Positions 1 to 64,000 of a stretch of 64,000 nt of DNA are shown here, in pieces. Position 1 is the first letter of the stretch, and every line of letters starts with the position of its first letter. Both the position numbers and the translations under genes were made by a program. Origin of the DNA: Alphaproteobacteria bacterium (GTDB taxonomy: Bacteria; Pseudomonadota; Alphaproteobacteria; Rhodobacterales; Rhodobacteraceae); assembly GCA_030424865.1 (NCBI GenBank), contig JAUHVR010000001.1:124001-188000 (forward strand), read 5' to 3'. The notes under the pieces were generated by a model, which saw only the letters and a list, made by a program, of their open reading frames with translations, searched no databases and was not told the DNA's origin.

Positions 1-875
1 TGGAAGACATCCGCCAGCGACAGGCCACCCAGGTTCACCCCTGCGTTCGCGAAGGCAAAAATCGGCAGGATCAGGAAGGCGACCCAGGGAGCCAGCGAAT
101 GCTCGAGGCGCAGCAAGAGCGCTTCCTTGTCGTCCTCTTCTTTCAGCGGAATGGTCAAGGCGATCAGGACCCCGGCCAGGGTTGCGTGCACGCCCGACTT
201 CAGAACAAAGACCCACATGACCACGCCCACGATCAAGTAGGGTCCCAAGGCGCGGATCCCCAGACGGTTCAATGCGACGGCGACCGCAAAGCCCAGCATC
301 GAGAAGGTCAGTGCGTTCGTCGACAGTTCCGACGTGTAGAAGACCGCGATGATGATGATCGCCCCAAGGTCGTCAATGATCGCGATGGCCAGCAGGAACA
401 CTTTCAGCGCCACGGGCACCCGCGACCCGAGCAGTGCAAGGATACCCAAAGCAAAGGCAATGTCGGTGGCAGTTGGAATGGCCCAACCCACCAGGTTCTC
501 TGGCGTGCCCCAGTTCAGCGTGACAAAGACGATCCCGGGGATCGCCATGCCGCCGACAGCTGCAACAATTGGCAATATGGCCTTGTCAAAGCTGGATAAT
601 TCTCCTGTCAGGACCTCTCTCTTGATCTCGAGCCCGACGAGAAAGAAAAAGATCGCCATCAGGCCATCGTTGATCCACAGCAATGCGGGTTTGGCGATCT
701 CGAAGCCGCCAATCGCAACCGTGACAGGTGCATTCAGGAAGGCGCTGTACACGCCTGAAAAACCGGTGTTTGCGGCCAGGACCGCCAAAATGGCCGCAGC
801 CATCAACACAAGCCCGCCGCTTGTGTCCTGTTTCATAAACGCTTGCGCGCGTGATAGGGTCTTGTCCACAGCCAT
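1..875 (-). CDS. nhaA: Na+/H+ antiporter NhaA (N-terminal part, runs off the window)
   Basis: Inner-membrane antiporter that exchanges sodium for protons in pH and salt homeostasis. The reverse-strand translation starts MAVDKTLSRAQAF and shows the family signatures: a GGLVLMAAAILAVLAAN first helix, FFFLVGLEIKREVLTGEL, TDIAFALGILALLG (the Asp of the ion path) and FLLAIAIIDDLGAIIIIAVF with the paired Asp residues that bind Na+. About 291 codons are present; the C-terminal quarter lies before base 1. The start at 875 has GGACGGAG upstream; a second in-frame ATG at 836 is possible. It is divergent from the OxyR-like gene, with about 100 bp shared between them. Family assignment is firm. Confidence 0.95.
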   Translation of the reverse strand, partial: MAVDKTLSRAQAFMKQDTSGGLVLMAAAILAVLAANTGFSGVYSAFLNAPVTVAIGGFEIAKPALLWINDGLMAIFFFLVGLEIKREVLTGELSSFDKAILPIVAAVGGMAIPGIVFVTLNWGTPENLVGWAIPTATDIAFALGILALLGSRVPVALKVFLLAIAIIDDLGAIIIIAVFYTSELSTNALTFSMLGFAVAVALNRLGIRALGPYLIVGVVMWVFVLKSGVHATLAGVLIALTIPLKEEDDKEALLLRLEHSLAPWVAFLILPIFAFANAGVNLGGLSLADVF

Positions 876-931
876 CTCCGTCCAAAAAAGGCATGATACG
901 GGGGATATGGTGTGGAAATTCATTGTCTCAA

Positions 932-968
932 ATATATATTTACTGCGTAATACATAGTTTGAGGCTAT
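932..968 (+). promoter_or_regulatory. Candidate OxyR-type operator, four half-sites
   Basis: Four tetramers are spaced by exactly seven bases: ATAT (932-935), CTGC (943-946), ATAG (954-957) and CTAT (965-968). The OxyR consensus is ATAG-N7-CTAT-N7-ATAG-N7-CTAT, so 13 of 16 positions match and the right half is perfect. The site ends 6 bp before the regulator's ATG and lies in the nhaA divergent region. Autoregulation is inferred. Confidence 0.55.
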
Positions 969-973
969 GGAAT

Positions 974-1882
974 ATGCGCCCGACACTGCGTCAGCTGGAA
1001 TACATCGTTGCGGTCGCCGATCTTGGTCAGGTCGGGGCGGCAGCCGTGCAACTGAATGTCAGCCAGCCCAGCCTGTCGGCCCAGCTGGCCGAGGTCGAGG
1101 CCGACCTTGGGGTCAAGTTGTTTCTTCGGGGGCGTGGCGGGGCCCGTGCCACCCCTGTCGGAGCCGAGATCGTCCGGCGGGCCCGCGCGATCCTGCGCGA
1201 TCATCAAGATCTTCGCGCGGTGGTGCGCGGTGGTGGCATGTTTCAGGGGCGGCTCAGGCTGGGGGTTTTGCCTTCGATCGGGCCATATCTCTTGCCGGGG
1301 GTGGTGCGACGTCTGCACGACGAACATCCCAGCCTGCGCCTCGTTGTACGGGACGAGAACACCCGTGATCTGGTCGCCGGTCTGCGCGAGGGGCGGCATG
1401 ACCTTGTGATTTCGACGGCCGAAGATCATCCGGGCGCACAACAAGAGACGCTGTTTCGCGAAGAGCTTTGGGCGGCCATGCCACAGGATCATGCTTTGGC
1501 CGCAACGGCGGGGCCGTTGCCCCTGGAGGGACTGCGCGGGCAGGTGCTGTTGACGTTGGGCAGCGGGCATCGCCTGTCACAACTGGTTGCCGGGCTGGCA
1601 GGTCGCGCCGGGGCGCGGATATCGGAAGACTACGAAGGGACCAGCCTTGATGCGATACGTCTGATGGCGGCCAGTGGCGCGGGACTTGCCATCCTGCCCG
1701 GCATCTATGCCGCGACCGAGGCGCGTCGCGGAACCGATCTGACACTTCGGCGTCTGAAGGATGCAAGCGCGGTACGGCAGATCTCGTTGATCCAGCCATC
1801 GGCACACGGGGTGACGCCCGACAGCGCCGCCCTGGCCGGGATCTTGCGGGCCGAAGCGGCGCGGCTTTTGCACGGAAATTAG
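974..1882 (+). CDS. OxyR-like LysR-family regulator without cysteines
   Basis: LysR-type transcription factor of 302 aa. The N-terminal winged helix is MRPTLRQLEYIVAVADLGQVGAAAVQLNVSQ..., starting with residues 1-18 that resemble OxyR, followed by a periplasmic-binding-protein-like effector domain from about residue 92. The ATG at 974 is chosen because the homology begins at RPTLRQLEYI and GAGG lies nine bases upstream; a longer frame from 851 has no family sequence. The segment TLGSGHRLSQLVAGLAGRAG aligns with the OxyR redox loop (GHCL...GFCF), but Arg200 replaces the peroxidatic Cys and Ala209 the resolving Cys. There is no cysteine anywhere in the protein. It is probably OxyR-derived but cannot sense peroxide by the known disulfide. 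Target genes are unknown; nhaA is divergent. Confidence 0.85.
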   Translation: MRPTLRQLEYIVAVADLGQVGAAAVQLNVSQPSLSAQLAEVEADLGVKLFLRGRGGARATPVGAEIVRRARAILRDHQDLRAVVRGGGMFQGRLRLGVLPSIGPYLLPGVVRRLHDEHPSLRLVVRDENTRDLVAGLREGRHDLVISTAEDHPGAQQETLFREELWAAMPQDHALAATAGPLPLEGLRGQVLLTLGSGHRLSQLVAGLAGRAGARISEDYEGTSLDAIRLMAASGAGLAILPGIYAATEARRGTDLTLRRLKDASAVRQISLIQPSAHGVTPDSAALAGILRAEAARLLHGN

Positions 1883-1987
1883 CGTCCCTGCTCAAATTGG
1901 TTTTTTTTAGGCTCCAAGAGGGGTATCCTGCTGCGCAACACGGGTCATCAAGGCCCGGACCCAGGGACCGAGCAGTGGATACCCGAG

Positions 1988-2983
1988 ATGACAGTTGCGA
2001 AAAAGCTTGAGCCGCAGGACGAGGCGTCTGTCGGCTTGCCTCGCGTCACATTGGTGGCGCCGGTGTTCAACGAACAGGAAACGGTTGGCCCTTTCCTGGA
2101 CCAGATCCAGGTTCTGCTGGACCAACTTGCGCCAGTGGCGCGCGTCGATATCCTGTTTGTCAATGACGGCAGCCGGGACGGGACGGAACTGGCCATCCGA
2201 TCACGCATGGAGGCGGGGCGTGCCATCGGGCTGGTCAATCTCTCGCGCAATTTCGGCAAAGAGGCGGCGCTTTGGGCGGGCTTGAAATACGCGACGGGCG
2301 ACGCCGTCATCCCGATCGACGTCGATCTGCAGGATGACCCGTTCATCATCCCCGAAATGATCGAGAAGTGGCAGGCCGGTGCGCAGATCGTCAATGCCCG
2401 CCGCGCGGACCGGTCCAGCGACACCTGGATCAAGCGCGTGACGGCGCAGGGGTTCTATCGCGTGTTCAATGCCGTTGCTGACCAGCCGATCCCTCAGGAT
2501 GTCGGGGATTTCCGGCTGCTGGATCGGCAGGTGGTCGACGTGCTGTGCACGCTCAGCGAACGGGTGCGCCTGAACAAGGCGCTGTTTGGCTGGGTCGGTT
2601 TCCCGACCGACGAAGTCACCTTTGAACGCCACGAACGCAGCGCAGGGTTCAGCACCTTTTCGTACTGGCGGTTGTGGAACATGGCGCTGGACGGGATCTT
2701 TGCCTCGACCACCAAGCCCCTGCGGGTCTGGACCTATGTTGGCAGCACTCTGGCGTTTTTGTCGTTCGTCTATGCGGGCTTTCTGTTCTTTAGGACACTT
2801 GTCTTCGGCGTGGATGTGCCCGGCTATGCGTCAACGGTCGTGCTGATCCTGCTGTTCGGCGGGTTGAACCTGTTTGCGGTCGGCATTCTGGGCGAATACA
2901 TCGGCCGCATCCTGACCGAGGTCCGGGACCGGCCGCTTTACGTGGTGCGGACAACCTACCTGCACGACGAGCCGGAACCATGA
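1988..2983 (+). CDS. Polyprenol-phosphate glycosyltransferase, GT2 family (GtrB/DPM1-like)
   Basis: Predicted membrane glycosyltransferase of 331 aa that moves a sugar from a nucleotide donor to a polyprenyl phosphate carrier. The GT-A domain (about residues 17-230) has VTLVAPVFNEQETV, the FVNDGSRDGT donor site, and DVDLQDDP as the DxD-type metal site. Two C-terminal hydrophobic segments (about 250-275 and 285-310) fit the GtrB/YfdH topology. The stop overlaps the next ATG by 4 nt (ATGA), so the GtrA-like protein is translationally coupled. Such pairs usually decorate cell-surface glycans, with GtrA thought to flip the loaded carrier. The final acceptor is not known here. Confidence 0.88.
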   Translation: MTVAKKLEPQDEASVGLPRVTLVAPVFNEQETVGPFLDQIQVLLDQLAPVARVDILFVNDGSRDGTELAIRSRMEAGRAIGLVNLSRNFGKEAALWAGLKYATGDAVIPIDVDLQDDPFIIPEMIEKWQAGAQIVNARRADRSSDTWIKRVTAQGFYRVFNAVADQPIPQDVGDFRLLDRQVVDVLCTLSERVRLNKALFGWVGFPTDEVTFERHERSAGFSTFSYWRLWNMALDGIFASTTKPLRVWTYVGSTLAFLSFVYAGFLFFRTLVFGVDVPGYASTVVLILLFGGLNLFAVGILGEYIGRILTEVRDRPLYVVRTTYLHDEPEP

Positions 2984-3375
2984 CCTCTGGGCCCTTGCGC
3001 CTGGTGGGCGAGGTGCTGCGCTTTGGTCTGGTTGGCGTTGTAGCCACCGCAGTGCACGTGGGTGTTGCCCTGGTCGCGCATGCCTTGGGATTGACGCCGC
3101 AGATTGCGAACTTCTGCGGGTATCTTGTTGCGGTCTGGGTCAGTTTCCTGGGTCATGCACGGTTTACATTTGCCGTGTCGCGGATGTACCGCGCGCAGGT
3201 TGTACGGTTCTTTGTGATCTCGTTGATTTCGCTGCTCACCAGCAGCGCCGTGACGGCCCTGGGCACCGCGATGGGCTGGAGCTTCTGGATATCGATGGCG
3301 GGCGTGGCGGTGATCGTGCCGGGGGCCACCTATCTGGCGGCCAAGTTCTGGGCGTTTTCCGAAAACGGGTCGTGA
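2980..3375 (+). CDS. GtrA-family membrane protein (putative lipid-linked sugar flippase)
   Basis: Small integral membrane protein of 131 aa with four hydrophobic segments (about residues 13-35, 38-58, 75-95, 102-122) in the GtrA pattern: LRFGLVGVVATAVHVGVALV, NFCGYLVAVWVSFLGHARFTF, and a basic loop VSRMYRAQVVRF. It overlaps the upstream glycosyltransferase by 4 nt, the usual GtrA-GtrB arrangement. The inferred role is flipping an undecaprenyl-phosphate sugar across the inner membrane. It ends base-to-base against the convergent gene that follows. Confidence 0.85.
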   Translation: MTSGPLRLVGEVLRFGLVGVVATAVHVGVALVAHALGLTPQIANFCGYLVAVWVSFLGHARFTFAVSRMYRAQVVRFFVISLISLLTSSAVTALGTAMGWSFWISMAGVAVIVPGATYLAAKFWAFSENGS

Positions 3376-3879
3376 TCAGGCCGCGGCGCTGATTTCTGTC
3401 GCGTCGAAATGCCAGCTGAAGGCGCCTTCGGGATACGGCGGCGGTGCCGGCACATCGTGCAGCACGCCCTGACCCGCCTGAAACCCCCGGCTGTGCGCAC
3501 ATCGTCCAAAGGCCAGCAACCGTATCCCTCGGTCAGACTTGCGCAGGACAAGGCTGCCTTCGGTCGGAAAGAAGGTTGCGCGGGTTGTCACATCGGGCAG
3601 GGGATTGCGAAGGGCAAGAAAATTGCAGGTTCGGTCGTCGCTTCCGCATTCGGCCAGCAGTGCGACCATGGTGTGTTTCGGGCGCAGATCCGGCGAGGGC
3701 ACGCTGGGCGCCGTGCCTTTGGGAATGTCGATCTCCGACACCATCAGGATCGATCCGTCCGGCCCGGTTCTTTCCACGATCAGCCACTCGGTTTTGCTGT
3801 CGCCCGACAGGTACGGCGCGTCGTAGGGGCCCCGTCGCAGAGTGTTGATCATCGAAATACAAAACCGTTCGGGCAACAT
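3376..3879 (-). CDS. Hypothetical protein
   Basis: Unrecognised protein of 167 aa, read from MLPERFCISMINTLRRGPYD. The start at 3879 is preferred because AGGTG lies about seven bases upstream; the open frame extends to 3942 without a good ribosome site, and Met at 3852 is a third option. It is soluble, with four cysteines and no signal peptide or membrane segment. A stretch EWLIVERTGPDGSILMVSEI looks like paired beta-strands. It is convergent with gtrA (stops abut) and sits downstream of the SARP-type regulator gene on the same strand, about 160 bp away. No function is proposed. Confidence 0.55.
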   Translation of the reverse strand: MLPERFCISMINTLRRGPYDAPYLSGDSKTEWLIVERTGPDGSILMVSEIDIPKGTAPSVPSPDLRPKHTMVALLAECGSDDRTCNFLALRNPLPDVTTRATFFPTEGSLVLRKSDRGIRLLAFGRCAHSRGFQAGQGVLHDVPAPPPYPEGAFSWHFDATEISAAA

Positions 3880-4040
3880 GTAACACCTGTTCGAGTCGCG
3901 CCATCGGCGCTGGGATGCCCCCATCTTCCGCCTGTCGCGCAATCGAAGTGTAAATTATCCGTTAATTTTTGGTAGCCGAGGACATCAATTTCGGGTCAAG
4001 GCGAAAAAATTGTCAGGATCTGCGGAATTACGACACGGGC

Positions 4041-5663
4041 TCAGATGATCGACGATACCTTGTCGATATCCAATCCCGGCGCCCGGTGAATAAGCGATGC
4101 AGGGTATTCGCGATCACGGACCAGTCGTTCGACGGTGAAATCCGGTTCCAGCCCCGTCAGGGCACTGGCGGCGCGAAGGGCGTCCTCTTCGCGCGCTGCA
4201 TTCGCGTAAAAGGCGATCAGATAGCGCAACGGGGGACGGAAATTCGGATTTTGCGCATAGGCGGCCTCGGCCAGCTTCAGGGCTTCGTCCAGACGCCCCA
4301 TGACGACGGCTGCGCCGAAAAGCTGATTGTCCCACCAGAACCGGTTTGGTGACAAGGCCGCCAGCTTGCGCGCGTTGAGCGCGATCAGGTACGAGCTCTT
4401 GATGTCCCCGCCATAGACATTGGCAGAACTCAGCGCCCACCAGGCCATTGGATTGCCGGGGTTCAGTTCGACACTGCGCCGCGCGAGGGCAAGGCTGGAG
4501 TGCGGGTCCTGCATCAGAAAGCCACGGGTGTTGGCGACGGTGGCCAGCACCATCGAATTGTTGGGTTCCAGCTCAAGCGCGCGGGCGCAGAGGTACTCTG
4601 CCTCTTCCCTCAGGCGCTTGGCGTCACTGTCGTGACGCTCGACCTTTTGAATGGTCTTGATCTGCGCGCGCCAGGCCAGGTACAGCCCGCGCTCGCGGCG
4701 GTCGAATGCTTCGGCAAAGCGATGGTCTGCGGCCAGCACGTCTTCGGCCCGCATCGAGAACAGGCCCCGGATGGCCTGGCGGCACATCTGGTCCGGGTCG
4801 TCCAGGTCTGCCAGCCTGTTCCCGACAAGGGTGTCGCCGACGGCCTCGACCAGTTCGTTCAGCAGCCGCAACACATCGGGATCGTCAATCGGCGGGCCGC
4901 CGTTGGCCGTAACATGCTGGCTTCCCGCCCAAAGTTGTTCGCCGGTCTGCAGATGCTCAAGGCTGACCCGCACCCCCAGCGACGAGGCACCGCCGGAAAA
5001 GGCGTTGACCTTGACGGTCAGAACGGGGTTCACGATGTCGCTTGATGATCCGACCACGACCCGCGCGGAAAAGAAGTCTCGCATGTGGCGCGACACGGCG
5101 TCGGCAAACAGCTGAGAAAACCACTCGGCCAGATCGCCGCCGATGGATTTGGCGTCGACCGACACGGTCCAGGTGCGCGGCGTCTCGCGCAGCGGTTGGT
5201 CTGGCATCAGATGCGCCGGACGCACCGGCGCTGGTGCCTCTCGCATGGACCGTTCCAGAGTCAACCAGCTTTCGAATTCACTGTCGCGCACATCCATGCC
5301 TTCGAGGAATTCCTGCCCGGTCGGAGGAGCGATGTGCACCTGGGTCATGTCCAGAGACACGCGCGATCTGGTTGAGCTAAGAACATCCTTGGACGTCCCA
5401 AAGGCCTGTCGGATCTGGACCAGCGCCTGTCTCAGGCTTCCTGCTGCCTGTGCGGGTCCGCGGTCGCTCCAGAGCTTGGCCTGCAGCCATTGGCGGCTGC
5501 GTTCGCCATTGGGGCTGGTGGCCAGCAGGGCGATCAGCGCTTGCGCCTTTTCCGCGCGCGGTGTCACGTCGCCGTCCGCTTGGGACGTCACGCGAAAGAC
5601 ACCGTGAAGGTGGATCGTCAGAGGGGACAACACGTCTCTGGTCGTTTCCATGTTCAGCGCCAT
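4041..5663 (-). CDS. SARP/BTAD-type transcriptional regulator with TPR-like C-terminus
   Basis: Protein of 540 aa. Residues about 14-110 (LTIHLHGVFRV..., EKAQALIALLATSPNGERSR, LWSDRGPAQAAGSLRQALVQIRQAFG) form a winged helix of the SARP/bacterial transcriptional activator type. A middle region of about 160 residues (HRHMR...GEQLWAGSQHV type) resembles the TolB-like or CadC-like sensor segments of such regulators. The C-terminal half holds TPR-like helices (AEYLCARALELEPNNSMVLATVAN, ARRSVELNPGNPMAWWALSSANV, ALKLAEAAYAQNPNFRPPL). No membrane segment was seen. The gene is divergent from the haloperoxidase-like gene with about 165 bp between the starts, so it is the likely regulator of that cluster; this is inference. 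The start at 5663 has a weak ribosome site, and 5651 is an alternative. Confidence 0.8.
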   Translation of the reverse strand: MALNMETTRDVLSPLTIHLHGVFRVTSQADGDVTPRAEKAQALIALLATSPNGERSRQWLQAKLWSDRGPAQAAGSLRQALVQIRQAFGTSKDVLSSTRSRVSLDMTQVHIAPPTGQEFLEGMDVRDSEFESWLTLERSMREAPAPVRPAHLMPDQPLRETPRTWTVSVDAKSIGGDLAEWFSQLFADAVSRHMRDFFSARVVVGSSSDIVNPVLTVKVNAFSGGASSLGVRVSLEHLQTGEQLWAGSQHVTANGGPPIDDPDVLRLLNELVEAVGDTLVGNRLADLDDPDQMCRQAIRGLFSMRAEDVLAADHRFAEAFDRRERGLYLAWRAQIKTIQKVERHDSDAKRLREEAEYLCARALELEPNNSMVLATVANTRGFLMQDPHSSLALARRSVELNPGNPMAWWALSSANVYGGDIKSSYLIALNARKLAALSPNRFWWDNQLFGAAVVMGRLDEALKLAEAAYAQNPNFRPPLRYLIAFYANAAREEDALRAASALTGLEPDFTVERLVRDREYPASLIHRAPGLDIDKVSSII

Positions 5664-5828
5664 TCAAGTTGCAGTTGAAGGCTAGACATTTGCGTTCCCT
5701 TTGGCAACGCGCGCGGTTAAATCGTTAATACTTCGTGAATAATTACCGGTTCGGCCGGGAGTTCTTGCGCATGCTCGCCAATGGGTTCCAAGCTGATCGG
5801 GAAACAGATTTGGGCTATTGGGGGCGAG

Positions 5829-6947
5829 ATGACGAAATACGGTGGAAATGCGGGCGGGAATGCCGGGGGAAACGCTGGTGGGAATGCCGGAGGCAACGCC
5901 GGCGGAAATGCCGGTGGGAATGCAGGGGGCAATGCTGGCGGAAACGCGGGGGCGATCACGGCCTTTTCCCGCGATCATGCCGACAGCCCAGCGTCGTCCT
6001 TCCTGAGCAACACCCTGCTGACCACCCGCGACGGCGTCACGGGCTATTGGGCGGGCGACATGACGGCGGTGACCGATGCCGCCACGCTTGCCCTGCCAGA
6101 GGACGAGGCCTATCTGGATCACGTGAAAACGCCGTATCAGGCGTTGATCCTGGACACCTTCCTGCGCAGCTCGGTCCGGTTTGACGGAGGAGATGGCTGG
6201 TGCGAGCTGCAGACCAGCAGCGGCGACGCGATCACGCGGCTGCAACGTCCGTCGGATCCGGGCTTCTTTGTCGAGCAGCTGGACTGGCTGCGCGCCTATG
6301 CCGATCTGCGCGAGGATCGTCTGGGCGAGATTCACATGCAACTGGACGACATGCTGTCGTTCTTTGGGGCGCAGGTGTACCTGGACAATGGGCGGCGCAA
6401 ATACTCGCTGATGCTGCTGAACGCAGCGCGCAGCTTTGCGATCCATGTCGAGACGCCGATGAAGTACTTTTGTCGTGTGCCCCGTCCGGTGGATTTTGCC
6501 ATGCAGGTCCAGCCGATGATCCAGACGCCGGATCATTCCAGCTTTCCTTCGGGCCACGCCACCGAGGCCTTTGCCATTGCAACGGTCCTGCACCGGCTCA
6601 GCACCGGTCAGGACGCGGCGCAAGGCATTCAGGCCAAGGCCTTGCCGTTCCGCCTGGCGCATCGGATCGCGGCCAACCGCACGGTCGCAGGTGTGCATTT
6701 CCCGGCCGACAGCCGCGCCGGTGCCTATGTCGGGTGCGCGGTCGGGGATCTGATCTGGTCATTGGCGACAGGCGCCGAGATGCAGTCTGGCAATGCCGAT
6801 CTTGGCAACAGCGACGACGATTTCCTGTTGTCCGGGTTTTCCCCGGCCCGCAGCGGGCCGGTTCTGACCCCGCCCAAGATCGACGTTCTTGCGGCACTTT
6901 GGGCCAAGGCGGCGGCCGAATGGCCGGGCGCTCCGGCGCGCAGCTGA
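5829..6947 (+). CDS. Vanadium-dependent haloperoxidase / PAP2-superfamily protein with GGNA-repeat N-terminus
   Basis: Protein of 372 aa when begun at the ATG at 5829, which has GGGGGCGAG just before it; an upstream in-frame ATG at 5781 lacks a usable site. Residues 5-40 are nine perfect Gly-Gly-Asn-Ala units. The catalytic set of the vanadium haloperoxidase/PAP2 fold is complete: K212 and R219 in KYFCRVPRP, S241-G242-H243 in FPSGHATEAF, and R284 and H290 in NRTVAGVHFPAD, with the K+7 and R+6 spacings of vanadium chloroperoxidase. It could halogenate or oxidise with peroxide, or be a phosphatase; sequence alone does not decide. No signal peptide is visible. The subtilase starts three bases after the stop, so the two are probably co-transcribed, with the SARP-type gene divergent. 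Confidence 0.82.
   Translation: MTKYGGNAGGNAGGNAGGNAGGNAGGNAGGNAGGNAGGNAGAITAFSRDHADSPASSFLSNTLLTTRDGVTGYWAGDMTAVTDAATLALPEDEAYLDHVKTPYQALILDTFLRSSVRFDGGDGWCELQTSSGDAITRLQRPSDPGFFVEQLDWLRAYADLREDRLGEIHMQLDDMLSFFGAQVYLDNGRRKYSLMLLNAARSFAIHVETPMKYFCRVPRPVDFAMQVQPMIQTPDHSSFPSGHATEAFAIATVLHRLSTGQDAAQGIQAKALPFRLAHRIAANRTVAGVHFPADSRAGAYVGCAVGDLIWSLATGAEMQSGNADLGNSDDDFLLSGFSPARSGPVLTPPKIDVLAALWAKAAAEWPGAPARS
5841..5948 (+). repeat. Nine tandem 12-bp units encoding Gly-Gly-Asn-Ala
   Basis: Nine consecutive 12-base codon blocks of the form GGN GGN AAY GCN. The protein repeat is perfect while third codon positions vary, so selection appears to act on the peptide. Gain or loss of units would keep the frame. 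The reverse strand reads as an open proline-rich frame, which is a by-product. Confidence 0.95.
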
Positions 6948-6950
6948 GCC

Positions 6951-9077
6951 ATGACCCTGTCCTGGCAAGCGCCGCGCGAGATGGGCGCAGATGGTGTGGA
7001 CACAGAGAACCTCTATGTCCATTGGTGGAACACCAAAGAGAAAGAAACCGATCCCTCGGGATCAACCTGCGCGATGTCGCGCGATCCCGCACGTTTGTCG
7101 GGCGAGGGCAGGGCTTCGGATGCCCGGGACACCGATGCCGTGGATCAGACAGCAGGGGAATTCGGGGGCACCGATCAGATCCCCATTGCCCCGTCCAGTG
7201 CGAACCCCGAAGATCACGCGGATTGGTCGGAAAAGACCATCACCGACCGCTTGCCCGAGGTCGGTGCAGATACGGTGATCCTGGGCATCGTCGACACCGG
7301 CATCGCGCTGGGCCATCGCCGCTTTCGCGATCTGGCAGGCGGAACGCGGGTGATTTCGTCCTGGCAACAGGATGCCCGTTTTGCGGGGCAAGAAGATCTG
7401 CCCTGTGGACAAGAGCTTTTTGCCTCCGAAATCGATGCACTTCTTGGCGCACACACCGCGGGCGATGCCCTTGACGAAGAGACGTTCAATCGAGCGGCTG
7501 GGCTCGTCGATCCCGGCAACCCCATCGGGCAGCGTGATCTGGACAGGCTGGGGGCGCATGGCACCCATGTTCTGGATCTTGCGGCGGGCTTTCCGCCGCT
7601 GGCAGAAAACGCCGAGGCCATCCGGCGCCAGCGCATCATCGCCGTGAACCTGCCGGCGCAGCATGCCCACGGGACGGCTGGTAATTTCCTGGCCTATTTC
7701 GCGGTTTACGCGGTGGCTCGGATTCTGTTTGTCGCTGACGCCTTGTGGACCAAGGCCCATAAACCGACAAAAAAGGGCGGAACTGCGGGTTTTCCGATTG
7801 TCATCAATTTTTCTTACGGCATGCAGGCCGGACCCAAGGACGGCAGCCTGTTCTTTGAACGGATGATCCGGTCGCTGCTGGACCAGCGTGCGGAACGCGG
7901 CATGACCTCGGCAGTGCGGATCGTGATGCCTGCGGGCAATGACAACCTGGAACAGGGCCACGCCTTTGTCATGTTGGGGCCGACGGATGCCAAGGGCACT
8001 CTGCCTATTCCTGCAAGACCAAGCGTTGACATCCCTTGGCGGATTGTCCCGGCAGACGGCACGGCCAATTTCACCGAGATCTGGGTCGAGGCTCAGCCCA
8101 GCCGCGCCGCTTGCGAGGCCCTTGCAGGTCAGTTGGAGTTGCAGGTTGTCCCTCCGCGGGCAAGTGCTGGGGCGGTGCCTGCCATTGGGCACAACCTCTA
8201 TTCTGACTTGGCGACCGGCCCGGGCGATGCCGGCGTTGCGCGCGTCTATAGCAAGATCCATGCCTGCGAGGACGGCTGGCGGTTGGTATTTCTGATTGGC
8301 GTTGCACCGACCCTTGACCTGGAGAACATGGGCGTCGAAGCCCCTGCAGGGCCGTGGCGGATCAGGTTGACCTCCCGCAGCAGCGATCCGGTCGCCGTGT
8401 CGTTTCATGTCCAATCCGACCAATCCTCGGTGCGGGGCAGCAAGCTGGCGCAAAGGTCCTATTTCGACCACCCCGCCTACAGGGCCTATCACGAAACGGG
8501 TCGCACGCGGGATGCCTTTACCTACGGCGCAAGTGCCTCCGCCGAAGAGGCTGAGCCCTGGCATGACCAAGGGCCTGTGCAAAGGCGTGGCAGCCACAAC
8601 GCGGTTGCGAGCCTGTCCTTGCCCGAGGTCTGTTGCATCGGCAGCTTTCGCGACAGCGACGGGCAGCCGACGCTGTATTCGGCGGCGACCGACGGCAACG
8701 CGGCCAGACCCGCCGGGCGGGCCAACATCACGGCCTCGTATCCCGGCGAAAACGCGCCCTCGCTTTATGGCCTTTTGGCCAGCGGCGCGCGAGACGGGTC
8801 CGTGGCCGCCTACCGGGGCACAAGCATGTCGACCGGCCTGGCGTCGCGCGACATCTTGCAGGCTTTTCAGACGGCCTCCGCGGACGTGGACCTGTCAGGC
8901 ATCGGTACAGAGCAATGGATGCGGGACCGCGCGTCAGAGCGGGAGCGCGAGATCCGCGCCGGTCTGACAGATGCCTGGGGGCAAAGAATGGCGTGGGGCG
9001 AGATCGCAGAAGGCAAGTCCGGGGCAGGGCGTCTGCCCATGCCCTCCAGTTGGCAGCGCGGCAGGGTCGCGCGGTAA
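6951..9077 (+). CDS. Subtilisin-like serine protease (peptidase family S8)
   Basis: Protein of 708 aa. The S8 catalytic triad is readable: Asp115 in VILGIVDTGIALGH, His203 in LGAHGTHVLDLAAG, and Ser625 in YRGTSMSTGLASRD; INFSYGMQ and MPAGNDNLEQ supply the substrate-binding strand and the oxyanion Asn. The roughly 420 residues between His and Ser are longer than in a minimal subtilase and include an inserted beta-rich region (about 360-500). No signal peptide, prodomain or membrane anchor is obvious; the first 100 residues are acidic and low in hydrophobics. It follows the haloperoxidase-like gene by three bases. Export route and substrate are unknown. Confidence 0.88.
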   Translation: MTLSWQAPREMGADGVDTENLYVHWWNTKEKETDPSGSTCAMSRDPARLSGEGRASDARDTDAVDQTAGEFGGTDQIPIAPSSANPEDHADWSEKTITDRLPEVGADTVILGIVDTGIALGHRRFRDLAGGTRVISSWQQDARFAGQEDLPCGQELFASEIDALLGAHTAGDALDEETFNRAAGLVDPGNPIGQRDLDRLGAHGTHVLDLAAGFPPLAENAEAIRRQRIIAVNLPAQHAHGTAGNFLAYFAVYAVARILFVADALWTKAHKPTKKGGTAGFPIVINFSYGMQAGPKDGSLFFERMIRSLLDQRAERGMTSAVRIVMPAGNDNLEQGHAFVMLGPTDAKGTLPIPARPSVDIPWRIVPADGTANFTEIWVEAQPSRAACEALAGQLELQVVPPRASAGAVPAIGHNLYSDLATGPGDAGVARVYSKIHACEDGWRLVFLIGVAPTLDLENMGVEAPAGPWRIRLTSRSSDPVAVSFHVQSDQSSVRGSKLAQRSYFDHPAYRAYHETGRTRDAFTYGASASAEEAEPWHDQGPVQRRGSHNAVASLSLPEVCCIGSFRDSDGQPTLYSAATDGNAARPAGRANITASYPGENAPSLYGLLASGARDGSVAAYRGTSMSTGLASRDILQAFQTASADVDLSGIGTEQWMRDRASEREREIRAGLTDAWGQRMAWGEIAEGKSGAGRLPMPSSWQRGRVAR

Positions 9078-9336
9078 TACGGCGTCCGCGCCGGGATTGC
9101 GGCGCGGGCATTGTTCACGAACTGGAAACGCATTGGACACGGATTCAGACGCTGTGGTGCCTTCCGATATGGCCCTGACATGCTAACCTTGTCGAAATAG
9201 TGTCTTTTTCTTGTTGAACTTGGTTCCACTGCACAACTTCAAATGACCTTTGACACCCGTGTGGCCCTCTCTGATCCGAGGAGCCCGACGACACTTTTTG
9301 GTGCCAGTTGGTCCGATTGCACCAGGACATCAACTT

Positions 9337-11907
9337 ATGCCGCCCTTTGATCCGCCGACGCCGCTTGAAGACATTGAAGACATCACCGGAGCCTTCGAAA
9401 TCGAGGTTGTCGCGCGGTTCGACGACGCACAGGGCGGATACTGGCAGCGGGTCTTCGATTTTGGAAACGGTCCAAACAGCAACAACATCCTGCTGACGCA
9501 GTACGAGAACACCAACGACCTGATGTTCGTGTTGTATCAGGACGGGCTGTCCTATCGCGTCACAGCGCCAGAGGCGATCGTCAACGGCGAAACCGCCACC
9601 TTTAATGTGGGCATCGATCCAGACGGGACGATGTGGATCAACAAGGATGGCGTGCGTCTGGCCGAAGGGGCAGGCGTTGTCCCCTCGGACGAAATCCGCG
9701 CCAACGAGCTTTTGGCGGCGTCGAATTGGGCAGAGGACGCGCCGCTGGACGGGGCGGTTCTCGGGATCGATGTGACCAACGCTGGCGAAACCGTGGACGG
9801 CGGTCGGTTGAACACGGTCGAGCAGATCGACGGAGCGTTCCGCGTTGACGTGACGGTGCGGTTCGATGATCTGGCGCGGTCGGACAATCAGGGTGTTTTC
9901 GACTTCAGTGATGCTGGCGACACAAGCACGCTTTTGCTGACACAGATCGCCGGGACATCGGACATCCAGTTCAGTCTGCTGCAGGACGGCGCGATCTACA
10001 GTGTTGTGGCCTCTGATGCGATTGTCGAAGGGGAGCTCGCGATCTGGTCAGCCGGCGTGGACGCTGACGGGGTGATGTGGCTGGAGAAAGACGGCGTTCG
10101 TTTGGGCGAAACCCAAGGTGTGGTCCCCCTGGATGTCGCTCGGGACGATCTGCTTGTCGGGACCTCGGACGAGGCCGGAGGCGGTGGGCTGCACGGTGTC
10201 GTTCTGGACTTGACGGTGACGCAGGATGGAAGTGGAACCGATCCGGTTGATCCCGTCGATCCGGTTGATCCCGTCGATCCGGTTGATCCCGTCGATCCGG
10301 TTGATCCCGTCGATCCGGTTGACCCAGTTGATCCGGTTGATCCCGTAGATCCGGTCGATCCGGTTGATCCCGTCGATCCAGTAGACCCGGTTGACCCCGA
10401 GCAGCCTGTCGACCCGACGGGCCCTCAGCAGATCGATGGTGCGTTTCGGATTGATGCAACCGTACGATTTGACGACGTTTTCGGCGGCTATTGGCAACGT
10501 GTTTTTGACTTTGGGGATGGGCCCTCGACCAACAACATCCTGTTCTCGCAGGTCGAGAATACCTCGGATGTCGTGATGGAGCTTTGGCAGGACGGCGAAA
10601 TCTACCGGGTTGCGGCGGAAGGTGCGATTGTCCAGGGCGAAACCGCCGATTGGTCCGTTGGCATCGACGGCGATGGTCGGATGTGGATCGAAAAGGACGG
10701 CGTCTTGCTGGCCGAGTCGCAGGGGGTTGTTCCCGCCGACGTCGAGCGGGCAAACCTGCTTGTCGGCAGCTCGAACTGGGCCGAGGACACTCCGCTGATT
10801 GGTGAGATCACGGGGTTCACGGTGGATCAAAGTGACACCGGGCCGACGGACTCGGTTGATCCAGTCGACCCCGTAGATCCAGTCGACCCGGTTGATCCTG
10901 TAGATCCAGTCGATCCGGTAGATCCGGTTGACCCCGTGGATCCGGTCGACCCTGTGGATCCCGCGAACCCGGGCACGGGCGACATGATCATCGTTGCGCA
11001 TCAGGACGATGACATTCTTTTCATGAACCCGACCATCAACGAGTTGATCGACGCGGACGAACCAGTCACCTCGGTCTACCTGACCTCGGGGGACGCGGCG
11101 CAGGGCGAAGAATACTGGATGGGCCGCGAGGCGGGCATGAAGGCGGCCTATGCCTACATGGCTGGTTCGGACGCCTGGGTGGACGAGACGGTCTCGATCA
11201 GTGCCAACGGACAGGCCTTCCAGGTTGCTTCATCCTATCTGGCTGACCAGCCCGACGTGCGGTTGTATTTCTTGCGCCTGCCTGATGGGTTCGGCGACGG
11301 CAGCGGGTCGGAGCCCAATGATTTCGAAAGTCTGGAAAAGCTCTGGACCGGCGAGATCGGGTCCATGACTTCGGTGGATGGGGCGAATACCTATTCGGCG
11401 GACGACCTGACGCAGGTTCTGGCGGCACTGATGGATGTGCATGCCCCGGACCATCTGCACATTCAGGACCACACCAGCGAATATGCCGGGATCGAACACT
11501 CTGATCACATCCATACGTCCGAGTTCACAACCGCGGCCCTCGCCTCTTACGACACCGAATATGATGTCACCGTGACCAGTTACGTCTCATATGCGAGCTG
11601 GGGCCTGGACGAGAACCTGACCTCTGCCGAAGAAGCCGAGGTGCGGGCGATCTTCATGGAATACGTGGCCTTTGACCCGCTGGCACAGGGAGACGCAAAC
11701 GGGATTGGCGAGGCTTATAACGAATGGGTCATGCGCGAGTACGTGGCTGACGAATACATTCGCCCCGCCACGCTGGATCCTGCACCTGCAGAGCCTGATC
11801 CGATGGAGATGCTGGTGGCTTTGATGCAGGTCGAGGAAGATGCCACCTTTGACATGGGGGCAGGGGACGATCCCGTCTTGGACCCGCCGGACGAAGAACT
11901 GGTCTGA
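9337..11907 (+). CDS. Multidomain protein: three jelly-roll-like repeats, two Asp-Pro-Val linkers, PIG-L/LmbE deacetylase
   Basis: Protein of 856 aa from the ATG at 9337 (AGGA nine bases upstream; a TTG-started extension to 9250 is less likely). Three homologous units of about 130 residues begin near 13, 163 and 365; each has GAFxIxxxxRFDD, a VFDFG turn, NILLTQ and MWIxKDGVxLAE, which looks like a LamG/concanavalin-type jelly roll. Asp-Pro-Val tracts follow units 2 and 3. Residues about 548-780 form a PIG-L-type domain: AHQDDD (His555, Asp557, Asp558; family consensus AHPDDE) and the HSDH motif at 721-724 give a zinc site for N-deacetylation of sugars. The C-terminus is acidic ([16 protein letters not shown]). 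No signal peptide is visible. The architecture suggests binding and deacetylating a polysaccharide; substrate and export are unknown. Confidence 0.8.
10240..10398 (+). repeat. Tandem 9-bp repeat encoding Asp-Pro-Val, about 17.7 units
   Basis: GAT/GAC CCN GTN codons are repeated without interruption, often as an 18-base super-unit (GATCCGGTTGATCCCGTC). The tract links jelly-roll unit 2 to unit 3. The near-identity of several 18-base blocks suggests recent slippage or recombination, always in frame. Confidence 0.95.
10858..10962 (+). repeat. Second Asp-Pro-Val tract, about 11.7 units
   Basis: The same 9-base motif as the first tract, here joining jelly-roll unit 3 to the PIG-L domain. Codon choice is more mixed (GTA, GTC, GTT, GTG) than in the first tract, so it may be older. 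The two tracts are close enough for recombination that would delete unit 3 in frame. Confidence 0.93.
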
Positions 11908-12011
11908 CCCGGCCGGCCTTGGGTTTTTGCTGCGTCATGTGGTGACTGCGGCTAGACTGGCATCCAAGCAGCCAGCGCCGGTGCGTTGGCAGATGGATCA
12001 GGGAGACAGGC

Positions 12012-12854
12012 ATGAGCTACAAGGATGCATTGGCAGAGGGCGGCATCGCCGTTGTCACTGGGGCGGCAAGCGGCGTTGGACTGGCCAGCGCGATCCGCTT
12101 TGCCGAGGCGGGGCTTGGCGTGGTTCTGGCCGATCTGGAGGGCGAGGCCCTGACGGCTGCGCATGCCCGCGTCCAGGCGCTTGCTGCGCCGGGCAAGCCT
12201 GTGCTGGCTGTGCCCACGGATGTGACGCAGCCCGATGATTTGACTCGGCTGGCGGATCAGGCCTTTGACGCGGGACGGGTGGCCGTTCTGATGAACAACG
12301 CCGGGATCACCTTGTCGACCGGGGCCTGGAGTGATCCAGAGGCCTGGCGCCGCTTGATCGAGGTGAACTTCTGGGGTGTCGTCAACGGCATTCAGGCATT
12401 TGTTCCGCGCATGGTCGCGGCTGGCGGTCCAGCGGTCGTGGTCAATACCGGGTCCAAGCAGGGGATCACAACGCCGCCGGGCAACCCGGCTTACAACGTC
12501 TCGAAGGCGGCGGTGAAAGTGGTGACGGAACAACTGGCGCACGAGCTGCGCGAGGCGGGCGTGCCGATCTCGGCGCATCTTTTTGTGCCGGGGTTCACCT
12601 ATACCGGCATGATTGCCAGTTTCCTGCCGGAAAAGCCCGACGCGGCCTGGACCAGCGAAGAGACCGTGGATTATTTCCTGACACACATGGCCGCGGGTGA
12701 TTTCTACATTCTGTGCCCGGACAACGACGTGGATGCAGCGCGGGACAAGCGACGGGCGACATGGGCGCTGGGCGATATCATTGAAAACCGTCCGGCGTTG
12801 TCGCGCTGGCATCCGGATTTCAAGGACCGGTTTGCCGAGTTTGACCGGGACTGA
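12012..12854 (+). CDS. Short-chain dehydrogenase/reductase (SDR)
   Basis: NAD(P)-dependent oxidoreductase of 280 aa. The Rossmann motif TGAASGVG is near residue 16, LMNNAGIT near 94, and the catalytic PAYNVSKAA supplies Tyr and Lys, with a preceding TGSKQG for the Ser position. An acidic residue (LADLEGE) after beta-2 suggests preference for NAD(H). The C-terminal 70 residues are longer than in minimal SDRs (IIENRPALSRWHPDFKDRF). A GGGAGACAGG ribosome site precedes the ATG. It stands alone between the PIG-L protein and tig. Substrate unknown. Confidence 0.88.
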   Translation: MSYKDALAEGGIAVVTGAASGVGLASAIRFAEAGLGVVLADLEGEALTAAHARVQALAAPGKPVLAVPTDVTQPDDLTRLADQAFDAGRVAVLMNNAGITLSTGAWSDPEAWRRLIEVNFWGVVNGIQAFVPRMVAAGGPAVVVNTGSKQGITTPPGNPAYNVSKAAVKVVTEQLAHELREAGVPISAHLFVPGFTYTGMIASFLPEKPDAAWTSEETVDYFLTHMAAGDFYILCPDNDVDAARDKRRATWALGDIIENRPALSRWHPDFKDRFAEFDRD

Positions 12855-12908
12855 CGCCGCCAATCGTGGATAAAGACGCAGCGTTCCGGCGCTGACCGCC
12901 AAAGCCGC

Positions 12909-12937
12909 TTGCACAGGGCGCTTTGCCTCACTAGAAG
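12909..12937 (+). promoter_or_regulatory. Candidate sigma-70 promoter of tig
   Basis: TTGCAC (12909-12914), a 17-base spacer, then TAGAAG (12932-12937), which would give a leader of about 50 nt before the tig ATG. The -35 matches TTGACA at 4 of 6 positions and the -10 matches TATAAT at 4 of 6. Confidence 0.4.
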
Positions 12938-12993
12938 GTGCCAAATTCTGCCAGCGCGCGAGTTTGCGCGCCCGAACGCTATAGGGAAACGAC

Positions 12994-14325
12994 ATGCAGG
13001 TCACCGAGACGCTGAACGAAGGGTTGAAGCGCGGCTACGCGATCACCGTCACCGCCGCCGAGCTGGACGAGAAGGTGAACGAAAAGCTGGTTGAGGCGCA
13101 GCCCGAGATCGAAATGAAGGGCTTTCGCAAGGGCAAGGTTCCGATGCCGCTGCTGAAAAAGCAGTTCGGCCCGCGTCTGATTGGTGAAGCGATGCAGGAA
13201 AGCATCGACGGCGCGATGAACAAGCACTTCGAAGACAGCGGCGACCGCCCCGCGGCCCAGCCCGAGGTCAAGATGACCAACGAGGACTGGAAAGAAGGCG
13301 ACGACGTCAACGTCGAGATGAGCTATGAAAAGCTGCCCGAAATCCCCGAAGTGGATCTGAAGGGCATCTCGCTTGAGCGCATGGTTGCCAAGGCCTCGGA
13401 CGAAGAAGTCGACGAAGCGCTGGAAAACCTCGCCAAGACGGCGCAGGACTTTGAAGATCGGGACGAAGGTGCGGCCGCAGAAGACGGCGACCAGGTCACC
13501 ATCGACTTCCTGGGCAAGGTTGACGGCGAAGCCTTTGACGGCGGCGCGGCCGACGACTATCCGCTGGTGCTGGGTTCGAACAGCTTCATCCCCGGCTTCG
13601 AAGAGCAGCTGGTGGGTCTGAAAGCAGGTGAGTCGAAGGACGTCGAAGTGTCCTTCCCCGAGGACTATCAGGCCGAGAACCTGGCCGGCAAAGCCGCCGT
13701 GTTCGAATGCACCGTCAAGGCTGTGAAGGCGCCCAAGGCCGCCGAGATCAATGACGAGCTGGCCACCAAGTTCGGTGCCGAGGATCTGGATGGCCTGAAA
13801 GGTCAGATCCGCGAGCGCCTGGAAGCCGAGTACTCGGGCGCAGCCCGTGCCGTCATGAAGCGCGGCCTGCTGGATCAGCTGGACGAACTCGTGTCTTTCG
13901 AACTGCCCGCCCTGTTGGTTGATGCCGAGGCTGGCCAGATTGCGCACCAGCTGTGGCACGAAGACAACCCCGAAGTCGAAGGCCACGACCACGGTGAAAT
14001 CGAGCCTACGGACGAGCACAAGACCCTGGCCGAGCGCCGCGTGCGTCTGGGCCTGCTTCTGGCAGACCTGGGTGAAAAAGCCGAAGTGCAGGTTTCGGAT
14101 GCCGAGATGACGCAGGCGATCATGAACCAGGCGCGCCAGTACCCCGGTCAGGAACGTCAGTTCTTTGAATTCGTTCAGCAGAACGCCCAAATGCAGCAGC
14201 AGCTTCGCGCGCCCCTGTTCGAAGACAAGGTCATCGATTACATCGTCGAGCTGGCACAGGTGACGGACAAGGACGTCTCGAAAGAGGACCTGCAGGCCGC
14301 TGTCGAGGCGATGGACGAAGAATAA
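12994..14325 (+). CDS. tig: Trigger factor, ribosome-associated chaperone and prolyl isomerase
   Basis: Protein of 443 aa, the usual length. The N-terminal ribosome-binding domain has the signature GFRKGKVPM (about residues 42-50). The FKBP-type isomerase domain (about 160-245) contains [19 protein letters not shown] and [16 protein letters not shown]. The long helical C-terminal chaperone cradle follows. It meets nascent chains at the ribosomal exit. The gene is followed 24 bases later by a strong terminator and stands alone as a transcription unit; clpP-clpX, its frequent neighbours, are absent here. Confidence 0.97.
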
Positions 14326-14349
14326 ATCTTCGCCCACGTAATGTCAGAA

Positions 14350-14380
14350 GGCCGCTCTGGGCAAGAGCGGCCTTTTTCTT
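14350..14380 (+). terminator. Rho-independent terminator of tig
   Basis: Stem GGCCGCTC / GAGCGGCC with the loop TGGGCAA, followed by TTTTTCTTT. It ends 4 bases before the stop of the convergent membrane fusion protein gene. Confidence 0.9.
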
Positions 14381-14383
14381 TGG

Positions 14384-15316
14384 TCAGGAGGCGTTGGGGT
14401 GCGTTGTCACTTCTACCGCTTCATTCAGGAAAAGCGACGGTGCGCAGTTTTCGTCAATGTCGATCTTGGACTTGACGAATTGGTGTTCGACATCCGCCTC
14501 GGTGCCGATCCAGGTGAACGCACCGCCGCACATGTCGCCGTTGATCCGCGCGATGCTGACCGGAGCGCCGATCGCGATACCCGATGCCTCGGCGGCGACC
14601 AGTTGGTCGACACGGACAAAGACTTCGACAGATTTGTTCGAGGGCGAGTAGATCTGTGCTGATTGCGTCCGGGCCTGAACGCAATCACCGACGTTCGGTT
14701 CAAAGCCCAACAGAACGCCGTCGAACGGCGCGCGCAGCGTCAGGTCCTCGAGGTCGTCAAACCGGGCCTGAACGTCAAGGTGACCAATCCGCAGCGCGAT
14801 CTCGGCGCGGGTCTTGGCCGACAGGGCGCTGGCAAGCGTCTCGCTGGCCTGATCAGAGGCAAAGGTCGCGTTCAGCAACTTGCTTTCGACAGCCTCCATA
14901 GCGGATTCGTTCAACAAGCCGCGCCGGAAGATCTGTTCGTTGCGTTCGAACTCTTTGCGCACAAGTGCCAGATCCTGTGAGCGGCGATCCACATTGGCTT
15001 GTGCCGCATCGACAGAGAGTTGGCGCTCGGCAACCGCAGCCTCCAGATCGGCGACGCGGGCCTTTGCCGTTTCAAGCGCCAGTTCGGCGGCCTTTCCATC
15101 CAGTTCGACCAGAATCTGTCCAGCCTGGGCCACCCCCGCGTTGCGGGCCGCGTCGTTCACCGACACGATGCAGCCGCCGGCCTCGTAGGACAGGCCCATG
15201 ATATCCCGTGCCACAATGGTGCCCACAAAAGTGTTTGAGGTCTGTTCGGCGTGAACCGGTGCCGCCACAAGGCCTGCGGCCAAAGCGAGTGATCCAAAGC
15301 TGATAATACGTTTCAT
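14384..15316 (-). CDS. Periplasmic membrane fusion (HlyD/RND adaptor-like) protein
   Basis: Protein of 310 aa beginning MKRIISFGSLALAAGLVAAPVHA, a Sec signal peptide cleaved after about residue 23. The Met at 15316 is chosen over an upstream start because it begins the signal peptide and has AGAG nearby. A lipoyl/biotinyl half (GGCIVSVNDAARNAGVAQAGQILVELDG), a coiled-coil hairpin (about 60-150) and a second lipoyl half with the DLTLRAPFDGVLLG motif (about 185-195) follow. Such adaptors join an inner-membrane pump to an outer-membrane channel, but no RND, ABC or TolC partner is adjacent, so it is an orphan in this window. Two Cys near the C-terminus (DMCGG, ENCAP) may pair. Confidence 0.85.
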   Translation of the reverse strand: MKRIISFGSLALAAGLVAAPVHAEQTSNTFVGTIVARDIMGLSYEAGGCIVSVNDAARNAGVAQAGQILVELDGKAAELALETAKARVADLEAAVAERQLSVDAAQANVDRRSQDLALVRKEFERNEQIFRRGLLNESAMEAVESKLLNATFASDQASETLASALSAKTRAEIALRIGHLDVQARFDDLEDLTLRAPFDGVLLGFEPNVGDCVQARTQSAQIYSPSNKSVEVFVRVDQLVAAEASGIAIGAPVSIARINGDMCGGAFTWIGTEADVEHQFVKSKIDIDENCAPSLFLNEAVEVTTHPNAS

Positions 15317-15460
15317 GTCATCTCTACCTATTGGGTTGCGCCTCAATTCATGTTTGCGGCTGCTTTCTGGGTTCGATCGTGATCAACCTAGCCCGATCTG
15401 GCAAGCTTTCGATGGTGCAATCTTGCGCATGTGGTTTTTTGATGTCCAATGCGGGATTGC

Positions 15461-15479
15461 CCGGCAACATTGTTGCCGG
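15461..15479 (-). other. Perfect 8-bp hairpin just after the desaturase stop
   Basis: CCGGCAAC / GTTGCCGG with a 3-base loop begins two bases past the end of the desaturase frame. There is no U-tract on the coding strand, so it may be a weak terminator or an RNA-stabilising hairpin. Confidence 0.45.
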
Positions 15480-15480
15480 A

Positions 15481-16395
15481 TCACTGGCCGGAACGCGCCT
15501 CGTCTTGCGGGGTCAATGTTGCGAGATAGTCCTTGGTGAATGCTGCATATCCGGGGGCTGTTGTGACAAGGTGGTCTTGCATGTCCCTGTGCAGATCGGG
15601 CAGCCGGTGAAACGGGACATTCGGCGCCGAGTGGTGTTCGATGTGAAAAGGCATGTTCCACGCCAGCCAGCGCACAAGGCGGTTGGTGAACGTCGTTCGG
15701 GTGTTTTCCAGCATGTTGGCCACAGGCGGGCAGCGCCCGTGTTCCGCCAGAAGGTACAGACGCAGTGCGGGTTGCCCCAGGATCATGGGCACAATCCAGA
15801 CCCACAAGAGCGCGGGGCTGACAGTCAGGCTGGCCAGTGCGGCCCCGTAGACTGCCACCATCAGACGGGCTTCGGTCCGTAGGCGGGGTTTGACCCGGTC
15901 CGGCAGATACGGCGCGGTCATGGTGCCAAAGGCGTTCTGCCAGATCGTTGCAAGCAGGAACCGTCAGACAGGCAATCCGGTCACATGCAGAAGATAGCGG
16001 CCCGGTGACGTTGGTGCGCCGCCGCCCTCAAGCTCGGGATCGCGGTCCGGGTCATTGGTGTGGCGATGGTGGGCCAGGTGAAAATAGCGGAACCAGAGAA
16101 AGGGTTGCAGCAGGACCACCCCGCAGAGATGGCCGATGACCTCGTTGATCCAGCGGGTGCGAAAGGGGGTCTGGTGCGTGCATTCGTGCTGCAAGGTGAA
16201 CAGAAATACCAGGGCAAGGCCCTGGACCACCAGCAAGGCGGGCCATCCCGGGACCCGATACAGGATCAAGGCGGTGAGGACGGCAATCACGCCCAAGTGC
16301 CCGGCCAGATGCCAAAGGCCGGCGGCGTCGGACCGGCTGGATAGCACTGCCATCCGGTCTGGGCCAATCTGTCGAAGAACGTCCTTGTGCTTCAT
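15481..16395 (-). pseudogene. Fatty acid desaturase gene interrupted by one in-frame TGA
   Basis: Two open segments (16395-15964 and 15963-15481) lie in the same frame, separated only by a TGA at 15966-15964. Read through, they give 304 codons of a membrane fatty acid desaturase: histidine box 1 is HECTHQ, box 2 is HLAHHRHT, and box 3 is HIEHHSAPN after the stop. The interruption falls in HVTGLPV*RFLLATIWQNAFG, where desaturases of this type commonly carry an aromatic residue, so TGG to TGA is the simplest change. The rest is undamaged, which suggests a recent mutation or a sequencing error. As it stands, the product would lack box 3 and be inactive. The start is uncertain: the open frame extends to 16443 and the Met at 16395 has only a weak ribosome site. 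Confidence 0.85.
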
Positions 16396-16443
16396 GGACC
16401 GGATCACGACGAAAAGCGTCATCCGCGTCAAGTGAGCGGGCAC

Positions 16444-16478
16444 AAAAAAAGCCGCGCAGGGTGGGCCTGCGCGGCTTT
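16444..16478 (-). terminator. Terminator of the rpsF-rpsR-rplI operon
   Basis: On the reverse strand an AGCCGCGCAGG / CCTGCGCGGCT stem is followed by a run of seven T. It lies about 20 bases past the rplI stop. Confidence 0.92.
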
Positions 16479-16498
16479 GGACGTGTGATGGACTGAAA

Positions 16499-17125
16499 TC
16501 AGTCCTCGTCCGATTCCTCGGCCGGGGCGGCGTCGCCAGCAGGCGCGCCCAGGTCGTCGTCGTCCGATGCGGCGGACCCGATGTCGTCGAACAGTTCGGC
16601 GATCTCGAATTCGGCTGCCGCTTCTTCTTCGGCTGCCAGTTCCTGGATCGACTTGCCCGAGGCCTGCAGCTCGGCTTCTTCTTCCGAGCGGGCCACGTTC
16701 AGCTTGATCTCGACTTCGACTTCGGGGTGCAGGACCACGCGCACGGCGTGCAGGCCCAGTTCCTTGATCGGCTTTTCGATCACGATCTGTTTCTTGTCGA
16801 TCGAGAACCCACCTTCGGTGGCCACTTCGGCGGCGTCACGCGGGGTGACCGAGCCGTAAAGCGAGCCGGCGTCCGAGGCCTGGCGAATCACGATGAACTG
16901 TTCGCCGTCCAGACGGCCACCCAGATCTTCGGCCTCGTTCTTGGTTTCCAGGTTGCGCGCTTCCAGCTGCGCTTTCTGGGCCTCAAACGATGCGATGTTG
17001 GCGTCCGATGCGGTCAGGGCCTTGCCCTGGCGCAGCAGGAAGTTGCGTGCATAGCCGGGCTTGACGTCAACGACGTCGCCCATCTGGCCCAGCTTGGCCA
17101 CACGTTCCAGAAGGATAACTTGCAT
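16499..17125 (-). CDS. rplI: 50S ribosomal protein L9
   Basis: L9 of the large subunit, 208 aa. The N-terminal domain [31 protein letters not shown] is the family signature, joined by a long connecting helix to the C-terminal rRNA-binding domain, which ends near residue 150. About 55 further residues form an Ala/Glu/Asp-rich tail ([20 protein letters not shown] and a DDDDL region), longer than the roughly 150-residue E. coli protein; such tails occur in related alphaproteobacteria. A GGAG site precedes the ATG. It is the last gene of the rpsF-rpsR-rplI operon. Confidence 0.97.
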
Positions 17126-17137
17126 GGTCTAAGCTCC

Positions 17138-17365
17138 TTACTTTACGGCGTAGGGCAGCAGGGCGAGGAAGCGGGCGCGCTTGATGGCGCGGGCCAGTTC
17201 ACGCTGCTTCTTGGCCGAAACTGCGGTGATGCGCGAGGGCACGATCTTGCCGCGTTCGCTGATGTAGCGCTGCAGCAGACGGGTGTCTTTGTAGTCGATC
17301 TTCGGCGCGTTGTCGCCCGAGAAGGGGCAGACCTTGCGGCGGCGGAAAAACGGTTTGGTTGCCAT
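17138..17365 (-). CDS. rpsR: 30S ribosomal protein S18
   Basis: S18 of the small subunit, 75 aa. The translation shows [27 protein letters not shown] and the helix [40 protein letters not shown], the diagnostic S18 sequence. It partners S6 on the ribosome platform and lies between rpsF and rplI, 12 bases before the latter. The AAAAGGAG ribosome site is strong. Confidence 0.98.
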
Positions 17366-17385
17366 GGGTTAGCTCCTTTTCAAGA

Positions 17386-17739
17386 TCAGCGGCGTTCGCG
17401 ACGGTTGTCGCGTTCGTCACGTTTCTGCATCTGGATCGACGGGCCTTCGGCGTGTTCGTCAACCTTGATGGTCAGAACGCGCATCACGTCGTCATGCAGA
17501 CGCATCAGGCGTTCCATTTCCTGCACGGCACCCGAGGGGGCGTCCGAGCGCAGGAAGGCATAGTGCCCCTTGCGGTTCTTGTTGATCTTGTAGGCCATGG
17601 TCTTGACGCCCCAGTACTCGTGATCCACGAGTTTGCCGCCGTTGTCGGCAAGGACGGTGCCAAAATGTTCGATAAGGCCTTCGGCCTGCGCGTTGGACAG
17701 GTCCTGACGCGAAATGAATACATGCTCGTACAGCGGCAT
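17386..17739 (-). CDS. rpsF: 30S ribosomal protein S6
   Basis: S6, 117 aa, starting MPLYEHVFISRQDLSNAQAE. The ATG at 17739 is chosen over the open-frame start at 17754 because GGAG sits eight bases upstream and homology starts here. Further signatures are KTMAYKINKNRKGHYAF and MERLMRLHDDVMRVLTIKVDEH. The C-terminal tail is basic and Arg/Asp-rich (KRDERDNRRERR). It is the first gene of the operon and is separated by about 240 bp from the divergent small membrane protein gene; the promoter must lie there, but no clear -35/-10 pair was seen. Confidence 0.97.
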   Translation of the reverse strand: MPLYEHVFISRQDLSNAQAEGLIEHFGTVLADNGGKLVDHEYWGVKTMAYKINKNRKGHYAFLRSDAPSGAVQEMERLMRLHDDVMRVLTIKVDEHAEGPSIQMQKRDERDNRRERR

Positions 17740-17981
17740 GTGATCTCCGTTCATGTCTGGCGCGTTTCAAAGGACAGGCGTTGATCCTTTCGCTCCTGCC
17801 CACGAGAGACCGCGCGGTTCGTCAAACTTGCGAAAGGAAGGGCCCGTATACACGGATCAGCATCTGGTGCAAGGGGGCGGGCGCTTCACAGAGAAGCCCG
17901 GGTCTTTCCCAAACCATGTCCAATTCTCGTCGATTTTGATCCGCATCCTGACTTCCAGTTTGAAGACCTGAAGGACCAGCG

Positions 17982-18227
17982 ATGAACACCGTGACCGTCT
18001 ACCCGCCCTATGCGATGCCCCACGCCACCGAAGATCGGGTGAGTGTCAAACGCGTGGTCCTGGCGATGGCCGGGTTTGCGTTGATGGTGTCGGCCTTTGG
18101 TCTGTGGGTGGCGCCGGTTCAGGATGGCGAGCCTTCGCTGTACCTTATGAAATTAGGTCTGTCGCTTTTCATGCTGTTGGGCGGCGTCGCCTTTTTGCTG
18201 TCGTCCCGTCCGCTGCGTCGCCGCTGA
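17982..18227 (+). CDS. Small two-helix membrane protein, hypothetical
   Basis: Protein of 81 aa with two hydrophobic segments (about residues 25-45 and 53-74) separated by a short loop APVQDGEPSLYLMK and ending in the basic SRPLRRR. AAGGA precedes the ATG. This fits an inner-membrane peptide with both ends in the cytoplasm. It is followed by a weak hairpin and then the yceI-like gene on the same strand. I do not recognise the family. Confidence 0.65.
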   Translation: MNTVTVYPPYAMPHATEDRVSVKRVVLAMAGFALMVSAFGLWVAPVQDGEPSLYLMKLGLSLFMLLGGVAFLLSSRPLRRR

Positions 18228-18292
18228 ACGAAGGCGGGACGATGGACGTGTTACGCGCGTCCACTATGGTTGTCTCTGACATCTTGCGATTC

Positions 18293-18320
18293 TGAGCCCT
18301 TGTTTCGGGGGCTCGTTTTG
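18293..18320 (+). terminator. Possible weak terminator before the yceI-like gene
   Basis: GAGCCC, a loop of about 10 bases, GGGCTC, then GTTTTGG. The stem is short and the T-tract is interrupted. The ribosome site of the next gene begins right after, so it may only attenuate. Confidence 0.35.
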
Positions 18321-18334
18321 GTTGGAGAGACCAC

Positions 18335-18919
18335 ATGATTGCTTCTGTTTCACGCGCTGCGCTTGTGGCGCTCGCGCTTCCGTCGGGGGCCTTGGCAGAG
18401 CCTGTGCTTTACCGGTTGGACCCGAGCCACAGTCAGATCCTGTTCAGCTATGACCACCTTGGGTTCTCGACCAGCTGGGGCATGTTTTCAGGTTTTGACG
18501 GAGAGATTCTGTTCGATATGGACGCGCCCGAGGCATCGTCAGTCCGCGTCGCATTTCCGGTCCGGTCGATGTTCACCGGTTGGGAGGACAGGTTCAACGC
18601 CTTCATGAGCCCTCAGTTCTTTGGTGAAAATGCCCAGGGCGACGTGAGCTTTGTCTCGACGTCCATCGAGGTGACGGGACCGCAAAGCGCCCTGATCACG
18701 GGTGTTTTGTCGCTGAACGGCGAGTCGCAGGATGTCGTCCTGGACGCCCGTTTGAACAAGTTGGGCCAAAGCCCCCTGACCGGGCAGGACTGGGCCGGGT
18801 TTGACGCCAAGACAACTTTGCAACGCAGCGCGTTCGGGTTGGGCGACTACGTGCCATTCATCGGAGATGAGGTCGATGTTCGCATCTCGGTCGAAGCCAT
18901 GAAAGTTGGGAACCAGTAA
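18335..18919 (+). CDS. Secreted YceI-family lipocalin-like protein
   Basis: Protein of 194 aa with a signal peptide (MIASVSRAALVALALPSGALAEP, cleavage after about residue 21). The YceI hallmark follows: YRLDPSHSQILFSYDHLGFSTSWGMF, VRVAFPVRSMFTGWEDRFNAFMSPQFF, and the closing strand RSAFGLGDYVPFIGDEVDVRISVEA. These periplasmic beta-barrels bind polyprenyl or other amphiphilic molecules. GGAGAG precedes the ATG. It is convergent, eight bases apart, with a cytochrome b561 that carries its own YceI domain, which points to a shared electron-transfer or quinone-related role (inference). Confidence 0.9.
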   Translation: MIASVSRAALVALALPSGALAEPVLYRLDPSHSQILFSYDHLGFSTSWGMFSGFDGEILFDMDAPEASSVRVAFPVRSMFTGWEDRFNAFMSPQFFGENAQGDVSFVSTSIEVTGPQSALITGVLSLNGESQDVVLDARLNKLGQSPLTGQDWAGFDAKTTLQRSAFGLGDYVPFIGDEVDVRISVEAMKVGNQ

Positions 18920-18927
18920 CTTTTTGA

Positions 18928-20160
18928 CTACGGTGCCGCTTGGGCCGTGATCGCGATGTCGACGATCACGTCGTAGCCAAGTTGCGACTCGTCCGTGAAG
19001 TTGAGGCCGATGTTGAAATCGTCGCGCCGCAGGACAAGGCTTGCCGTCATCTGGGCAGTGCCGTCCTGCACCTGCATGACAAAGGGCATCCTGATCGGCT
19101 TTGAGATGTCCTTGATCGTCAGGGTGCCGTCCGCCACGTAGTTTTCGTCCGTGGCGTTGAGGTCGGCTTGGAAGCGCGCGGTCGGGAAACGCTCGACGTC
19201 GAAAAAATCGGGCCCCAAGGCCTGGGCCGAAACGGCGCCCAGTTTCAGAGAGGCCACATCGATCGTGACGCCGACCTGACCGGCCGGGCCAGAGCCTTGC
19301 GGGACGGCGAAGTCGATGTCGGCCGTCCATGTTTCGAAACTGCCGGCGACCTGCGCCCCGAGTTGGCGCACCGTGATGTTCAGTGCGCCCTCGGTGACGA
19401 TCCAGGATGATGTCTGGTTGCTTTGCAGGGCCGCGCGATCCTTGCGCTGGCTTTCGGTGGGGTCTGTCGTCCAGCCCAGAAAGACGGTAACCGCAAGGAC
19501 GATCACGGCCGCAAGCCCGGGCAGGATGCCTTGGTTTGACTCGTTTCGAGGCGCGGCCCGAGGGGTGCCTGTCAGCATCCGTTTCAAGGTCCCGTCGCGG
19601 TCGATCACCGCGTGTTTCAAGGCGCCCAGGATGTGCAGGACCACGGTGGCGATCAGCAAGACAACGCAGGCGACGTGAAGAGCCCCGGCTGTTTCGAAGA
19701 CAAATTGTGACTTGGGGATCAAGGGCAGGTTTTGGCCAAGCGGCCAGAGGATCGGCGCGAAACCGTCCGTTGCCGCGTGATGCACCCATCCGGTCAGCGG
19801 GACCAGCACCAATAGCGCGTAGAGCAGCCAGTGCACTGTATGGGCGGTCAGGGCTTCGACCTTGTGAACCGGCGACATGGCCAGCGGGCGGCTTTGCGCC
19901 ACGCCCAGGACCACCCGCAGGAGCGCTACGAAAAAGAGTGTGACGCCAAGTGTCTTGTGCAGTGAGAACAGCCATGTCTTTTGCGCCAGTGCCTCGGCCG
20001 AGTTGAACGGGGCCCATGACGCAGCAAAGCCCAATCCGATGTTGGCCATGATCAACAGGGCCGTGATCCAATGCAGGCTGCGGGTCAGGCTGCCATAGGT
20101 CGTCGGGGTGTTGAACAGGGGCAAGGTTGCAGATCCGGGCTGTGGTTTGGGTGCCTGCAT
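18928..20160 (-). CDS. Cytochrome b561-type membrane protein fused to a YceI domain
   Basis: Protein of 410 aa with two modules. Residues about 20-195 form a four-helix di-heme cytochrome b561 of the bacterial type: SLHWITALLIMANIGLGF (His30), LHKTLGVTLFFVALLR, TAHTVHWLLYALLVLVPLTGW and GALHVACVVLLIATVVLHILGALKH hold the heme-ligand histidines. One more membrane segment (about 212-232, GILPGLAAVIVLAVTVFLGW) leads into a periplasmic YceI domain (about 245-410; SWIVTEGALNITVRQLGAQV, TADIDFAVP, DVERFPTARFQADL). The start at 20160 has GAGG six bases upstream. The fusion suggests that the YceI barrel delivers a lipid-like substrate such as a quinone to the heme protein; this is inference. Confidence 0.9.
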   Translation of the reverse strand: MQAPKPQPGSATLPLFNTPTTYGSLTRSLHWITALLIMANIGLGFAASWAPFNSAEALAQKTWLFSLHKTLGVTLFFVALLRVVLGVAQSRPLAMSPVHKVEALTAHTVHWLLYALLVLVPLTGWVHHAATDGFAPILWPLGQNLPLIPKSQFVFETAGALHVACVVLLIATVVLHILGALKHAVIDRDGTLKRMLTGTPRAAPRNESNQGILPGLAAVIVLAVTVFLGWTTDPTESQRKDRAALQSNQTSSWIVTEGALNITVRQLGAQVAGSFETWTADIDFAVPQGSGPAGQVGVTIDVASLKLGAVSAQALGPDFFDVERFPTARFQADLNATDENYVADGTLTIKDISKPIRMPFVMQVQDGTAQMTASLVLRRDDFNIGLNFTDESQLGYDVIVDIAITAQAAP

Positions 20161-20310
20161 GGCACCTCAACTGGCACAGAGGCGCAAGGAGAAACCTGCG
20201 CATTGCCCATGGTTTTCAGGGCAAGGGACGTTGCGCCGAAGCGCGTGTGTCGCTACAGGAACCGAACCGGCGCTTGCGCCAAACAGAAAAAATGAATGGA
20301 GGGACCCGGG

Positions 20311-21255
20311 ATGAGCCTGGCATTCGTCTTTCCCGGACAAGGGGCACAAACCATTGGCATGGGCAAGGCATTGGCCGACGCCTATCCCGAAGCGAAAGCG
20401 GTGTTTGACGAGGTCGACGAGGCGCTGGGCGAAAAGCTGAGCGCCCTGATCTGGGAAGGATCGGCCGAGGACCTGACTTTGACGGCGAACGCTCAGCCCG
20501 CGCTGATGGCGACCTCGATCGCGGTTGTGCGTGCCCTGAAGTCCGAAGGCGTCTCGGTCGAGGCGGCCTCGTATGTCGCGGGTCACTCTTTGGGCGAATA
20601 TTCCGCACTGGCGGCGGCCGAGGCGCTGAGCCTTGCCGATTGCGCGCGTCTTCTGCGTCTGCGCGGCTCGGCCATGCAGGCGGCCGTTCCCGTGGGTGAG
20701 GGGGCCATGGCGGCCCTGCTTGGACTGGACCTGGACACGGTCCGCGACGTGGCGCACGAAGCCGCCCAGGGCGAAGTCTGCGCGGCGGCAAATGACAATG
20801 ATCCGGCGCAGGTGGTTATCTCGGGCAGCAAGGCGGCGGTTGAACGCGCGGTGGACATTGCCAAGGGCAAAGGCGCGAAACGCGCCGTTCTGTTGCCGGT
20901 CAGTGCACCGTTCCACTGCGCCCTGATGGAGCCCGCGGCGGCTGAAATGGCCGTTGCGCTGGGCCAGGTGGACATTGCGCGCCCGAAGGTGCCGCTGGTG
21001 GCCAATGTGGTGGCCGAGGCGATCTCGGACCCGGCAACGATTCGGTCGTTGCTGGTGGATCAGGTCACCGGCTCGGTGCGCTGGCGCGAATCCGTGGCCT
21101 GGATGGGGGCTCAGGGTGTGAGCCAGATCTGGGAACTGGGCGCAGGCAAGGCGCTGTCCGGCATGATCCGGCGGATCGACCGGAGCATTGCGACGACGGC
21201 CATCTCGGACCCGGACGGGCTGAAGGCCGTTGCAGCGGCGCACCTGGGTGCCTGA
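20311..21255 (+). CDS. fabD: Malonyl-CoA:ACP transacylase FabD
   Basis: Loads malonate onto acyl carrier protein for fatty acid synthesis; cytoplasmic, 314 aa. FVFPGQGAQTIGMGK opens the protein, VAGHSLGEYSALAAA holds the nucleophile Ser, an Arg is in RLLRLRGSAMQ, and a His is in VSAPFHCALMEPA. The ATG at 20311 is used because GGAGG lies eight bases upstream; the open frame begins 15 bases earlier. It leads a fab series with fabG 47 bases downstream. Confidence 0.97.
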   Translation: MSLAFVFPGQGAQTIGMGKALADAYPEAKAVFDEVDEALGEKLSALIWEGSAEDLTLTANAQPALMATSIAVVRALKSEGVSVEAASYVAGHSLGEYSALAAAEALSLADCARLLRLRGSAMQAAVPVGEGAMAALLGLDLDTVRDVAHEAAQGEVCAAANDNDPAQVVISGSKAAVERAVDIAKGKGAKRAVLLPVSAPFHCALMEPAAAEMAVALGQVDIARPKVPLVANVVAEAISDPATIRSLLVDQVTGSVRWRESVAWMGAQGVSQIWELGAGKALSGMIRRIDRSIATTAISDPDGLKAVAAAHLGA

Positions 21256-21302
21256 TCCTGCCGTGACAAAGACAAGAATATCCGACATTCGAGAGGACAG
21301 AC

Positions 21303-22040
21303 ATGTTTGACCTGACTGGAAAGACTGCGCTTGTGACGGGCGCATCTGGTGGCATTGGCGGCGCGATTGCCCGCGCCCTGCATGGCGCTGGTGCAACTGT
21401 CGGCCTGAGCGGCACACGGACAGAACCGCTGGAGGCTTTGGCCGCAGAGCTGGGGGAACGCGCACACGTGCTGCCCTGCAATCTGAGCGATTTTGCGGCC
21501 GTTGACGCGCTTCCAAAGCAAGCGGTCGAGGCCATGGGCTCGTTGGATATCCTGGTCAACAATGCGGGCATCACGCGGGATAACCTGTTCATGCGCATGT
21601 CGGATGACGAATGGCAGTCGGTGATCGACGTGAACCTGACCGCGACCTTCAAGCTGTGCAAAGGCGTTTTGCGCGGCATGATGAAGGCGCGCTGGGGTCG
21701 GATCGTGAACATCAGCTCGGTGGTGGGCGCAACGGGGAACCCCGGGCAGGGCAACTATGCGGCGGCCAAGGCAGGCATGGTCGGCATGTCGAAGTCACTG
21801 GCCTATGAGGTCGCAAGCCGGGGCATCACCGTGAACGCCGTGGCCCCGGGTTTCATCACAACCGCGATGACGGACAAGCTGAACGACGACCAGAAATCGG
21901 CCATCATGGGGCAGATTCCTGCGGGTCGGATGGGGGATGCTGATGAAATTGCAGCAGCGGTTCTTTATCTATCTAGTGCTGAGGCGGGTTACGTCACGGG
22001 CACGACGCTGCATGTGAACGGCGGAATGGCCATGATTTAA
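21303..22040 (+). CDS. fabG: 3-oxoacyl-ACP reductase FabG
   Basis: NADPH-dependent ketoreductase of fatty acid elongation, 245 aa. The cofactor motif TGASGGIGGAIAR is near residue 12, NNAGITRDNLFMRM near 85, and the catalytic SSVVGATGNPGQGNYAAAKAG supplies Ser, Tyr and Lys. The C-terminal VTGTTLHVNGGMAMI is the FabG ending. GAGAGGA precedes the ATG. It lies between fabD and acpP, as expected for a type II synthase cluster. Confidence 0.97.
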   Translation: MFDLTGKTALVTGASGGIGGAIARALHGAGATVGLSGTRTEPLEALAAELGERAHVLPCNLSDFAAVDALPKQAVEAMGSLDILVNNAGITRDNLFMRMSDDEWQSVIDVNLTATFKLCKGVLRGMMKARWGRIVNISSVVGATGNPGQGNYAAAKAGMVGMSKSLAYEVASRGITVNAVAPGFITTAMTDKLNDDQKSAIMGQIPAGRMGDADEIAAAVLYLSSAEAGYVTGTTLHVNGGMAMI

Positions 22041-22068
22041 GGCGCCTGCATGGGGCGCGGGAAAGCGT

Positions 22069-22096
22069 TTGCCATCCCGGTTTCATGTGCTATAGG
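22069..22096 (+). promoter_or_regulatory. Candidate promoter for acpP
   Basis: TTGCCA (22069-22074), a 16-base spacer, then TATAGG (22091-22096), just after fabG. It would give acpP its own transcript with a leader of about 145 nt. ACP is needed at far higher levels than FabD and FabG, which makes a private promoter plausible. Confidence 0.4.
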
Positions 22097-22109
22097 CGCA
22101 GCATCTTTT

Positions 22110-22155
22110 GACAGGAGCGTGAACTCGCGTGTCCTGTCTTTCCCGCTTTGCGGGA
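22110..22155 (+). promoter_or_regulatory. Structured acpP leader: two stem-loops
   Basis: GACAGGA (22110-22116) pairs with TCCTGTC (22132-22138). Then TCCCGC (22141-22146) pairs with GCGGGA (22150-22155) over a TTT loop. Further GC-rich complementarity follows near 22190-22215. It may stabilise the abundant acpP mRNA or terminate part of the fabG transcripts. Confidence 0.4.
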
Positions 22156-22246
22156 CAACGAACCGCCCGCCAGGGCAAAATACGCCAACGCCCGGGCTAG
22201 GGCAAAAACCGGGCCGCAAGGTTCGATCAGACTGTGAGGATGAACT

Positions 22247-22480
22247 ATGAGCGACGTCGCAGATCGCGTGAAGAAAATTGTGGTTGAGCACCTGGGTGTG
22301 GACGAAGAGAAAGTTGTGGAAGCAGCTTCGTTCATCGACGACCTGGGCGCAGACAGCCTTGACACCGTCGAGCTGGTGATGGCCTTCGAAGAAGAATTCG
22401 GCATCGAGATCCCGGACGACGCGGCTGAAACCATTCAGACCTTCGGCGACGCGGTCAAGTTCATCTCGGACGCATCGTAA
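22247..22480 (+). CDS. acpP: Acyl carrier protein
   Basis: ACP of 77 aa: [23 protein letters not shown], then [27 protein letters not shown], where the Ser of GADSLD carries the phosphopantetheine arm. It is strongly acidic and of the usual length, with GAGGATG at the ribosome site region. It follows fabG by about 206 bp with a structured leader, and is closed by a strong terminator. Confidence 0.98.
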
Positions 22481-22504
22481 GCCTTTCGGTTCTTCGGGAT
22501 CGAG

Positions 22505-22537
22505 AACGGCGCCTGATTCAGGCGCCGTTTTTTTTGT
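22505..22537 (+). terminator. Terminator of acpP
   Basis: CGGCGCCTGA / TCAGGCGCCG forms a very stable hairpin with a minimal loop, followed by nine T. It separates acpP from the HisA-like gene. Confidence 0.95.
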
Positions 22538-22660
22538 TTGAATTCCTGCGGCGTGCCGCACTTGGAATTGCCTGTGTCGGCTTTGATCCGCGCCCAGAGT
22601 GCGATTCTGTTACACTGCCCGTCGAAGAACGGACGAATTGGGCGTTCGCAGGAGGGCACT

Positions 22661-23404
22661 ATGCAAATCATTCCCACTCTTGAGCTTCAGAAGGGCAAGT
22701 GTGTGTCTCTGACGCGGGGCAATCTGGATCAGCCGATGATCTGGCATGTTGATCCGGTTGAGACCGCGCAAGGTTTTGCCGGGGCCGGGGCCTCGATGAT
22801 GCGTGTCACGGATTTTGACGCCATCGAAGGCGCCGACACCCATCATGACCTGATCGAAGAGATCATCCGCACCGTCGGCATTCCGGTGCAGGTCGCTGGC
22901 GGCATTCGCTCGGCGGCGCTGGCCCAGAAATGGGTCGAGGCCGGGGCCGGTCAGGTGGTGATCGGGTCGATGGCGACCTATGCGTCCGATGCCGTCAAGG
23001 AACTGGCGAAGTTCCATCCCGACCAGGTGGTGCTGAGCATTGACGTCTGGCAGGGCAAGCTGATGGCTGATGGCTGGCGCACTGAAACCGCGATCCAGCC
23101 GGGCGATTTCCTTCGGGCCTTTGACGATGCGCCTTTGGCCGGCATCGTGGTGACGGACATCGACAGCGATATCGACGAAGTGGATGCCAAGCTGGGCGTG
23201 ATTTCGGGCTTGGCGGCGGAGTCGCGGTTGCCGATCATTGCAAGTGGCACGGTACAGACCCTCGATGACATCGCGCGACTGAAATACGTGCCGAACATTG
23301 CCGGAGCACTGGTCGGGCGTGCCCTGTTCAACAAATCGGTCGATTTGGCCGAAGCGTTGGAGATTGCAAAGCCGCAACCCGAGAAGACGGCGGAATTTCA
23401 GTAA
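22661..23404 (+). CDS. HisA-like (beta/alpha)8 paralogue with Asp-to-Glu change at the first catalytic position
   Basis: Protein of 247 aa from the ATG at 22661 (GGAGGG upstream). It follows HisA, the phosphoribosylformimino-AICAR-phosphate isomerase: MQIIPTLELQKGKCVSL, VQVAGGIRS, VLSIDVWQGK, VVTDIDSDI, LDDIARL and GALVGRALF. In HisA the first strand normally ends in a catalytic Asp (PAIDL); here it is Glu8, while Asp128 and Thr165 are kept. The second phosphate loop reads ASGTVQ instead of the usual SGGV. It sits between acpP and fabF, far from any his gene. It may be a diverged HisA-like enzyme rather than the histidine-pathway copy. Its function is not assigned. Confidence 0.8.
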   Translation: MQIIPTLELQKGKCVSLTRGNLDQPMIWHVDPVETAQGFAGAGASMMRVTDFDAIEGADTHHDLIEEIIRTVGIPVQVAGGIRSAALAQKWVEAGAGQVVIGSMATYASDAVKELAKFHPDQVVLSIDVWQGKLMADGWRTETAIQPGDFLRAFDDAPLAGIVVTDIDSDIDEVDAKLGVISGLAAESRLPIIASGTVQTLDDIARLKYVPNIAGALVGRALFNKSVDLAEALEIAKPQPEKTAEFQ

Positions 23405-23536
23405 GGCTTGGCCAAAACCGGCCGGAAATTGAGGGGCAAGACCTGCCGAGAGCCGTTTTGAGGGGCTTGGCGGTCTTGCCCCTCTTGCCTTTGGCAGGCT
23501 ATGTGCAGGCAAAGACAAGTGAGGAAGGGCAGAACC

Positions 23537-24796
23537 ATGCGTCGCGTCGTCGTTACTGGATTGGGGCTTGTGACACCTTTGGCCAGCGGGGTCGAAGAGA
23601 CCTGGTCGCGTTTGCTGGACGGGCAGTCCGGCGCTGGAACAATCACCAAGTTCGACGCAAGTCACCTGGCGACGACCTATGCCTGTGAAGTGCCGTTTGG
23701 CGACGGCACGGACGGGACGTTCAATCCCGATGACTGGATGCCTGCCAAGGACCGGCGCAAGGTCGACGAGTTCATTCTTTTTGGCGTCGCGGCCGCTGAA
23801 CAGGCCGTGAAAGATGCAGGATGGGAGCCCGAAGACGAAGAGAGCCTGCTTCGCACGGGTGTGATGATTGGCTCGGGCATCGGTGGTCTAGGCTCGATTG
23901 CCGACACCGCGGTCCTGATCAAGGAAAAGGGGCCCCGTCGGGTTTCCCCGTTCTTCATTCCCGGCGCGCTGATCAACCTGATTTCGGGTCAGGTCAGCAT
24001 CAAGTACGGTTTCAAGGGCCCCAACCACGCCGTTGTGACGGCCTGTTCGACCGGCGCGCATGCCATCGGCGATGCGGCACGGCTGATCGCCTTGGGCGAT
24101 GCGGACGTGATGATTGCTGGCGGCGCCGAGGGCTCGATCTGCGAAATCGGCATTGCCGGGTTCAACGCCTGCAAGGCGCTGTCGACCAAGCGTGGCGATG
24201 ATCCGAAGAAGGCCAGCCGTCCCTATGATGACGACCGGGATGGTTTTGTCATGGGCGAAGGCGCCGGGGTTGTCGTTCTGGAGGACTATGATCACGCGGT
24301 GGCGCGGGGCGCCAAGATTTATGCCGAGGTCGTGGGCTACGGCCTGTCTGGCGACGCTTATCACATCACGGCACCGGCCGAGAATGGCGACGGGGCCGAA
24401 CGCTCGATGCGCGCCGCGTTGGCGCGGGCCGGGATCGAGCCGGGCGATCTGGATTACATCAACGCGCATGGCACCTCGACCATGGCGGATACCATCGAGT
24501 TGAAGGCGGTTGAACGGATGTTGGGTGACGCGGCCAGCTCTGTCACGATGTCGTCGACCAAATCGGCGACCGGGCACCTTTTGGGTGCGGCGGGTGCGAT
24601 CGAAGCGATCTTTTCGATCCTCGCAATCCGTGATCAGGTGGCGCCCCCGACGATCAACCTTGAGAACCCCGCTGTTGAGACAGCGATTGACCTTGCGCCG
24701 AATGCCAAGCGCGAGCGCGAGATTACCTATGCCCTGTCGAACTCGTTCGGGTTTGGCGGCACCAATGCAAGCGTGATCTTCGGAAAGGTTGGCTGA
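23537..24796 (+). CDS. fabF: 3-oxoacyl-ACP synthase II (FabF)
   Basis: Condensing enzyme of fatty acid elongation, 419 aa. VVVTGLGLVTPLASG opens it; the catalytic Cys is in VTACSTGAHAIGDAAR, and the two His are in INAHGTSTMADTIE and SATGHLLGAAG; the C-terminus NSFGFGGTNASVIF is typical. The ATG at 23537 has GAGGAAGG upstream, so the 12-residue longer frame is not used. Its stop shares one base with the mltG ATG. Confidence 0.97.
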   Translation: MRRVVVTGLGLVTPLASGVEETWSRLLDGQSGAGTITKFDASHLATTYACEVPFGDGTDGTFNPDDWMPAKDRRKVDEFILFGVAAAEQAVKDAGWEPEDEESLLRTGVMIGSGIGGLGSIADTAVLIKEKGPRRVSPFFIPGALINLISGQVSIKYGFKGPNHAVVTACSTGAHAIGDAARLIALGDADVMIAGGAEGSICEIGIAGFNACKALSTKRGDDPKKASRPYDDDRDGFVMGEGAGVVVLEDYDHAVARGAKIYAEVVGYGLSGDAYHITAPAENGDGAERSMRAALARAGIEPGDLDYINAHGTSTMADTIELKAVERMLGDAASSVTMSSTKSATGHLLGAAGAIEAIFSILAIRDQVAPPTINLENPAVETAIDLAPNAKREREITYALSNSFGFGGTNASVIFGKVG

Positions 24797-25950
24797 TGTG
24801 GCGTAGCATCGCCTCGAACGCCTTGTCGTTCCTGGTTGTGGCGATCTTTCTTCTGGGAGGCGTCCTGCTTTGGGCGCAGTCGCAATACACCGGCGAGGGT
24901 CCTCTGACACAGGCGATCTGCCTGCAGGTGGATCGTGGCTCGAACTTTCGGAGGGTGTCCGAAAACCTTGAGGCACAGGGCGCGGTCAGCAGCGGTATGC
25001 TGTTTCGCGTGGGGGCCGATTACTCTGACAAGACCCAGGATCTGAAGGCTGGCAGCTTTCTAGTGCCCGAAGGCGCGTCTATGGAAGAGATCGTCGACAT
25101 CGTCACACGCGGCGGGGCCAGCACCTGTGGGACCGAGGTGGTCTATCGGATTGGCGTGACGCGGGTGACCGTGCAGGTGCGCGAACTGGATCCCGCAACC
25201 GAACGATTTGTCGAGCGGGTCGCGTTCAATCCGGCCGAGGATGACGTGCCCGAAGTCTATACCCGTGTCCGCGAGCAAGGCGATACGCGGTACCGGATCG
25301 CGCTTGCCGAGGGCGTGACGAGCTGGCAGGTCATCGAAGAACTGAAACAAATCGATGCGCTGACAGGTGATGTGACCGAAGTGCCCGCCGAAGGGACGCT
25401 TGCCCCGGACAGCTACGAGATCAAACCGGGCGACAGTCTGGCATCCGTGGTCGAGCGCATGCAGAGCGCGCAGCAGATCATTCTTGCCAACGCCTGGACC
25501 AATCGCGCGCCGGGCCTGCCGCTTGAGAATATCCAGGAGGCGCTGATCCTGGCCTCGATCATCGAGAAGGAAACAGGTCAGGCCGAAGAACGCGGTCAGG
25601 TGGCGAGCGTCTTTGTGAACCGCCTGAACCGGGGCATGCGGCTGCAGACGGACCCGACGGTGATTTATGGCATCACGCGCGGGCAAGGTGTGTTGGGTCG
25701 CGGGCTGCGGCAAAGCGAGTTGCGGCGAGAGACACCGTGGAACACATACGTGATCGACGGTTTGCCTTCGACACCCATCGCGAACCCGGGACGCGCGAGC
25801 ATCCTGGCGGCGCTGAACCCTGATGACACGGAGTTCGTGTTCTTTGTCGCCGATGGCACGGGCGGCCATGCGTTTGCGGCGACGCTTGCCGAGCACAATG
25901 CGAACGTCGCCAAATGGCGAGCCATCGAGGCGGAGCGGGCAAACCAGTAG
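24796..25950 (+). CDS. mltG: Endolytic murein transglycosylase MltG (YceG)
   Basis: Inner-membrane enzyme that cuts nascent glycan strands and sets their length; 384 aa. A single N-terminal transmembrane helix (about residues 8-28, NALSFLVVAIFLLGGVLLWAQS) is followed by a periplasmic LysM-like part and the YceG catalytic domain with ILASIIEKETGQAEERGQVASVFVNRL (catalytic Glu) and LQTDPTVIYGI. It overlaps fabF by one base; the fabF-mltG pairing is common in bacteria and links fatty acid and wall synthesis. Confidence 0.95.
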   Translation: MWRSIASNALSFLVVAIFLLGGVLLWAQSQYTGEGPLTQAICLQVDRGSNFRRVSENLEAQGAVSSGMLFRVGADYSDKTQDLKAGSFLVPEGASMEEIVDIVTRGGASTCGTEVVYRIGVTRVTVQVRELDPATERFVERVAFNPAEDDVPEVYTRVREQGDTRYRIALAEGVTSWQVIEELKQIDALTGDVTEVPAEGTLAPDSYEIKPGDSLASVVERMQSAQQIILANAWTNRAPGLPLENIQEALILASIIEKETGQAEERGQVASVFVNRLNRGMRLQTDPTVIYGITRGQGVLGRGLRQSELRRETPWNTYVIDGLPSTPIANPGRASILAALNPDDTEFVFFVADGTGGHAFAATLAEHNANVAKWRAIEAERANQ

Positions 25951-25975
25951 CGCCTTAGATGTCTTTTGTTTCCAT

Positions 25976-25987
25976 AGGGTTAACCCT
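25976..25987. promoter_or_regulatory. Perfect 12-bp palindrome AGGGTTAACCCT upstream of the GTA cluster
   Basis: Self-complementary across all 12 bases and centred about 25 bp before the -35 box of the candidate GTA promoter. The spacing suits an activator or repressor dimer. No regulator is assigned. Confidence 0.45.
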
Positions 25988-26005
25988 GCGTATCGCGGCC
26001 CCAAT

Positions 26006-26034
26006 TTGACAGGGCGAACGGTCTTGCGTATCAC
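26006..26034 (+). promoter_or_regulatory. Candidate sigma-70 promoter upstream of the GTA cluster
   Basis: TTGACA (26006-26011) is a perfect -35; after 17 bases comes TATCAC (26029-26034) as the -10. The predicted start is near 26041, about 100 bases before g1. A terminator-like hairpin lies in between. Confidence 0.6.
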
Positions 26035-26058
26035 TTGTGGCATGCTGGACAAGGCATG

Positions 26059-26097
26059 AACGGTTCAGGCGGAAAACCCGCCCGGACCGTTTTTTTG
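26059..26097 (+). terminator. Terminator-like hairpin between mltG and GTA g1
   Basis: A 14-position stem (AACGGTTCAGGCGG against CCGCCCGGACCGTT) with one G-T pair and one mismatch, the loop AAAAC, and seven T (two of them in the stem). It would end mltG transcription. It also lies just downstream of the promoter at 26006-26034, so it could attenuate GTA transcription. Confidence 0.85.
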
Positions 26098-26143
26098 TCT
26101 TGGTCGTTGGACGGAAATCCTAGCGAGAAGGCGAAACGCAGGA

Positions 26144-26485
26144 ATGACCCTGATAACCCCGGATGACGGAACATCGCGCCTCAGCGCGGTGCTTGAAAGC
26201 TGCACACAGCAGGTTTCGGACATCGCGTCAGAACTGGAAGACCTGATGCAACAGGTGCGGGCCGGGGAGGAAATTGGCAAACGCGACCTGAGTGGGCGTC
26301 TGAAAGAGATGCGGGATTGGCTGAAGGTTGCCCGAGATACGGAGGTGCAGCTTGCAGCCGCACAACGCAGAGACAAATCCATCGTCGGAGACTACGGACT
26401 CGACCTCGATCACGCCCGAACTGAGATCGGGTGCCGTCTGGCTCGCATCCGCAGATGTTGCCCTGAGGGACGGCTTCCTAAATGA
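26144..26485 (+). CDS. orfg1: GTA g1, small terminase subunit (TerS-like)
   Basis: First gene of the gene transfer agent cluster, 113 aa. It is mostly helical (SRLSAVLESCTQQVSDIASELEDLMQQV, RDLSGRLKEMRDWLKVARDTEVQLA), like the Rhodobacter capsulatus g1 product now regarded as the small terminase. In GTA this subunit helps package random host DNA rather than a specific site. Its 3' part overlaps the large terminase by 134 nt in another frame. Identification rests on position and helical pattern more than on motifs. Confidence 0.75.
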   Translation: MTLITPDDGTSRLSAVLESCTQQVSDIASELEDLMQQVRAGEEIGKRDLSGRLKEMRDWLKVARDTEVQLAAAQRRDKSIVGDYGLDLDHARTEIGCRLARIRRCCPEGRLPK

Positions 26486-27764
26486 GCTGAGTGAGGGAGA
26501 GCTTTTGGCTCTCCCTTTTCTTTTTGAGTTCTGGGCGCTTGATCATCAATTGGCTCCGGAAGGCGATTGGCGCAGCTGGGTGATCCTTGGGGGTCGTGGT
26601 GCAGGCAAGACACGCGCCGGGGCAGAGTGGGTACGATCGATGGTCGAAGGTTCGCGGCCCATGGATCCGGGGCGCGCAAAGCGGGTTGCGCTGGTGGGCG
26701 AGACGCTGGACCAGGTGCGCGAGGTCATGGTTTTCGGCGAGAGCGGGATATTGGCCTGTTCACCGCCAGACCGACGACCGACATGGAGTGCGACGCGGCG
26801 GGTGTTGATCTGGCCGAACGGGGCCGAGGCGCATGCTTTTTCGGCCTATGAACCCGAGGCGCTGAGGGGGCCGCAGTTCGATGCTGCCTGGGCGGACGAG
26901 CTGGGCAAGTGGCGCAAGGGCGAAGCGGCCTGGGATATGTTGCAGTTTGCCCTGCGTTTGGGAGAGGCGCCACGGGCCTGCGTGACGACAACGCCGCGGA
27001 ACTCGGAGGTGCTGAAACGGCTGCTGGCCTCGCCCTCGACCGTGGTGACGCGCGCGGCGACCGAGGCGAATGCAGCGAACCTGGCCGAGACGTTTCTGGA
27101 AGAGGTCCGCGCGCGGTACGAGGGATCGCGGTTGGGGCGGCAAGAGCTGGATGGCGAATTGCTGGAAGATCATGAGGGGGCCCTGTGGTCGATTGGGGCG
27201 CTGCATGACTGTCTGGTCAACGAGGTGCCGGACTTCGACCGGATCGTCGTGGCGGTGGATCCGCCGGTTTCGTCCAAGACCACGTCCGACGAATGCGGGA
27301 TTGTCGTCGTAGGCGGCTGCACAAGCGGGCCGCCGCAGAGCTGGCGTGCGGTTGTCCTGGAGGACGCCTCGGTTCAGGGGAAGGGTCCCCTGGGGTGGGC
27401 CACGGCGGCGATCGAGGCGCGGGATCGGTGGCAGGCGGACCGGTTGGTCGCGGAGGTGAACCAGGGCGGTGATCTGGTTGAGAGCGTGTTGCGGCAGGTG
27501 GACCCATTGGTGCCCTTGTCGAAGGTGCATGCCTCGAATTCGAAGTCGGCGCGGGCTGAACCTGTTGCCGCGCTTTATGAGCAAGGGCGGGTGTCGCATG
27601 TGCGGGGGCTGTCCGCGCTGGAACGGCAGATGACGCAGATGACCGTTCGGGGTTTCGTGGGGCAGGGCTCGCCCGACCGGGTGGATGCGCTGGTCTGGGC
27701 TGTGAGTGATTTGCTGATCTCGCCTGCGGCAGGGTGGAAGAAGCCCAGGTTGCGGGTGCTCTGA
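26352..27764 (+). CDS. orfg2: GTA g2, large terminase subunit (TerL)
   Basis: Packaging ATPase and nuclease, 470 aa from a TTG at 26352 that has GGAGG exactly six bases upstream; the open frame runs eight codons further up. The Walker A motif is VILGGRGAGKTRAGAEW, and the Walker B region is FDAAWADELGKW. CVTTTPRNSEVLKRL is the coupling motif, and the RNase H-like nuclease has IVVAVDPPVSS, LVAEVNQGGD and DRVDALVWAVSDLL with its acidic residues. It overlaps g1 by 134 nt. The packaging core looks intact. Confidence 0.95.
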   Translation: MQPHNAETNPSSETTDSTSITPELRSGAVWLASADVALRDGFLNELSEGELLALPFLFEFWALDHQLAPEGDWRSWVILGGRGAGKTRAGAEWVRSMVEGSRPMDPGRAKRVALVGETLDQVREVMVFGESGILACSPPDRRPTWSATRRVLIWPNGAEAHAFSAYEPEALRGPQFDAAWADELGKWRKGEAAWDMLQFALRLGEAPRACVTTTPRNSEVLKRLLASPSTVVTRAATEANAANLAETFLEEVRARYEGSRLGRQELDGELLEDHEGALWSIGALHDCLVNEVPDFDRIVVAVDPPVSSKTTSDECGIVVVGGCTSGPPQSWRAVVLEDASVQGKGPLGWATAAIEARDRWQADRLVAEVNQGGDLVESVLRQVDPLVPLSKVHASNSKSARAEPVAALYEQGRVSHVRGLSALERQMTQMTVRGFVGQGSPDRVDALVWAVSDLLISPAAGWKKPRLRVL

Positions 27765-27890
27765 ACAGCGTGCGGTGCTCTTGGGGAGGATTAAGGATTT
27801 GGTGAGATAACTTTTTTCACAGGCGGCGGGACACGGCGCTTTGAAACGAAGCGGGTGCCCCGAGCGGGCCGGTGATGCAGGAGACAAACC

Positions 27891-29078
27891 TTGGTCTTGG
27901 ACTTCATACGACGCAACAAAGTGGCCGCGACCCCCGAGGCCAAGGCCAGCGCCACAGGGCCGGTGGTGGCCTGGGCGGGTTCGGGCCGGGTGGCCTGGAG
28001 CCCGCGGGACACCGCCTCGTTGACGAAGACGGGCTTTGTCGGGAATCCGGTGGGGTTCCGGGCGGTCAAGTTGATTGCCGAAGCCGTGGCGGCGGTGCCG
28101 ATGGTGCTGGAAGACGCAGAGATGCGCTATGACCAGCACCCGATCCTGTCGCTGTTGCAGGCGCCGAACCCCATGCAGGGGCGCGCCGAACTGATTGAAG
28201 CACTGGTCGGGCAGTTGACCCTGACGGGTGACGGTTATCTTGAGGCGGTTTGTGCCGAAGATGGCTTGCCGGTCGAGCTGCATGTCTTGCGCAGCGACCG
28301 TATGCGGGTTGTGCCCGGCGCTGACGGCTGGCCGGTGGCCTTTGAATACGCCGCGGGCGGCAAGAAACATCGGTTTGATGTCACGCCTTATTGTGCGCAG
28401 GTCTGTCATTTTCGCTCGTTCCATCCGCAGGATGATCACTATGGGTTGTCACCCATGCAGGCGGCGGCTGCTGCGATTGACGTGCATTCCAGTGCAAGTC
28501 GCTGGTCGAAGGGGTTGCTGGACAACGCGGCGCGGCCTTCGGGGGCGATTGTCTACAAGGGCGGAGATGGCCAGTCGGAGATGAGCGCGGATCAGTATGA
28601 TCGGCTTGTGTCGGAGATGGAAAGCTATCATCAGGGCGCGCGGAATGCCGGGCGACCGATGCTGCTGGAAGGTGGTCTGGACTGGAAACCGATGGGCTTT
28701 TCGCCTTCCGACATGGAGTTCCAGAAAACCAAGGAGGCCGCCGCGCGCGAGATTGCCGTGGCCTTTGGGGTTCCTCCGATGTTGTTGGGAATCCCGGGTG
28801 AGGCGACTTACGCCAACTATCAGGAATCGCATCGGGCTTTTTATCGGCTGACCGTCTTACCCTTGGCGACGCGGGTGTCGGCGCAGTTGAGCCGGTGGCT
28901 GTCCGAGTTCCATGGTGCCCCCGTTGTGTTGAAACCGGATCTGGATCAAGTGCCGGCTCTTGCAGCCGAACGTGAGGCGCTGTGGACGCGGGTCACGGCG
29001 GCGGGTTTCCTGAGCGATGCCGAAAAGCGCAGTTTGTTGGGGTTGCCCGCCGTGACCGGAGAGCAGTCCGATGGGTGA
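27891..29078 (+). CDS. orfg3: GTA g3, portal protein (HK97 family)
   Basis: Dodecameric portal through which DNA enters the head, 395 aa. The start is TTG at 27891 with AGGAG seven bases upstream. Portal signatures are GNPVGFRAVKLIAEAVAAVPMVL, HPILSLLQAPNP, LTGDGYLEAV, YGLSPMQAAAAAIDVH and AFGVPPMLLGIPGEATYANYQESHRAFYRLTVLPL. It is 126 bases downstream of g2, and its end overlaps g3.5 by 8 nt. Confidence 0.95.
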   Translation: MVLDFIRRNKVAATPEAKASATGPVVAWAGSGRVAWSPRDTASLTKTGFVGNPVGFRAVKLIAEAVAAVPMVLEDAEMRYDQHPILSLLQAPNPMQGRAELIEALVGQLTLTGDGYLEAVCAEDGLPVELHVLRSDRMRVVPGADGWPVAFEYAAGGKKHRFDVTPYCAQVCHFRSFHPQDDHYGLSPMQAAAAAIDVHSSASRWSKGLLDNAARPSGAIVYKGGDGQSEMSADQYDRLVSEMESYHQGARNAGRPMLLEGGLDWKPMGFSPSDMEFQKTKEAAAREIAVAFGVPPMLLGIPGEATYANYQESHRAFYRLTVLPLATRVSAQLSRWLSEFHGAPVVLKPDLDQVPALAAEREALWTRVTAAGFLSDAEKRSLLGLPAVTGEQSDG

Positions 29079-29298
29079 AACGCGCCCGACATTTGAGACT
29101 TTTGAATGTGCGCCGGGCCTGCGGTTGGAAGCACAGGAACGGGTTGCCAAGTTGCAGTTTGATGCCCTGGACACCCGACTGCACCGGATCGAGGGGTTGA
29201 TCGAACGTCTGGAGCGACGGTTGTGGTTGACGGTCTATGGCGTGGCCGCAGTGATCCTGGCGCAGGTTGTTCAGGGGTTTGTGACGGCAACGCCTTGA
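29071..29298 (+). CDS. GTA g3.5, small single-helix membrane protein
   Basis: Protein of 75 aa. An amphipathic helix (about 20-50, ERVAKLQFDALDTRLHRIEGLIERLERR) leads into a hydrophobic segment (WLTVYGVAAVILAQVVQGFV). It overlaps the end of the portal gene (ATG within the last codons) and matches the small gene found between g3 and g4 in GTA clusters. The coiled-coil-plus-TM shape resembles phage hemolysin/XhlA-type proteins; its role is unknown. Confidence 0.75.
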   Translation: MGETRPTFETFECAPGLRLEAQERVAKLQFDALDTRLHRIEGLIERLERRLWLTVYGVAAVILAQVVQGFVTATP

Positions 29299-29324
29299 GG
29301 CTGGTCCGGGAAAGAGAGATCGAG

Positions 29325-29867
29325 ATGGATTTGGAACACAAGTTTTGCCGGTTCGATGCCGAGAGGGTGCAAGTGCAGGGCACGAGCATCGAGGGCTACG
29401 CGTCGTTGTTTGGGGCGACCGATCAGGGCAACGACGTGGTGGCCAAGGGGGCCTATGCGGCCTCGCTTGGCAAGCTGGCTGAAGACGGTCGCCGGGTGAA
29501 GATGTTGTGGCAACATGATCCGGCGCAGCCGATTGGCGTGTGGGACGACGTTCGCGAGGACGATCGCGGGCTATATGTCAAAGGCCGGTTGCTGGACAGC
29601 ATCGACAAGGGCCGAGAGGCGGCGGCGCTGATCGAAGCGGGCGCGATTGACGGGCTTTCGATCGGCTATCGCACCGTAAAGGCAACCAAGAACGACAAGG
29701 GCCGACGGTTCTTGACCGAAGTGGAGCTTTGGGAAGTCTCGTTGGTGACATTCCCGATGCTGCCCACCGCGCGGGTGGCGGCCAAGGGGGATGACCCGGC
29801 CGATGCGATGTTGCGGGACCTGGCGGGGGCCATCGAGCGTGCCCGCTGTCATCTGTCGGGCGGCTGA
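29325..29867 (+). CDS. orfg4: GTA g4, prohead protease (HK97 family, S78)
   Basis: Head maturation protease, 180 aa from the ATG at 29325 (homology starts MDLEHKF; a longer frame upstream is spurious). EGYASLFGATDQGNDVVAKGAY, KMLWQHDPAQPIGVWD (catalytic His), GAIDGLSIGYRTV (catalytic Ser) and VELWEVSLVTFPMLPTARV follow the family. It cleaves the scaffold part of the capsid protein encoded next. Confidence 0.95.
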   Translation: MDLEHKFCRFDAERVQVQGTSIEGYASLFGATDQGNDVVAKGAYAASLGKLAEDGRRVKMLWQHDPAQPIGVWDDVREDDRGLYVKGRLLDSIDKGREAAALIEAGAIDGLSIGYRTVKATKNDKGRRFLTEVELWEVSLVTFPMLPTARVAAKGDDPADAMLRDLAGAIERARCHLSGG

Positions 29868-29896
29868 GCGCCCGATACCCAACTGAGGAAAGCTGA

Positions 29897-31078
29897 ATGA
29901 CCACAGCCGAGAACGTTTCTCGGGCCGGGGAAGATGTGTCTCCGGCTGTTCAGATTGGTGCCGCGCTGGCGGGGCTGGTCGGTGATGTCACGGCAATGCG
30001 GGAAGCCCTGCAGGCCAAAATGAACAAACAGGAAGAGCGATTGAACATGCTTGATCGAAAATCTCACGCCGCGCTGCGCCCGGCATTGTCGACCACTGCC
30101 GAAGCTGAGGCTCCGCACCAGAAAGCCTTTGAGGCCTATCTGCGCTCGGGCGAAGATGACGGCCTGCGTGGCCTGGAGCTGGAAGGCAAGGCCATGAGCA
30201 CGGCCGTGAACAGCGATGGCGGCTACCTGGTCGATCCGGTCACCAGCGAAACCGTTCAGTCGGTTCTGGCCTCGACTGCCTCGATCCGTGCAATCGCCAA
30301 TGTGGTGCATGTCGAATCGACGTCGTTCGACGTTTTGATCGATCACACCGAGCCGAGCGCCGGCTGGGCATCGGAAACTGCCGCGACGGCCGAGACCACC
30401 ACGCCCAGCATCGACCGCATCCAGATCCCGCTGTACGAGCTGAACGCAATGCCGAAGGCAAGCCAGCGACTGCTGGACGACAGCGCCTTTGACATCGAGA
30501 GCTGGCTGGCCGGTCGCATTGCACAGAAGTTTGCAACCGCCGAGGCCGCTGCCTTTGTTTCAGGTGATGGTGCCGACAAACCGACCGGTTTCCTGAACCA
30601 CACTGCGGTTGCCGATGCGACCTGGACCTGGGGCAACCTGGGCTACATCGCGACCGGTGTCGACGGCGATTTCAACGGCGGCGACTCGCTGATCGATCTG
30701 GTCTATGCGCTGGGCGCTGAATACCGTGCCAACGGCACCTTCGTGATGAACTCGAAAACCGCGGGCGCAGTGCGCAAGCTCAAGGATGCCGATGGCCGCC
30801 ATCTTTGGTCGGACGGTCTGGCTGCGGGCGAACCCGCGCGTCTGCTGGGCTATCCGGTGCTGATCGCGGAAAACATGCCCGACATTGCAACCGGTTCGGA
30901 TTCGATTGCCTTTGGGGATTTCCGTGCAGGCTACACCATCGCCGAACGTCCCGACCTGCGCGTGCTGCGCGATCCCTTCAGCGCCAAGCCGCACGTGCTG
31001 TTCTACGCGACCAAGCGCGTCGGTGGCGATGTGAGCGACTTTGCGGCGATCAAACTGCTGCGGTTCGCCGTTTCCTAA
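29897..31078 (+). CDS. orfg5: GTA g5, major capsid protein (HK97 fold)
   Basis: Shell protein, 393 aa. Residues 1 to about 105 form a helical scaffold region (ALAGLVGDVTAMREALQAKMNKQEERL) that g4 should remove. The HK97 core starts near KAMSTAVNSDGGYLVDPVTSETVQSVL, with TPSIDRIQIPLYELNAMPKASQRLLDDSAFDIESWLAGRIAQKF and the C-terminal FRAGYTIAERPDLRVLRDPFS...VLFYATKRVGGDV. Codon use is more biased to C-ending codons than in the tail genes, as expected for the most abundant protein. A gap of 163 bases follows with nothing recognisable. Confidence 0.96.
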   Translation: MTTAENVSRAGEDVSPAVQIGAALAGLVGDVTAMREALQAKMNKQEERLNMLDRKSHAALRPALSTTAEAEAPHQKAFEAYLRSGEDDGLRGLELEGKAMSTAVNSDGGYLVDPVTSETVQSVLASTASIRAIANVVHVESTSFDVLIDHTEPSAGWASETAATAETTTPSIDRIQIPLYELNAMPKASQRLLDDSAFDIESWLAGRIAQKFATAEAAAFVSGDGADKPTGFLNHTAVADATWTWGNLGYIATGVDGDFNGGDSLIDLVYALGAEYRANGTFVMNSKTAGAVRKLKDADGRHLWSDGLAAGEPARLLGYPVLIAENMPDIATGSDSIAFGDFRAGYTIAERPDLRVLRDPFSAKPHVLFYATKRVGGDVSDFAAIKLLRFAVS

Positions 31079-31241
31079 TCGGAGACGGTGACGTGGAGGG
31101 GGCCATGTGTCCCCTTCGCCGGGCGCGCGCCGGTGAGAGCTTGCGTTGTCTAGCTGCTCCCCTCCGTCCGAGCAACGTGAGTGGCGTGCGCCCGAACACT
31201 GAACATGGGCGGGCCATGCGACATGAATTCGGAGTTGATCC

Positions 31242-31835
31242 ATGAAGTTGGTTGAAGAGACGTCGATCCCCCTGGCTGCGCTGCCGATGGATGCGTTCAA
31301 GGCGCATCTGCGAATGGGCAGTGGATTTGCGGAAGATGACGTTCAGGATGGGGTTCTGGAGGCCTTTTTGCGGGCCGCACTTGCGGCGGTTGAAAGCCGG
31401 ACGGGCAAGGCGCTGATTTCGCGGGACTTTCGGGTGTCATTCCATGCCTGGCGCAGCGAGACGGCGCAGGCGCTGCCGATTGCGCCTGTGCAGTCGATCA
31501 GCGAGCTGCGTCGCATTGACGGTGCCAATGCGGTCGAGGTTCAGGACGCTGACAGTTATTGGTTGCAGGACGGGGGGATGGCGGCCTGGCTGATGCCGAC
31601 CGGCGCCTGCCTGCCCGCGATGCCCAAAGGTGGGCGGTTCGAAATCGTTCTGACCGCCGGGTTTGGCCCGACCTGGGCTGATCTGCCTGCGGACTTGGCA
31701 CAGGCCGTTCTTCTGTTGGCCGCGCATTACTATGAATACCGTCACGAGGTGGCGCTGAAGGATGGGTGCATGCCGTTTGGCGTCACCAGCCTGACGGCAC
31801 GCTACCGTCCGATGCGGATGGGTGCCCCGGCATGA
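31242..31835 (+). CDS. orfg6: GTA g6, head-tail connector (adaptor)
   Basis: Protein of 197 aa. It has the connector signature LPMDAFKAHLRMG...EDDVQDGVLEAFLRAALAAVESRTGKALISRDF and a C-terminal ADLPADLAQAVLLLAAHYYEYRHEV, typical of phage gp6-like adaptors that dock under the portal. The stop overlaps the g7 start (ATGA). Confidence 0.9.
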   Translation: MKLVEETSIPLAALPMDAFKAHLRMGSGFAEDDVQDGVLEAFLRAALAAVESRTGKALISRDFRVSFHAWRSETAQALPIAPVQSISELRRIDGANAVEVQDADSYWLQDGGMAAWLMPTGACLPAMPKGGRFEIVLTAGFGPTWADLPADLAQAVLLLAAHYYEYRHEVALKDGCMPFGVTSLTARYRPMRMGAPA

Positions 31836-32170
31836 GGATCCCCGATCTGAACCGACACCTGGTGCTGGAGGGCAAGACCCTGGTTCCCGACGGTGCTGGC
31901 GGCCAGAGCGAGATCTGGACGGCGCTGGGAACCCTTTGGGGTGAGGTCGTGCCGCGCACGGGGCGAGAAACCTCTGGGGAGGCGGGCGCTGTTTCGTTGA
32001 CCGGGTTTCGGATCACTGTGCGCGGGGCACCGGTGGGCCAGTCGAACCGGCCGGTTGCAGGTCAGCGTTTTCGCTTGGGAACCCGGATCCTGGCAATCCT
32101 GTCGGTGACCGAGGCGGCGGGGCTGGATCGCTATCTGACCTGCATCGCTGAAGAGGAGGTCAGCCCATGA
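31832..32170 (+). CDS. orfg7: GTA g7, head-tail joining protein (stopper)
   Basis: Protein of 112 aa starting MRIPDLNRHLVLEGKTLVPDG at the ATGA overlap with g6. The beta-rich pattern SEIWTALGTLWGEVVPRTGRET...FRLGTRILAILSVTEA follows the SPP1 gp16/HK97 head-closure family. It overlaps g8 by 4 nt, so g6, g7 and g8 are translationally coupled. Confidence 0.9.
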   Translation: MRIPDLNRHLVLEGKTLVPDGAGGQSEIWTALGTLWGEVVPRTGRETSGEAGAVSLTGFRITVRGAPVGQSNRPVAGQRFRLGTRILAILSVTEAAGLDRYLTCIAEEEVSP

Positions 32171-32574
32171 CCTATGCGCTTTCAGCACCGTTGCAGGCGG
32201 CGGTGTACCAAGCCCTGCTTGCGGATGCCGGGGTTTCGGACCTGGTCGGGACAGAGATCTACGACGCCCTTCCCGCAGGCGCCATGCCACCGATGTACGT
32301 CCTGCTGGGGGATGAAAAGGTCAAGGATGCCTCGGATGGCACGGGGCAGGGGGCCTGGCATGATTTCACAGTCTCCGTTGTCAGCGAGGCTGCGGGGTTT
32401 TCGGGCGCCAAGGAGGTGGCTGGTGCGGTCAGTACCGCGCTGGTCGACGCGCCGCTGACCCTGTCCAGCGGACGGCTTGCGGGCCTTCGCTTTGTCAAGG
32501 CGCGCGCGGCACGGGAACCTGGCGGGTTGCGGCGTATCAATCTGACTTTTCGCGCGCGTGTGGACGCGGCGTGA
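32167..32574 (+). CDS. orfg8: GTA g8, tail terminator (DUF3168)
   Basis: Protein of 135 aa: LSAPLQAAVYQALLADAGVSDLVGTEIYDALPAGAMPPMYVLLGDE, WHDFTVSVVSEAAGFSGAKEVAGAVSTAL and INLTFRARVDAA match the DUF3168 tail-completion family that caps the tail tube below the stopper. It is coupled to g7 by a 4-nt overlap and followed by g9 after 20 bases. Confidence 0.92.
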   Translation: MTYALSAPLQAAVYQALLADAGVSDLVGTEIYDALPAGAMPPMYVLLGDEKVKDASDGTGQGAWHDFTVSVVSEAAGFSGAKEVAGAVSTALVDAPLTLSSGRLAGLRFVKARAAREPGGLRRINLTFRARVDAA

Positions 32575-32594
32575 CGGCTTAAGGAGCACAAGAC

Positions 32595-33011
32595 ATGGCT
32601 GTTCAGAACGGCAAGGATCTCTTGATCAAGGTGGACCTGACGGGCAGTGGCTCGTTCCAGACAATGGCGGGTCTGCGGGCCACGCGGGTCAGTTTCAACG
32701 CGGATACGGTGGATGTGACCACCCTGGAGAGCCAGGGCGGCTGGCGCGAGCTGTTGTCCGGGGCGGGCGTGAAATCGGCCTCGATCTCGGGATCGGGCGT
32801 CTTCAAGGATGACACGACCGACGAGCGGGCGCGGCAGATCTTTTTCGATGGCGAGACACCGGATTTCCAAGTGATCATTCCCGACTTTGGCACGGTTGAA
32901 GGGCCCTTTCAGGTGACCTCGATCGACTATGCAGGCTCGCACAATGGCGAGGCGACCTATGAGGTCGCCATGGCCTCGGCAGGGGCGCTGACCTTCGTGC
33001 CTGCGAGCTGA
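32595..33011 (+). CDS. orfg9: GTA g9, major tail tube protein
   Basis: Protein of 138 aa. AVQNGKDLLIKVDLTGSGSFQTMAGLRATRVSFNADTVDVTTLESQGGWRELL and DERARQIFFDGETPDFQVIIPDFGTVEGPFQVTSIDYAG show the TP901-1-type tail tube fold. It stacks as rings to form the short flexible tail. AAGGAG precedes the ATG. Confidence 0.95.
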   Translation: MAVQNGKDLLIKVDLTGSGSFQTMAGLRATRVSFNADTVDVTTLESQGGWRELLSGAGVKSASISGSGVFKDDTTDERARQIFFDGETPDFQVIIPDFGTVEGPFQVTSIDYAGSHNGEATYEVAMASAGALTFVPAS

Positions 33012-33014
33012 CCC

Positions 33015-33335
33015 ATGGCCAATCCGTGGAGGGGAGAGGTCGAGCTGGTGATTGACGGCGAGGTGCAGGTGTTGCGGCTGACGCTGGGGGCGTTGGCCGA
33101 GCTTGAGGCGCGATTGAAGACGGGGTCGATGGTCGATCTGGTCCAGCGCTTTGAAGGTGGCACTTGCACCTCGCAGGACGTGCTGGACCTGATTGTCGCG
33201 GGGTTGCGCGGTGGCGGCTGGCGCGGCGGTCCGGGTGACCTGGTGGCGGCACAGATCGAGGGCGGACCGGTGGCGGCCGCAAGGGTGGCGGCCGAACTGC
33301 TGGTGCGCGCGTTCGCGCTGCCGGACGAGGCCTAG
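33015..33335 (+). CDS. orfg10: GTA g10, tail assembly chaperone
   Basis: Protein of 106 aa, MANPWRGEVELVIDGEVQVLRLTLGALAELEARL..., the GTA gp10/TAC-type pattern of a short beta hairpin followed by helices. It starts three bases after g9. Its TAG stop is followed at once by the ATG of g10.1 in the same frame. Confidence 0.88.
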   Translation: MANPWRGEVELVIDGEVQVLRLTLGALAELEARLKTGSMVDLVQRFEGGTCTSQDVLDLIVAGLRGGGWRGGPGDLVAAQIEGGPVAAARVAAELLVRAFALPDEA

Positions 33336-33536
33336 ATGGCCCGGCTCGATTGGCCCGGGTTGATGCGTGCGGGGATGCGCGGGGCGGGTTTGAAACCTGA
33401 CGAGTTCTGGGCTCTGACCCCGGCGGAACTGCAGGTTCTTCTGCATGGAAGCCAAGCGACGCGGCCGATGGGCCGGGACAGATTGGCCGAGCTTGCGGCC
33501 GCCTTTCCTGATGATGATGACGGCCAGGAGCGATGA
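33336..33536 (+). CDS. GTA g10.1, second tail assembly chaperone-like protein
   Basis: Protein of 66 aa: MARLDWPGLMRAGMRGAGLKPDEFWALTPAELQVLLHGSQ..., the pattern of small phage proteins encoded between the tail chaperone and the tape measure (ALTPAEL helix). It is in frame with g10 and separated only by TAG; GAGG five bases before the ATG would allow re-initiation. By analogy with G and GT chaperones it may act with g10 on the tape measure. Confidence 0.8.
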   Translation: MARLDWPGLMRAGMRGAGLKPDEFWALTPAELQVLLHGSQATRPMGRDRLAELAAAFPDDDDGQER

Positions 33537-33539
33537 ACG

Positions 33540-34202
33540 ATGACGGATTTTGAAGACATCGAAGAACTTGATGAGCGCCTTTCCGATCTGGGCGGCAGTC
33601 TTGCGTCGACGGCAGAGCTCGCGGCGGCATTCGACGCCGAGATGCAGCGGATGCGCAACAGCCTGGCGGTGACGGGGCTGAGCATGGGTGACATGGAAAA
33701 GGCGATGACCGGAGGGTTGCGCAAGGCGATTGACGGTGTCGTGCTGGATGGCATGCGGTTGTCCGAAGCTCTGACGGTGCTGGCAGGCTCGATGGTCAAC
33801 GCGGCCTATCGTGCCGCGGTCGATCCGGTGGTTGATCATCTTGGCGGGATGTTCGCGGGGACCATGTCCAACTTGTTCGGCGGGATCGGCATGTTTGCCA
33901 ATGGTGCCGGGTTCGCGCAGGGGCGGGTCATGCCCTTTGCCTCGGGCGGTGTGATTTCCGGTGCGACGGCCTTTCCGATGCGGGGGGGCTTGGGCGTCAT
34001 GGGCGAGGCGGGGCCAGAAGCGATCATGCCTTTGACCCGTGGATCGGACGGAAAACTGGGCGTGCGTGCCGAAGGCGGTGGGCGGCCCGTGACCGTTGTG
34101 ATGAACATCACGACCCCCGACGTGCAGGGCTTCCGCCGATCGCAAAGCCAGATCGCCGCTCAGATGGGGCGCGCGCTGAGCGCTGGACGGCGCAATCTGT
34201 AA
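33540..34202 (+). CDS. orfg11: GTA g11, tail tape measure protein
   Basis: Protein of 220 aa, a very short tape measure that fits the short tail of GTA particles. It opens with helices (MTDFEDIEELDERLSDLGGSLASTAELAAAFDAEMQRM), has a hydrophobic middle (about 85-135, LFGGIGMFANGAG) and ends with PFASGGVISGATAFPMRGGLGVMGEAGPEAIMPLTRGSDGKLGV, a motif shared by tape measure C-termini. It starts 3 bases after g10.1. Confidence 0.92.
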   Translation: MTDFEDIEELDERLSDLGGSLASTAELAAAFDAEMQRMRNSLAVTGLSMGDMEKAMTGGLRKAIDGVVLDGMRLSEALTVLAGSMVNAAYRAAVDPVVDHLGGMFAGTMSNLFGGIGMFANGAGFAQGRVMPFASGGVISGATAFPMRGGLGVMGEAGPEAIMPLTRGSDGKLGVRAEGGGRPVTVVMNITTPDVQGFRRSQSQIAAQMGRALSAGRRNL

Positions 34203-34214
34203 GGAGGGATCGAG

Positions 34215-34847
34215 ATGGGATTTCACGAAGTGCGGTTCCCCGCAAACCTGAGTTTCGGATCTGTGGGCGGACCGGAACGGCGCACGGATATTGTCGCCCT
34301 GGCCAGTGGTTTTGAGGAACGCAATACGCCCTGGGCCCATTCGCGCCGGCGCTATGACGCGGGGCTTGGGCTGCGTTCCTTGGATGACATCGAGGCGTTG
34401 GTGTCCTTTTTCGAAGCTCGGCAAGGTCAGCTTTATGGGTTCCGCTGGAAAGACTGGTCGGACTACAAGTCTTGCCGCCCGTCTGAGGCACCCGCCTATG
34501 ACGATCAGGTGATTGCGACAGGAGACGGGGTGACGACCGAGTTCGGTCTGCTCAAATCCTATCCGTCCGGCGATCAGAGCTATGCCCGACCGGTGGTCAA
34601 GCCTGTCTCTGGAACCGTGCGTGTCGGCGTTCAATCCGTCGAACAGCAAGAGAGCATTGATTGGACAATTGATCTGGCGACGGGCCTAGTGACGTTCACG
34701 AACCCGCCCCTTGCCGGTGCCGTTGTCACGGCAGGGTTCGAGTTCGACGTGCCCGTGCGATTTGACACCGACCGCATTCAGACAAGCGTTGCCCGTTTCC
34801 AGGCCGGTGATGTTCCAAATGTTCCCGTGGTCGAGGTGCGGCTGTGA
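34215..34847 (+). CDS. orfg12: GTA g12, distal tail protein (DUF2460)
   Basis: Protein of 210 aa: MGFHEVRFPANLSFGSVGGPERRTDIVALASGFEERN, then ALVSFFEARQGQLYGFRWKDWSDYKS and a C-terminal AGFEFDVPVRFDTDRIQTSV, the DUF2460 signature. It forms the distal ring between tail tube and hub. AAGGAGGG precedes the ATG, and it overlaps g13 by 4 nt. Confidence 0.94.
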   Translation: MGFHEVRFPANLSFGSVGGPERRTDIVALASGFEERNTPWAHSRRRYDAGLGLRSLDDIEALVSFFEARQGQLYGFRWKDWSDYKSCRPSEAPAYDDQVIATGDGVTTEFGLLKSYPSGDQSYARPVVKPVSGTVRVGVQSVEQQESIDWTIDLATGLVTFTNPPLAGAVVTAGFEFDVPVRFDTDRIQTSVARFQAGDVPNVPVVEVRL

Positions 34848-35734
34848 CCGGGTTTGAGCCAGGATTGAAGGCGCACCTGGAAAGCGGGCTGACCACGGTG
34901 GCACGGGCCTGGGCAATAGAACGCTCTGACGGCGTGACCTTTGGGTTCACCGATCACGACCGCGATCTGAGCTTTGAAGGGATGTCCTTCAAGGCGGGAA
35001 CCGGGCTGACGGCGGCGGCTTTGCAGCAATCCACCGGTTTGTCTGTGGACAACACCGAGGCGCTGGGGGCCCTATCGGATGAGGCAATCACGGAAGCCGA
35101 TATTCTGTCAGGGCGGTTTGACGACGCGTCGGTGCGCGCCTGGCTGGTGAACTGGGCCGATGTTTCAGAGCGGCAGATGATCTTTCGCGGGTCCCTTGGC
35201 GATGTCGTACGGATCGACGGGGCCTTTCGCGCCGAGTTGCGCGGGTTGTCGGAAACCCTGAACCGTCCGATTGGACGTGTTTTTCAGAAGCCCTGCACTG
35301 CCGTCCTTGGCGACGCTTCATGTGGCTTCGACCTGACGACACCGGGGTATGCGCATGAAGGGGCGGTTGTCGGCGAAGAGGCATCGCGGGTTTTTGAACT
35401 TGGGGCGGTTTCGGGATTTGAACCAGGGTGGTTTCAACGCGGTCGACTGACGGTTTTGACCGGCGGTGCATCTGGTTTGTCGGGGGCGATCAAACGTGAC
35501 GTCCTGGATGCAACGGGGACAAGACGGTTGGAATTGTGGGAGCCTTTGCGGGCGAGTGTGGCTGTGGGCGACCTGGTGAGGATCGAGGCAGGTTGCGACA
35601 AGAGGTTCGAGACATGCCGGCTGAAGTTCAATAACGTTCTGAACTTTCAGGGGTTTCCAGACCTGCAAAGCGAAGATTGGATGATTGTGCATCCGACGGC
35701 CTCGTCCGCGACCAGCGGAGGCAGCCGCAGGTGA
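34844..35734 (+). CDS. orfg13: GTA g13, tail hub protein (DUF2163)
   Basis: Protein of 296 aa. The N-terminal part has GLTTVARAWAIERSDGVTFGFTDHDRDLSFEGMSFKAGTGLTAAALQQSTGLSVDNTEALGAL (DUF2163) and the C-terminal part has GCDKRFETCRLKFNNVLNFQGFPDLQSEDWM (phage BR0599-type) with conserved Cys. In the RcGTA particle this protein forms an iron-sulfur-bearing hub; the Cys at C148, C155, C271 and C276 (approximate) could serve that here. It overlaps g14 by 4 nt. Confidence 0.93.
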   Translation: MTGFEPGLKAHLESGLTTVARAWAIERSDGVTFGFTDHDRDLSFEGMSFKAGTGLTAAALQQSTGLSVDNTEALGALSDEAITEADILSGRFDDASVRAWLVNWADVSERQMIFRGSLGDVVRIDGAFRAELRGLSETLNRPIGRVFQKPCTAVLGDASCGFDLTTPGYAHEGAVVGEEASRVFELGAVSGFEPGWFQRGRLTVLTGGASGLSGAIKRDVLDATGTRRLELWEPLRASVAVGDLVRIEAGCDKRFETCRLKFNNVLNFQGFPDLQSEDWMIVHPTASSATSGGSRR

Positions 35735-36171
35735 CACGGTCTGAGCAGACAGTAGAGGCGGCGCGCCGTTGGTTGGGAACGCCCTATGTGCATCAGGCGT
35801 CTGTCCTGGGGGCCGGGTGCGATTGCCTTGGGCTGTTGCGCGGCGTCTGGCGTGAGATCGTCGGAGACGAACCCGAGGTGGTTCCGGCCTACACGCGTGA
35901 TTGGTCCGAGCCGCAACGGGATGAGCGACTTTGGCGGGCGGGTCTTCGGCACCTTGTGTCGAAGCCATTGGACGAAGTCGGTCGTGGTGACGTCTTGCTG
36001 TTCCGGATGCGCGAAGGATCCGTGGCCAAGCACGTTGGTCTGCAGGCCGAGATCGGGGACCACCCCACCTTTGTGCATGCCTATGACCGGCACGGCGTAA
36101 TCGAAAGCCCGCTTGGGCGGGCCTGGCATCGGCGCATTGTGGCGCGGTTTGCCTTTCCGCAAGGAGACTGA
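35731..36171 (+). CDS. orfg14: GTA g14, NlpC/P60-type tail cell-wall peptidase
   Basis: Protein of 146 aa starting at GTG 35731 within the GTGA overlap with g13; GGAGG lies upstream. RRWLGTPYVHQASVLGAGCDCLGLLRGVWRE holds the catalytic Cys, and KHVGLQAEIGDHPTFVHAY the catalytic His. It should cut cell-wall peptides of the recipient during DNA delivery. It lies between the hub gene and the large host-contact gene. Confidence 0.95.
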   Translation: MTRSEQTVEAARRWLGTPYVHQASVLGAGCDCLGLLRGVWREIVGDEPEVVPAYTRDWSEPQRDERLWRAGLRHLVSKPLDEVGRGDVLLFRMREGSVAKHVGLQAEIGDHPTFVHAYDRHGVIESPLGRAWHRRIVARFAFPQGD

Positions 36172-36174
36172 CGG

Positions 36175-39100
36175 ATGGCGACACTTGTTTTGGGAGCGGT
36201 AGGGGCGGCCGTCGGGTCATCGATTGGTGGCACTGTTGCGGGCTTGTCAGCGGCCGTGGTGGGCCGTTTTGCAGGCGCGACCGTAGGACGGGCCATAGAC
36301 CAGCAGTTGCTGGGTCAGGGCTCGGACGCGTTGGAGACGGGCCGGCTTGACCGGCTGCGGCTGACCGGCGTGGGCGAGGGTGAACCGATTGCGCAGGTCT
36401 ATGGGCGCATGCGGGTCGGCGGTCACGTTATCTGGGCCACGCATTTCGAAGAACACGTCGCCAAGACGGGTGGAGGCAAGGGGACGGCGTCAAAGCCGAG
36501 GGTCGACACTTACTCGTATTCCATCAGTCTGGCGCTTGCGGTCTGTGAAGGCGAAATCACGGGCATCAACCGCGTCTGGGCGGACGGGGCCGAACTGGCG
36601 CTGAGCGATTTGAACATGCGCGTGCACACGGGCAGCGCGACACAGGCGCCCGACCCCAAGATCGAGGCCGTCGAGGGCGCTGGCATGGTGCCGGCCTATC
36701 GCGGTACGGCATATGTGGTGATCGAGGACCTGATGCTGGGGCAGTTCGGGAACCGGGTGCCGCAATTCAGTTTCGAAGTCACACGCCCTGCGCAAAACGA
36801 TCCGATGGACGTGCCAGACCTGGTACAGGGTGTTGCCTTGATGCCGGGCAGCGGAGAATACTCGCTGGCCACTGAGCCAGTTCTGTTCGACTACGGGCAT
36901 GGGTCTTCGACGCTGGCAAATGTGAACACCCCGCAGGCAGTGCCCGATTTGGAAGTCTCGCTTCGGCATTTGCAGGACGAGTTGCCGAATTGCGGTGCGG
37001 TCTCCTTGATTGTCAGCTGGTTCGGCGATGATCTGAGATGCGGGCGATGCACATTGCGACCCAAGGTCGAGCAGCAGGCGTTTGACGGTGATCTGCCCTG
37101 GCAGGTTTCCGGCGAGACACGCGCATCTGCCAGCGTCGTTCCCGCAGGTGAAGACGGTGCCCCGATATACGGCGGAACGCCTTCGGATGGTGCTGTTGTT
37201 CAAGCCATAAGCCGTATGGCGGCATTGGGCCAGGAGGTGATGTTTTATCCGTTTATCCTGATGGAACAACTGGAGGGGAACGGGCTTGAAGATCCCTGGA
37301 CGGGTGACGATGACCAGCCGGTCTTGCCCTGGCGGGGGCGGATCACCCTGGATGCGGCGCCGGGTCAGACGGGCTCGACGGGTGGAACAGCGGCAGCGGA
37401 AATCGAGGTCGATGGCTTTTTCGGGACGGCCTCTGCTGCGGATTTTGCCGTCGTAGATGGTGCGGTGGTCTACACCGGCCCCAATGAGTGGAGCTATCGT
37501 CGTTTCATTTTGCACAATGCGGCGCTGTGCGTCGCGGGCGGTGGTGTGTCTGCCTTTTGCATCGGATCAGAGATGCGCGGGTTGACGCAGATCCGCGGCG
37601 CGACAGGTTTTCCGGCCGTCCAGCATTTGCGCGATCTGGCGTCCGAGGTGCGGGCGCTTTTGGGGCCGGACACCAAGATCGGCTATGCAGCGGATTGGTC
37701 CGAGTACTTTGGCTATCACCCGCAGGACGGGTCGGGCGATGTCTATTTTCATCTTGATCCGCTTTGGGCGGACGACGATATCGATTTTGTCGGCATCGAC
37801 AACTACATGCCGCTGTCGGATTGGCGGGACGGCGACGATCATGCGGATGCCGAGTGGGGAACGATCTATGATCTGGAATATCTGACCTCGAACGTTGCGG
37901 GCGGCGAGGGGTATGACTGGTACTACCCAAGTGAAAATGCCCGAAACACCCAACAGCGCGCGCCGATCACGGACGGACAGCATGGCGAGCCCTGGGTCTT
38001 TCGCTACAAGGATCTGCGCAACTGGTGGAGCCAGCGGCATCACGAACGCACAGGCGGCGTGCGGTCGGAAACGCCCACAGACTGGGTGCCGCAATCCAAG
38101 CCCATCTGGATGACCGAGCTGGGGTGCGCCGCGATCGACAAGGGTACCAATCAGCCGAACAAGTTCTTGGATCCGAAATCCTCGGAAAGCAGTTTGCCGT
38201 ATTATTCCAACGGGTTGCGGGACGAATCGATGCAGATGCAATATCTGCGCGCCGTCCTGGGGTACTGGAGCGCGCCCGAGAACAATCCGATTTCCGAAGA
38301 AACTGGCGAACCTATGGTGGATCTGTCGCGGGCCTTTGTCTGGGCCTGGGACGCGCGACCCTATCCGTGGTTTCCCGGCAACGAGACGCTGTGGTCTGAC
38401 GGGCCAAATTATCGGCGCGGGCATTGGATCACGGGTCGGGCCTCGGGGCGACGGTTGGCCTCGGTCGTGGCGGAAATCTGTGAGCGGTCTGGTCTTGTTG
38501 ACTATGATGTCAGCCAGTTGCACGGGTTTGTCCGGGGTTATGTCGTTGACCGCGTGTCAGATGCACGGCGGGCGCTGCAACCCCTGATGCTGGCCTACGG
38601 GTTTGACGCTCTTGAGCGGGACGGCGTCCTGCGGTTTCAGATGCGCAAGGGTACGCCCGTGGGCACGGTCAGTCGCGATGATCTGGCGCAAAGCGACGAA
38701 TTGGACGGAGACCTGGAAGAGCGCCGTACCGGCGAGGCAGAGCTGGCGGGGCGGGTTCGGGTCGAGTTTGCCGAGGCCGACGCCAGTTTCGAGGCCGCAG
38801 AGGTCGAGGCGGTGTTGCCTGACGATGCGACACATGCGGTGTCCACGACCACGTTGCCGCTGGTGTTGACCCGGGCCGAAGGGCACCAGATTTCCGAAAG
38901 GTGGTTGGCAGAATCGCGCGTCTCGCGTGATGCGTTTCGGTTTGCACTGCCGCCGTCCTGGACGCATGTCGGTGCTGGCGACCACATTTCGGTGCAGCGC
39001 CCCGAGGGTGAGGTTCTGGCGCGGGTCGACCGGGTCGAGATGGGCACCATGCGCATGATCGAGGCGGTTCGCGTTGAGCCGGATGTCTACTTGCCCGCCG

Positions 39101-40077
39101 AATTTCCGGATCAGGCGGCGCGGCTCGAAGCATTCGTTCCCGCCGTTCCCGTCTTGCCGCTCTTTATGGATCTGCCGTTGATGTCTGGCAACGAGGTGCC
39201 CCACGCGCCTCACCTTGCCTTGACCTCGGACCCCTGGCCGGGCTCGGTCGCGGTCTTGGATGCGCCTACGGATGCGGATTACGAGCTGAACCAGATCATG
39301 GCCGCCCGGTCTTCGGTCGGGGTGACCGAGACGCCGATGTTTGCCGCTCCGTCCGGGCGGATCGACCGGGGCGATGCGGTGCAGGTTCGGATGCTGTCGG
39401 GCAGCCTGGCCTCGGTCAGTGACGAGGTGTTCCTTGCCGGCGGTAACCTGTTCGCGATCGGGGATGGCACGCCGGACGGTTGGGAGGTGTTTCAGGCACG
39501 GGACGCGCAACTGGCAGGTGAGAGCACTTGGTTCCTGAGCCACAGGCTGCGTGGCCAGTTCGGTACCGAAGGGCAGATGCAGGCGGCCTGGCCTGCAGGC
39601 TCTTTGGTGGTGGCGCTGGATGGCGTGCCGCAGCAGATCGAGCTTGCGGCGGCGCTTCGCGGCGTGTCGCGGCACTACCGGATTGGTCCAGCGCGGCGGC
39701 CCTTTGACGATCCGAGTTATGTGCATCGACAACACGCCTTTGTCGGTATCGGATTACGGCCATATAGCCCGGTGCATCTGAGGGTTCAGGACAACGCGGG
39801 GGATTTGTCCTTTACCTGGATCCGGCGGACGCGGATCGATGGTGATGCCTGGGAGCCAGAGGCTGTGCCTCTGGGAGAGTTGAACGAGACCTACCGCGTC
39901 CGTGTCATGCAAGGGCAGGTCGTTGTGCGCGAGGTGCAGGTTTCGACGCCGTCTTGGGTGTATGGCGCAAGCATCCGGTCCCAGGATGCCCTGACGTCCG
40001 GAGCGCGTGTGACGGTGGCCCAGATCTCGGACCTCTTTGGTCCGGGCGCGGAGGTCGAACTTGATCTGCCCGCATGA
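36175..40077 (+). CDS. orfg15: GTA g15, megatron/host-contact baseplate protein
   Basis: Protein of 1300 aa, the largest of the cluster. The N-terminal glycine/alanine-rich helix (ATLVLGAVGAAVGSSIGGTVAGLSAAVVGRFAGATVGRAIDQ) could insert into or cross a membrane. A TIM-barrel domain of the GTA glycoside-hydrolase-like type spans about residues 440-740 (DFVGIDNYMPLSDWRDG, PIWMTELGCAAIDKGTNQPNKF). A phage-tail/GDP-hub-type region follows (about 750-1000, VDYDVSQLHGFVRGYVVDRVSDARRALQPLMLAYGF), then beta-rich domains to the end. It contacts the recipient surface. A 3-nt gap separates it from g14, and it overlaps the next gene by 4 nt. Confidence 0.95.
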   Translation: MATLVLGAVGAAVGSSIGGTVAGLSAAVVGRFAGATVGRAIDQQLLGQGSDALETGRLDRLRLTGVGEGEPIAQVYGRMRVGGHVIWATHFEEHVAKTGGGKGTASKPRVDTYSYSISLALAVCEGEITGINRVWADGAELALSDLNMRVHTGSATQAPDPKIEAVEGAGMVPAYRGTAYVVIEDLMLGQFGNRVPQFSFEVTRPAQNDPMDVPDLVQGVALMPGSGEYSLATEPVLFDYGHGSSTLANVNTPQAVPDLEVSLRHLQDELPNCGAVSLIVSWFGDDLRCGRCTLRPKVEQQAFDGDLPWQVSGETRASASVVPAGEDGAPIYGGTPSDGAVVQAISRMAALGQEVMFYPFILMEQLEGNGLEDPWTGDDDQPVLPWRGRITLDAAPGQTGSTGGTAAAEIEVDGFFGTASAADFAVVDGAVVYTGPNEWSYRRFILHNAALCVAGGGVSAFCIGSEMRGLTQIRGATGFPAVQHLRDLASEVRALLGPDTKIGYAADWSEYFGYHPQDGSGDVYFHLDPLWADDDIDFVGIDNYMPLSDWRDGDDHADAEWGTIYDLEYLTSNVAGGEGYDWYYPSENARNTQQRAPITDGQHGEPWVFRYKDLRNWWSQRHHERTGGVRSETPTDWVPQSKPIWMTELGCAAIDKGTNQPNKFLDPKSSESSLPYYSNGLRDESMQMQYLRAVLGYWSAPENNPISEETGEPMVDLSRAFVWAWDARPYPWFPGNETLWSDGPNYRRGHWITGRASGRRLASVVAEICERSGLVDYDVSQLHGFVRGYVVDRVSDARRALQPLMLAYGFDALERDGVLRFQMRKGTPVGTVSRDDLAQSDELDGDLEERRTGEAELAGRVRVEFAEADASFEAAEVEAVLPDDATHAVSTTTLPLVLTRAEGHQISERWLAESRVSRDAFRFALPPSWTHVGAGDHISVQRPEGEVLARVDRVEMGTMRMIEAVRVEPDVYLPAEFPDQAARLEAFVPAVPVLPLFMDLPLMSGNEVPHAPHLALTSDPWPGSVAVLDAPTDADYELNQIMAARSSVGVTETPMFAAPSGRIDRGDAVQVRMLSGSLASVSDEVFLAGGNLFAIGDGTPDGWEVFQARDAQLAGESTWFLSHRLRGQFGTEGQMQAAWPAGSLVVALDGVPQQIELAAALRGVSRHYRIGPARRPFDDPSYVHRQHAFVGIGLRPYSPVHLRVQDNAGDLSFTWIRRTRIDGDAWEPEAVPLGELNETYRVRVMQGQVVVREVQVSTPSWVYGASIRSQDALTSGARVTVAQISDLFGPGAEVELDLPA

Positions 40078-40358
40078 GGCCGGTGTTGCACGGCGACCTG
40101 AGCTTTGCAGCGCGTGCCCTGCTGGCTGCGCCTGCGGACGGACGTCAGGATCTGGCCGATCGCATGATAGACGAGGCCTGCGCGGCGTATCTTCATCTGC
40201 GGCGCACAGGGCGGGTTCACCCGATCTGGGGCACCGGCAGCCTGATGACCAGCGCCCGCCGTTTCGAGCTGGCGCATGAGCCGCGGCTTGACGACCCGGA
40301 TTATGCAGCCTGCCTGATCACGGTCCTGCAACGCGTGTTGGCACGGCGTTCAGCCTGA
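40074..40358 (+). CDS. Small protein coupled to GTA g15, function unknown
   Basis: Protein of 94 aa coupled to g15 by an ATGA overlap. MRPVLHGDLSFAARALLAAPADGRQDLADRMIDEACAAYLHLRRTGRVHPIWGTGSLMTSA... is helical, with a conserved-looking HPIWGTGSLMTSA segment. Genes of this size and position trail g15 in related genomes, as I recall, so it probably belongs to the GTA transcript. It overlaps the convergent DksA-like gene by 9 nt. Confidence 0.7.
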   Translation: MRPVLHGDLSFAARALLAAPADGRQDLADRMIDEACAAYLHLRRTGRVHPIWGTGSLMTSARRFELAHEPRLDDPDYAACLITVLQRVLARRSA

Positions 40359-40688
40359 GGCACAGCTGATGCAGCGCGTTGCGGTGGGATCAAGTTCAAG
40401 ACGCTTGGTCGCGATCGGGTCGCCACAATCGTCACACCAGCCAAAGTCATCTTCGGCGATCCGGGTCAGGGCCGCCCTCAATCCGGCGCGCAGGGCGTTT
40501 CGGCGCGCCTGCGTTGCCTGCGCCATGGCCTGCGATTGCAACGCATCCATCCGGCTGAGGCGGCCGACCGATTGCTGATCCAATGTCACAACGGATTGTC
40601 CCTCTTTGCCTAGCACATCCTCGGCATCCAGGTCCTCCAGTCGTGCCTCGATCAAGGCGCGGAAGCGTTGTGCCTCGGACTCATTCAT
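40350..40688 (-). CDS. DksA/TraR-type zinc-finger protein
   Basis: Protein of 112 aa, MNESEAQRFRALIEARLEDLDAEDVLG..., from the Met at 40688 with GAGGGG upstream. A coiled-coil (about 1-75) leads to WCDDCGDPIATKRLELDPTATRCISC, a C4 zinc finger of the DksA C-terminal type. DksA-like proteins enter the RNA polymerase secondary channel. The canonical coiled-coil tip Asp-x-x-Asp-Ala is not clear here, so it is a DksA-like paralogue rather than certain DksA. It is divergent from cysE. Confidence 0.85.
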   Translation of the reverse strand: MNESEAQRFRALIEARLEDLDAEDVLGKEGQSVVTLDQQSVGRLSRMDALQSQAMAQATQARRNALRAGLRAALTRIAEDDFGWCDDCGDPIATKRLELDPTATRCISCASG

Positions 40689-40771
40689 TTTGGCGATCCC
40701 CTCAATCACATGATTGCGTTTCCCGTCTGACACCCTATCTGCTATACACCGTTGGACAAAGGAGAGTTCAG

Positions 40772-41575
40772 ATGGCTGAAACACGCGCCAAGATAGCCGA
40801 GCTTGATCCGGTCTGGGCCCGGATCGTGACCGAGGCAGAACAGGCTGTTGTCGACGAGCCGCTGCTGGGCGGATTGGTCCACAGCTCGGTGTTGCACCAC
40901 CCGACCATCGAGCGGGCGCTGGGATACCGGATTTCGCTGAAACTGGCCTCGGGCGAGATGTCCGAGCAGATCCTGCGCGAAATCTGTGACGAGGCCTATG
41001 CCGCGGACCCGTCGCTGGCGCTGTCGGCCCGGGCTGACATCGTGGCGGTCTACGAGCGTGACCCGGCCTGCCATCGGTTCCTGCAGCCGCTGATGTTCTT
41101 CAAGGGGTTTCAGGCGATCCAGACCTACCGAGTGGCCAATTGGCTGTGGCGGCAGGGACGCAAGGATCTGGCCTATTTCTTCCAGATGCGGTGTTCCGAG
41201 GTGTTTGGGATCGACATTCACCCGGCCGCGAGGATTGGCAAGGGGATCATGATCGACCACGCGCACTCGATCGTCATCGGGGAAACGGCCGTGGTGGGCG
41301 ACAATGTCTCGATGCTGCATTCGGTGACGCTGGGCGGCACCGGCAAGGAAGAGGAAGATCGCCATCCCAAGATCGGCGACGGCGTGCTGATTGGCGCGGG
41401 TGCCAAGGTGCTGGGCAATATCAAGGTGGGCAACTGCTCGCGTATTGCTGCGGGCTCTGTGGTGCTGCACGAGGTTCCGCCGTGCAAGACTGTGGCGGGC
41501 GTGCCGGCCAAGATTGTGGGCGAGGCGGGCTGTGATCAGCCTTCAGTCAGCATGGACCAGTTGCTGGGCAAATAG
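40772..41575 (+). CDS. cysE: Serine O-acetyltransferase
   Basis: First step of cysteine synthesis: acetyl-CoA and L-serine to O-acetylserine. It has 267 aa from the ATG at 40772 (GGAGAG upstream; a much longer open frame is spurious). The N-terminal helical domain is MAETRAKIAELDPVWARIVTEAEQAV...; the left-handed beta-helix shows IDIHPAARIGKGIMIDHAHSIVIGETAVVGDNVSMLHSVTLGGTGK with the catalytic His/Asp, and IGAGAKVLGNIKVG. Placement next to the GTA cluster is a conserved feature of this family of bacteria, from memory. Confidence 0.96.
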   Translation: MAETRAKIAELDPVWARIVTEAEQAVVDEPLLGGLVHSSVLHHPTIERALGYRISLKLASGEMSEQILREICDEAYAADPSLALSARADIVAVYERDPACHRFLQPLMFFKGFQAIQTYRVANWLWRQGRKDLAYFFQMRCSEVFGIDIHPAARIGKGIMIDHAHSIVIGETAVVGDNVSMLHSVTLGGTGKEEEDRHPKIGDGVLIGAGAKVLGNIKVGNCSRIAAGSVVLHEVPPCKTVAGVPAKIVGEAGCDQPSVSMDQLLGK

Positions 41576-41600
41576 AGCGCAGACCGACGTTGATGACATG

Positions 41601-41631
41601 GGGCGTGCAGGGGACTGCGCGCCCTTTTTGT
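41601..41631 (+). terminator. Terminator of cysE
   Basis: GGGCGTGCAG pairs with CTGCGCGCCC (one G-T) over a GGGA loop, followed by TTTTTG. It lies 26 bases past the stop. Confidence 0.85.
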
Positions 41632-41793
41632 TTGGCCAACCTTTCCCTTCAATAATTTCTTGCTTTGTGCCGGGTCCCGCACAACACTTGATCACATAAC
41701 GATCTTTACCGTTCCGGCGGGTCGTTGTGGCAGCGCCGGGCCGGAAGACCCCATTTCAAGTGATTGATAAAAAATCAAAAAAGGGAGGGCAAC

Positions 41794-43164
41794 ATGGCCG
41801 CAACGGATCATGTGGATTTCAATCAGTTCATGGAGGGCGTCAAACGCCGCAACCCCGGCCAGCCGGAATTTGTGCAGGCCATTCACGAAGTAGCGCAGGA
41901 TATCTTCGACTTTATCCAGGACAAGGAAGAGTACCACGAATACCAGATCCTGCGCCGCATCGCCGAGCCGGATCGCGTTGTCAGCTTCCGCGTCTGTTGG
42001 GAGGATGACAACAACAACATCCGCGTCCAACGCGGCTGGCGGGTGCAGAACAACAACTCGATCGGGCCTTACAAGGGCGGCATCCGGTTCCACCCCTCGG
42101 TCACGGAAAGCGTGCTGAAGTTTCTGGCGTTTGAGCAGACCTTCAAGAACTCGCTGACCGGGCTTCCGCTGGGCGGCGGCAAGGGGGGCGCGAACTTCAA
42201 CCCCAAGGGCAAATCGGATCACGAGGTCATGCGCTTCTGCCAGAGCTTCATGACCGAGCTCTATCGCCACGTGGGCGCAGATGTGGACGTGCCTGCGGGT
42301 GACATCGGGGTGGGCGCGCGCGAGATCGCCTATATGTTCGGTCAGTACAAACGCATCACCAATCAGTTCACCGGGGTGTTGACCGGCAAGGGGCTGGAGT
42401 ACGGCGGCAGCCTCGTGCGGACCGAGGCGACGGGCTATGGCGCGGTGTACTTCCTGCAGGACATGCTGCGGCGTGCGGGTCAGGACATCGAGGGCAAGAC
42501 GGCGGTGATCTCGGGATCCGGCAACGTGGCGACCCATGCCGCGGAAAAGATCACGCAACTGGGCGGCAAGGTGCTGACGCTCTCGGATTCGCGCGGGTTT
42601 GTGCATGATCCCGATGGTTTCACGCTGGAAAAGATCAACTGGGTCAAAGAGCACAAGACCCGCCGTCGCGGGCGGATTGCGGACTATGCCGAGGAGTTCC
42701 CCGGCGCGACCTTCCACGAGGGCCAGCGGCCCTGGGGTGTGCCCTGTGACATGGCGGCGCCCTGTGCGACGCAGAACGAGCTGAACGGAGAGCAGGCGCG
42801 CACATTGGTGGCCAATGGCTGCAAGGCGGTGACAGAAGGGGCCAACATGCCAACCGATCTGGAAGGGGTCGAGGTCTTCAAAGAGGCGCAGATACTCTTT
42901 GCGCCGGGCAAGGCCGCCAATGCGGGCGGCGTGGCAATGTCGGGGCTGGAGATGAGCCAGAACTCGGCGCGGATTTCCTGGACCGAGGATGATCTGCAGA
43001 CGCGTTTGCGCGATCTGATGCAGGGCATCCACGACAGCTGTCTGCAGTATGGCGTGGCAGATGGCGATCCGGCGGGTGGCGGATATTGCGACTACGTGAA
43101 GGGCGCGAATATCGCAGGCTTCAAGAAGGTTGCGGACGCGATGCTGGCTTACGGGGTCGTTTGA
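41794..43164 (+). CDS. gdhA: Glutamate dehydrogenase (probably NADP-dependent)
   Basis: Hexameric enzyme joining ammonium and 2-oxoglutarate to glutamate, 456 aa. The start at 41794 has GGGAGGG eight bases upstream. GPYKGGIRFHPSVTESVLKFLAFEQTFKNSLT and PLGGGKGGANFNPKGKSD hold the catalytic Lys, DVPAGDIGVGAREIAYMFGQYK the next motif, and VISGSGNVATHAAEKITQLGGKV the nucleotide site; the length matches the NADP-type E. coli enzyme. A 163-base region between the cysE terminator and the start holds no other feature that I can name. Confidence 0.95.
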   Translation: MAATDHVDFNQFMEGVKRRNPGQPEFVQAIHEVAQDIFDFIQDKEEYHEYQILRRIAEPDRVVSFRVCWEDDNNNIRVQRGWRVQNNNSIGPYKGGIRFHPSVTESVLKFLAFEQTFKNSLTGLPLGGGKGGANFNPKGKSDHEVMRFCQSFMTELYRHVGADVDVPAGDIGVGAREIAYMFGQYKRITNQFTGVLTGKGLEYGGSLVRTEATGYGAVYFLQDMLRRAGQDIEGKTAVISGSGNVATHAAEKITQLGGKVLTLSDSRGFVHDPDGFTLEKINWVKEHKTRRRGRIADYAEEFPGATFHEGQRPWGVPCDMAAPCATQNELNGEQARTLVANGCKAVTEGANMPTDLEGVEVFKEAQILFAPGKAANAGGVAMSGLEMSQNSARISWTEDDLQTRLRDLMQGIHDSCLQYGVADGDPAGGGYCDYVKGANIAGFKKVADAMLAYGVV

Positions 43165-43175
43165 TTTTCCTTCGG

Positions 43176-43197
43176 GCGCGGGGCCTGGGCCCCGCGC
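43176..43197. terminator. GC-rich hairpin between convergent gdhA and pdhC
   Basis: GCGCGGGGCC pairs perfectly with GGCCCCGCGC around a 2-base turn. Neither side has a proper T-run, so it may be a weak bidirectional terminator. Confidence 0.4.
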
Positions 43198-43203
43198 TTG
43201 CCC

Positions 43204-44487
43204 TCAGGCCAGCATGGCCATCGGGTTTTCAAGGTTGTCCTTGATCGCCGCCAGCAATTCCGCGCCAAGGGCACCGTCGATCACCCTGTGATCAACGCTG
43301 AGGGTGACGGACATGACGGTGGCGACCGAAAGCTCTCCGTCCGCACTCACGACCGGTTTCTTCACGCCAGCGCCGACGGCGAGGATCGCGCCGTGGGGCG
43401 GGTTGATGACGGCGTCGAAATTCTCGATCCCCATCATCCCGAGGTTCGAGATCGCAAAGCTTCCGCCCTGGTATTCATGCGGGGCGAGCTTGCGGTCCCG
43501 GGCGCGGGTGGCGAGGTCTTTCATCTCGGCTGAGAGGGCTGAGAGAGATTTGGTATCGGCGTCTTTCAAGACCGGCGTGAAAAGCCCGCCTTCGATGGCG
43601 ACGGCCACGGCGACATCCGAGGGCGTGAGCTTGATGATCCGGTCGCCGGCCCAGATGGCGTTGGCCTCGGGCACCGCTTGCAGGGCGGCAGCGCAGGCCT
43701 TGATGACGAAGTCATTGACGGAAAGCTTGACGCCGCGCGAGGCCAGTTGCGCGTTGATTTCGCTGCGGAATTTCAAAAGTGCATCCAGCTGGATGTCGCG
43801 GCGCAGGTAGAAGTGCGGGATGGTCTGCTTGGCCTCAGTCAGGCGCGCGGCGATGGTGCGGCGCATGCCGTCGAGCGGTACTTCCGTGATCTCGCGGCCT
43901 TCGTACATGGCGAGGATCTGATCGGCGTTGACCGATGGTGCGGGCGCCGGAGCCGCGGCAGGCGCGGGGGCGGCCTTGGGTTGGGGGGCTGGAGCCGCAG
44001 CGGCGGCCTCGACATCGGCCTTGACGATGCGGCCACGGGGGCCGGTGCCGGTGATGCTGGCAAGGTCGAGCCCCTTGTCGGCCGCGATACGGCGGGCGAG
44101 CGGTGAGGCGAAGACGCGGTCGCCCTTGGCAGCAGCCGGGGGGGCGGCTTTCTCGGCGACCCCTTTGGGGGCCTCCTCGGCAGCCGCGGCGGGCTGCGCC
44201 GCCGGTGCAGGTGTCGAGGTTGCGCTGATATCCTCGGCGTTTTCGCCGTCTTCGAGCAGGACGGCGATGGGGGTGTTGACCTTGACGGCCTCGGTCCCTT
44301 CAGAGATCAGGATCTTGCCGATGGTGCCTTCGTCGACGGCCTCGAATTCCATCGTGGCCTTGTCCGTTTCGATCTCGGCGATCACGTCACCCGAGGCGAC
44401 GGTGTCACCTTCCTTGACCAGCCATTTGGCAAGTGTGCCTTCCTCCATTGTGGGCGAGAGGGCGGGCATCAGGAGTTCAATGGGCAT
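43204..44487 (-). CDS. pdhC: Pyruvate dehydrogenase E2, dihydrolipoamide acetyltransferase
   Basis: Core of the pyruvate dehydrogenase complex, 427 aa from the Met at 44487 with GGAG upstream. The order is: a lipoyl domain (residues 1-80, lipoylated Lys in [15 protein letters not shown]), an Ala/Pro linker, a peripheral-subunit-binding domain (about 125-165, [35 protein letters not shown]), a second Ala/Pro linker, and the catalytic domain (about 200-427) with [16 protein letters not shown], the His/Asp acyltransferase motif. It is the last gene of the operon; lpd is not in the window. Confidence 0.97.
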
Positions 44488-44752
44488 CTTCGGTCTCCTC
44501 GATGAGGGTGACGAGGTGATAGGGTTTGCGCGGCGCGCGGTTTTCGGCGCGCGCGGCGATGGCCGTGTGCAGCGCGGCGCTGTGGCGCGCGATCCATTCA
44601 TAGGCCTCTTGGTGGGTGGGGCGTTCGTCGAGGCGCAGCCCCTGCATCAAGCATTCGGGGACAAAGGCTTGCAACTCGCGGCCTGCGATTTCGGCCTTGA
44701 GGCGATAGGCCTCGCGCGCGGCGTCGCGCCCCATGACCTGGACCGCGCTCAC
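44477..44752 (-). CDS. DUF5076-type protein inside the pdh operon
   Basis: Protein of 91 aa, [65 protein letters not shown]..., starting at GTG within a GTGA overlap with pdhB and overlapping pdhC by 11 nt. I recall small proteins of this kind (DUF5076) at this position in alphaproteobacterial pdh operons. The coupling to pdhB and pdhC implies a link to the complex, but no role is known. Confidence 0.75.
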
Positions 44753-46122
44753 CGGTAGGTGACCTGTTTGACGGCGGCGATGACCTCGTCCGTGGTCACC
44801 AGCGCCAGTTTTTCCAGGTTCGCGGCATAGGGCATGGGAACGTCCTTGCCGGTGAGGTTGATCACCGGGGCGTCGAGCCAGTCAAAGGCGTTTTGCATGA
44901 GGTATGCCGAAAGGTGGTTGCCGATGGAGGCGACCGGGAAGCCCTCTTCGACCGTCACGCAGCGGTTGGTTTTCTGGACCGAGGCCAGCAGGGTGTCGTA
45001 GTCAATAGGGCGCAGGGTGCGCAGGTCGATGACCTCGGCACTGATGCCTTCAGCTGCGAGTTTGTCTGCGGCTTCAAGGGCATAGGTCATGCCGATGCCG
45101 AAGCTCACGAGGGTCACGTCGGTGCCCTCACGCCAGATGCGGGCCTTGCCGAAGGGGACGGTGAAATCCTCCATCTGGGGCACGTCGAAGCTGCGCCCAT
45201 AGAGGATCTCGTTTTCGAGGAAGATCACCGGGTTGGGGTCGCGGATGGCGGATTTCAGCAGGCCCTTGGCGTCGGAGGCGGAGTAGGGCATCGCCACTTT
45301 AAGGCCCGGGATATGGGCGTACCAGGCAGCGTAGTCCTGGCTGTGCTGGGCCGCGACGCGGGCGGCGGCGCCGTTGGGGCCGCGGAAGACCATGGGCGCG
45401 CCCATCTGGCCGCCGGACATATAAAGCGTCTTGGCGGCGGAGTTGACGATCTGATCCATCGCCTGCATGGCGAAGTTGAAAGTCATGAACTCGACAATGG
45501 GTTTGAGACCGCCAAAGGCCGCGCCGACGGCGATGCCGGCAAAGCCGTGTTCGGTGATCGGCGTGTCGATGACGCGGCGAGCGCCGAATTCATCGAGCAG
45601 ACCCTGGCTGATCTTGTAGGCGCCCTGGTATTCGGCGACCTCCTCGCCCATCAGGTAGACGTCTTCGTCACGGCGCATTTCCTCGGCCATGGCATCGCGC
45701 AGGGCCTCGCGGACGGTTTGCTGCTTGAGCGGCGTGTCCTCGGGCCAGTCCTGGGTGAGGGTGGGCGCGGGAAGGGGGGCGGCCTGCTCGGCGACCCCTT
45801 GGGGGGCCACCTCGACGGCCGCGGCGGGCTGCGCCGCCGGGACGGCTGCAGATGTGGGCGCGCCGTCGGGGACCGCTTCGCCCTCTTCGGTCAGAACGGC
45901 GATGGGGGTGTTGACCTTGACGCCTTGCGTGCCCTCGGGGATCAGGATCTTGCCGAGGATGCCTTCGTCTACGGCCTCGAACTCCATCGTGGCCTTGTCG
46001 GTTTCGATCTCGGCCAGGATGTCGCCCGAGCTGACGGCATCGCCTTCCTTGACCAGCCATTTGGCCAGAGTGCCTTCTTCCATCGTGGGCGACAGTGCGG
46101 GCATCAGAACTTCGGTTGCCAT
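44749..46122 (-). CDS. pdhB: Pyruvate dehydrogenase E1 beta with N-terminal lipoyl domain
   Basis: Protein of 457 aa. Residues 1-80 are a lipoyl domain ([45 protein letters not shown]) nearly identical to that of pdhC, followed by an Ala/Pro linker. The E1 beta domain (about 130-457) has [60 protein letters not shown] and [21 protein letters not shown] lipoyl-bearing E1 beta is a known alphaproteobacterial feature. The start abuts the stop of the upstream membrane-protein gene. Confidence 0.97.
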
Positions 46123-46527
46123 TTATGCAGCCTCCAGAGTGGATATAAGGACAGTCAAAACTGTACCTGTTACGCTAACCAAAGTGGTCACTGCCACGGT
46201 GGCGGCGGAAAGGATCAATGACGCGCGCCAGGTTGGGCGCGACTTGCTGATCCGTGCTTTGAGGAAGGTCTTGATTGCAAGCGTATAGCTGGCAATCCCG
46301 ACAGCCACGGCTGCCAGAATAAAGAGCAGCAAGCTGCCCAGACCAGAGCTCAAGGGAAACCGCATAGCGACTATCAAAAACACGGCAATGGCGGTGAAAG
46401 CGACCTGTGCCAAGACGACGGCCAGAAAGGTGCTGAACCAGCTTGGTGGGCCGAATTGCACCCAACGGGTTCCGTAGTGGATCCACAGCGCGGTGAGTAT
46501 CGTCGAGACCAGAAACCCAAGCAGCAT
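46123..46527 (-). CDS. Four-helix membrane protein inserted between pdhA and pdhB
   Basis: Protein of 134 aa with four hydrophobic segments (about 1-16, 30-52, 62-85, 103-128): MLLGFLVSTILTALWIHYG, FLAVVLAQVAFTAIAVFLIVAM, LLLFILAAVAVGIASYTLAI and LILSAATVAVTTLVSVTGTVLTVL. It ends one base before pdhB begins and starts three bases after the VOC gene stop, so it is embedded in the operon. I do not recognise the family; the basic loop KTFLKARISKSRPTWR should be cytoplasmic. Confidence 0.7.
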   Translation of the reverse strand: MLLGFLVSTILTALWIHYGTRWVQFGPPSWFSTFLAVVLAQVAFTAIAVFLIVAMRFPLSSGLGSLLLFILAAVAVGIASYTLAIKTFLKARISKSRPTWRASLILSAATVAVTTLVSVTGTVLTVLISTLEAA

Positions 46528-46530
46528 GCC

Positions 46531-46923
46531 TTATTTCTCCGTCTCGGCGGGCGTGATCATTCCGACAACATTGCCCTGACCGTCCTCGACATATGCTGCG
46601 CGGCCGATGCCGGGGTAATCCGTGGGGGGCAGGGCTTCGGCGCCCCCGTTGGCCAGTGCCCAGGCGTAGCGGTCGTCGCAACTGTCGACTTCAAAGGTCA
46701 TGGTGCCGCCGCGTATCGCCGTTCCGGGGGCGTGGGCCGTGTCGGGGCGGGTCATCATGCCAAGCGTCAAGCCTTGGCCTTCGCCGACGCCTGCACCCTC
46801 GGCGATCCAGTACTCCATGTCCTCTGCCATGGGATGTGCGGTGAAAGTCCAGTAAAACAGGCCGCCGTAGAAGGCCCTGGCGGCGGTCATGTCGGCGGCA
46901 TAGATTTCAAAGTGAGGCATCAC
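46531..46923 (-). CDS. VOC-family (glyoxalase-like) protein in the pdh operon
   Basis: Protein of 130 aa, MMPHFEIYAADMTAARAFYGGLFYWTF..., the beta-alpha-beta-beta-beta pattern of the vicinal oxygen chelate fold with FEIYAADMTAARAFYG in the first module and AYVEDGQGNVVGMITPA at the end. One module repeat is seen, so it would act as a dimer. It overlaps the end of pdhA by 4 nt. Substrate unknown; a link to 2-oxoacid or methylglyoxal chemistry would be a guess. Confidence 0.82.
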   Translation of the reverse strand: MMPHFEIYAADMTAARAFYGGLFYWTFTAHPMAEDMEYWIAEGAGVGEGQGLTLGMMTRPDTAHAPGTAIRGGTMTFEVDSCDDRYAWALANGGAEALPPTDYPGIGRAAYVEDGQGNVVGMITPAETEK

Positions 46924-47915
46924 GACACCTCGGCATAGATGTCGGTGTAAAGCTCATCGACCGGCGGCTCGGGGCTTTCGCGTGAGAAATCGGCGCTGGC
47001 GTTGACGATGGCCTTGATCTCTTTGTCGATCGCCTTGAGGTCGTCCTCGGTTGCGTGTTTGCCGGTCAGCAGCAGGTCACGCACGTGGTCGATGGGGTCG
47101 CGTTCCTCGCGCATTTTCTGCACCTCTTCGCGGGTGCGGTACTTGGCCGGATCAGACATCGAGTGGCCGCGATAGCGGTAGGTTTTGACCTCGAGGATAT
47201 AGGGCCCCTTGCCCGCGCGGCAGTGGGCGACTGCCTTTTCGCCGGCGGCCTTGACGGCCAAGACATCCATGCCATCGACGGCCTCTCCGGGGATGCCAAA
47301 GGCCTCGCCCCGGGTGTAGATATCGGGGGTCGAGGTTGAGCGTTTCATCGCTGTGCCCATGGCGTACTGGTTGTTTTCAATGACAAAAACCACCGGCAGA
47401 TCCCAAAGCGCCGCCATGTTGAACGTCTCGTAGACCTGGCCTTGGTTGGCTGCACCATCGCCGAAATAGGTGAAGGTCACGCGACCGTTGTCTTTGTATT
47501 TGTCCGCAAAGGCCAGACCTGCGCCAATCGGAACCTGGGCGCCGACAATCCCATGGCCGCCGTAGAAATGCTTTTCGGCCGAGAACATGTGCATCGAGCC
47601 GCCCTTGCCTTTGGAATAGCCGCCGATGCGCCCCGTCAGCTCGGCCATGACGCCATTGGGGTCCATCCCGCAGGCCAGCATGTGGCCGTGATCGCGGTAG
47701 CTGGTGATGCGCTTGTCGCCCTCCTCGGTTGCGGCCTCAAGGCCGACAACCACGGCTTCCTGGCCGATGTAAAGGTGGCAGAACCCGCCGATCAGACCCA
47801 TGCCGTAAAGCTGGCCGGCCTTCTCTTCGAAGCGGCGGATCAGCAGCATGTCGCGGTAAAATTGCGTCAGCTCGTCTGCCGACACGTTCGAGGCCTTAGG
47901 CTTCCTGGCCGCCAT
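46920..47915 (-). CDS. pdhA: Pyruvate dehydrogenase E1 alpha
   Basis: Thiamine-diphosphate subunit of pyruvate dehydrogenase, 331 aa from the Met at 47915 with GGGAGG upstream (an earlier TTG in frame is unlikely). FYRDMLLIRRFEEKAGQLYGMGLIGGFCHLYIGQEA, RDHGHMLACGM, the ThDP motif YFGDGAANQGQVYETFNMAALW and the phosphorylation-loop-like RYRGHSMSDPAKYRTREEV are present. It leads a five-gene-plus operon: pdhA, VOC, membrane protein, pdhB, DUF5076, pdhC. Confidence 0.97.
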   Translation of the reverse strand: MAARKPKASNVSADELTQFYRDMLLIRRFEEKAGQLYGMGLIGGFCHLYIGQEAVVVGLEAATEEGDKRITSYRDHGHMLACGMDPNGVMAELTGRIGGYSKGKGGSMHMFSAEKHFYGGHGIVGAQVPIGAGLAFADKYKDNGRVTFTYFGDGAANQGQVYETFNMAALWDLPVVFVIENNQYAMGTAMKRSTSTPDIYTRGEAFGIPGEAVDGMDVLAVKAAGEKAVAHCRAGKGPYILEVKTYRYRGHSMSDPAKYRTREEVQKMREERDPIDHVRDLLLTGKHATEDDLKAIDKEIKAIVNASADFSRESPEPPVDELYTDIYAEVS

Positions 47916-47936
47916 GCCATGCCCTCCCAAGCGATA

Positions 47937-47950
47937 GTTTAGAGTTAAAC
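47937..47950. promoter_or_regulatory. Inverted repeat GTTTA-N4-TAAAC upstream of pdhA
   Basis: Perfect 5-bp arms, centred about 28 bases before the pdhA ATG. It could be an operator for a dimeric regulator or part of the promoter; no regulator is assigned. Confidence 0.3.
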
Positions 47951-48047
47951 GTTTTTTGAAGCTTAGAGCGGGGAAGAGGGTGAGTAAAGAGGCTGCCGCG
48001 CGGCAATCGTGTGCCTTACGGGTGCCGAAATGCGCGGCAGCCTCAAC

Positions 48048-48356
48048 TCAGCGCACGACGAGTTCGTCGGCGCGGACCACACCCAGGATATCCCGGGCCT
48101 GTTCATCCAGCAGATCCAGGTCCAGATATTCATCGGACAATCTGCGGGTCAGGTTCTCCATTCGGGCCACATCGGCCTTCAAGGCGGCAAGCCGCTGATC
48201 CAACGCCTGCGCTTCCAACTCGATCTCGGCCCGGCGAAACAGGCCAAAGTCTCCTTGCACGGCGGCGAAGGTGAAATAAATGGCCAAGCTGAACGCCACG
48301 GCGAAGTACGCAATTGCGCCCAGGGCGGGGCGCCGGGATGATACCAGTGACGTCAT
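48048..48356 (-). CDS. FtsB/DivIC-type septum formation initiator protein
   Basis: Protein of 102 aa from the Met at 48356. One N-terminal transmembrane helix (about 13-34, LGAIAYFAVAFSLAIYFTFAAV) is followed by a periplasmic coiled-coil (about 40-80, RRAEIELEAQALDQRLAALKADVARMENLTRRLSDEYLDLDLLDEQARDILG). The closing EQARDILGVVRADELVV is typical of FtsB/DivIC. It would act in the divisome with FtsL and FtsQ. It lies upstream of pdhA on the same strand, about 130 bp away, a position common in alphaproteobacteria. Confidence 0.88.
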   Translation of the reverse strand: MTSLVSSRRPALGAIAYFAVAFSLAIYFTFAAVQGDFGLFRRAEIELEAQALDQRLAALKADVARMENLTRRLSDEYLDLDLLDEQARDILGVVRADELVVR

Positions 48357-48503
48357 ATACAACTGCCTCGATTGCGTCTCTTGATCGGACGCTGCGGCGA
48401 GTATGCCACAACTGATTCGCAAAAGGAATCCCTCTTGTTGACGAAGTGCATGGCTGACACGAATCCGTTACCGTCATCGGGGGGGCCGCAACAGCGAGGG
48501 GGC

Positions 48504-49502
48504 ATGCGACATCTGCTGATCAGCGCGATCCTTCTGTTGGCCGCCTGCGCGCCGCGCGGGACGATTTCGCTGGTCGAAGGCGCACACGTTCCCGGGGCCG
48601 TGGTGCAACCCGTCTTTGTCGCCACGAACCGGAACCGTCAGGGCACGGGGCGGGATACCGTTGTGCACCAGACCTTCGGTGACGCCCGCAACAATCGGAT
48701 GAGCTATGGGCGCTTCGACCTGTCCATCCCTGCCAGCCATCAGGTGGGTCAGATCGAATGGCCGGGCAATGCCCGCCCTGATCCGGCCCGCCATATTGTT
48801 GGTGTGGGTGGCGAAGTCTATGCGGACAGGCACGCTTTCATAAGCGACCTCAGGGCCAAAGCCGGTCCCGCAGGGGAAATCGTGGTGTCGGTCCACGGCT
48901 ACAACGTGAACATCGCCGAGGCGATCTATCGACTGGGGCAGGTGGCCCACGACTACGACGCATCGGTGCCGGTCGTGGCGTTTTCCTGGCCGTCGTCCGG
49001 CAGCACGCAGGGCTATGTCTACGACCGGGACAGCGTGATCTTTACCCGTGACGCACTCGAAGACTTCCTGACCGCCCTGCAGGATCAGGGCGGTTTCCGG
49101 ATCACCATCGTTGCACATTCCATGGGAACTCAGTTGGTGATGGAGACACTTCGCCAGATGTCGATCGGCGGGCGCGGGCGCTACATTCAGGCCTTGCAGG
49201 GCGTGGCGCTGATCTCTCCCGACATTGACGAAGATGTCTTTGTCGCGCAGGCGGCCCGGATCTCACCCTTTCCGCAGCCCTTTGTCGTCATGGCCTCCAG
49301 CCGGGATCGCGTCCTCGGGCTGTCAGCTTTCCTGACCGGGCGCAGCCAGCGGCTTGGGTCGATCAGCGACCCCGAAAAGCTGGCGGGTCTGCCGATCCGC
49401 CTGATCGACCTGTCGCAGTTCGAAGGCGGCGTGGCCAGCGGCCACAGTACGGCCTTTACAGCGCCTGCGGCCATCGCGGCCCTGCGCGAGCTTGAGCCAT
49501 AA
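48504..49502 (+). CDS. Lipoprotein alpha/beta-hydrolase (DUF900-type esterase)
   Basis: Protein of 332 aa. MRHLLISAILLLAACAPRG is a lipoprotein signal with lipobox LLAAC (Cys15), so it should be membrane-anchored outside the cytoplasm. EIVVSVHGYNVNIAEAIYRLGQVAHDY supplies the oxyanion region, ITIVAHSMGTQLVMETLR holds the nucleophile Ser, and late Asp/His (SSRDRVLG, SGHSTAF) complete a triad. The length and motifs match the DUF900 esterases. The ATG at 48504 has GAGGGGG upstream; a long N-terminal extension in the open frame is not used. Confidence 0.88.
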   Translation: MRHLLISAILLLAACAPRGTISLVEGAHVPGAVVQPVFVATNRNRQGTGRDTVVHQTFGDARNNRMSYGRFDLSIPASHQVGQIEWPGNARPDPARHIVGVGGEVYADRHAFISDLRAKAGPAGEIVVSVHGYNVNIAEAIYRLGQVAHDYDASVPVVAFSWPSSGSTQGYVYDRDSVIFTRDALEDFLTALQDQGGFRITIVAHSMGTQLVMETLRQMSIGGRGRYIQALQGVALISPDIDEDVFVAQAARISPFPQPFVVMASSRDRVLGLSAFLTGRSQRLGSISDPEKLAGLPIRLIDLSQFEGGVASGHSTAFTAPAAIAALRELEP

Positions 49503-49533
49503 AAAAACGCGGGCCCCGCCGGGGGACCCGCGT
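49501..49533 (-). terminator. Terminator of fba (reverse strand)
   Basis: A CGCGGGTCCCC-type stem around GCCG lies 25 bases past the fba stop and is followed on the reverse strand by seven T. The T-run overlaps the stop codon of the convergent esterase gene, so the two genes share this border. Confidence 0.85.
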
Positions 49534-49557
49534 CTGTCAAAACCTGAGGGGCGTGGC

Positions 49558-50487
49558 TTATTCGCGACCCTTGTAGATGTCGACCAACTTGCCCAGCATT
49601 GCCAGCGCGTCCTCGCGCGAACGCTGGAAGCTGTTGCGCCCAATGATCGAGCCATTGCCGCCGCCGTCGCGGATCGCGCGGGCGTCGTCATAGACGCTGT
49701 CGGCGCCTTTCTTGGCCCCACCCGAGAACACGATGATCCGGCGACCGTTGAATGCCGACTGCACGCAGTGACGCACGCGGGCGGCCTGGGTGGCCACGTC
49801 GATCTCTTGCTCTTCGTAGACCTTCTTGGCCTCGGGCAGCATCAGGTGATCGGTCGACAGCTTGATCTTGATGATGTGTGCACCCAGCAAAGCGGCCATG
49901 TGACCGGCATAGGCCGCCACGTCGATCGCGGTTTCGCCATCCTTGGTCACACCTTCGCCGCGCGGATAGGACCAGATCACCGTGGCCACACCCTTGGCCG
50001 CGGCCTCTTTGCGCATCTCGACGATCTCTTCCATCATGTCGATGGCCATGTCCGAGCCCGGATAGATCGTGAAACCGATCGCCGCACAGCCCAGACGCAG
50101 CGCGTCATCGACGCTGGCGGTCACGGCCTGGTTCTTGCCCGCGGTGCCCGACATCAGCGAGTTGGCCGAGTTCACCTTGAGGATCGTCGGGATCTGACCG
50201 GCAAAGGTATCAGCGCCCGCTTCCAGCGGCCCCAGAGGCGCGGCATAGGCGTTCAAACCGGCGTCGATTGCCAGCTTGTAGTGATAATGCGGGTCATAGC
50301 CTTCGGCGTTCGGAGCAAAGGAACGTGCCGGACCGTGTTCGAACCCCTGGTCAACGGGCAGGATGATCATCTTGCCGGTGCCCCCCAGTTTGCCGGTCAT
50401 CAGCATCCGGTTCAGGTTGGCTTTGACGCCCGGCGTTTCACCTTCGTAATAGGAAAGAATACGGCTGACGGTACGTGTGGATTTCAT
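49558..50487 (-). CDS. Class I fructose-bisphosphate aldolase (FbaB/DhnA family)
   Basis: Enzyme of 309 aa that cleaves or forms fructose 1,6-bisphosphate. MIILPVDQGFEHGPARSFAPNAEGYDPHYHYKLAIDAGLNAYAAPLG, VTASVDDALRLGCAAIGFTIYPGS, TVIWSYPRGEG, AHIIKIKLSTDHL (Schiff-base Lys in IKIKL) and RRIIVFSGGAKKGADSVYDDARAIRDGGGNGSIIGRN are the FbaB pattern, with no zinc ligands of class II. It lies near pgk on the same strand, separated by a cyclase gene. A LacI-like palindrome lies about 75-87 bp upstream of the start. Confidence 0.95.
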   Translation of the reverse strand: MKSTRTVSRILSYYEGETPGVKANLNRMLMTGKLGGTGKMIILPVDQGFEHGPARSFAPNAEGYDPHYHYKLAIDAGLNAYAAPLGPLEAGADTFAGQIPTILKVNSANSLMSGTAGKNQAVTASVDDALRLGCAAIGFTIYPGSDMAIDMMEEIVEMRKEAAAKGVATVIWSYPRGEGVTKDGETAIDVAAYAGHMAALLGAHIIKIKLSTDHLMLPEAKKVYEEQEIDVATQAARVRHCVQSAFNGRRIIVFSGGAKKGADSVYDDARAIRDGGGNGSIIGRNSFQRSREDALAMLGKLVDIYKGRE

Positions 50488-50560
50488 GAGTAATGATCCT
50501 CGTTGGGAAGAAATGTGCTCGCGCCACCGGCATATGCGGCAGCGCGGCGTCGCGCAATTG

Positions 50561-50574
50561 TGGTAGCGCTAACG
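50561..50574. promoter_or_regulatory. LacI-type palindrome TGGTAGCGCTAACG upstream of fba
   Basis: The centre TAGCGCTA is a perfect palindrome and 10 of 12 inner positions are symmetrical. This is the shape bound by LacI-family regulators of central carbon metabolism such as CceR in Rhodobacter. It lies about 75-87 bases before the fba ATG. Regulator inferred. Confidence 0.45.
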
Positions 50575-50690
50575 ATCTCGGTGTTTGCGTTATCATGAAG
50601 GTTTCATGTCAGCTGATCGGCCAAAACGCGGCGAAATCTGCGAAATGGGGAATTCGCGCCTCATTCCGCCCGGGCTGGGGCGCAACACGT

Positions 50691-51284
50691 TCAGGTTGAG
50701 GCGATCAGGACCCGCGTCGGCGATCCGCTCAGGCCCGAAAGCGGCAAAGGCACCGTGGCGATCTGGCCTGTTGCGGGGAAGGCGAAGCCTGAAGGGACGT
50801 TCAGGTCTTCGACCAGGAACTTGCCGGTTTGCCCCAGCCTTACGTGAAACCACAGCGGGTCCGGGTGGTCGAGCTTTAGTTCCCCAGCCATGACAATGGT
50901 TTTCACCGGCAGCGACAGCAGTGTCTCAATGGATCGGGGCAAGACCCGCGACTGGCTGCGCGCGTCCAGCAGCAGATGGCTCTCGCCTTGCCAGCCCAAG
51001 GTCCAATTGTCCCTGGCAAGGTCGATATCGGTGACCAGCCGATAGGTCCCGATGGCGTCTTGCGGCCCAAAGGCATCCATCGTCGCGCCGCCTTTGGCAA
51101 AGTGGCACGGCGCGTCGATATGAGTGCCCATCTGGGTGCCCAGACCCAGTTTCCAGACCTCGTATCGCTGGTTGTCGACGTCGCACCACCGCTCGGCTGA
51201 AAACGCCGGGTCGGAATAGCCCGCTTCGCGGTAGATCCAGGTTTCGGCGTTCAGGGGATGGGTCAGGTCGATCCAGTCTGTCAT
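50691..51284 (-). CDS. Cyclase-family hydrolase (kynurenine formamidase-like)
   Basis: Metal-dependent hydrolase of 197 aa from the Met at 51284. TDWIDLTHPLNAETWIYREAGYSD opens the cyclase fold and LGTQMGTHIDAPCHFAKGGATMDAF holds the HxGTHxDxPxHF metal motif (His, Asp, His). The family includes kynurenine formamidase, but no tryptophan-degradation gene is adjacent, so the substrate is open. It lies between pgk and fba on the same strand. Confidence 0.85.
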   Translation of the reverse strand: MTDWIDLTHPLNAETWIYREAGYSDPAFSAERWCDVDNQRYEVWKLGLGTQMGTHIDAPCHFAKGGATMDAFGPQDAIGTYRLVTDIDLARDNWTLGWQGESHLLLDARSQSRVLPRSIETLLSLPVKTIVMAGELKLDHPDPLWFHVRLGQTGKFLVEDLNVPSGFAFPATGQIATVPLPLSGLSGSPTRVLIAST

Positions 51285-51314
51285 CCGCTTGCGACCTTTC
51301 ACGCCAAGTCAGGG

Positions 51315-51349
51315 CATCCCGCGCGCGCCTGATCGGCGCGCGCGGGATG
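51315..51349. terminator. Perfect 15-bp GC-rich hairpin after pgk
   Basis: CATCCCGCGCGCGCC pairs perfectly with its complement around TGATC, six bases past the pgk stop on the reverse strand. There is no T-run, so it is probably a processing/stability hairpin or a weak terminator. Confidence 0.5.
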
Positions 51350-51354
51350 GGATA

Positions 51355-52542
<1,188 letters not shown>

Positions 52543-52669
52543 GGGGCTTTCCTTTCGCTGAAGTTGCGCGTCTCTTGGCCCGTTGGCACCCGCCCGTCAA
52601 TGCGCTCTCTTGGCATTCGGCCATATGCGCTTTACCTATCGCGCAAAGAACACAGCGAAGGAGCCCGTG

Positions 52670-53176
52670 ATGGCCGAGATCAAAGACCCCGAAAACACCA
52701 TCCTGATGGAGCTGAAGGACGGCACCGTTGTCATCGAACTGCTGGCCGACGTGGCCCCGGGCCACTGCGCGCGCATGAAGGAACTGGCGCGCGCCGGGGC
52801 CTATGACAATGTCGCCTTTCACCGGGTGATCGACGGCTTCATGGCGCAGACCGGCGACGTGGCCAACGGCAACATGGAGAACAACTTCAACCTGCGCATG
52901 GCAGGCACCGGCGGGTCGGACCTGCCGAACCTGAAGGCGGAATTTTCCCGCGTGCCCCATGCCCGCGGCACCCTGGGCGCGGCGCGCAGCCAGAACCCCG
53001 ACAGCGCAAACTCGCAGTTCTTCATCAACTTCAAGGACAATGATTTCCTGAACGGCCAGTACACGGTTTACGGCCAGGTGATCGAAGGCATGGAGCATGT
53101 GGATGCGATCACCCGTGGCGAACCGCCGGCGCAGCCCGACCGCATGATCAGCGTCAAGGTTGCTGCCGATGCCTAA
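52670..53176 (+). CDS. Cytoplasmic cyclophilin-type peptidyl-prolyl isomerase
   Basis: Protein of 168 aa, MAEIKDPENTILMELKDGTVVIELLADVAPGHCARMKELARAGAYDNVAFHRVIDGFMAQTGDV..., with the cyclophilin core FHRVIDGFMAQTGD (catalytic Arg), NSQFFINF and NGQYTVYGQV. AAGGAG precedes the ATG at 52670. There is no signal peptide, so it acts in the cytoplasm. Its stop overlaps the second cyclophilin start by a few bases. Confidence 0.95.
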   Translation: MAEIKDPENTILMELKDGTVVIELLADVAPGHCARMKELARAGAYDNVAFHRVIDGFMAQTGDVANGNMENNFNLRMAGTGGSDLPNLKAEFSRVPHARGTLGAARSQNPDSANSQFFINFKDNDFLNGQYTVYGQVIEGMEHVDAITRGEPPAQPDRMISVKVAADA

Positions 53177-53837
53177 CCGGCTGACGCTGGTTTTCGGGGG
53201 GCTTGCGGCGGTCCTGGTGACCGCCGGGGCCTGGTCGATCCTGCGGCCCGCGCCGCCGGACGAAGTCGCCCCATCCCCCGTCATCGTCGCCGAGGCGCGT
53301 GCGCCGCAGGACTTCACCTATGATCCGACGGCGGACTACGGTCTGCGTCTTGCGATCAGTGGCGAGGGGGCGAATGGCGAGATCGTCATCGATCTGAACG
53401 AGGCCGTGGCCCCGGGCCATGTGCAGCGCATCACCGAACTGGCGGCCGCGCGGTCCTATGACAACGTGGTGTTCCACCGCGTGATCGAGGGCTTTATGGC
53501 CCAGACCGGTGACGTGCAATTCGGCAAGCTTGGCAGTGACATGCGGCAGGCGGGGCGCGGCGGCTCGGAGCATCCTGATCTGCAGGCCGAATTCTCGGAT
53601 GTTGCGTTCGAGCGCGGAGCCGTCGGCATGGCGCGGTCGCAGGATCCCGACAGTGCGAACTCGCAGTTCTTCATCATGTTCGCCCCGGCGCCGCATCTGA
53701 ATGGTCAATACACCGTTGTGGGGCAGGTGACCGAAGGGCTGGAGGTGCTGGATGCCATCAAGCGCGGCGAGGGGCGCAACGGCGCCGTCATCGGCGCGCC
53801 GGATGTGATGACCGAAGTGGACGTCATCCAGAAGTGA
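53169..53837 (+). CDS. Exported or membrane-anchored cyclophilin
   Basis: Protein of 222 aa, MPNRLTLVFGGLAAVLVTAGAWSIL..., with an N-terminal hydrophobic segment (about 6-26) that is either a signal peptide or an anchor, then a cyclophilin domain (about 50-220): FTYDPTADYGLRLAISGEGANGEIVIDLNEAVAPGHVQRI, VVFHRVIEGFMAQTGDVQF, MARSQDPDSANSQFFIMFAP and NGQYTVVGQV. It overlaps the cytoplasmic cyclophilin gene by 8 nt. Its domain is close in sequence to the C-terminal domain of the caspase fusion 1.7 kb downstream. Confidence 0.92.
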   Translation: MPNRLTLVFGGLAAVLVTAGAWSILRPAPPDEVAPSPVIVAEARAPQDFTYDPTADYGLRLAISGEGANGEIVIDLNEAVAPGHVQRITELAAARSYDNVVFHRVIEGFMAQTGDVQFGKLGSDMRQAGRGGSEHPDLQAEFSDVAFERGAVGMARSQDPDSANSQFFIMFAPAPHLNGQYTVVGQVTEGLEVLDAIKRGEGRNGAVIGAPDVMTEVDVIQK

Positions 53838-53840
53838 CGC

Positions 53841-53872
53841 AGACCGTTTCCCAATACGGGGAACGGTCTTTC
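53841..53872 (+). terminator. Terminator of the cyclophilin pair
   Basis: AGACCGTTTCCC pairs with GGGGAACGGTCT (one G-T) over AATAC, followed by TTTCG. The T-run is short. It separates the pair from the convergent small gene. Confidence 0.6.
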
Positions 53873-53885
53873 GCGTGACGGTCGA

Positions 53886-54086
53886 TCAGGCCGACCTTTT
53901 CGAGACAGAGACAAGCGCGTGTGGCTTGCGACCGGTCGCAAGGCCGGACCAAGCCTGCACGAACGCGTTGCGCATGCGGGTCGTGAATGGTTTGCGCTGT
54001 TCGGCGACCTGTCGTTCTGCCTTGCTCGGCGGCGTCAAGTGGTCGGGCTGGTAGCGGGTGATTGCGGTGTCGATCGGGGTCATCAT
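53886..54086 (-). CDS. Small basic hypothetical protein
   Basis: Protein of 66 aa, MMTPIDTAITRYQPDHLTPPSKAERQVAEQRKPFTTRMRNAFVQAWSGLATGRKPHALVSVSKRSA. AAAAGGAG lies eight bases before the start, a strong ribosome site that supports a real gene. It is basic, without signal or membrane segment; FTTRMRNAFVQAWSGL may be an amphipathic helix. It is divergent from the winged-helix/hydrolase gene and shares the direct repeats at 54147-54175. Confidence 0.6.
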   Translation of the reverse strand: MMTPIDTAITRYQPDHLTPPSKAERQVAEQRKPFTTRMRNAFVQAWSGLATGRKPHALVSVSKRSA

Positions 54087-54146
54087 GGCGGTCTCCTTTT
54101 GCTTGAAGACATCCTGACAGCCCGCTGACCCCGGCGCTTGAAGACG

Positions 54147-54175
54147 GTCCTTAGATCGTCCTTATAAGTCGCTTA
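54147..54175 (+). promoter_or_regulatory. Three direct repeats GTCCTTA at 10-11 bp spacing
   Basis: GTCCTTA at 54147-54153, GTCCTTA at 54158-54164, and the variant GTCGCTTA at 54168-54175. Winged helices of the OmpR/PhoB type bind direct repeats spaced by one helical turn. The site lies 60 bases before a gene encoding such a domain, and could be its own operator. Confidence 0.5.
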
Positions 54176-54234
54176 GAGTTCCTGAGGATCGCTAAAGGCT
54201 TGCGGAATTTGCGAATATTGGCAGGCTGAGCATC

Positions 54235-55425
54235 ATGATCCTGCGTTTTGCCGACTGCGAGCTTGATATCGACCGTCAAAGCCTGACCCGCGACGGGCGT
54301 CAGGTTCCGGTCGAACCGCAGGTCTTTGACCTGTTGCGCCTGCTTGCGGGAAATCCCGATCGTCTGGTGACCCGAGACGAGATAGTCGAGGTGGTCTGGG
54401 GCGGGCGGATCGTCTCGGAAGGGGCCATCTCGGCCCGCATCGCCAGCGCACGCAAGGCTGTGGGCGACGATGGAACCGCGCAAAGGGTGATCCGCACCGT
54501 TCAGCGACGCGGTCTGCAGATGGCCGTTCCGGTGACCGAAGATGCACCCTCTGCCGAACCGGGGCCGGCCTCCCCGCAGCCGGTCGCGACGTCGCGCCTG
54601 CGCTATTTCACGGCCCCGACCGGATCGCGTCTGGCCTATCTTGTTCAGGGTGAGGGCACGCCCGTGGTGCGTGTGGATGCTGCGGGATGGAACATCGAGG
54701 GCGAGCAGACCTCGCCCATCTGGCGGGAAACGACGGAATGGCTGTCGGCGCATCACCGTCAGTTGCGGTTCTCGAACATGTCGCTGAGCGAGAAAGAGCC
54801 GGATATCCCCGAGATCTCGTTCGAGATGTTTGTCGCAGACATCGAAGCGGTTGTTGAAACCGCAGGCTTCGATCGGTTCGCGCTGTTGACGGAATCCGGC
54901 GGGGTTCACAGTGCCCTGCGATATGCGGCACGCAACCCCGCCAGGGTCACCCGCATGGTCATTCACGGCGGCTATGTCCACGGGCGGTCCCTGCGCGCGG
55001 GAACGGACAGCGGAGATGATGTCTTTCGCAAGTTGATCGAACAGGGATGGGAGCAGGACACCGCCCAGATCGGGGCGGCCCTGATGCTGCCCTATCTGCC
55101 CGAAGGCCCGTTCGAGGCGATCACCGACGCCGCCCGCGTGTTCCAGATGACAACCTCGCGAGAGGTCGAACTGGCCATGCGCGACATGGTCAACGAGGCC
55201 GACAGCAGCGCGATCCTGCCCCAGGTGACCTGTCCGGTTCTGGTCGTGCACGGGCGCGATGACAACGTGCACCCGGTGTCCGAGGCCCGCAAACTGGTCG
55301 ACGGGCTGCCGGATGCCGAACTGTGGCTCATGGACACCGCGAACCACCTGCCGGTGGCGGGGCATCGCCTGTGGGAAGAATACCAGGCGGGCCTGCTAGA
55401 GTTCCTGGCGCGCGACGCGGACTGA
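54235..55425 (+). CDS. Winged-helix regulator fused to an alpha/beta-hydrolase
   Basis: Protein of 396 aa. Residues 1-98 are an OmpR/PhoB-type DNA-binding winged helix (ILRFADCELDIDRQSLTRDGRQVPVEPQVFDLLRLLAGNPDRLVTRDEIVEVVWGG...AVGDDGTAQRVIRTVQRRGLQM). A Pro/Ala-rich linker (about 102-120) leads to an alpha/beta-hydrolase fold (about 121-396) with a complete apparent triad: Ser221 in LLTESGG, Asp342 in VVHGRDDNVHP and His371 in TANHLPVAG. There is no receiver domain or transmembrane helix. It may sense a small ester or lactone, or use the fold only as a ligand pocket. Direct repeats lie upstream. Confidence 0.88.
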   Translation: MILRFADCELDIDRQSLTRDGRQVPVEPQVFDLLRLLAGNPDRLVTRDEIVEVVWGGRIVSEGAISARIASARKAVGDDGTAQRVIRTVQRRGLQMAVPVTEDAPSAEPGPASPQPVATSRLRYFTAPTGSRLAYLVQGEGTPVVRVDAAGWNIEGEQTSPIWRETTEWLSAHHRQLRFSNMSLSEKEPDIPEISFEMFVADIEAVVETAGFDRFALLTESGGVHSALRYAARNPARVTRMVIHGGYVHGRSLRAGTDSGDDVFRKLIEQGWEQDTAQIGAALMLPYLPEGPFEAITDAARVFQMTTSREVELAMRDMVNEADSSAILPQVTCPVLVVHGRDDNVHPVSEARKLVDGLPDAELWLMDTANHLPVAGHRLWEEYQAGLLEFLARDAD

Positions 55426-55524
55426 TCGGCCCGGCGCACAAGGCCCCTGTTTTCGGCGCGGCCGGTCCAAATCCCTTGCCTTTGACAGCAGACCTTTCCT
55501 AGGCTCGCGCCAAAGGAGACCGCG

Positions 55525-56937
55525 ATGCCCCGATTTCTGACAGTCCTTGCTGCGGCCGCTTTGGCCGCGCTTGCCGCCGCGCCCGCCGCCTGGGCCGCCA
55601 AGAAGGCCCTTGTGATCGGCAATGCGGATTATGCCGAGCTGAGCGACCTCAACAACACGCTGGGTGATGCCCGTGCCTATCGCGACGCCTTTCAGGCGCT
55701 CGATTTCGACGTCAGTTATCACGAGAACCTGGACGAGATCGGCTTTGAGGACGCCATCTCGGACTTCACCCAGGGCCTCGCCCCCGGCGATACGGCGGCG
55801 TTCTTCTACTCGGGCCATGGCTGGTCCGATGGCGGCGTGAACTATCTTGCGCCCATCGATGCCCCCCGCGATGGGTCTTTGCGGCTGATCAAGAAGCGCT
55901 CGGTTGTCTTGAAGAACGGGTTTGACGGCGTCGTTGACGCCATGCGCGCAAGCGGTGCCAGTTTGCGGCTGGCCATCGTCGACGCCTGCCGGGATTATCC
56001 CTTTGACAGTGCCACCCGTTCGGGGGCCCAGACGCGCGGCCTGGCCCGCGTTCAGGCGGACCTGGGCGAATTCGTGATCTTTTCCGCGGGCGAAGGGCAG
56101 GTGGCGTTGGACCGCTTGTCCTCGGACGCGGGATCGACACAACTCTCGGTTTTCAGCCGCCACTTCGTGCCGCTTCTGTCGCAACCGATCTTCCTCGAGG
56201 ATGCGATCAGCGAGGCGCAGGTTCTGACCGCACTTGATGCGCAGGCCGAGGGCTATGTCCAGACGCCCAGCTACTACGATCAGACGCTGGGCAAGACCTG
56301 CCTTGCCGCCGACTGTGGCGAGGGCACGCGCCTCGCGGCCTTGCCGGTCGAAAAGGAACCCGAGCCCGCCGACCCCGTGGTTCAGGACGAGGTCAGCACG
56401 CCCGAGACATTCCAGTTCGACCCCTCCAAGGATTACAGCCTGCAGATCCAGATCGCAGGTGCCGGCGCGAACGGCGAGATCGAGATTGACCTGTTCGAAG
56501 ACGTCGCCCCCGGGCACGCCGAGCGGCTGGCGACACTTGCGGCGCAGGGCGCCTATGATGGCGTGGTCTTTCACCGTGTGATCGAGGGCTTCATGGCCCA
56601 GACCGGGGACGTGCAGTTCGGAAAATCGGGTGCAGAGCCGGGTATGGCGGGGCGGGGCGGGTCCGAATTGCCCGACCTGAAGGCCGAGTTTTCGAACATT
56701 CCCTACGAACGCGGCACCGTCGGCATGGCGCGCGCGCAGGATCCCGACAGCGCGAACTCTCAGTTCTTCATCATGTTCGCGCCCGGCGCCTTTCTGAACG
56801 GCCAGTACACGGTGATCGGCGAGGTGACCAAGGGCATGAAGGTCGTCGATTCGATCAAGAAGGGCGGCGGCAACAATGGCGCGGTCACCGATCCGGACGT
56901 GATGGCGCGCGTGCAGGTGCTTGTTGACGGAACCTGA
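55525..56937 (+). CDS. Secreted caspase-fold (C14) protease fused to a cyclophilin domain
   Basis: Protein of 470 aa. A Sec signal peptide (MPRFLTVLAAAALAALAAAPAAWA, 1-24) is followed by a caspase-like domain (about 25-260): AKKALVIGNADYAELSDLNNTLGDARAYRDAF, catalytic His98 in FFYSGHGWSDGGVNYLAP, and Cys155 in LAIVDACRDYPF. A Pro/Glu linker (about 272-295) joins a cyclophilin domain (about 297-468) with FHRVIEGFMAQTGDVQFGK, MARAQDPDSANSQFFIMF and NGQYTVIGEV. The cyclophilin part closely resembles the exported cyclophilin upstream (the motif ANGEI.IDL is shared). Both modules look active. I know of no described protein with this order. Confidence 0.93.
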   Translation: MPRFLTVLAAAALAALAAAPAAWAAKKALVIGNADYAELSDLNNTLGDARAYRDAFQALDFDVSYHENLDEIGFEDAISDFTQGLAPGDTAAFFYSGHGWSDGGVNYLAPIDAPRDGSLRLIKKRSVVLKNGFDGVVDAMRASGASLRLAIVDACRDYPFDSATRSGAQTRGLARVQADLGEFVIFSAGEGQVALDRLSSDAGSTQLSVFSRHFVPLLSQPIFLEDAISEAQVLTALDAQAEGYVQTPSYYDQTLGKTCLAADCGEGTRLAALPVEKEPEPADPVVQDEVSTPETFQFDPSKDYSLQIQIAGAGANGEIEIDLFEDVAPGHAERLATLAAQGAYDGVVFHRVIEGFMAQTGDVQFGKSGAEPGMAGRGGSELPDLKAEFSNIPYERGTVGMARAQDPDSANSQFFIMFAPGAFLNGQYTVIGEVTKGMKVVDSIKKGGGNNGAVTDPDVMARVQVLVDGT

Positions 56938-57048
56938 GCTTCATCGGCGATCACCCGTTACAAGCGCTCACAACCCCGTGGGGCGGGGTAGCCAGAACGC
57001 CCGTTTCCGCGCACGTTAAAGGCAAAGGCGCAAAGAGGAGTGACGCCC

Positions 57049-58017
57049 ATGTTCCTAAGACCCCTTCTGGCGGCTGCCGTGATGGTCGCCGCAACCGTGG
57101 CGCAGGCCAACCCGAATTCGTGGAAATACGAGTGGCCGAACACCGATTTCACCAATACCACGATCACCAACTGGGCCGAGATCATGTCAGGCGGCCCGCC
57201 CAAGGACGGCATTCCGGCGCTCGATGATCCGCAGTTCATCTGGGTCGACCAAGAGGTGCGGATCGCCGGGAACGAGCCGGTCATCACCGTCGAGATCGAT
57301 GGTGAAACACCACGCGCCTATCCGATCCGCTATCTGACCTGGCATGAAATCGTCAACGACGTGATCGGCGACGTGCCGGTTGCTGTCACCTTCTGTCCCC
57401 TCTGCAACTCGGGCATCACGTTTGACCGGCGCGTGCAGGGGCAGGTGCTCAGTTTCGGCGTCTCGGGCAAGCTGCGCAATTCGGACATGGTGATGTACGA
57501 CCGCGAGACCGAAAGCTGGTGGCAACAGGCCATCGGCCAAGGCATCGTGGGGCTGATGAGCGGTGTGGAACTGACCGCCCTGCCGACCTGGATGGAAAGC
57601 TGGGAGGAGTTCACCACCCGCAATCCCAAGGGCTTGGTCATGGCCGAACCCAGCTACGCCCGCCGCTATGGCGCGAACCCCTACCGGGGCTACGATAGCT
57701 CGCGGCGTCCCTTCCTGTACAACGGCGAGATGCCACCGCATGACATCGATCCGCTGGCCCGCGTGGTGCGCGTTGGCGATGCGGCCTGGCCGTTGGAACG
57801 GTTGCGCAAGGAACAAGTGGTCACGGAAAACGGCATCCAGATCTCCTGGGTCGCAGGTCAGGCCTCGGCGCTCGACACCTCGAAGATCTCCGAAGGGCGT
57901 GACGTCGGTTCGATCCGCGTGCGCGATGCCGCGGGCAAGGATCTGCCCCATGACGTGATGTTCGCCTTTGCCTTTCACGCCTTCTGGCCAGAAGGCGACT
58001 GGATGCTGGGCGGCTAA
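57049..58017 (+). CDS. Secreted DUF3179 protein
   Basis: Protein of 322 aa. MFLRPLLAAAVMVAATVAQANP is a signal peptide; GAGGAG eight bases before the ATG at 57049 supports that start over the GTG at 57040. The domain shows PPKDGIPALDDPQFI, NEPVITVEIDGETPRAYPIRYLTWHEIVND, VAVTFCPLCNSGITFDRRVQGQVLSFGVSGKLRNSDMVMYDRETESWWQQ and VWPEGDW-type C-terminus, the DUF3179 pattern, with a CPLC pair. The function is unknown; the Cys pair may bind metal or heme or form a disulfide. Confidence 0.9.
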   Translation: MFLRPLLAAAVMVAATVAQANPNSWKYEWPNTDFTNTTITNWAEIMSGGPPKDGIPALDDPQFIWVDQEVRIAGNEPVITVEIDGETPRAYPIRYLTWHEIVNDVIGDVPVAVTFCPLCNSGITFDRRVQGQVLSFGVSGKLRNSDMVMYDRETESWWQQAIGQGIVGLMSGVELTALPTWMESWEEFTTRNPKGLVMAEPSYARRYGANPYRGYDSSRRPFLYNGEMPPHDIDPLARVVRVGDAAWPLERLRKEQVVTENGIQISWVAGQASALDTSKISEGRDVGSIRVRDAAGKDLPHDVMFAFAFHAFWPEGDWMLGG

Positions 58018-58053
58018 GTGCATCAGTCCGCGCGCTTTGCCGCGCGGAACGAC

Positions 58054-58914
58054 TTATACCAGCAGCGCGCGCGGCAAGGCGCGCGCGATCCGGTTCAGCC
58101 CTCGGGCATGGACCCAGGTGCCGCCAAGCGCCGACACATGTGCACCCGCCCCCAGTTTGAACCGCGTCAGCCCCGGCGCGTTGACCGTGTCGATCAGGCC
58201 CAGGTCCAGCGTTTCAACCCCCTTGTCGACCAGCCACCGCATCGCCTCCCACAGAACCAGATTGTGGGCAGAGGTTGTCCGCCCGGCTGCGGTTGAGTGC
58301 CCGATCACATAGGTGGCCCCGGTCCCGTGACAGGCAAAGATCATGGCCGCCACGGCTGTGCCCTTTTGGTGAGCCTCGAACACCTGAACCGCGCCGCGGC
58401 ATTGCGAGGCCAGTGCCTCGATCAGCGGGCGGGGCAGGGGCCGATACCCCCGCGTCCTGGCCTGCGCTGCGTCGCTGTCGAACACCCAGTTGGCGCGCGG
58501 GGTCGGTAAGGGTGTACGCCGAATACCCAAACCGCCGCGCTGTGCATGGCGCAGACGGTTGCGCCACTTCTGATGTTGCGCCGCCATCTGTTGTTCCGGA
58601 TCCCGCAAAAGCGGCAGCAGCGCCCGGTGCGCGGGCGTGAAAAGCGGAAAGAACCCCGCGTCTCGGCAAGCGGGACCCGAGGGCGCGGCCGGGTTCAGCA
58701 CAACGGTGGTCACACCCTCCGCGCGGGCGGCGTCGCGCAACAGCCCTGGCGCGGCCGCAGAGCGCGAGATCATTCCAACCCGCCCGATCCCCGGCAACCT
58801 GCGCTGCACCATCTGCACAGCCGACGTGTCGTGCAAAACCAATTGCCGGGCCGGAACGCCCAACGCGGCCAGCGCGGCAGTGAACGCGGGGGTCTGCATC
58901 AGGTCGGAACTCAT
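58054..58914 (-). CDS. GNAT/FemAB-type acyltransferase-like protein
   Basis: Protein of 286 aa. It has an N-terminal half that looks like a decayed or first GNAT-like module and a C-terminal half with KWRNRLRHAQRGGLGIR, AVQVFEAHQKGTAVAAMIFACHGTGATYVIGHSTAAGRTTSAHNLVLWEAMRWLVDKGVETLDLGLID, the FemAB/peptidoglycan-bridge or GNAT-like acyl-transfer fold. Substrate unknown; FemAB relatives add amino acids to murein or modify surface polymers. The start at 58914 has a weak ribosome site. Confidence 0.75.
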   Translation of the reverse strand: MSSDLMQTPAFTAALAALGVPARQLVLHDTSAVQMVQRRLPGIGRVGMISRSAAAPGLLRDAARAEGVTTVVLNPAAPSGPACRDAGFFPLFTPAHRALLPLLRDPEQQMAAQHQKWRNRLRHAQRGGLGIRRTPLPTPRANWVFDSDAAQARTRGYRPLPRPLIEALASQCRGAVQVFEAHQKGTAVAAMIFACHGTGATYVIGHSTAAGRTTSAHNLVLWEAMRWLVDKGVETLDLGLIDTVNAPGLTRFKLGAGAHVSALGGTWVHARGLNRIARALPRALLV

Positions 58915-58959
58915 GCGCCCATTAACCAGGATGCAAGCTAACGACGGGTAAATGGCGGC

Positions 58960-59076
58960 ATGAAACAGAGACCCCGCGCTGTCGCGCCCCCTGCCAAACC
59001 CAGCCTCGCCGCCGCCCTGCTCCTGGCATGTGTCCTCTCGGCCCTCTTCCTGGCCGCGCGCGCCCTGATCGGTTAG
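58960..59076 (+). CDS. 38-residue single-helix membrane peptide
   Basis: ATG at 58960 to TAG at 59076 encodes a basic, Pro-rich N-terminus (MKQRPRAVAPPAKPSL) followed by one hydrophobic helix (AAALLLACVLSALFLAARALIG). A terminator-like hairpin begins 13 bases after the stop, which supports a real transcription unit. The ribosome site is weak. It is divergent from the acyltransferase gene, 46 bases away. It is probably a small inner-membrane peptide. Confidence 0.45.
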   Translation: MKQRPRAVAPPAKPSLAAALLLACVLSALFLAARALIG

Positions 59077-59088
59077 ACGGGGCGATCC

Positions 59089-59125
59089 GGTCCTGTATCC
59101 GGCACAGGACCTTCATCTTTCTCCA
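59089..59125 (+). terminator. Terminator-like hairpin after the small membrane peptide
   Basis: GGTCCTGT (59089-59096) pairs with ACAGGACC (59104-59111), followed by TTCATCTTTCT. The tract is T-rich but broken. Part of it is the repeated intergenic motif. Confidence 0.55.
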
Positions 59126-59133
59126 AATACGCA
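59110..59133 (+). repeat. Dispersed intergenic motif, copy 1
   Basis: A 24-base segment, CCTTCATCTTTCT...AAATACGCA, recurs at 60830-60853 with one mismatch. It lies right after a GC-rich hairpin in both places. The second copy is 1.7 kb away. Confidence 0.75.
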
Positions 59134-59194
59134 GAAAGACACCCACACACCCGCCAGCGCACGCTCCCGCCGCTTGCGTGCATACACCCCCACG

Positions 59195-59223
59195 GAAAAC
59201 GGGCGCCCAATCCGGGCGCCCGT
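59195..59223 (-). terminator. Terminator of the SPFH-protein gene
   Basis: ACGGGCGCCC pairs perfectly with GGGCGCCCGT around AATCC, and on the reverse strand is followed by TTTTCC. It begins 9 bases past the stop of the SPFH gene. Confidence 0.7.
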
Positions 59224-59231
59224 CCGACATG

Positions 59232-60665
59232 TCACTGACCCTCGGAAATCCGGCGATCGTAGTCCAACCTCTCGGCGGCCTGCAGGGTCAGGATCTGGAA
59301 CAGCCTTTGGGCCTCGTCATCCGATCCGACCGGAACCCCGGAATCCGCTCCGGCACCAAAGACATAAAGCGGCACCTGGCGGCGGGCAAAGGCCGAGGCC
59401 CAAAGGTTCTGGATCTCGACCTCGGCCTCCAGTTTCTGCGCCAGCGCGTTGTCCGCCTCTAGGATCTGCCGCTTGGCATAGGCCTCGGCGTCGGCCGCAA
59501 CCTGCACGGCCTGCGCGTCGATCTTGGCCTTTTCCAGCAGGATCTGCGACTGCTCCTTGGCAATCCGCGCAGCCTCCCGCTCGCGTTCGGCCGCCGTGAT
59601 CGCCAGTTGCTTCTCGGTCTCCGCATCCGTGGTCCGTTCGATCTGGATCACCTTGGCCGCAGCCTGACGTTCCGCCACCTCGCGTTCACCACGGGCCACG
59701 GCCAGCAGCTTCTGCTCTTCTTCCTGGATCCGCTGTTCGCGGGCAATCGCCCGATCTGCCGCCGCCTGCTGGCGCAGCGCCATCCGGTCCTTGAACTTCT
59801 GGTTCGGGTTCACATCCGTCACACGGGCCGAAGTCACGGTGATCCCGAACTGCGTGAACGACTGCTTCTTGCGCCGTGGCTGGCCGGTGTCATCCAAAAG
59901 CTTCTGCACGACAAAGACCGTCTTTTGATCGTTGCCGAACTCTTCCTGATTTTCACCAAGCGCCGCATTTGCCGTGCCCAGACGTTCGCCTTCAACACTC
60001 ACCCGCTGCTCGATCCGGCGGACAAGATAGATCCCGTCCTCCATCTGGCGTTGGAACTCGTTGTTGAATTCGGTCTTGCCGCCCTGAAAGTAGTCTTCCG
60101 CCGACATCAGCGCCGCCGTTGCCCCCAGCGTTTCCTCGAACGCCGGCACCAGTTCCGTGCGCAACAGGTTTTCCGGCGTCCGGTACTGCCGCGCCAGACG
60201 CAGGAAACGCTCTTGATCCGACGGCAGCTCGAACCGCGCCGTGGCCGAGACAAGTGCATCCACCTGGTCCAGGAACACCAGCGATTTTGGCGCCAGGTTC
60301 GCGCTCATCTGCGAGCTGTCCTGTTCGGCCACAACCGTGCCCTGTCCGGTCGACGAGGCCTGCACCGACATGGCGTTTTTCCAGGCGTTGTAGCGACCAA
60401 AGAGATAGAGGTTATAGCCGGTGTCCGACACCATCTTCTCTTCGCCCAGGATCGTGCGCACGTGATACTTGAAGCCCGGCTCGGCGTAGAAGAACATGCC
60501 GTTGAAGGTGGTGGCGACAAACAGCAACAGGCCCCCGGCCTTGGCCCCCCAGCCTGCAAGGTTCACAACCCCGTCGAGACCGGGTTTTTCGGGGAAATCA
60601 AACGACCGCCGCAGGACAAATCCGGCCGCGATCAGGAACATGCCCAGAATGGGTCCAATCAACAT
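59232..60665 (-). CDS. SPFH/band-7 (flotillin-like) membrane protein
   Basis: Protein of 477 aa. Two N-terminal hydrophobic stretches (about 1-18, 35-60) anchor it, followed by an SPFH domain (about 60-290; FYAEPGFKYHVRTILGEEKM, SATARFELPSDQERFLRLARQY, DGIYLVRRIEQRV) and a long Glu/Ala coiled-coil (about 290-440, RMALRQQAAADRAIAREQRIQEEEQKLLAVARGEREVAERQAAAKVIQIERT). It would oligomerise at the inner membrane as flotillin, HflK or prohibitin do. GGAGG lies six bases before the ATG at 60665. Its partner is unknown; no NfeD-like gene is adjacent. Confidence 0.85.
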   Translation of the reverse strand: MLIGPILGMFLIAAGFVLRRSFDFPEKPGLDGVVNLAGWGAKAGGLLLFVATTFNGMFFYAEPGFKYHVRTILGEEKMVSDTGYNLYLFGRYNAWKNAMSVQASSTGQGTVVAEQDSSQMSANLAPKSLVFLDQVDALVSATARFELPSDQERFLRLARQYRTPENLLRTELVPAFEETLGATAALMSAEDYFQGGKTEFNNEFQRQMEDGIYLVRRIEQRVSVEGERLGTANAALGENQEEFGNDQKTVFVVQKLLDDTGQPRRKKQSFTQFGITVTSARVTDVNPNQKFKDRMALRQQAAADRAIAREQRIQEEEQKLLAVARGEREVAERQAAAKVIQIERTTDAETEKQLAITAAEREREAARIAKEQSQILLEKAKIDAQAVQVAADAEAYAKRQILEADNALAQKLEAEVEIQNLWASAFARRQVPLYVFGAGADSGVPVGSDDEAQRLFQILTLQAAERLDYDRRISEGQ

Positions 60666-60829
60666 CAAAAACCTCCTTGTTAAGAATGATTCTCACCTAT
60701 CACGTAAGCGTGATGGCGGGGTCTGCCAAGAAAAAACTGTCTTAACCACGTGCGCTTTGGTCAGGCTTTCATCAGTCAACACGTTGACAACAAAGAAAAA
60801 GGGCCTTGCACGCAAGCGCGTCCAAAGCC

Positions 60830-60853
60830 CCTTCATCTTTCTTCAAATACGCA
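60830..60853 (+). repeat. Dispersed intergenic motif, copy 2
   Basis: The same 24-base segment as at 59110-59133, with one T for C. It follows a loose GC hairpin (AGGGCC...AGCCCCT) and abuts the tyrS terminator's T-run. Confidence 0.75.
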
Positions 60854-60881
60854 AAAAAACTGGCGGCTCAACCCGCCAGTT
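60853..60881 (-). terminator. Terminator of tyrS overlapping its stop codon
   Basis: On the reverse strand ACTGGCGG pairs with CCGCCAGT, with a 6-base loop that contains part of the TGA stop, and is followed by seven T. The last coding bases thus form the hairpin, a compact gene end. Confidence 0.85.
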
Positions 60882-62121
60882 TCACCAGGGCATGCCGCTT
60901 TTTCCCGGCGCTCAGCTTCACCGGCGAAGCCAGCGCGCCCGCGTCCAGCATCAGTCCCGCGTCGGTCAGCGGCGCGTCATCGATCTTGGCGCCATTTTCG
61001 GCGATCAACCGCTTGGCGTCCTTGCCCGACTTCGCCAGCCCGGATTTCACCAAAGCCTGTACAATCGAGATGCCGTCGCCCAGCTCTGCCGCGCTCAGTT
61101 CAAGCGTCGGCAGGTCGTCTCCGACGCCGCCTTTTTCAAATACCTCGCGTGCCGTGGCTTCGGCCGCCGCTGCAGCGTCGGCCCCATGACAGAGGGTCGT
61201 GACCTCATTGGCCAGAATCACCTTGGCGTCGTTGATCTCGGACCCCGCCAGCGCGCCAAGCCGCGTGCATTCGTCAAGATCCAGCTCGGTATAAAGCTTC
61301 AGGAACCGGCCCACGTCGGCGTCCGTGGTGTTCCGCCAGAACTGCCAGAACTCATAGGGCGAGCGCATGTCGGCGTTCAGCCAGATCGCGCCGTCCTGCG
61401 TTTTGCCCATTTTCTTGCCGTCCGAGGTCGTCAACAGGGGCGAGGTCAGGCCATAGATCTCGTGATCCAGAACACGCCGCGTCAGGTCGATGCCGTTGAC
61501 GATGTTGCCCCACTGGTCCGATCCGCCGAACTGCACAAGACAGCCGTAGCGGCGGTTCAGTTCCAGGAAGTCATAGGCCTGCAGGATCATGTAGTTGAAC
61601 TCGAGAAAGCTCAGCGATTGCTCGCGATCCAGCCGGGATTTCACACTCTCGAACGACAGCATCCGGTTGACCGAGAAATGCCGCCCGATGTCGCGCAGGA
61701 AATCGAGGTAATTCAGTGTGTCGAGCCATTCGGCATTGTTCAGCATCAGCGCGCCGGTGGGGCTGTCGTCGTAGCTGAGGTATTTCGAAAACACCTGCTT
61801 GATGCCGTCGATGTTGGCGTCGATCTTTTCCGGCGTCAGCAGCGGCCGTTCGTCCGCCCGGAACGAGGGGTCCCCCACCTTGGTTGTGCCGCCGCCCATC
61901 AGGGTGATCGGCTTGTGCCCGGTCTTTTGCAACCAGCGCAGCATCATGATCTGGATGAGCGAGCCCACATGCAAAGAGGTCGCCGTCGCGTCAAATCCGA
62001 TATAGCCCGGCACCACCCCTTGGATCAGAGCGTCATCGAGGCCCTGATAATCGGTGCAGTCGGCCAGAAAGCCGCGCTCGATCATCACGCGCATGAAGTC
62101 CGATTTGGGATGGTAGGTCAT
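60868..62121 (-). CDS. tyrS: Tyrosyl-tRNA synthetase
   Basis: Class I aminoacyl-tRNA synthetase, 417 aa. The HIGH-type motif is [14 protein letters not shown], the Tyr-specific pocket has [40 protein letters not shown], and the KMSKS motif is the variant [10 protein letters not shown]-terminal S4-like domain (about 350-415, [32 protein letters not shown]) binds tRNA. GGGG precedes the ATG; the divergent anmK starts 62 bases away. Confidence 0.97.
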
Positions 62122-62183
62122 GGTCTGTCCCCTTTAAGATACGCAGCAAGGCTATAAGGCGGCATCGGGCAAAGGAAAAGAGC

Positions 62184-63275
62184 ATGTTGAAGCATGGACA
62201 GGTTCGGGCGCTTGGGGCAATGTCGGGCACCTCGCTGGATGGTGTCGATGCGGCGGTGCTGGAAACAGACGGGGACCGCATCCTGGGATTTGGCCCGACG
62301 GCCTATCGCGCCTATACGGATGCCGAGCGCGCGGTTCTGCGCGCGGCCTTGGGCAAATGGCCGGGCGAGGAACTGCAGGATGCCCTGGATGTTGTCCAGA
62401 ACGTGCACGCCGAGGTGCTGCGCTGCTTCGAAGGCGTTGATCTGGTTGGCTTTCACGGACAAACGCTGGCGCATGAACCGCGCGGGCGGGGAACCCATCA
62501 GTTGGGCGACGGAGACGCTCTGGCGCGCGCGCTGGGTGTTCCCGTGGTCTGGGATTTCCGCAGCAACGACGTGGGTCTGGGCGGCGAGGGCGCGCCGCTG
62601 GCGCCCTTCTTCCACTTCGCCTGCGCGCAGTGGATGGGCGCAACGCGGCCGGTTGTGTTCCTGAACCTCGGCGGGGTCGGGAACCTTACATGGGTCGATC
62701 CATCCAGGCCTGCGCCTGATGCACCGGGCGCGCTGTTGGCCTTTGACACCGGTCCCGCCAACGCGCCAATCAACGATCTGATGCAGGAACGCCGTGGCGT
62801 ACCGATGGACAAGGACGGCGCGCTGGCGGCCACCGGCGCGGTTGAAGACGGCGCGCTGGAGCTCTTTCTGGAAGAGGGCTATTTCCGCAAGATCCCGCCC
62901 AAGTCTCTGGACCGTGACGATTTCTCGCTGATGCTCGATCTGGTGCGCGAGCTGAACGACGCCGACGCGGCCGCCACGATGACCGCCATGGCGGCCACAG
63001 CGGTGATGCTGGGGATCGAACATTGCCCGACGCCGCCGTCCCGGGTACTGGTCACCGGCGGAGGCCGCCTGAACCCGGTCATGATGCGCATGCTGGCCGC
63101 GGGTCTTGATTGCCCGGTTGAACCGGTCGAGGCGGCGGGGCTGAACGGCGACATGCTCGAGGCGCAGGCCTTTGCTTTTCTCGCCGTGCGCGCGGCGCGG
63201 GGGATGACAACGTCTTGTCCGACGACCACCGGAGTGTCTGCCGCTGTTGGTGGTGGACAGATCAGCCCGCCTTAG
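62184..63275 (+). CDS. anmK: Anhydro-N-acetylmuramic acid kinase
   Basis: Kinase of peptidoglycan recycling that converts 1,6-anhydro-MurNAc to MurNAc-6-phosphate; 363 aa. [25 protein letters not shown] opens the ATP-binding fold, with [59 protein letters not shown] and [16 protein letters not shown] as later signatures. It is divergent from tyrS, and its stop overlaps the radical SAM stop by three bases. Confidence 0.96.
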
Positions 63276-64000
63276 GCCGAACAGCTGGCCCCGCCCAACA
63301 CGCAGAACTTGGCGCAGTGGGGATGGTTCAGGGCCACGGGGCGTTCGGCCTCTGCCAGCGTCTCGCCCAGTTCGAACTGGGCATCGTAAGGCAGCAGCGT
63401 GCAGGCCAGCACGGTTGGCCGCGCCGCGCCCTTGCGCTTGACCACCATGCGGGACGAGGAACACATCACCTCGGTCGGTGACTTGTCGAGGATGCCCCAG
63501 CACGCCGTGGTGATCTCGGGCACTTCGACCGTGGTGTCCATTTCGGGGAAAAGCACTGTCTCGCCCGGGTTCATGGCGTCGATGGCGAACCCTTCGCGTG
63601 CGTAAAGCGCGGCATAGCCCGCGCGGGACATGGCGTCTGTCTCGCCCCAAACGGTGCGTCCGGCCACCGTCATGCGCACGCCGGCATCACGCAGCCAGCG
63701 CATGCCTTCCAGCGTCTTGTCAAAGGTGCCTGCGCCGCGTTCCGAGTCGTGCAGCTCGGGCCCGTAATGATCGACCGAGATCCGAAGCGTCAGCTTGTCG
63801 CCAAACACGGACTGCAACCTCTGCAGCCCCTTGCGAACCGAAGGTCGCATCATCGGCTTCATCGCATTGGTCAGGATCAGCACCTCGTAGCCGCGCTGCA
63901 GACAGCGGTCGGCCATCTCGATCATTTCGGGGTTCATGAAGGGCTCGCCCCCCGTGAACCCGATTTCGCGGACCCGCCAATCCCGCGCCTCCAGCTGGTC
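63272..64000 (-). CDS. Radical SAM protein (C-terminal part; gene runs off the window)
   Basis: The reverse frame is open from 64000 to the stop at 63272, 242 codons. [39 protein letters not shown] includes the GGEP motif that binds S-adenosylmethionine, and the TIM-barrel strand [20 protein letters not shown] follows. The cluster-binding CxxxCxxC would lie beyond base 64000. A C-terminal Cys-rich end ([13 protein letters not shown]) resembles those of radical SAM maturases with extra clusters, but the substrate cannot be named. Confidence 0.85.

Follow-up and report, generated by a model that had tools for sequence, protein, structure and literature searches.

A caspase-type protease joined to a cyclophilin domain: an apparently rare change of tail module in an alphaproteobacterial C14 family

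The Locus and Its Three Cyclophilin Domains

The stretch of DNA analysed here (the window) comprises 64,000 nucleotides of a genome of the family Rhodobacteraceae (assembly GCA_030424865.1, contig JAUHVR010000001.1), and all positions given below are positions of this window. Three cyclophilin domains (PF00160) lie within 4.3 kb of it (52670–56937), and these are 3 of the 3 such domains found in the whole genome. As the original prediction had claimed, one of them is joined to a caspase-fold (C14) protease in a single protein (Table 1). The other two open reading frames, of 168 and 222 amino acids, are portions of slightly longer listed frames with other start codons. The first encodes a cyclophilin of the cytosolic type, which is placed inside a clade of 121 cytosolic-type rows with an SH-aLRT support of 99. 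The second, ppi2, had been described as an exported cyclophilin; the exported type holds, and by eye the protein looks membrane-anchored rather than cleaved. It is found 1.7 kb upstream of the fused gene, and a gene with winged-helix and alpha/beta-hydrolase domains stands between the two. The sole other genome of the genus, that of a sister species (G001), has the same gene order and lacks the block that contains the fused gene and the winged-helix gene; the best match of the latter there reaches just 2.2e-5. Apart from the cyclophilin domains themselves, in three copies, a repeat scan of the block ends returned just a few short matches, and scans for promoters and terminators were uninformative.

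Table 1. Features of the caspase–cyclophilin locus, in positions of the window.
Feature	Position	Strand	Basis
Cyclophilin 1, 168 aa, cytosolic type	52670..53176	+	PF00160 1.2e-41; no signal peptide by eye
Cyclophilin 2 (ppi2), 222 aa, exported type	53169..53837	+	PF00160 6.5e-38; N-terminal membrane anchor by eye
Winged-helix (Trans_reg_C) and alpha/beta-hydrolase gene	54235..55425	+	PF00486 1.2e-12; PF00561 2.2e-8
Fused gene (signal peptide, C14 caspase, linker, cyclophilin), 470 aa	55525..56937	+	Single open frame; Pfam; AlphaFold model
Probable cleavable signal peptide, residues 1–25	55525..55599	+	By eye; helix 3–17 in the model
Caspase (C14) domain, residues 26–257	55600..56295	+	PF00656 2.5e-22
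Catalytic-type His98	55816..55818	+	Invariant in 31 C14 rows
Catalytic-type Cys155, within D153-A-C155	55987..55989	+	Invariant in 31 C14 rows
Flexible Pro/Glu-rich linker, residues 267–292	56323..56400	+	pLDDT under 50
Junction of donor types, residues 278–293 (best guess 278–284)	56356..56403	+	Similarity limits
Cyclophilin domain of the fusion, residues 312–464	56458..56916	+	PF00160 2.4e-38
Arg351 of the fusion cyclophilin	56575..56577	+	Column invariant in a 7-row alignment

Integrity of the Fused Gene

The fused frame contains no in-frame stop, an AAGGAG sequence lies six bases upstream of its ATG, and the codon-position GC content runs through the linker with no break. Similarity of the donor C14 type extends past the caspase domain into the linker, to about residue 277, and similarity of the ppi2 type is weak from about residues 280–285 and clear from about residue 293, in the same frame. 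The linker or its edges carry prolines at positions 274, 279, 281, 284, 293, and 300, and Arg269 and Lys277 are basic residues within it. A frame error joining two genes between residues 260 and 300, which the original prediction had named as the finding that would undo it, is improbable because of the open frame, the AAGGAG before the start, the unbroken GC content, and the dN/dS of 0.17 of the cyclophilin half. Judged by its sequence, the gene is a genuine fusion. The AlphaFold model of the whole protein has a mean pLDDT of 81.0 and a pTM of 0.62, and leaves the mutual placement of the two domains unfixed.

The Caspase Half

The PF00656 match of the fusion spans profile positions 2–230 of 233 and, like the PF00160 match, scores far above its Pfam cut-off. 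The protein has the p20 caspase domain and the His-Cys dyad (H98 and C155) by which orthocaspases, the prokaryotic C14B caspase homologues, are recognized. The two catalytic-type residues are those that had been named from the first inspection, and an alignment of 31 C14 domains shows no variation at them or at Asp48 and Asp153. The nearest solved relative of this half is the human paracaspase MALT1, both by sequence (2.2e-8) and by fold (Z of 27.5 over 214 residues, rmsd of 2.2), in a structural comparison that took in residues 21–263 of the model, that is, the caspase side alone. In contrast to MALT1, which has immunoglobulin-like and death domains, the fusion is bacterial, exported by eye, and devoid of either domain: a Pfam scan with an E limit of 1 returned PF00656 and PF00160 only, and hence no paracaspase-type immunoglobulin-like domain. 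MALT1 position 365, which we take to be part of the Arg-binding pocket, aligns with D48, as read from the offset of the aligned ranges. Considering this alignment and the two Asp described in PMC6426788, D48 and D153 may form a pocket for a basic P1 residue.

In the tree of the caspase domains, the nearest clade of the fusion consists of a paralogue of the same genome (C16), its G001 counterpart, and one protein of a further genome (G123), with a support of 91/84; this fork carries no star, the branch of the fusion measures 1.03, and the tree came with long-branch warnings. A segment LAAL-x-x-x-K after the caspase domain is common to the fusion, the C16 paralogue, and the G001 counterpart of the latter. 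The paralogue has a tail of the Sel1 type and is encoded on another contig, not adjacent to the fused gene. Support for it as the nearest caspase relative is weaker than that for the affiliation of the cyclophilin half. The dN/dS ratio of the caspase half is 0.32 against one paralogue (L022) and 0.18 against another (L035); the dS values of the pairs used for the two halves, of 1.4–2.7, are near saturation, and the ratios average the time before and after the fusion.

The Cyclophilin Half and Its Origin

The fused cyclophilin domain scores 132.3 bits against a PF00160 cut-off of 21.7, and its model matches solved cyclophilins with TMt values of 0.73–0.79 among the 50 rows listed, although this half was modelled with lower confidence from just 4 alignment rows. 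The catalytic-type residues of cyclophilins comprise an Arg, a Phe, a Gln, an Asn, and a second Phe, and all of them are present in the fusion (R351, F356, Q359, N411, and F415), as are M357 and Q413; Arg351 is the counterpart of R55 in human CypA, the catalytic arginine of the family. At the positions assigned to the Trp and His of CypA, the fusion has Phe423 and Tyr428. From these residues, the active site looks like a working one.

Together with its G001 counterpart, ppi2 is the closest relative of the fused domain in a tree of the cyclophilin domains, and it shows 68% identity to that domain and the same segment before the core. This tree, proposed from the beginning as a check of their kinship, unites the fused domain, ppi2, and its G001 counterpart at 99/92.7. 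The tree included 48 of the 126 exported-type rows (3 focus rows, 22 hand-picked near ones, and every fourth of the remainder), ten long-branched exported-type rows were omitted from it, and its bootstrap had not settled (correlation of 0.969). The original prediction had followed the resemblance down to a motif before the core, ANGEI-IDL. The resemblance to ppi2 stands, whereas the motif is not specific: the form GEGANG[T/V]-[IV]DL is widespread among the exported cyclophilins of the family, as judged from every third row. The discriminating motif is found just before it, [FY]-x-[FYHL]-x-P-x-x-[DE]-Y, and occurs in 4 of the 126 exported-type rows, the fusion and ppi2 included. This motif and the 99/92.7 clade give good support to an origin of the cyclophilin half from the exported type that its neighbour represents. 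The dN/dS ratio between the fused domain and ppi2 (0.17) comes with a dS of 1.44, near saturation.

A local duplication followed by fusion had also been proposed. The fusion itself and the origin from the type of its neighbour have been sustained, and a recent event is disfavoured: in the best tree, ppi2 pairs with its G001 counterpart at 100/99, leaving the fused copy (branch length of 0.60) outside the pair, so the fusion is probably not recent. This pairing likewise disfavours a duplication after the split from G001, while the data do not reject the alternative topology in which the fused copy joins ppi2 first (p-AU of 0.374). As for the local character of the event, the nearest caspase paralogue resides on another contig.

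Caspase Paralogues and Their Tails

The genome encodes 20 C14 proteins. Apart from the fusion, 12 of them have an additional Pfam module that scores above its cut-off, and the remaining 7 have none; the additional modules are mostly repeats or binding domains. A cyclophilin tail is found in none of these 19 proteins, and in the whole set of 20 no tail other than that of the fusion comes from an enzyme family. One array of C14 genes in G001 contains two genes, separated by two others, that are 99.7% alike over 1,261 bp of the caspase cassette. Beyond the cassette the DNA similarity ends, save for 49 bp, and the tails are 29–32% alike over parts of their length; one of them has a PDZ match of 24.5 bits, below the cut-off of 27. 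Because of this distant similarity and the PDZ match below its cut-off, the pair is firmer evidence for the copying of a cassette than for a tail of a different kind.

Distribution of the Fusion

The fusion is present as a single copy in one of the two genomes of the genus. In searches of whole genomes of Pseudomonadota, no single match spanning both halves was obtained in a further 60 genomes with an E limit of 1e-3, nor, among the best four or fewer candidates per genome, in 393 genomes at 1e-60, 384 at 1e-66, and 397 at 1e-45. These sets overlap, the results for the 60 and the 393 genomes cover the stronger matches, and a fusion that is strongly diverged or has its domains in another order could escape them. 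Among plasmid records, none of the 326 that match covers 80% of the fusion protein, and none of 35 covers 80% of the DNA stretch 53600–57300. In the best 80 of at least 590 named-genome relatives, all matched ranges start at query residue 231 or later. Matches to both queries were confined to the frame in the window and a duplicate record of it (L001), and the other 125 of the 126 exported-type frames had no caspase match. The original prediction had allowed that the fusion might be common and already studied; the genome and plasmid searches gave no second case, and no paper on the combination of caspase and cyclophilin, or on a cyclophilin as the tail of a bacterial caspase homologue, was found in the open-licence PMC literature searched. 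In the same literature, a search on bacterial cyclophilins yielded one paper, on a cyanobacterial cyclophilin, and one on the residue numbers of the MALT1 pocket yielded none. The protein looks like a rare example of tail-module change in bacterial caspase-like proteases.

A Proposed Role for the Tail and Its Alternatives

The explanation put forward here, to which we give an even chance, is that the gene arose from a paralogue cassette and an exported-type cyclophilin, the latter serving as an exchangeable recognition tail. The cassette, which consists of a signal peptide, a C14 protease of the orthocaspase type, and a linker, forms the N-terminal part; it comes from one of the genus's numerous paralogues and was joined in frame, inside the Pro/Glu-rich linker, to a copy of the exported-type cyclophilin of the genus. 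The product would be exported to the periplasm or beyond, where the protease would cleave after Arg or Lys like orthocaspases do. The cyclophilin would dock on envelope or secreted proteins wherever proline segments lie exposed, and the flexible tether would keep the docked clients near the protease, whether isomerised or not. Its role may resemble the one that Sel1, peptidoglycan-binding, PDZ, SH3, and lectin tails would have in the paralogues. Since 12 of the 19 other C14 proteins carry a further module, mostly repeats or binding domains, the cyclophilin is read here, by analogy, as one more exchanged tail, most likely a proline-docking recruiter of substrates.

The fusion might also be a near-neutral accident, in which a duplicated cyclophilin became stuck to a caspase cassette as a redundant copy and no joint function exists. 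The occurrence in one of the two genomes of the genus, and in no other genome of the searches made, and the long branches of both halves would fit such an origin, but the frame is free of stops, the catalytic-type residues are kept, and the low dN/dS ratios of both halves, even if near-saturated and averaged over the time before and after the fusion, point to their long conservation; this makes an accident unlikely. Somewhat doubtful as well, and rather unlikely, is a cyclophilin acting in cis, either folding the exported caspase or switching it by proline isomerisation in the linker or a loop; control of the protease by the isomerase was among the ideas of the original prediction. The retained residues of active-site type and the prolines in or beside the linker are consistent with such a regulator, but none of the other 19 C14 proteins of the genome has a cyclophilin, and the low-confidence linker of the model gives no sign of a docked state. 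In a third scenario, the protease would cleave itself within the linker, behind Arg269 or Lys277, to free a periplasmic cyclophilin, so that two enzymes are delivered together. Both basic residues do lie within the low-confidence linker, and orthocaspases, according to PMC6426788, cut after positively charged residues. However, the Lys at position 277 recurs in the two nearest aligned caspase relatives and thus does not set the fusion apart, and a stand-alone cyclophilin of the exported type is already provided by ppi2; self-processing is therefore improbable. Finally, a frame error or misassembly uniting two genes, in favour of which no point was found, can practically be discarded given the in-frame similarity on both sides of the linker, the steady codon-position GC, and the position of the locus deep within a contig of 608,799 bases.

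Relation to Known Systems

The exchangeable recognition tail finds its closest setting among the orthocaspases. As described in PMC3501461 and PMC6426788, these share with the fusion the C14 fold (PF00656), the His-Cys dyad, and conserved acidic residues, and part of them has an N-terminal helix or signal and variable further modules, as in the family of the fusion. The modules of prokaryotic caspase homologues include WD40, TPR, Sel1, and peptidoglycan-binding domains in the survey of PMC3501461, which covers 671 sequences and 71 Pfam domain types. The difference lies in the tail, since the words isomerase and cyclophilin are absent from the main text of PMC3501461, PMC6426788, and PMC4933709.

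A second point of comparison is TRIMCyp, the primate TRIM5–cyclophilin A protein, in which the cyclophilin is the target-recognition part and whose gene was made by retrotransposition. According to PMC2924388 and PMC2982814, an effector protein likewise took up a cyclophilin as one of its domains there, on more than one occasion. TRIMCyp differs in being a eukaryotic ubiquitin ligase that lacks a protease and targets a virus capsid, and the homology is confined to the cyclophilin domain; the likeness is an analogy of design only. Tentatively, and with rather less conviction than the tail reading itself, the fusion could be viewed as a bacterial counterpart of that design, an exported caspase-type protease that owes its choice of targets to a captured cyclophilin; the genus would repeatedly produce new exported caspases by splicing one protease cassette onto different recognition tails.

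The ligand of cyclophilins, X-Pro, is well understood, and there are standard inhibitors and mutants for these enzymes. As the tail of the fusion is an enzyme domain with these properties, it makes the idea that tails direct bacterial caspase homologues directly testable. The fusion can also be traced step by step because relatives of both donors persist in the same genome. Some points sit less easily with a recruiter of substrates: an active site that looks like a working one would be superfluous in a module that only docks, none of the other tails comes from an enzyme family, the model leaves the mutual placement of the two domains unfixed, and the one copy in one genome offers no orthologue for testing selection on the joined form. 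The exchangeable recognition tail overlaps with the idea of the original prediction that the isomerase could present substrates to the protease.

Locus and Integrity of the Fusion

The window covers bases 124001-188000 of contig C35, in a genome of 4.77 Mb; the named relatives found in the protein scan are, among the matches listed, mostly Rhodobacteraceae, Roseobacteraceae, and Paracoccaceae. Four genes stand between a putative pgk (assigned by eye) and a DUF3179 gene. The genome search returned three cyclophilin (PF00160) domains, each of them inside the window, and 20 caspase-like (C14) domains. A 38% identical relative of the winged-helix/hydrolase gene starts approximately 18.5 kb further along the contig, outside the window.

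Genes of the locus and Pfam domains of the fusion protein
Feature	Position	Strand	Evidence
Cyclophilin gene 1, in tandem with cyclophilin gene 2	52670-53176		
Cyclophilin gene 2 (ppi2), in tandem with cyclophilin gene 1	53169-53837		
Winged-helix (Trans_reg_C)/alpha-beta-hydrolase gene	54235-55425	+	Pfam
Fusion gene	55525-56937	+	
PF00656 in fusion	residues 26-257		2.5e-22, well over cut-off
PF00160 in fusion	residues 312-464		2.4e-38, well over cut-off

The fusion is not an artefact. Its reading frame is open along the full length, AAGGAG lies 6 bases upstream of the ATG, and no break is seen in the codon-position GC across the linker. In the predicted model, the pLDDT is below 50 at residues 267-292; confidence is high across the caspase half, except for a loop near residues 161-170, and lower in the cyclophilin half because only four cyclophilin rows entered the alignment.

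The residues His98, Cys155, Asp48, Asp153, and Asp196 are invariant across 31 C14 domains of this and related genomes; position 158 is Tyr in the fusion and Asn in at least 90% of these rows. The MALT1 caspase domain is the nearest solved protein both by sequence (2.2e-8) and by fold (Z 27.5, 214 residues, rmsd 2.2). The cyclophilin half contains Arg351, Phe356, Met357, Gln359, Asn411, Gln413, and Phe415, together with Phe423 and Tyr428 at the positions that we take to be those of the Trp and His of human CypA.

Rarity of the Architecture

No second caspase-cyclophilin protein was found in 60, 393, 384, and 397 other genomes of Pseudomonadota (overlapping sets searched with different thresholds, strict in the last three, which distant or reversed fusions could escape), among the plasmids searched, or among the 80 loci retained from the at least 590 relatives of the named-genome scan. 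Surveys of bacterial caspase homologues have described many further modules, such as WD40, TPR, Sel1, FGE-sulfatase, and peptidoglycan-binding domains, among others, with 33 domain types found once only (PMC3501461). The words isomerase and cyclophilin are absent from the main text of PMC3501461, PMC6426788, and PMC4933709, and a rare case may be present in their figures or supplements. We call a caspase homologue with a further module a known kind, and cyclophilin as the module a new variant.

Origin of the Two Halves

A tandem pair is the usual state of these cyclophilins, since two matches were found at 122 of 126 loci, three in the window only, and one at three loci (one of which, L001, is the fusion recorded a second time). 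In a 249-row tree, the fused domain is placed beside ppi2 and the ppi2 of G001, a sister species of the same genus (90 SH-aLRT). A more careful tree, with 48 of the 126 exported-type rows, recovers this clade (99/92.7) as well as the pair formed by both ppi2 proteins (100/99). The long stem of the genus would make raw identity a misleading guide to this kinship: the fused domain is 70-72% identical to three aligned exported cyclophilins from other genera, 68% to ppi2, and 64% to G001 ppi2. In most of the exported-type rows listed, a signal-peptide-like stretch (by eye) immediately precedes the core; the fused domain and both ppi2 proteins have in common an extra segment, F-x-x-D-P-x-x-D-Y. Among the 126 exported-type rows, a looser pattern of this segment occurs in four, namely these three and a protein of G318. 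The exported cyclophilin at L062 (G318), from another genus, carries before its core both a spacer of Glu-Pro repeats and a segment of similar type, F-x-x-x-P-x-x-D-Y; the spacer may have been gained in parallel.

A tree of 31 C14 rows places the fused caspase domain with a paralogue on contig C16 of this genome, its G001 counterpart, and one protein of genome G123 (91/84), although this node is not starred, the fused branch measures 1.03, and the tree carries long-branch warnings. The motif LAAL-x-x-x-K follows the caspase domain in the fusion, the C16 paralogue, and the G001 counterpart. The likeness to the C16 type stops at about residue 277. Likeness to ppi2 sets in weakly at about 280-285 and becomes clear at about 293; therefore, the join lies in residues 278-293, most likely within the Pro/Glu run 278-284.

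Age of the Fusion

The gene order on both flanks is the same in the window and in G001, the sole other genome of the genus compared (91% complete). In G001, the DUF3179 gene comes directly after ppi2, and aligned DNA resumes after approximately 0.34 kb, compared with 3.2 kb in the window. The winged-helix/hydrolase gene is part of the block absent from G001; neither a close relative of it nor the fusion was found elsewhere in that 91% complete genome. In the best tree, the cyclophilin copying predates the split of the two species, with the alternative not rejected (p-AU 0.374), and the synonymous distances (1.44 for fused domain and ppi2, 1.49 for ppi2 and G001 ppi2) lie so close to saturation that they do not discriminate between the two. 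The gain may have preceded the split, with later loss in G001, or may have followed it, with fast change.

Tail Variation and Proposed Mechanism

Apart from the fusion, the genome encodes 19 C14 proteins: 12 have a further Pfam module over the cut-off, and seven have none. These tails are Sel1 in four proteins, PG_binding_1 in five (two of which also have a C-type lectin domain), and PDZ (barely over the cut-off, 23.9 vs 23.2 bits), SH3_3, and LprI in one each. Within this pattern, the cyclophilin can be read as another exchanged tail, the sole one from an enzyme family in the set.

In an array on contig C94 of G001, the C14 genes L034:11616-14351 (-) and L034:4223-6754 (-), with two other C14 genes between them, are 99.7% identical over 1,261 bp of the caspase part; past it, no DNA similarity was found between the two except for 49 bp. 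Their tails are 29-32% alike over parts, one with Sel1 repeats and the other with a PDZ match under the cut-off. This suggests, if it is not an assembly effect, that a caspase cassette was recently copied onto an old, different tail.

Given such variable tails, a recruiter-type mechanism is favored for the fusion. The protein would be an exported protease, with a pocket probably of the Arg/Lys type, whose tail cyclophilin may dock on exposed proline segments and, by way of a flexible tether, present the bound protein to the protease. The rival explanations are that the isomerase controls its own protease, that the fusion cleaves itself, or that it is a redundant accident.

Other tail arrangements were observed in the C14 family. 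At L021:6031-16880 (+), on contig C31 of the window's own genome, four C14 genes stand in tandem, one without a Pfam tail and three with Sel1 repeats. WD40, present as six stretches in the G001 C14 protein L036:63-1895 (-), is a tail that none of the 20 C14 proteins in the window's genome showed. In the C14 proteins L042:868-2439 (-) and L053:1426-2997 (+), which come from two other genera (G217 and G328), the C-terminal domain gives a match (5.9e-24 and 8.8e-29) to NADase_transloc, an F5/8 type C domain.
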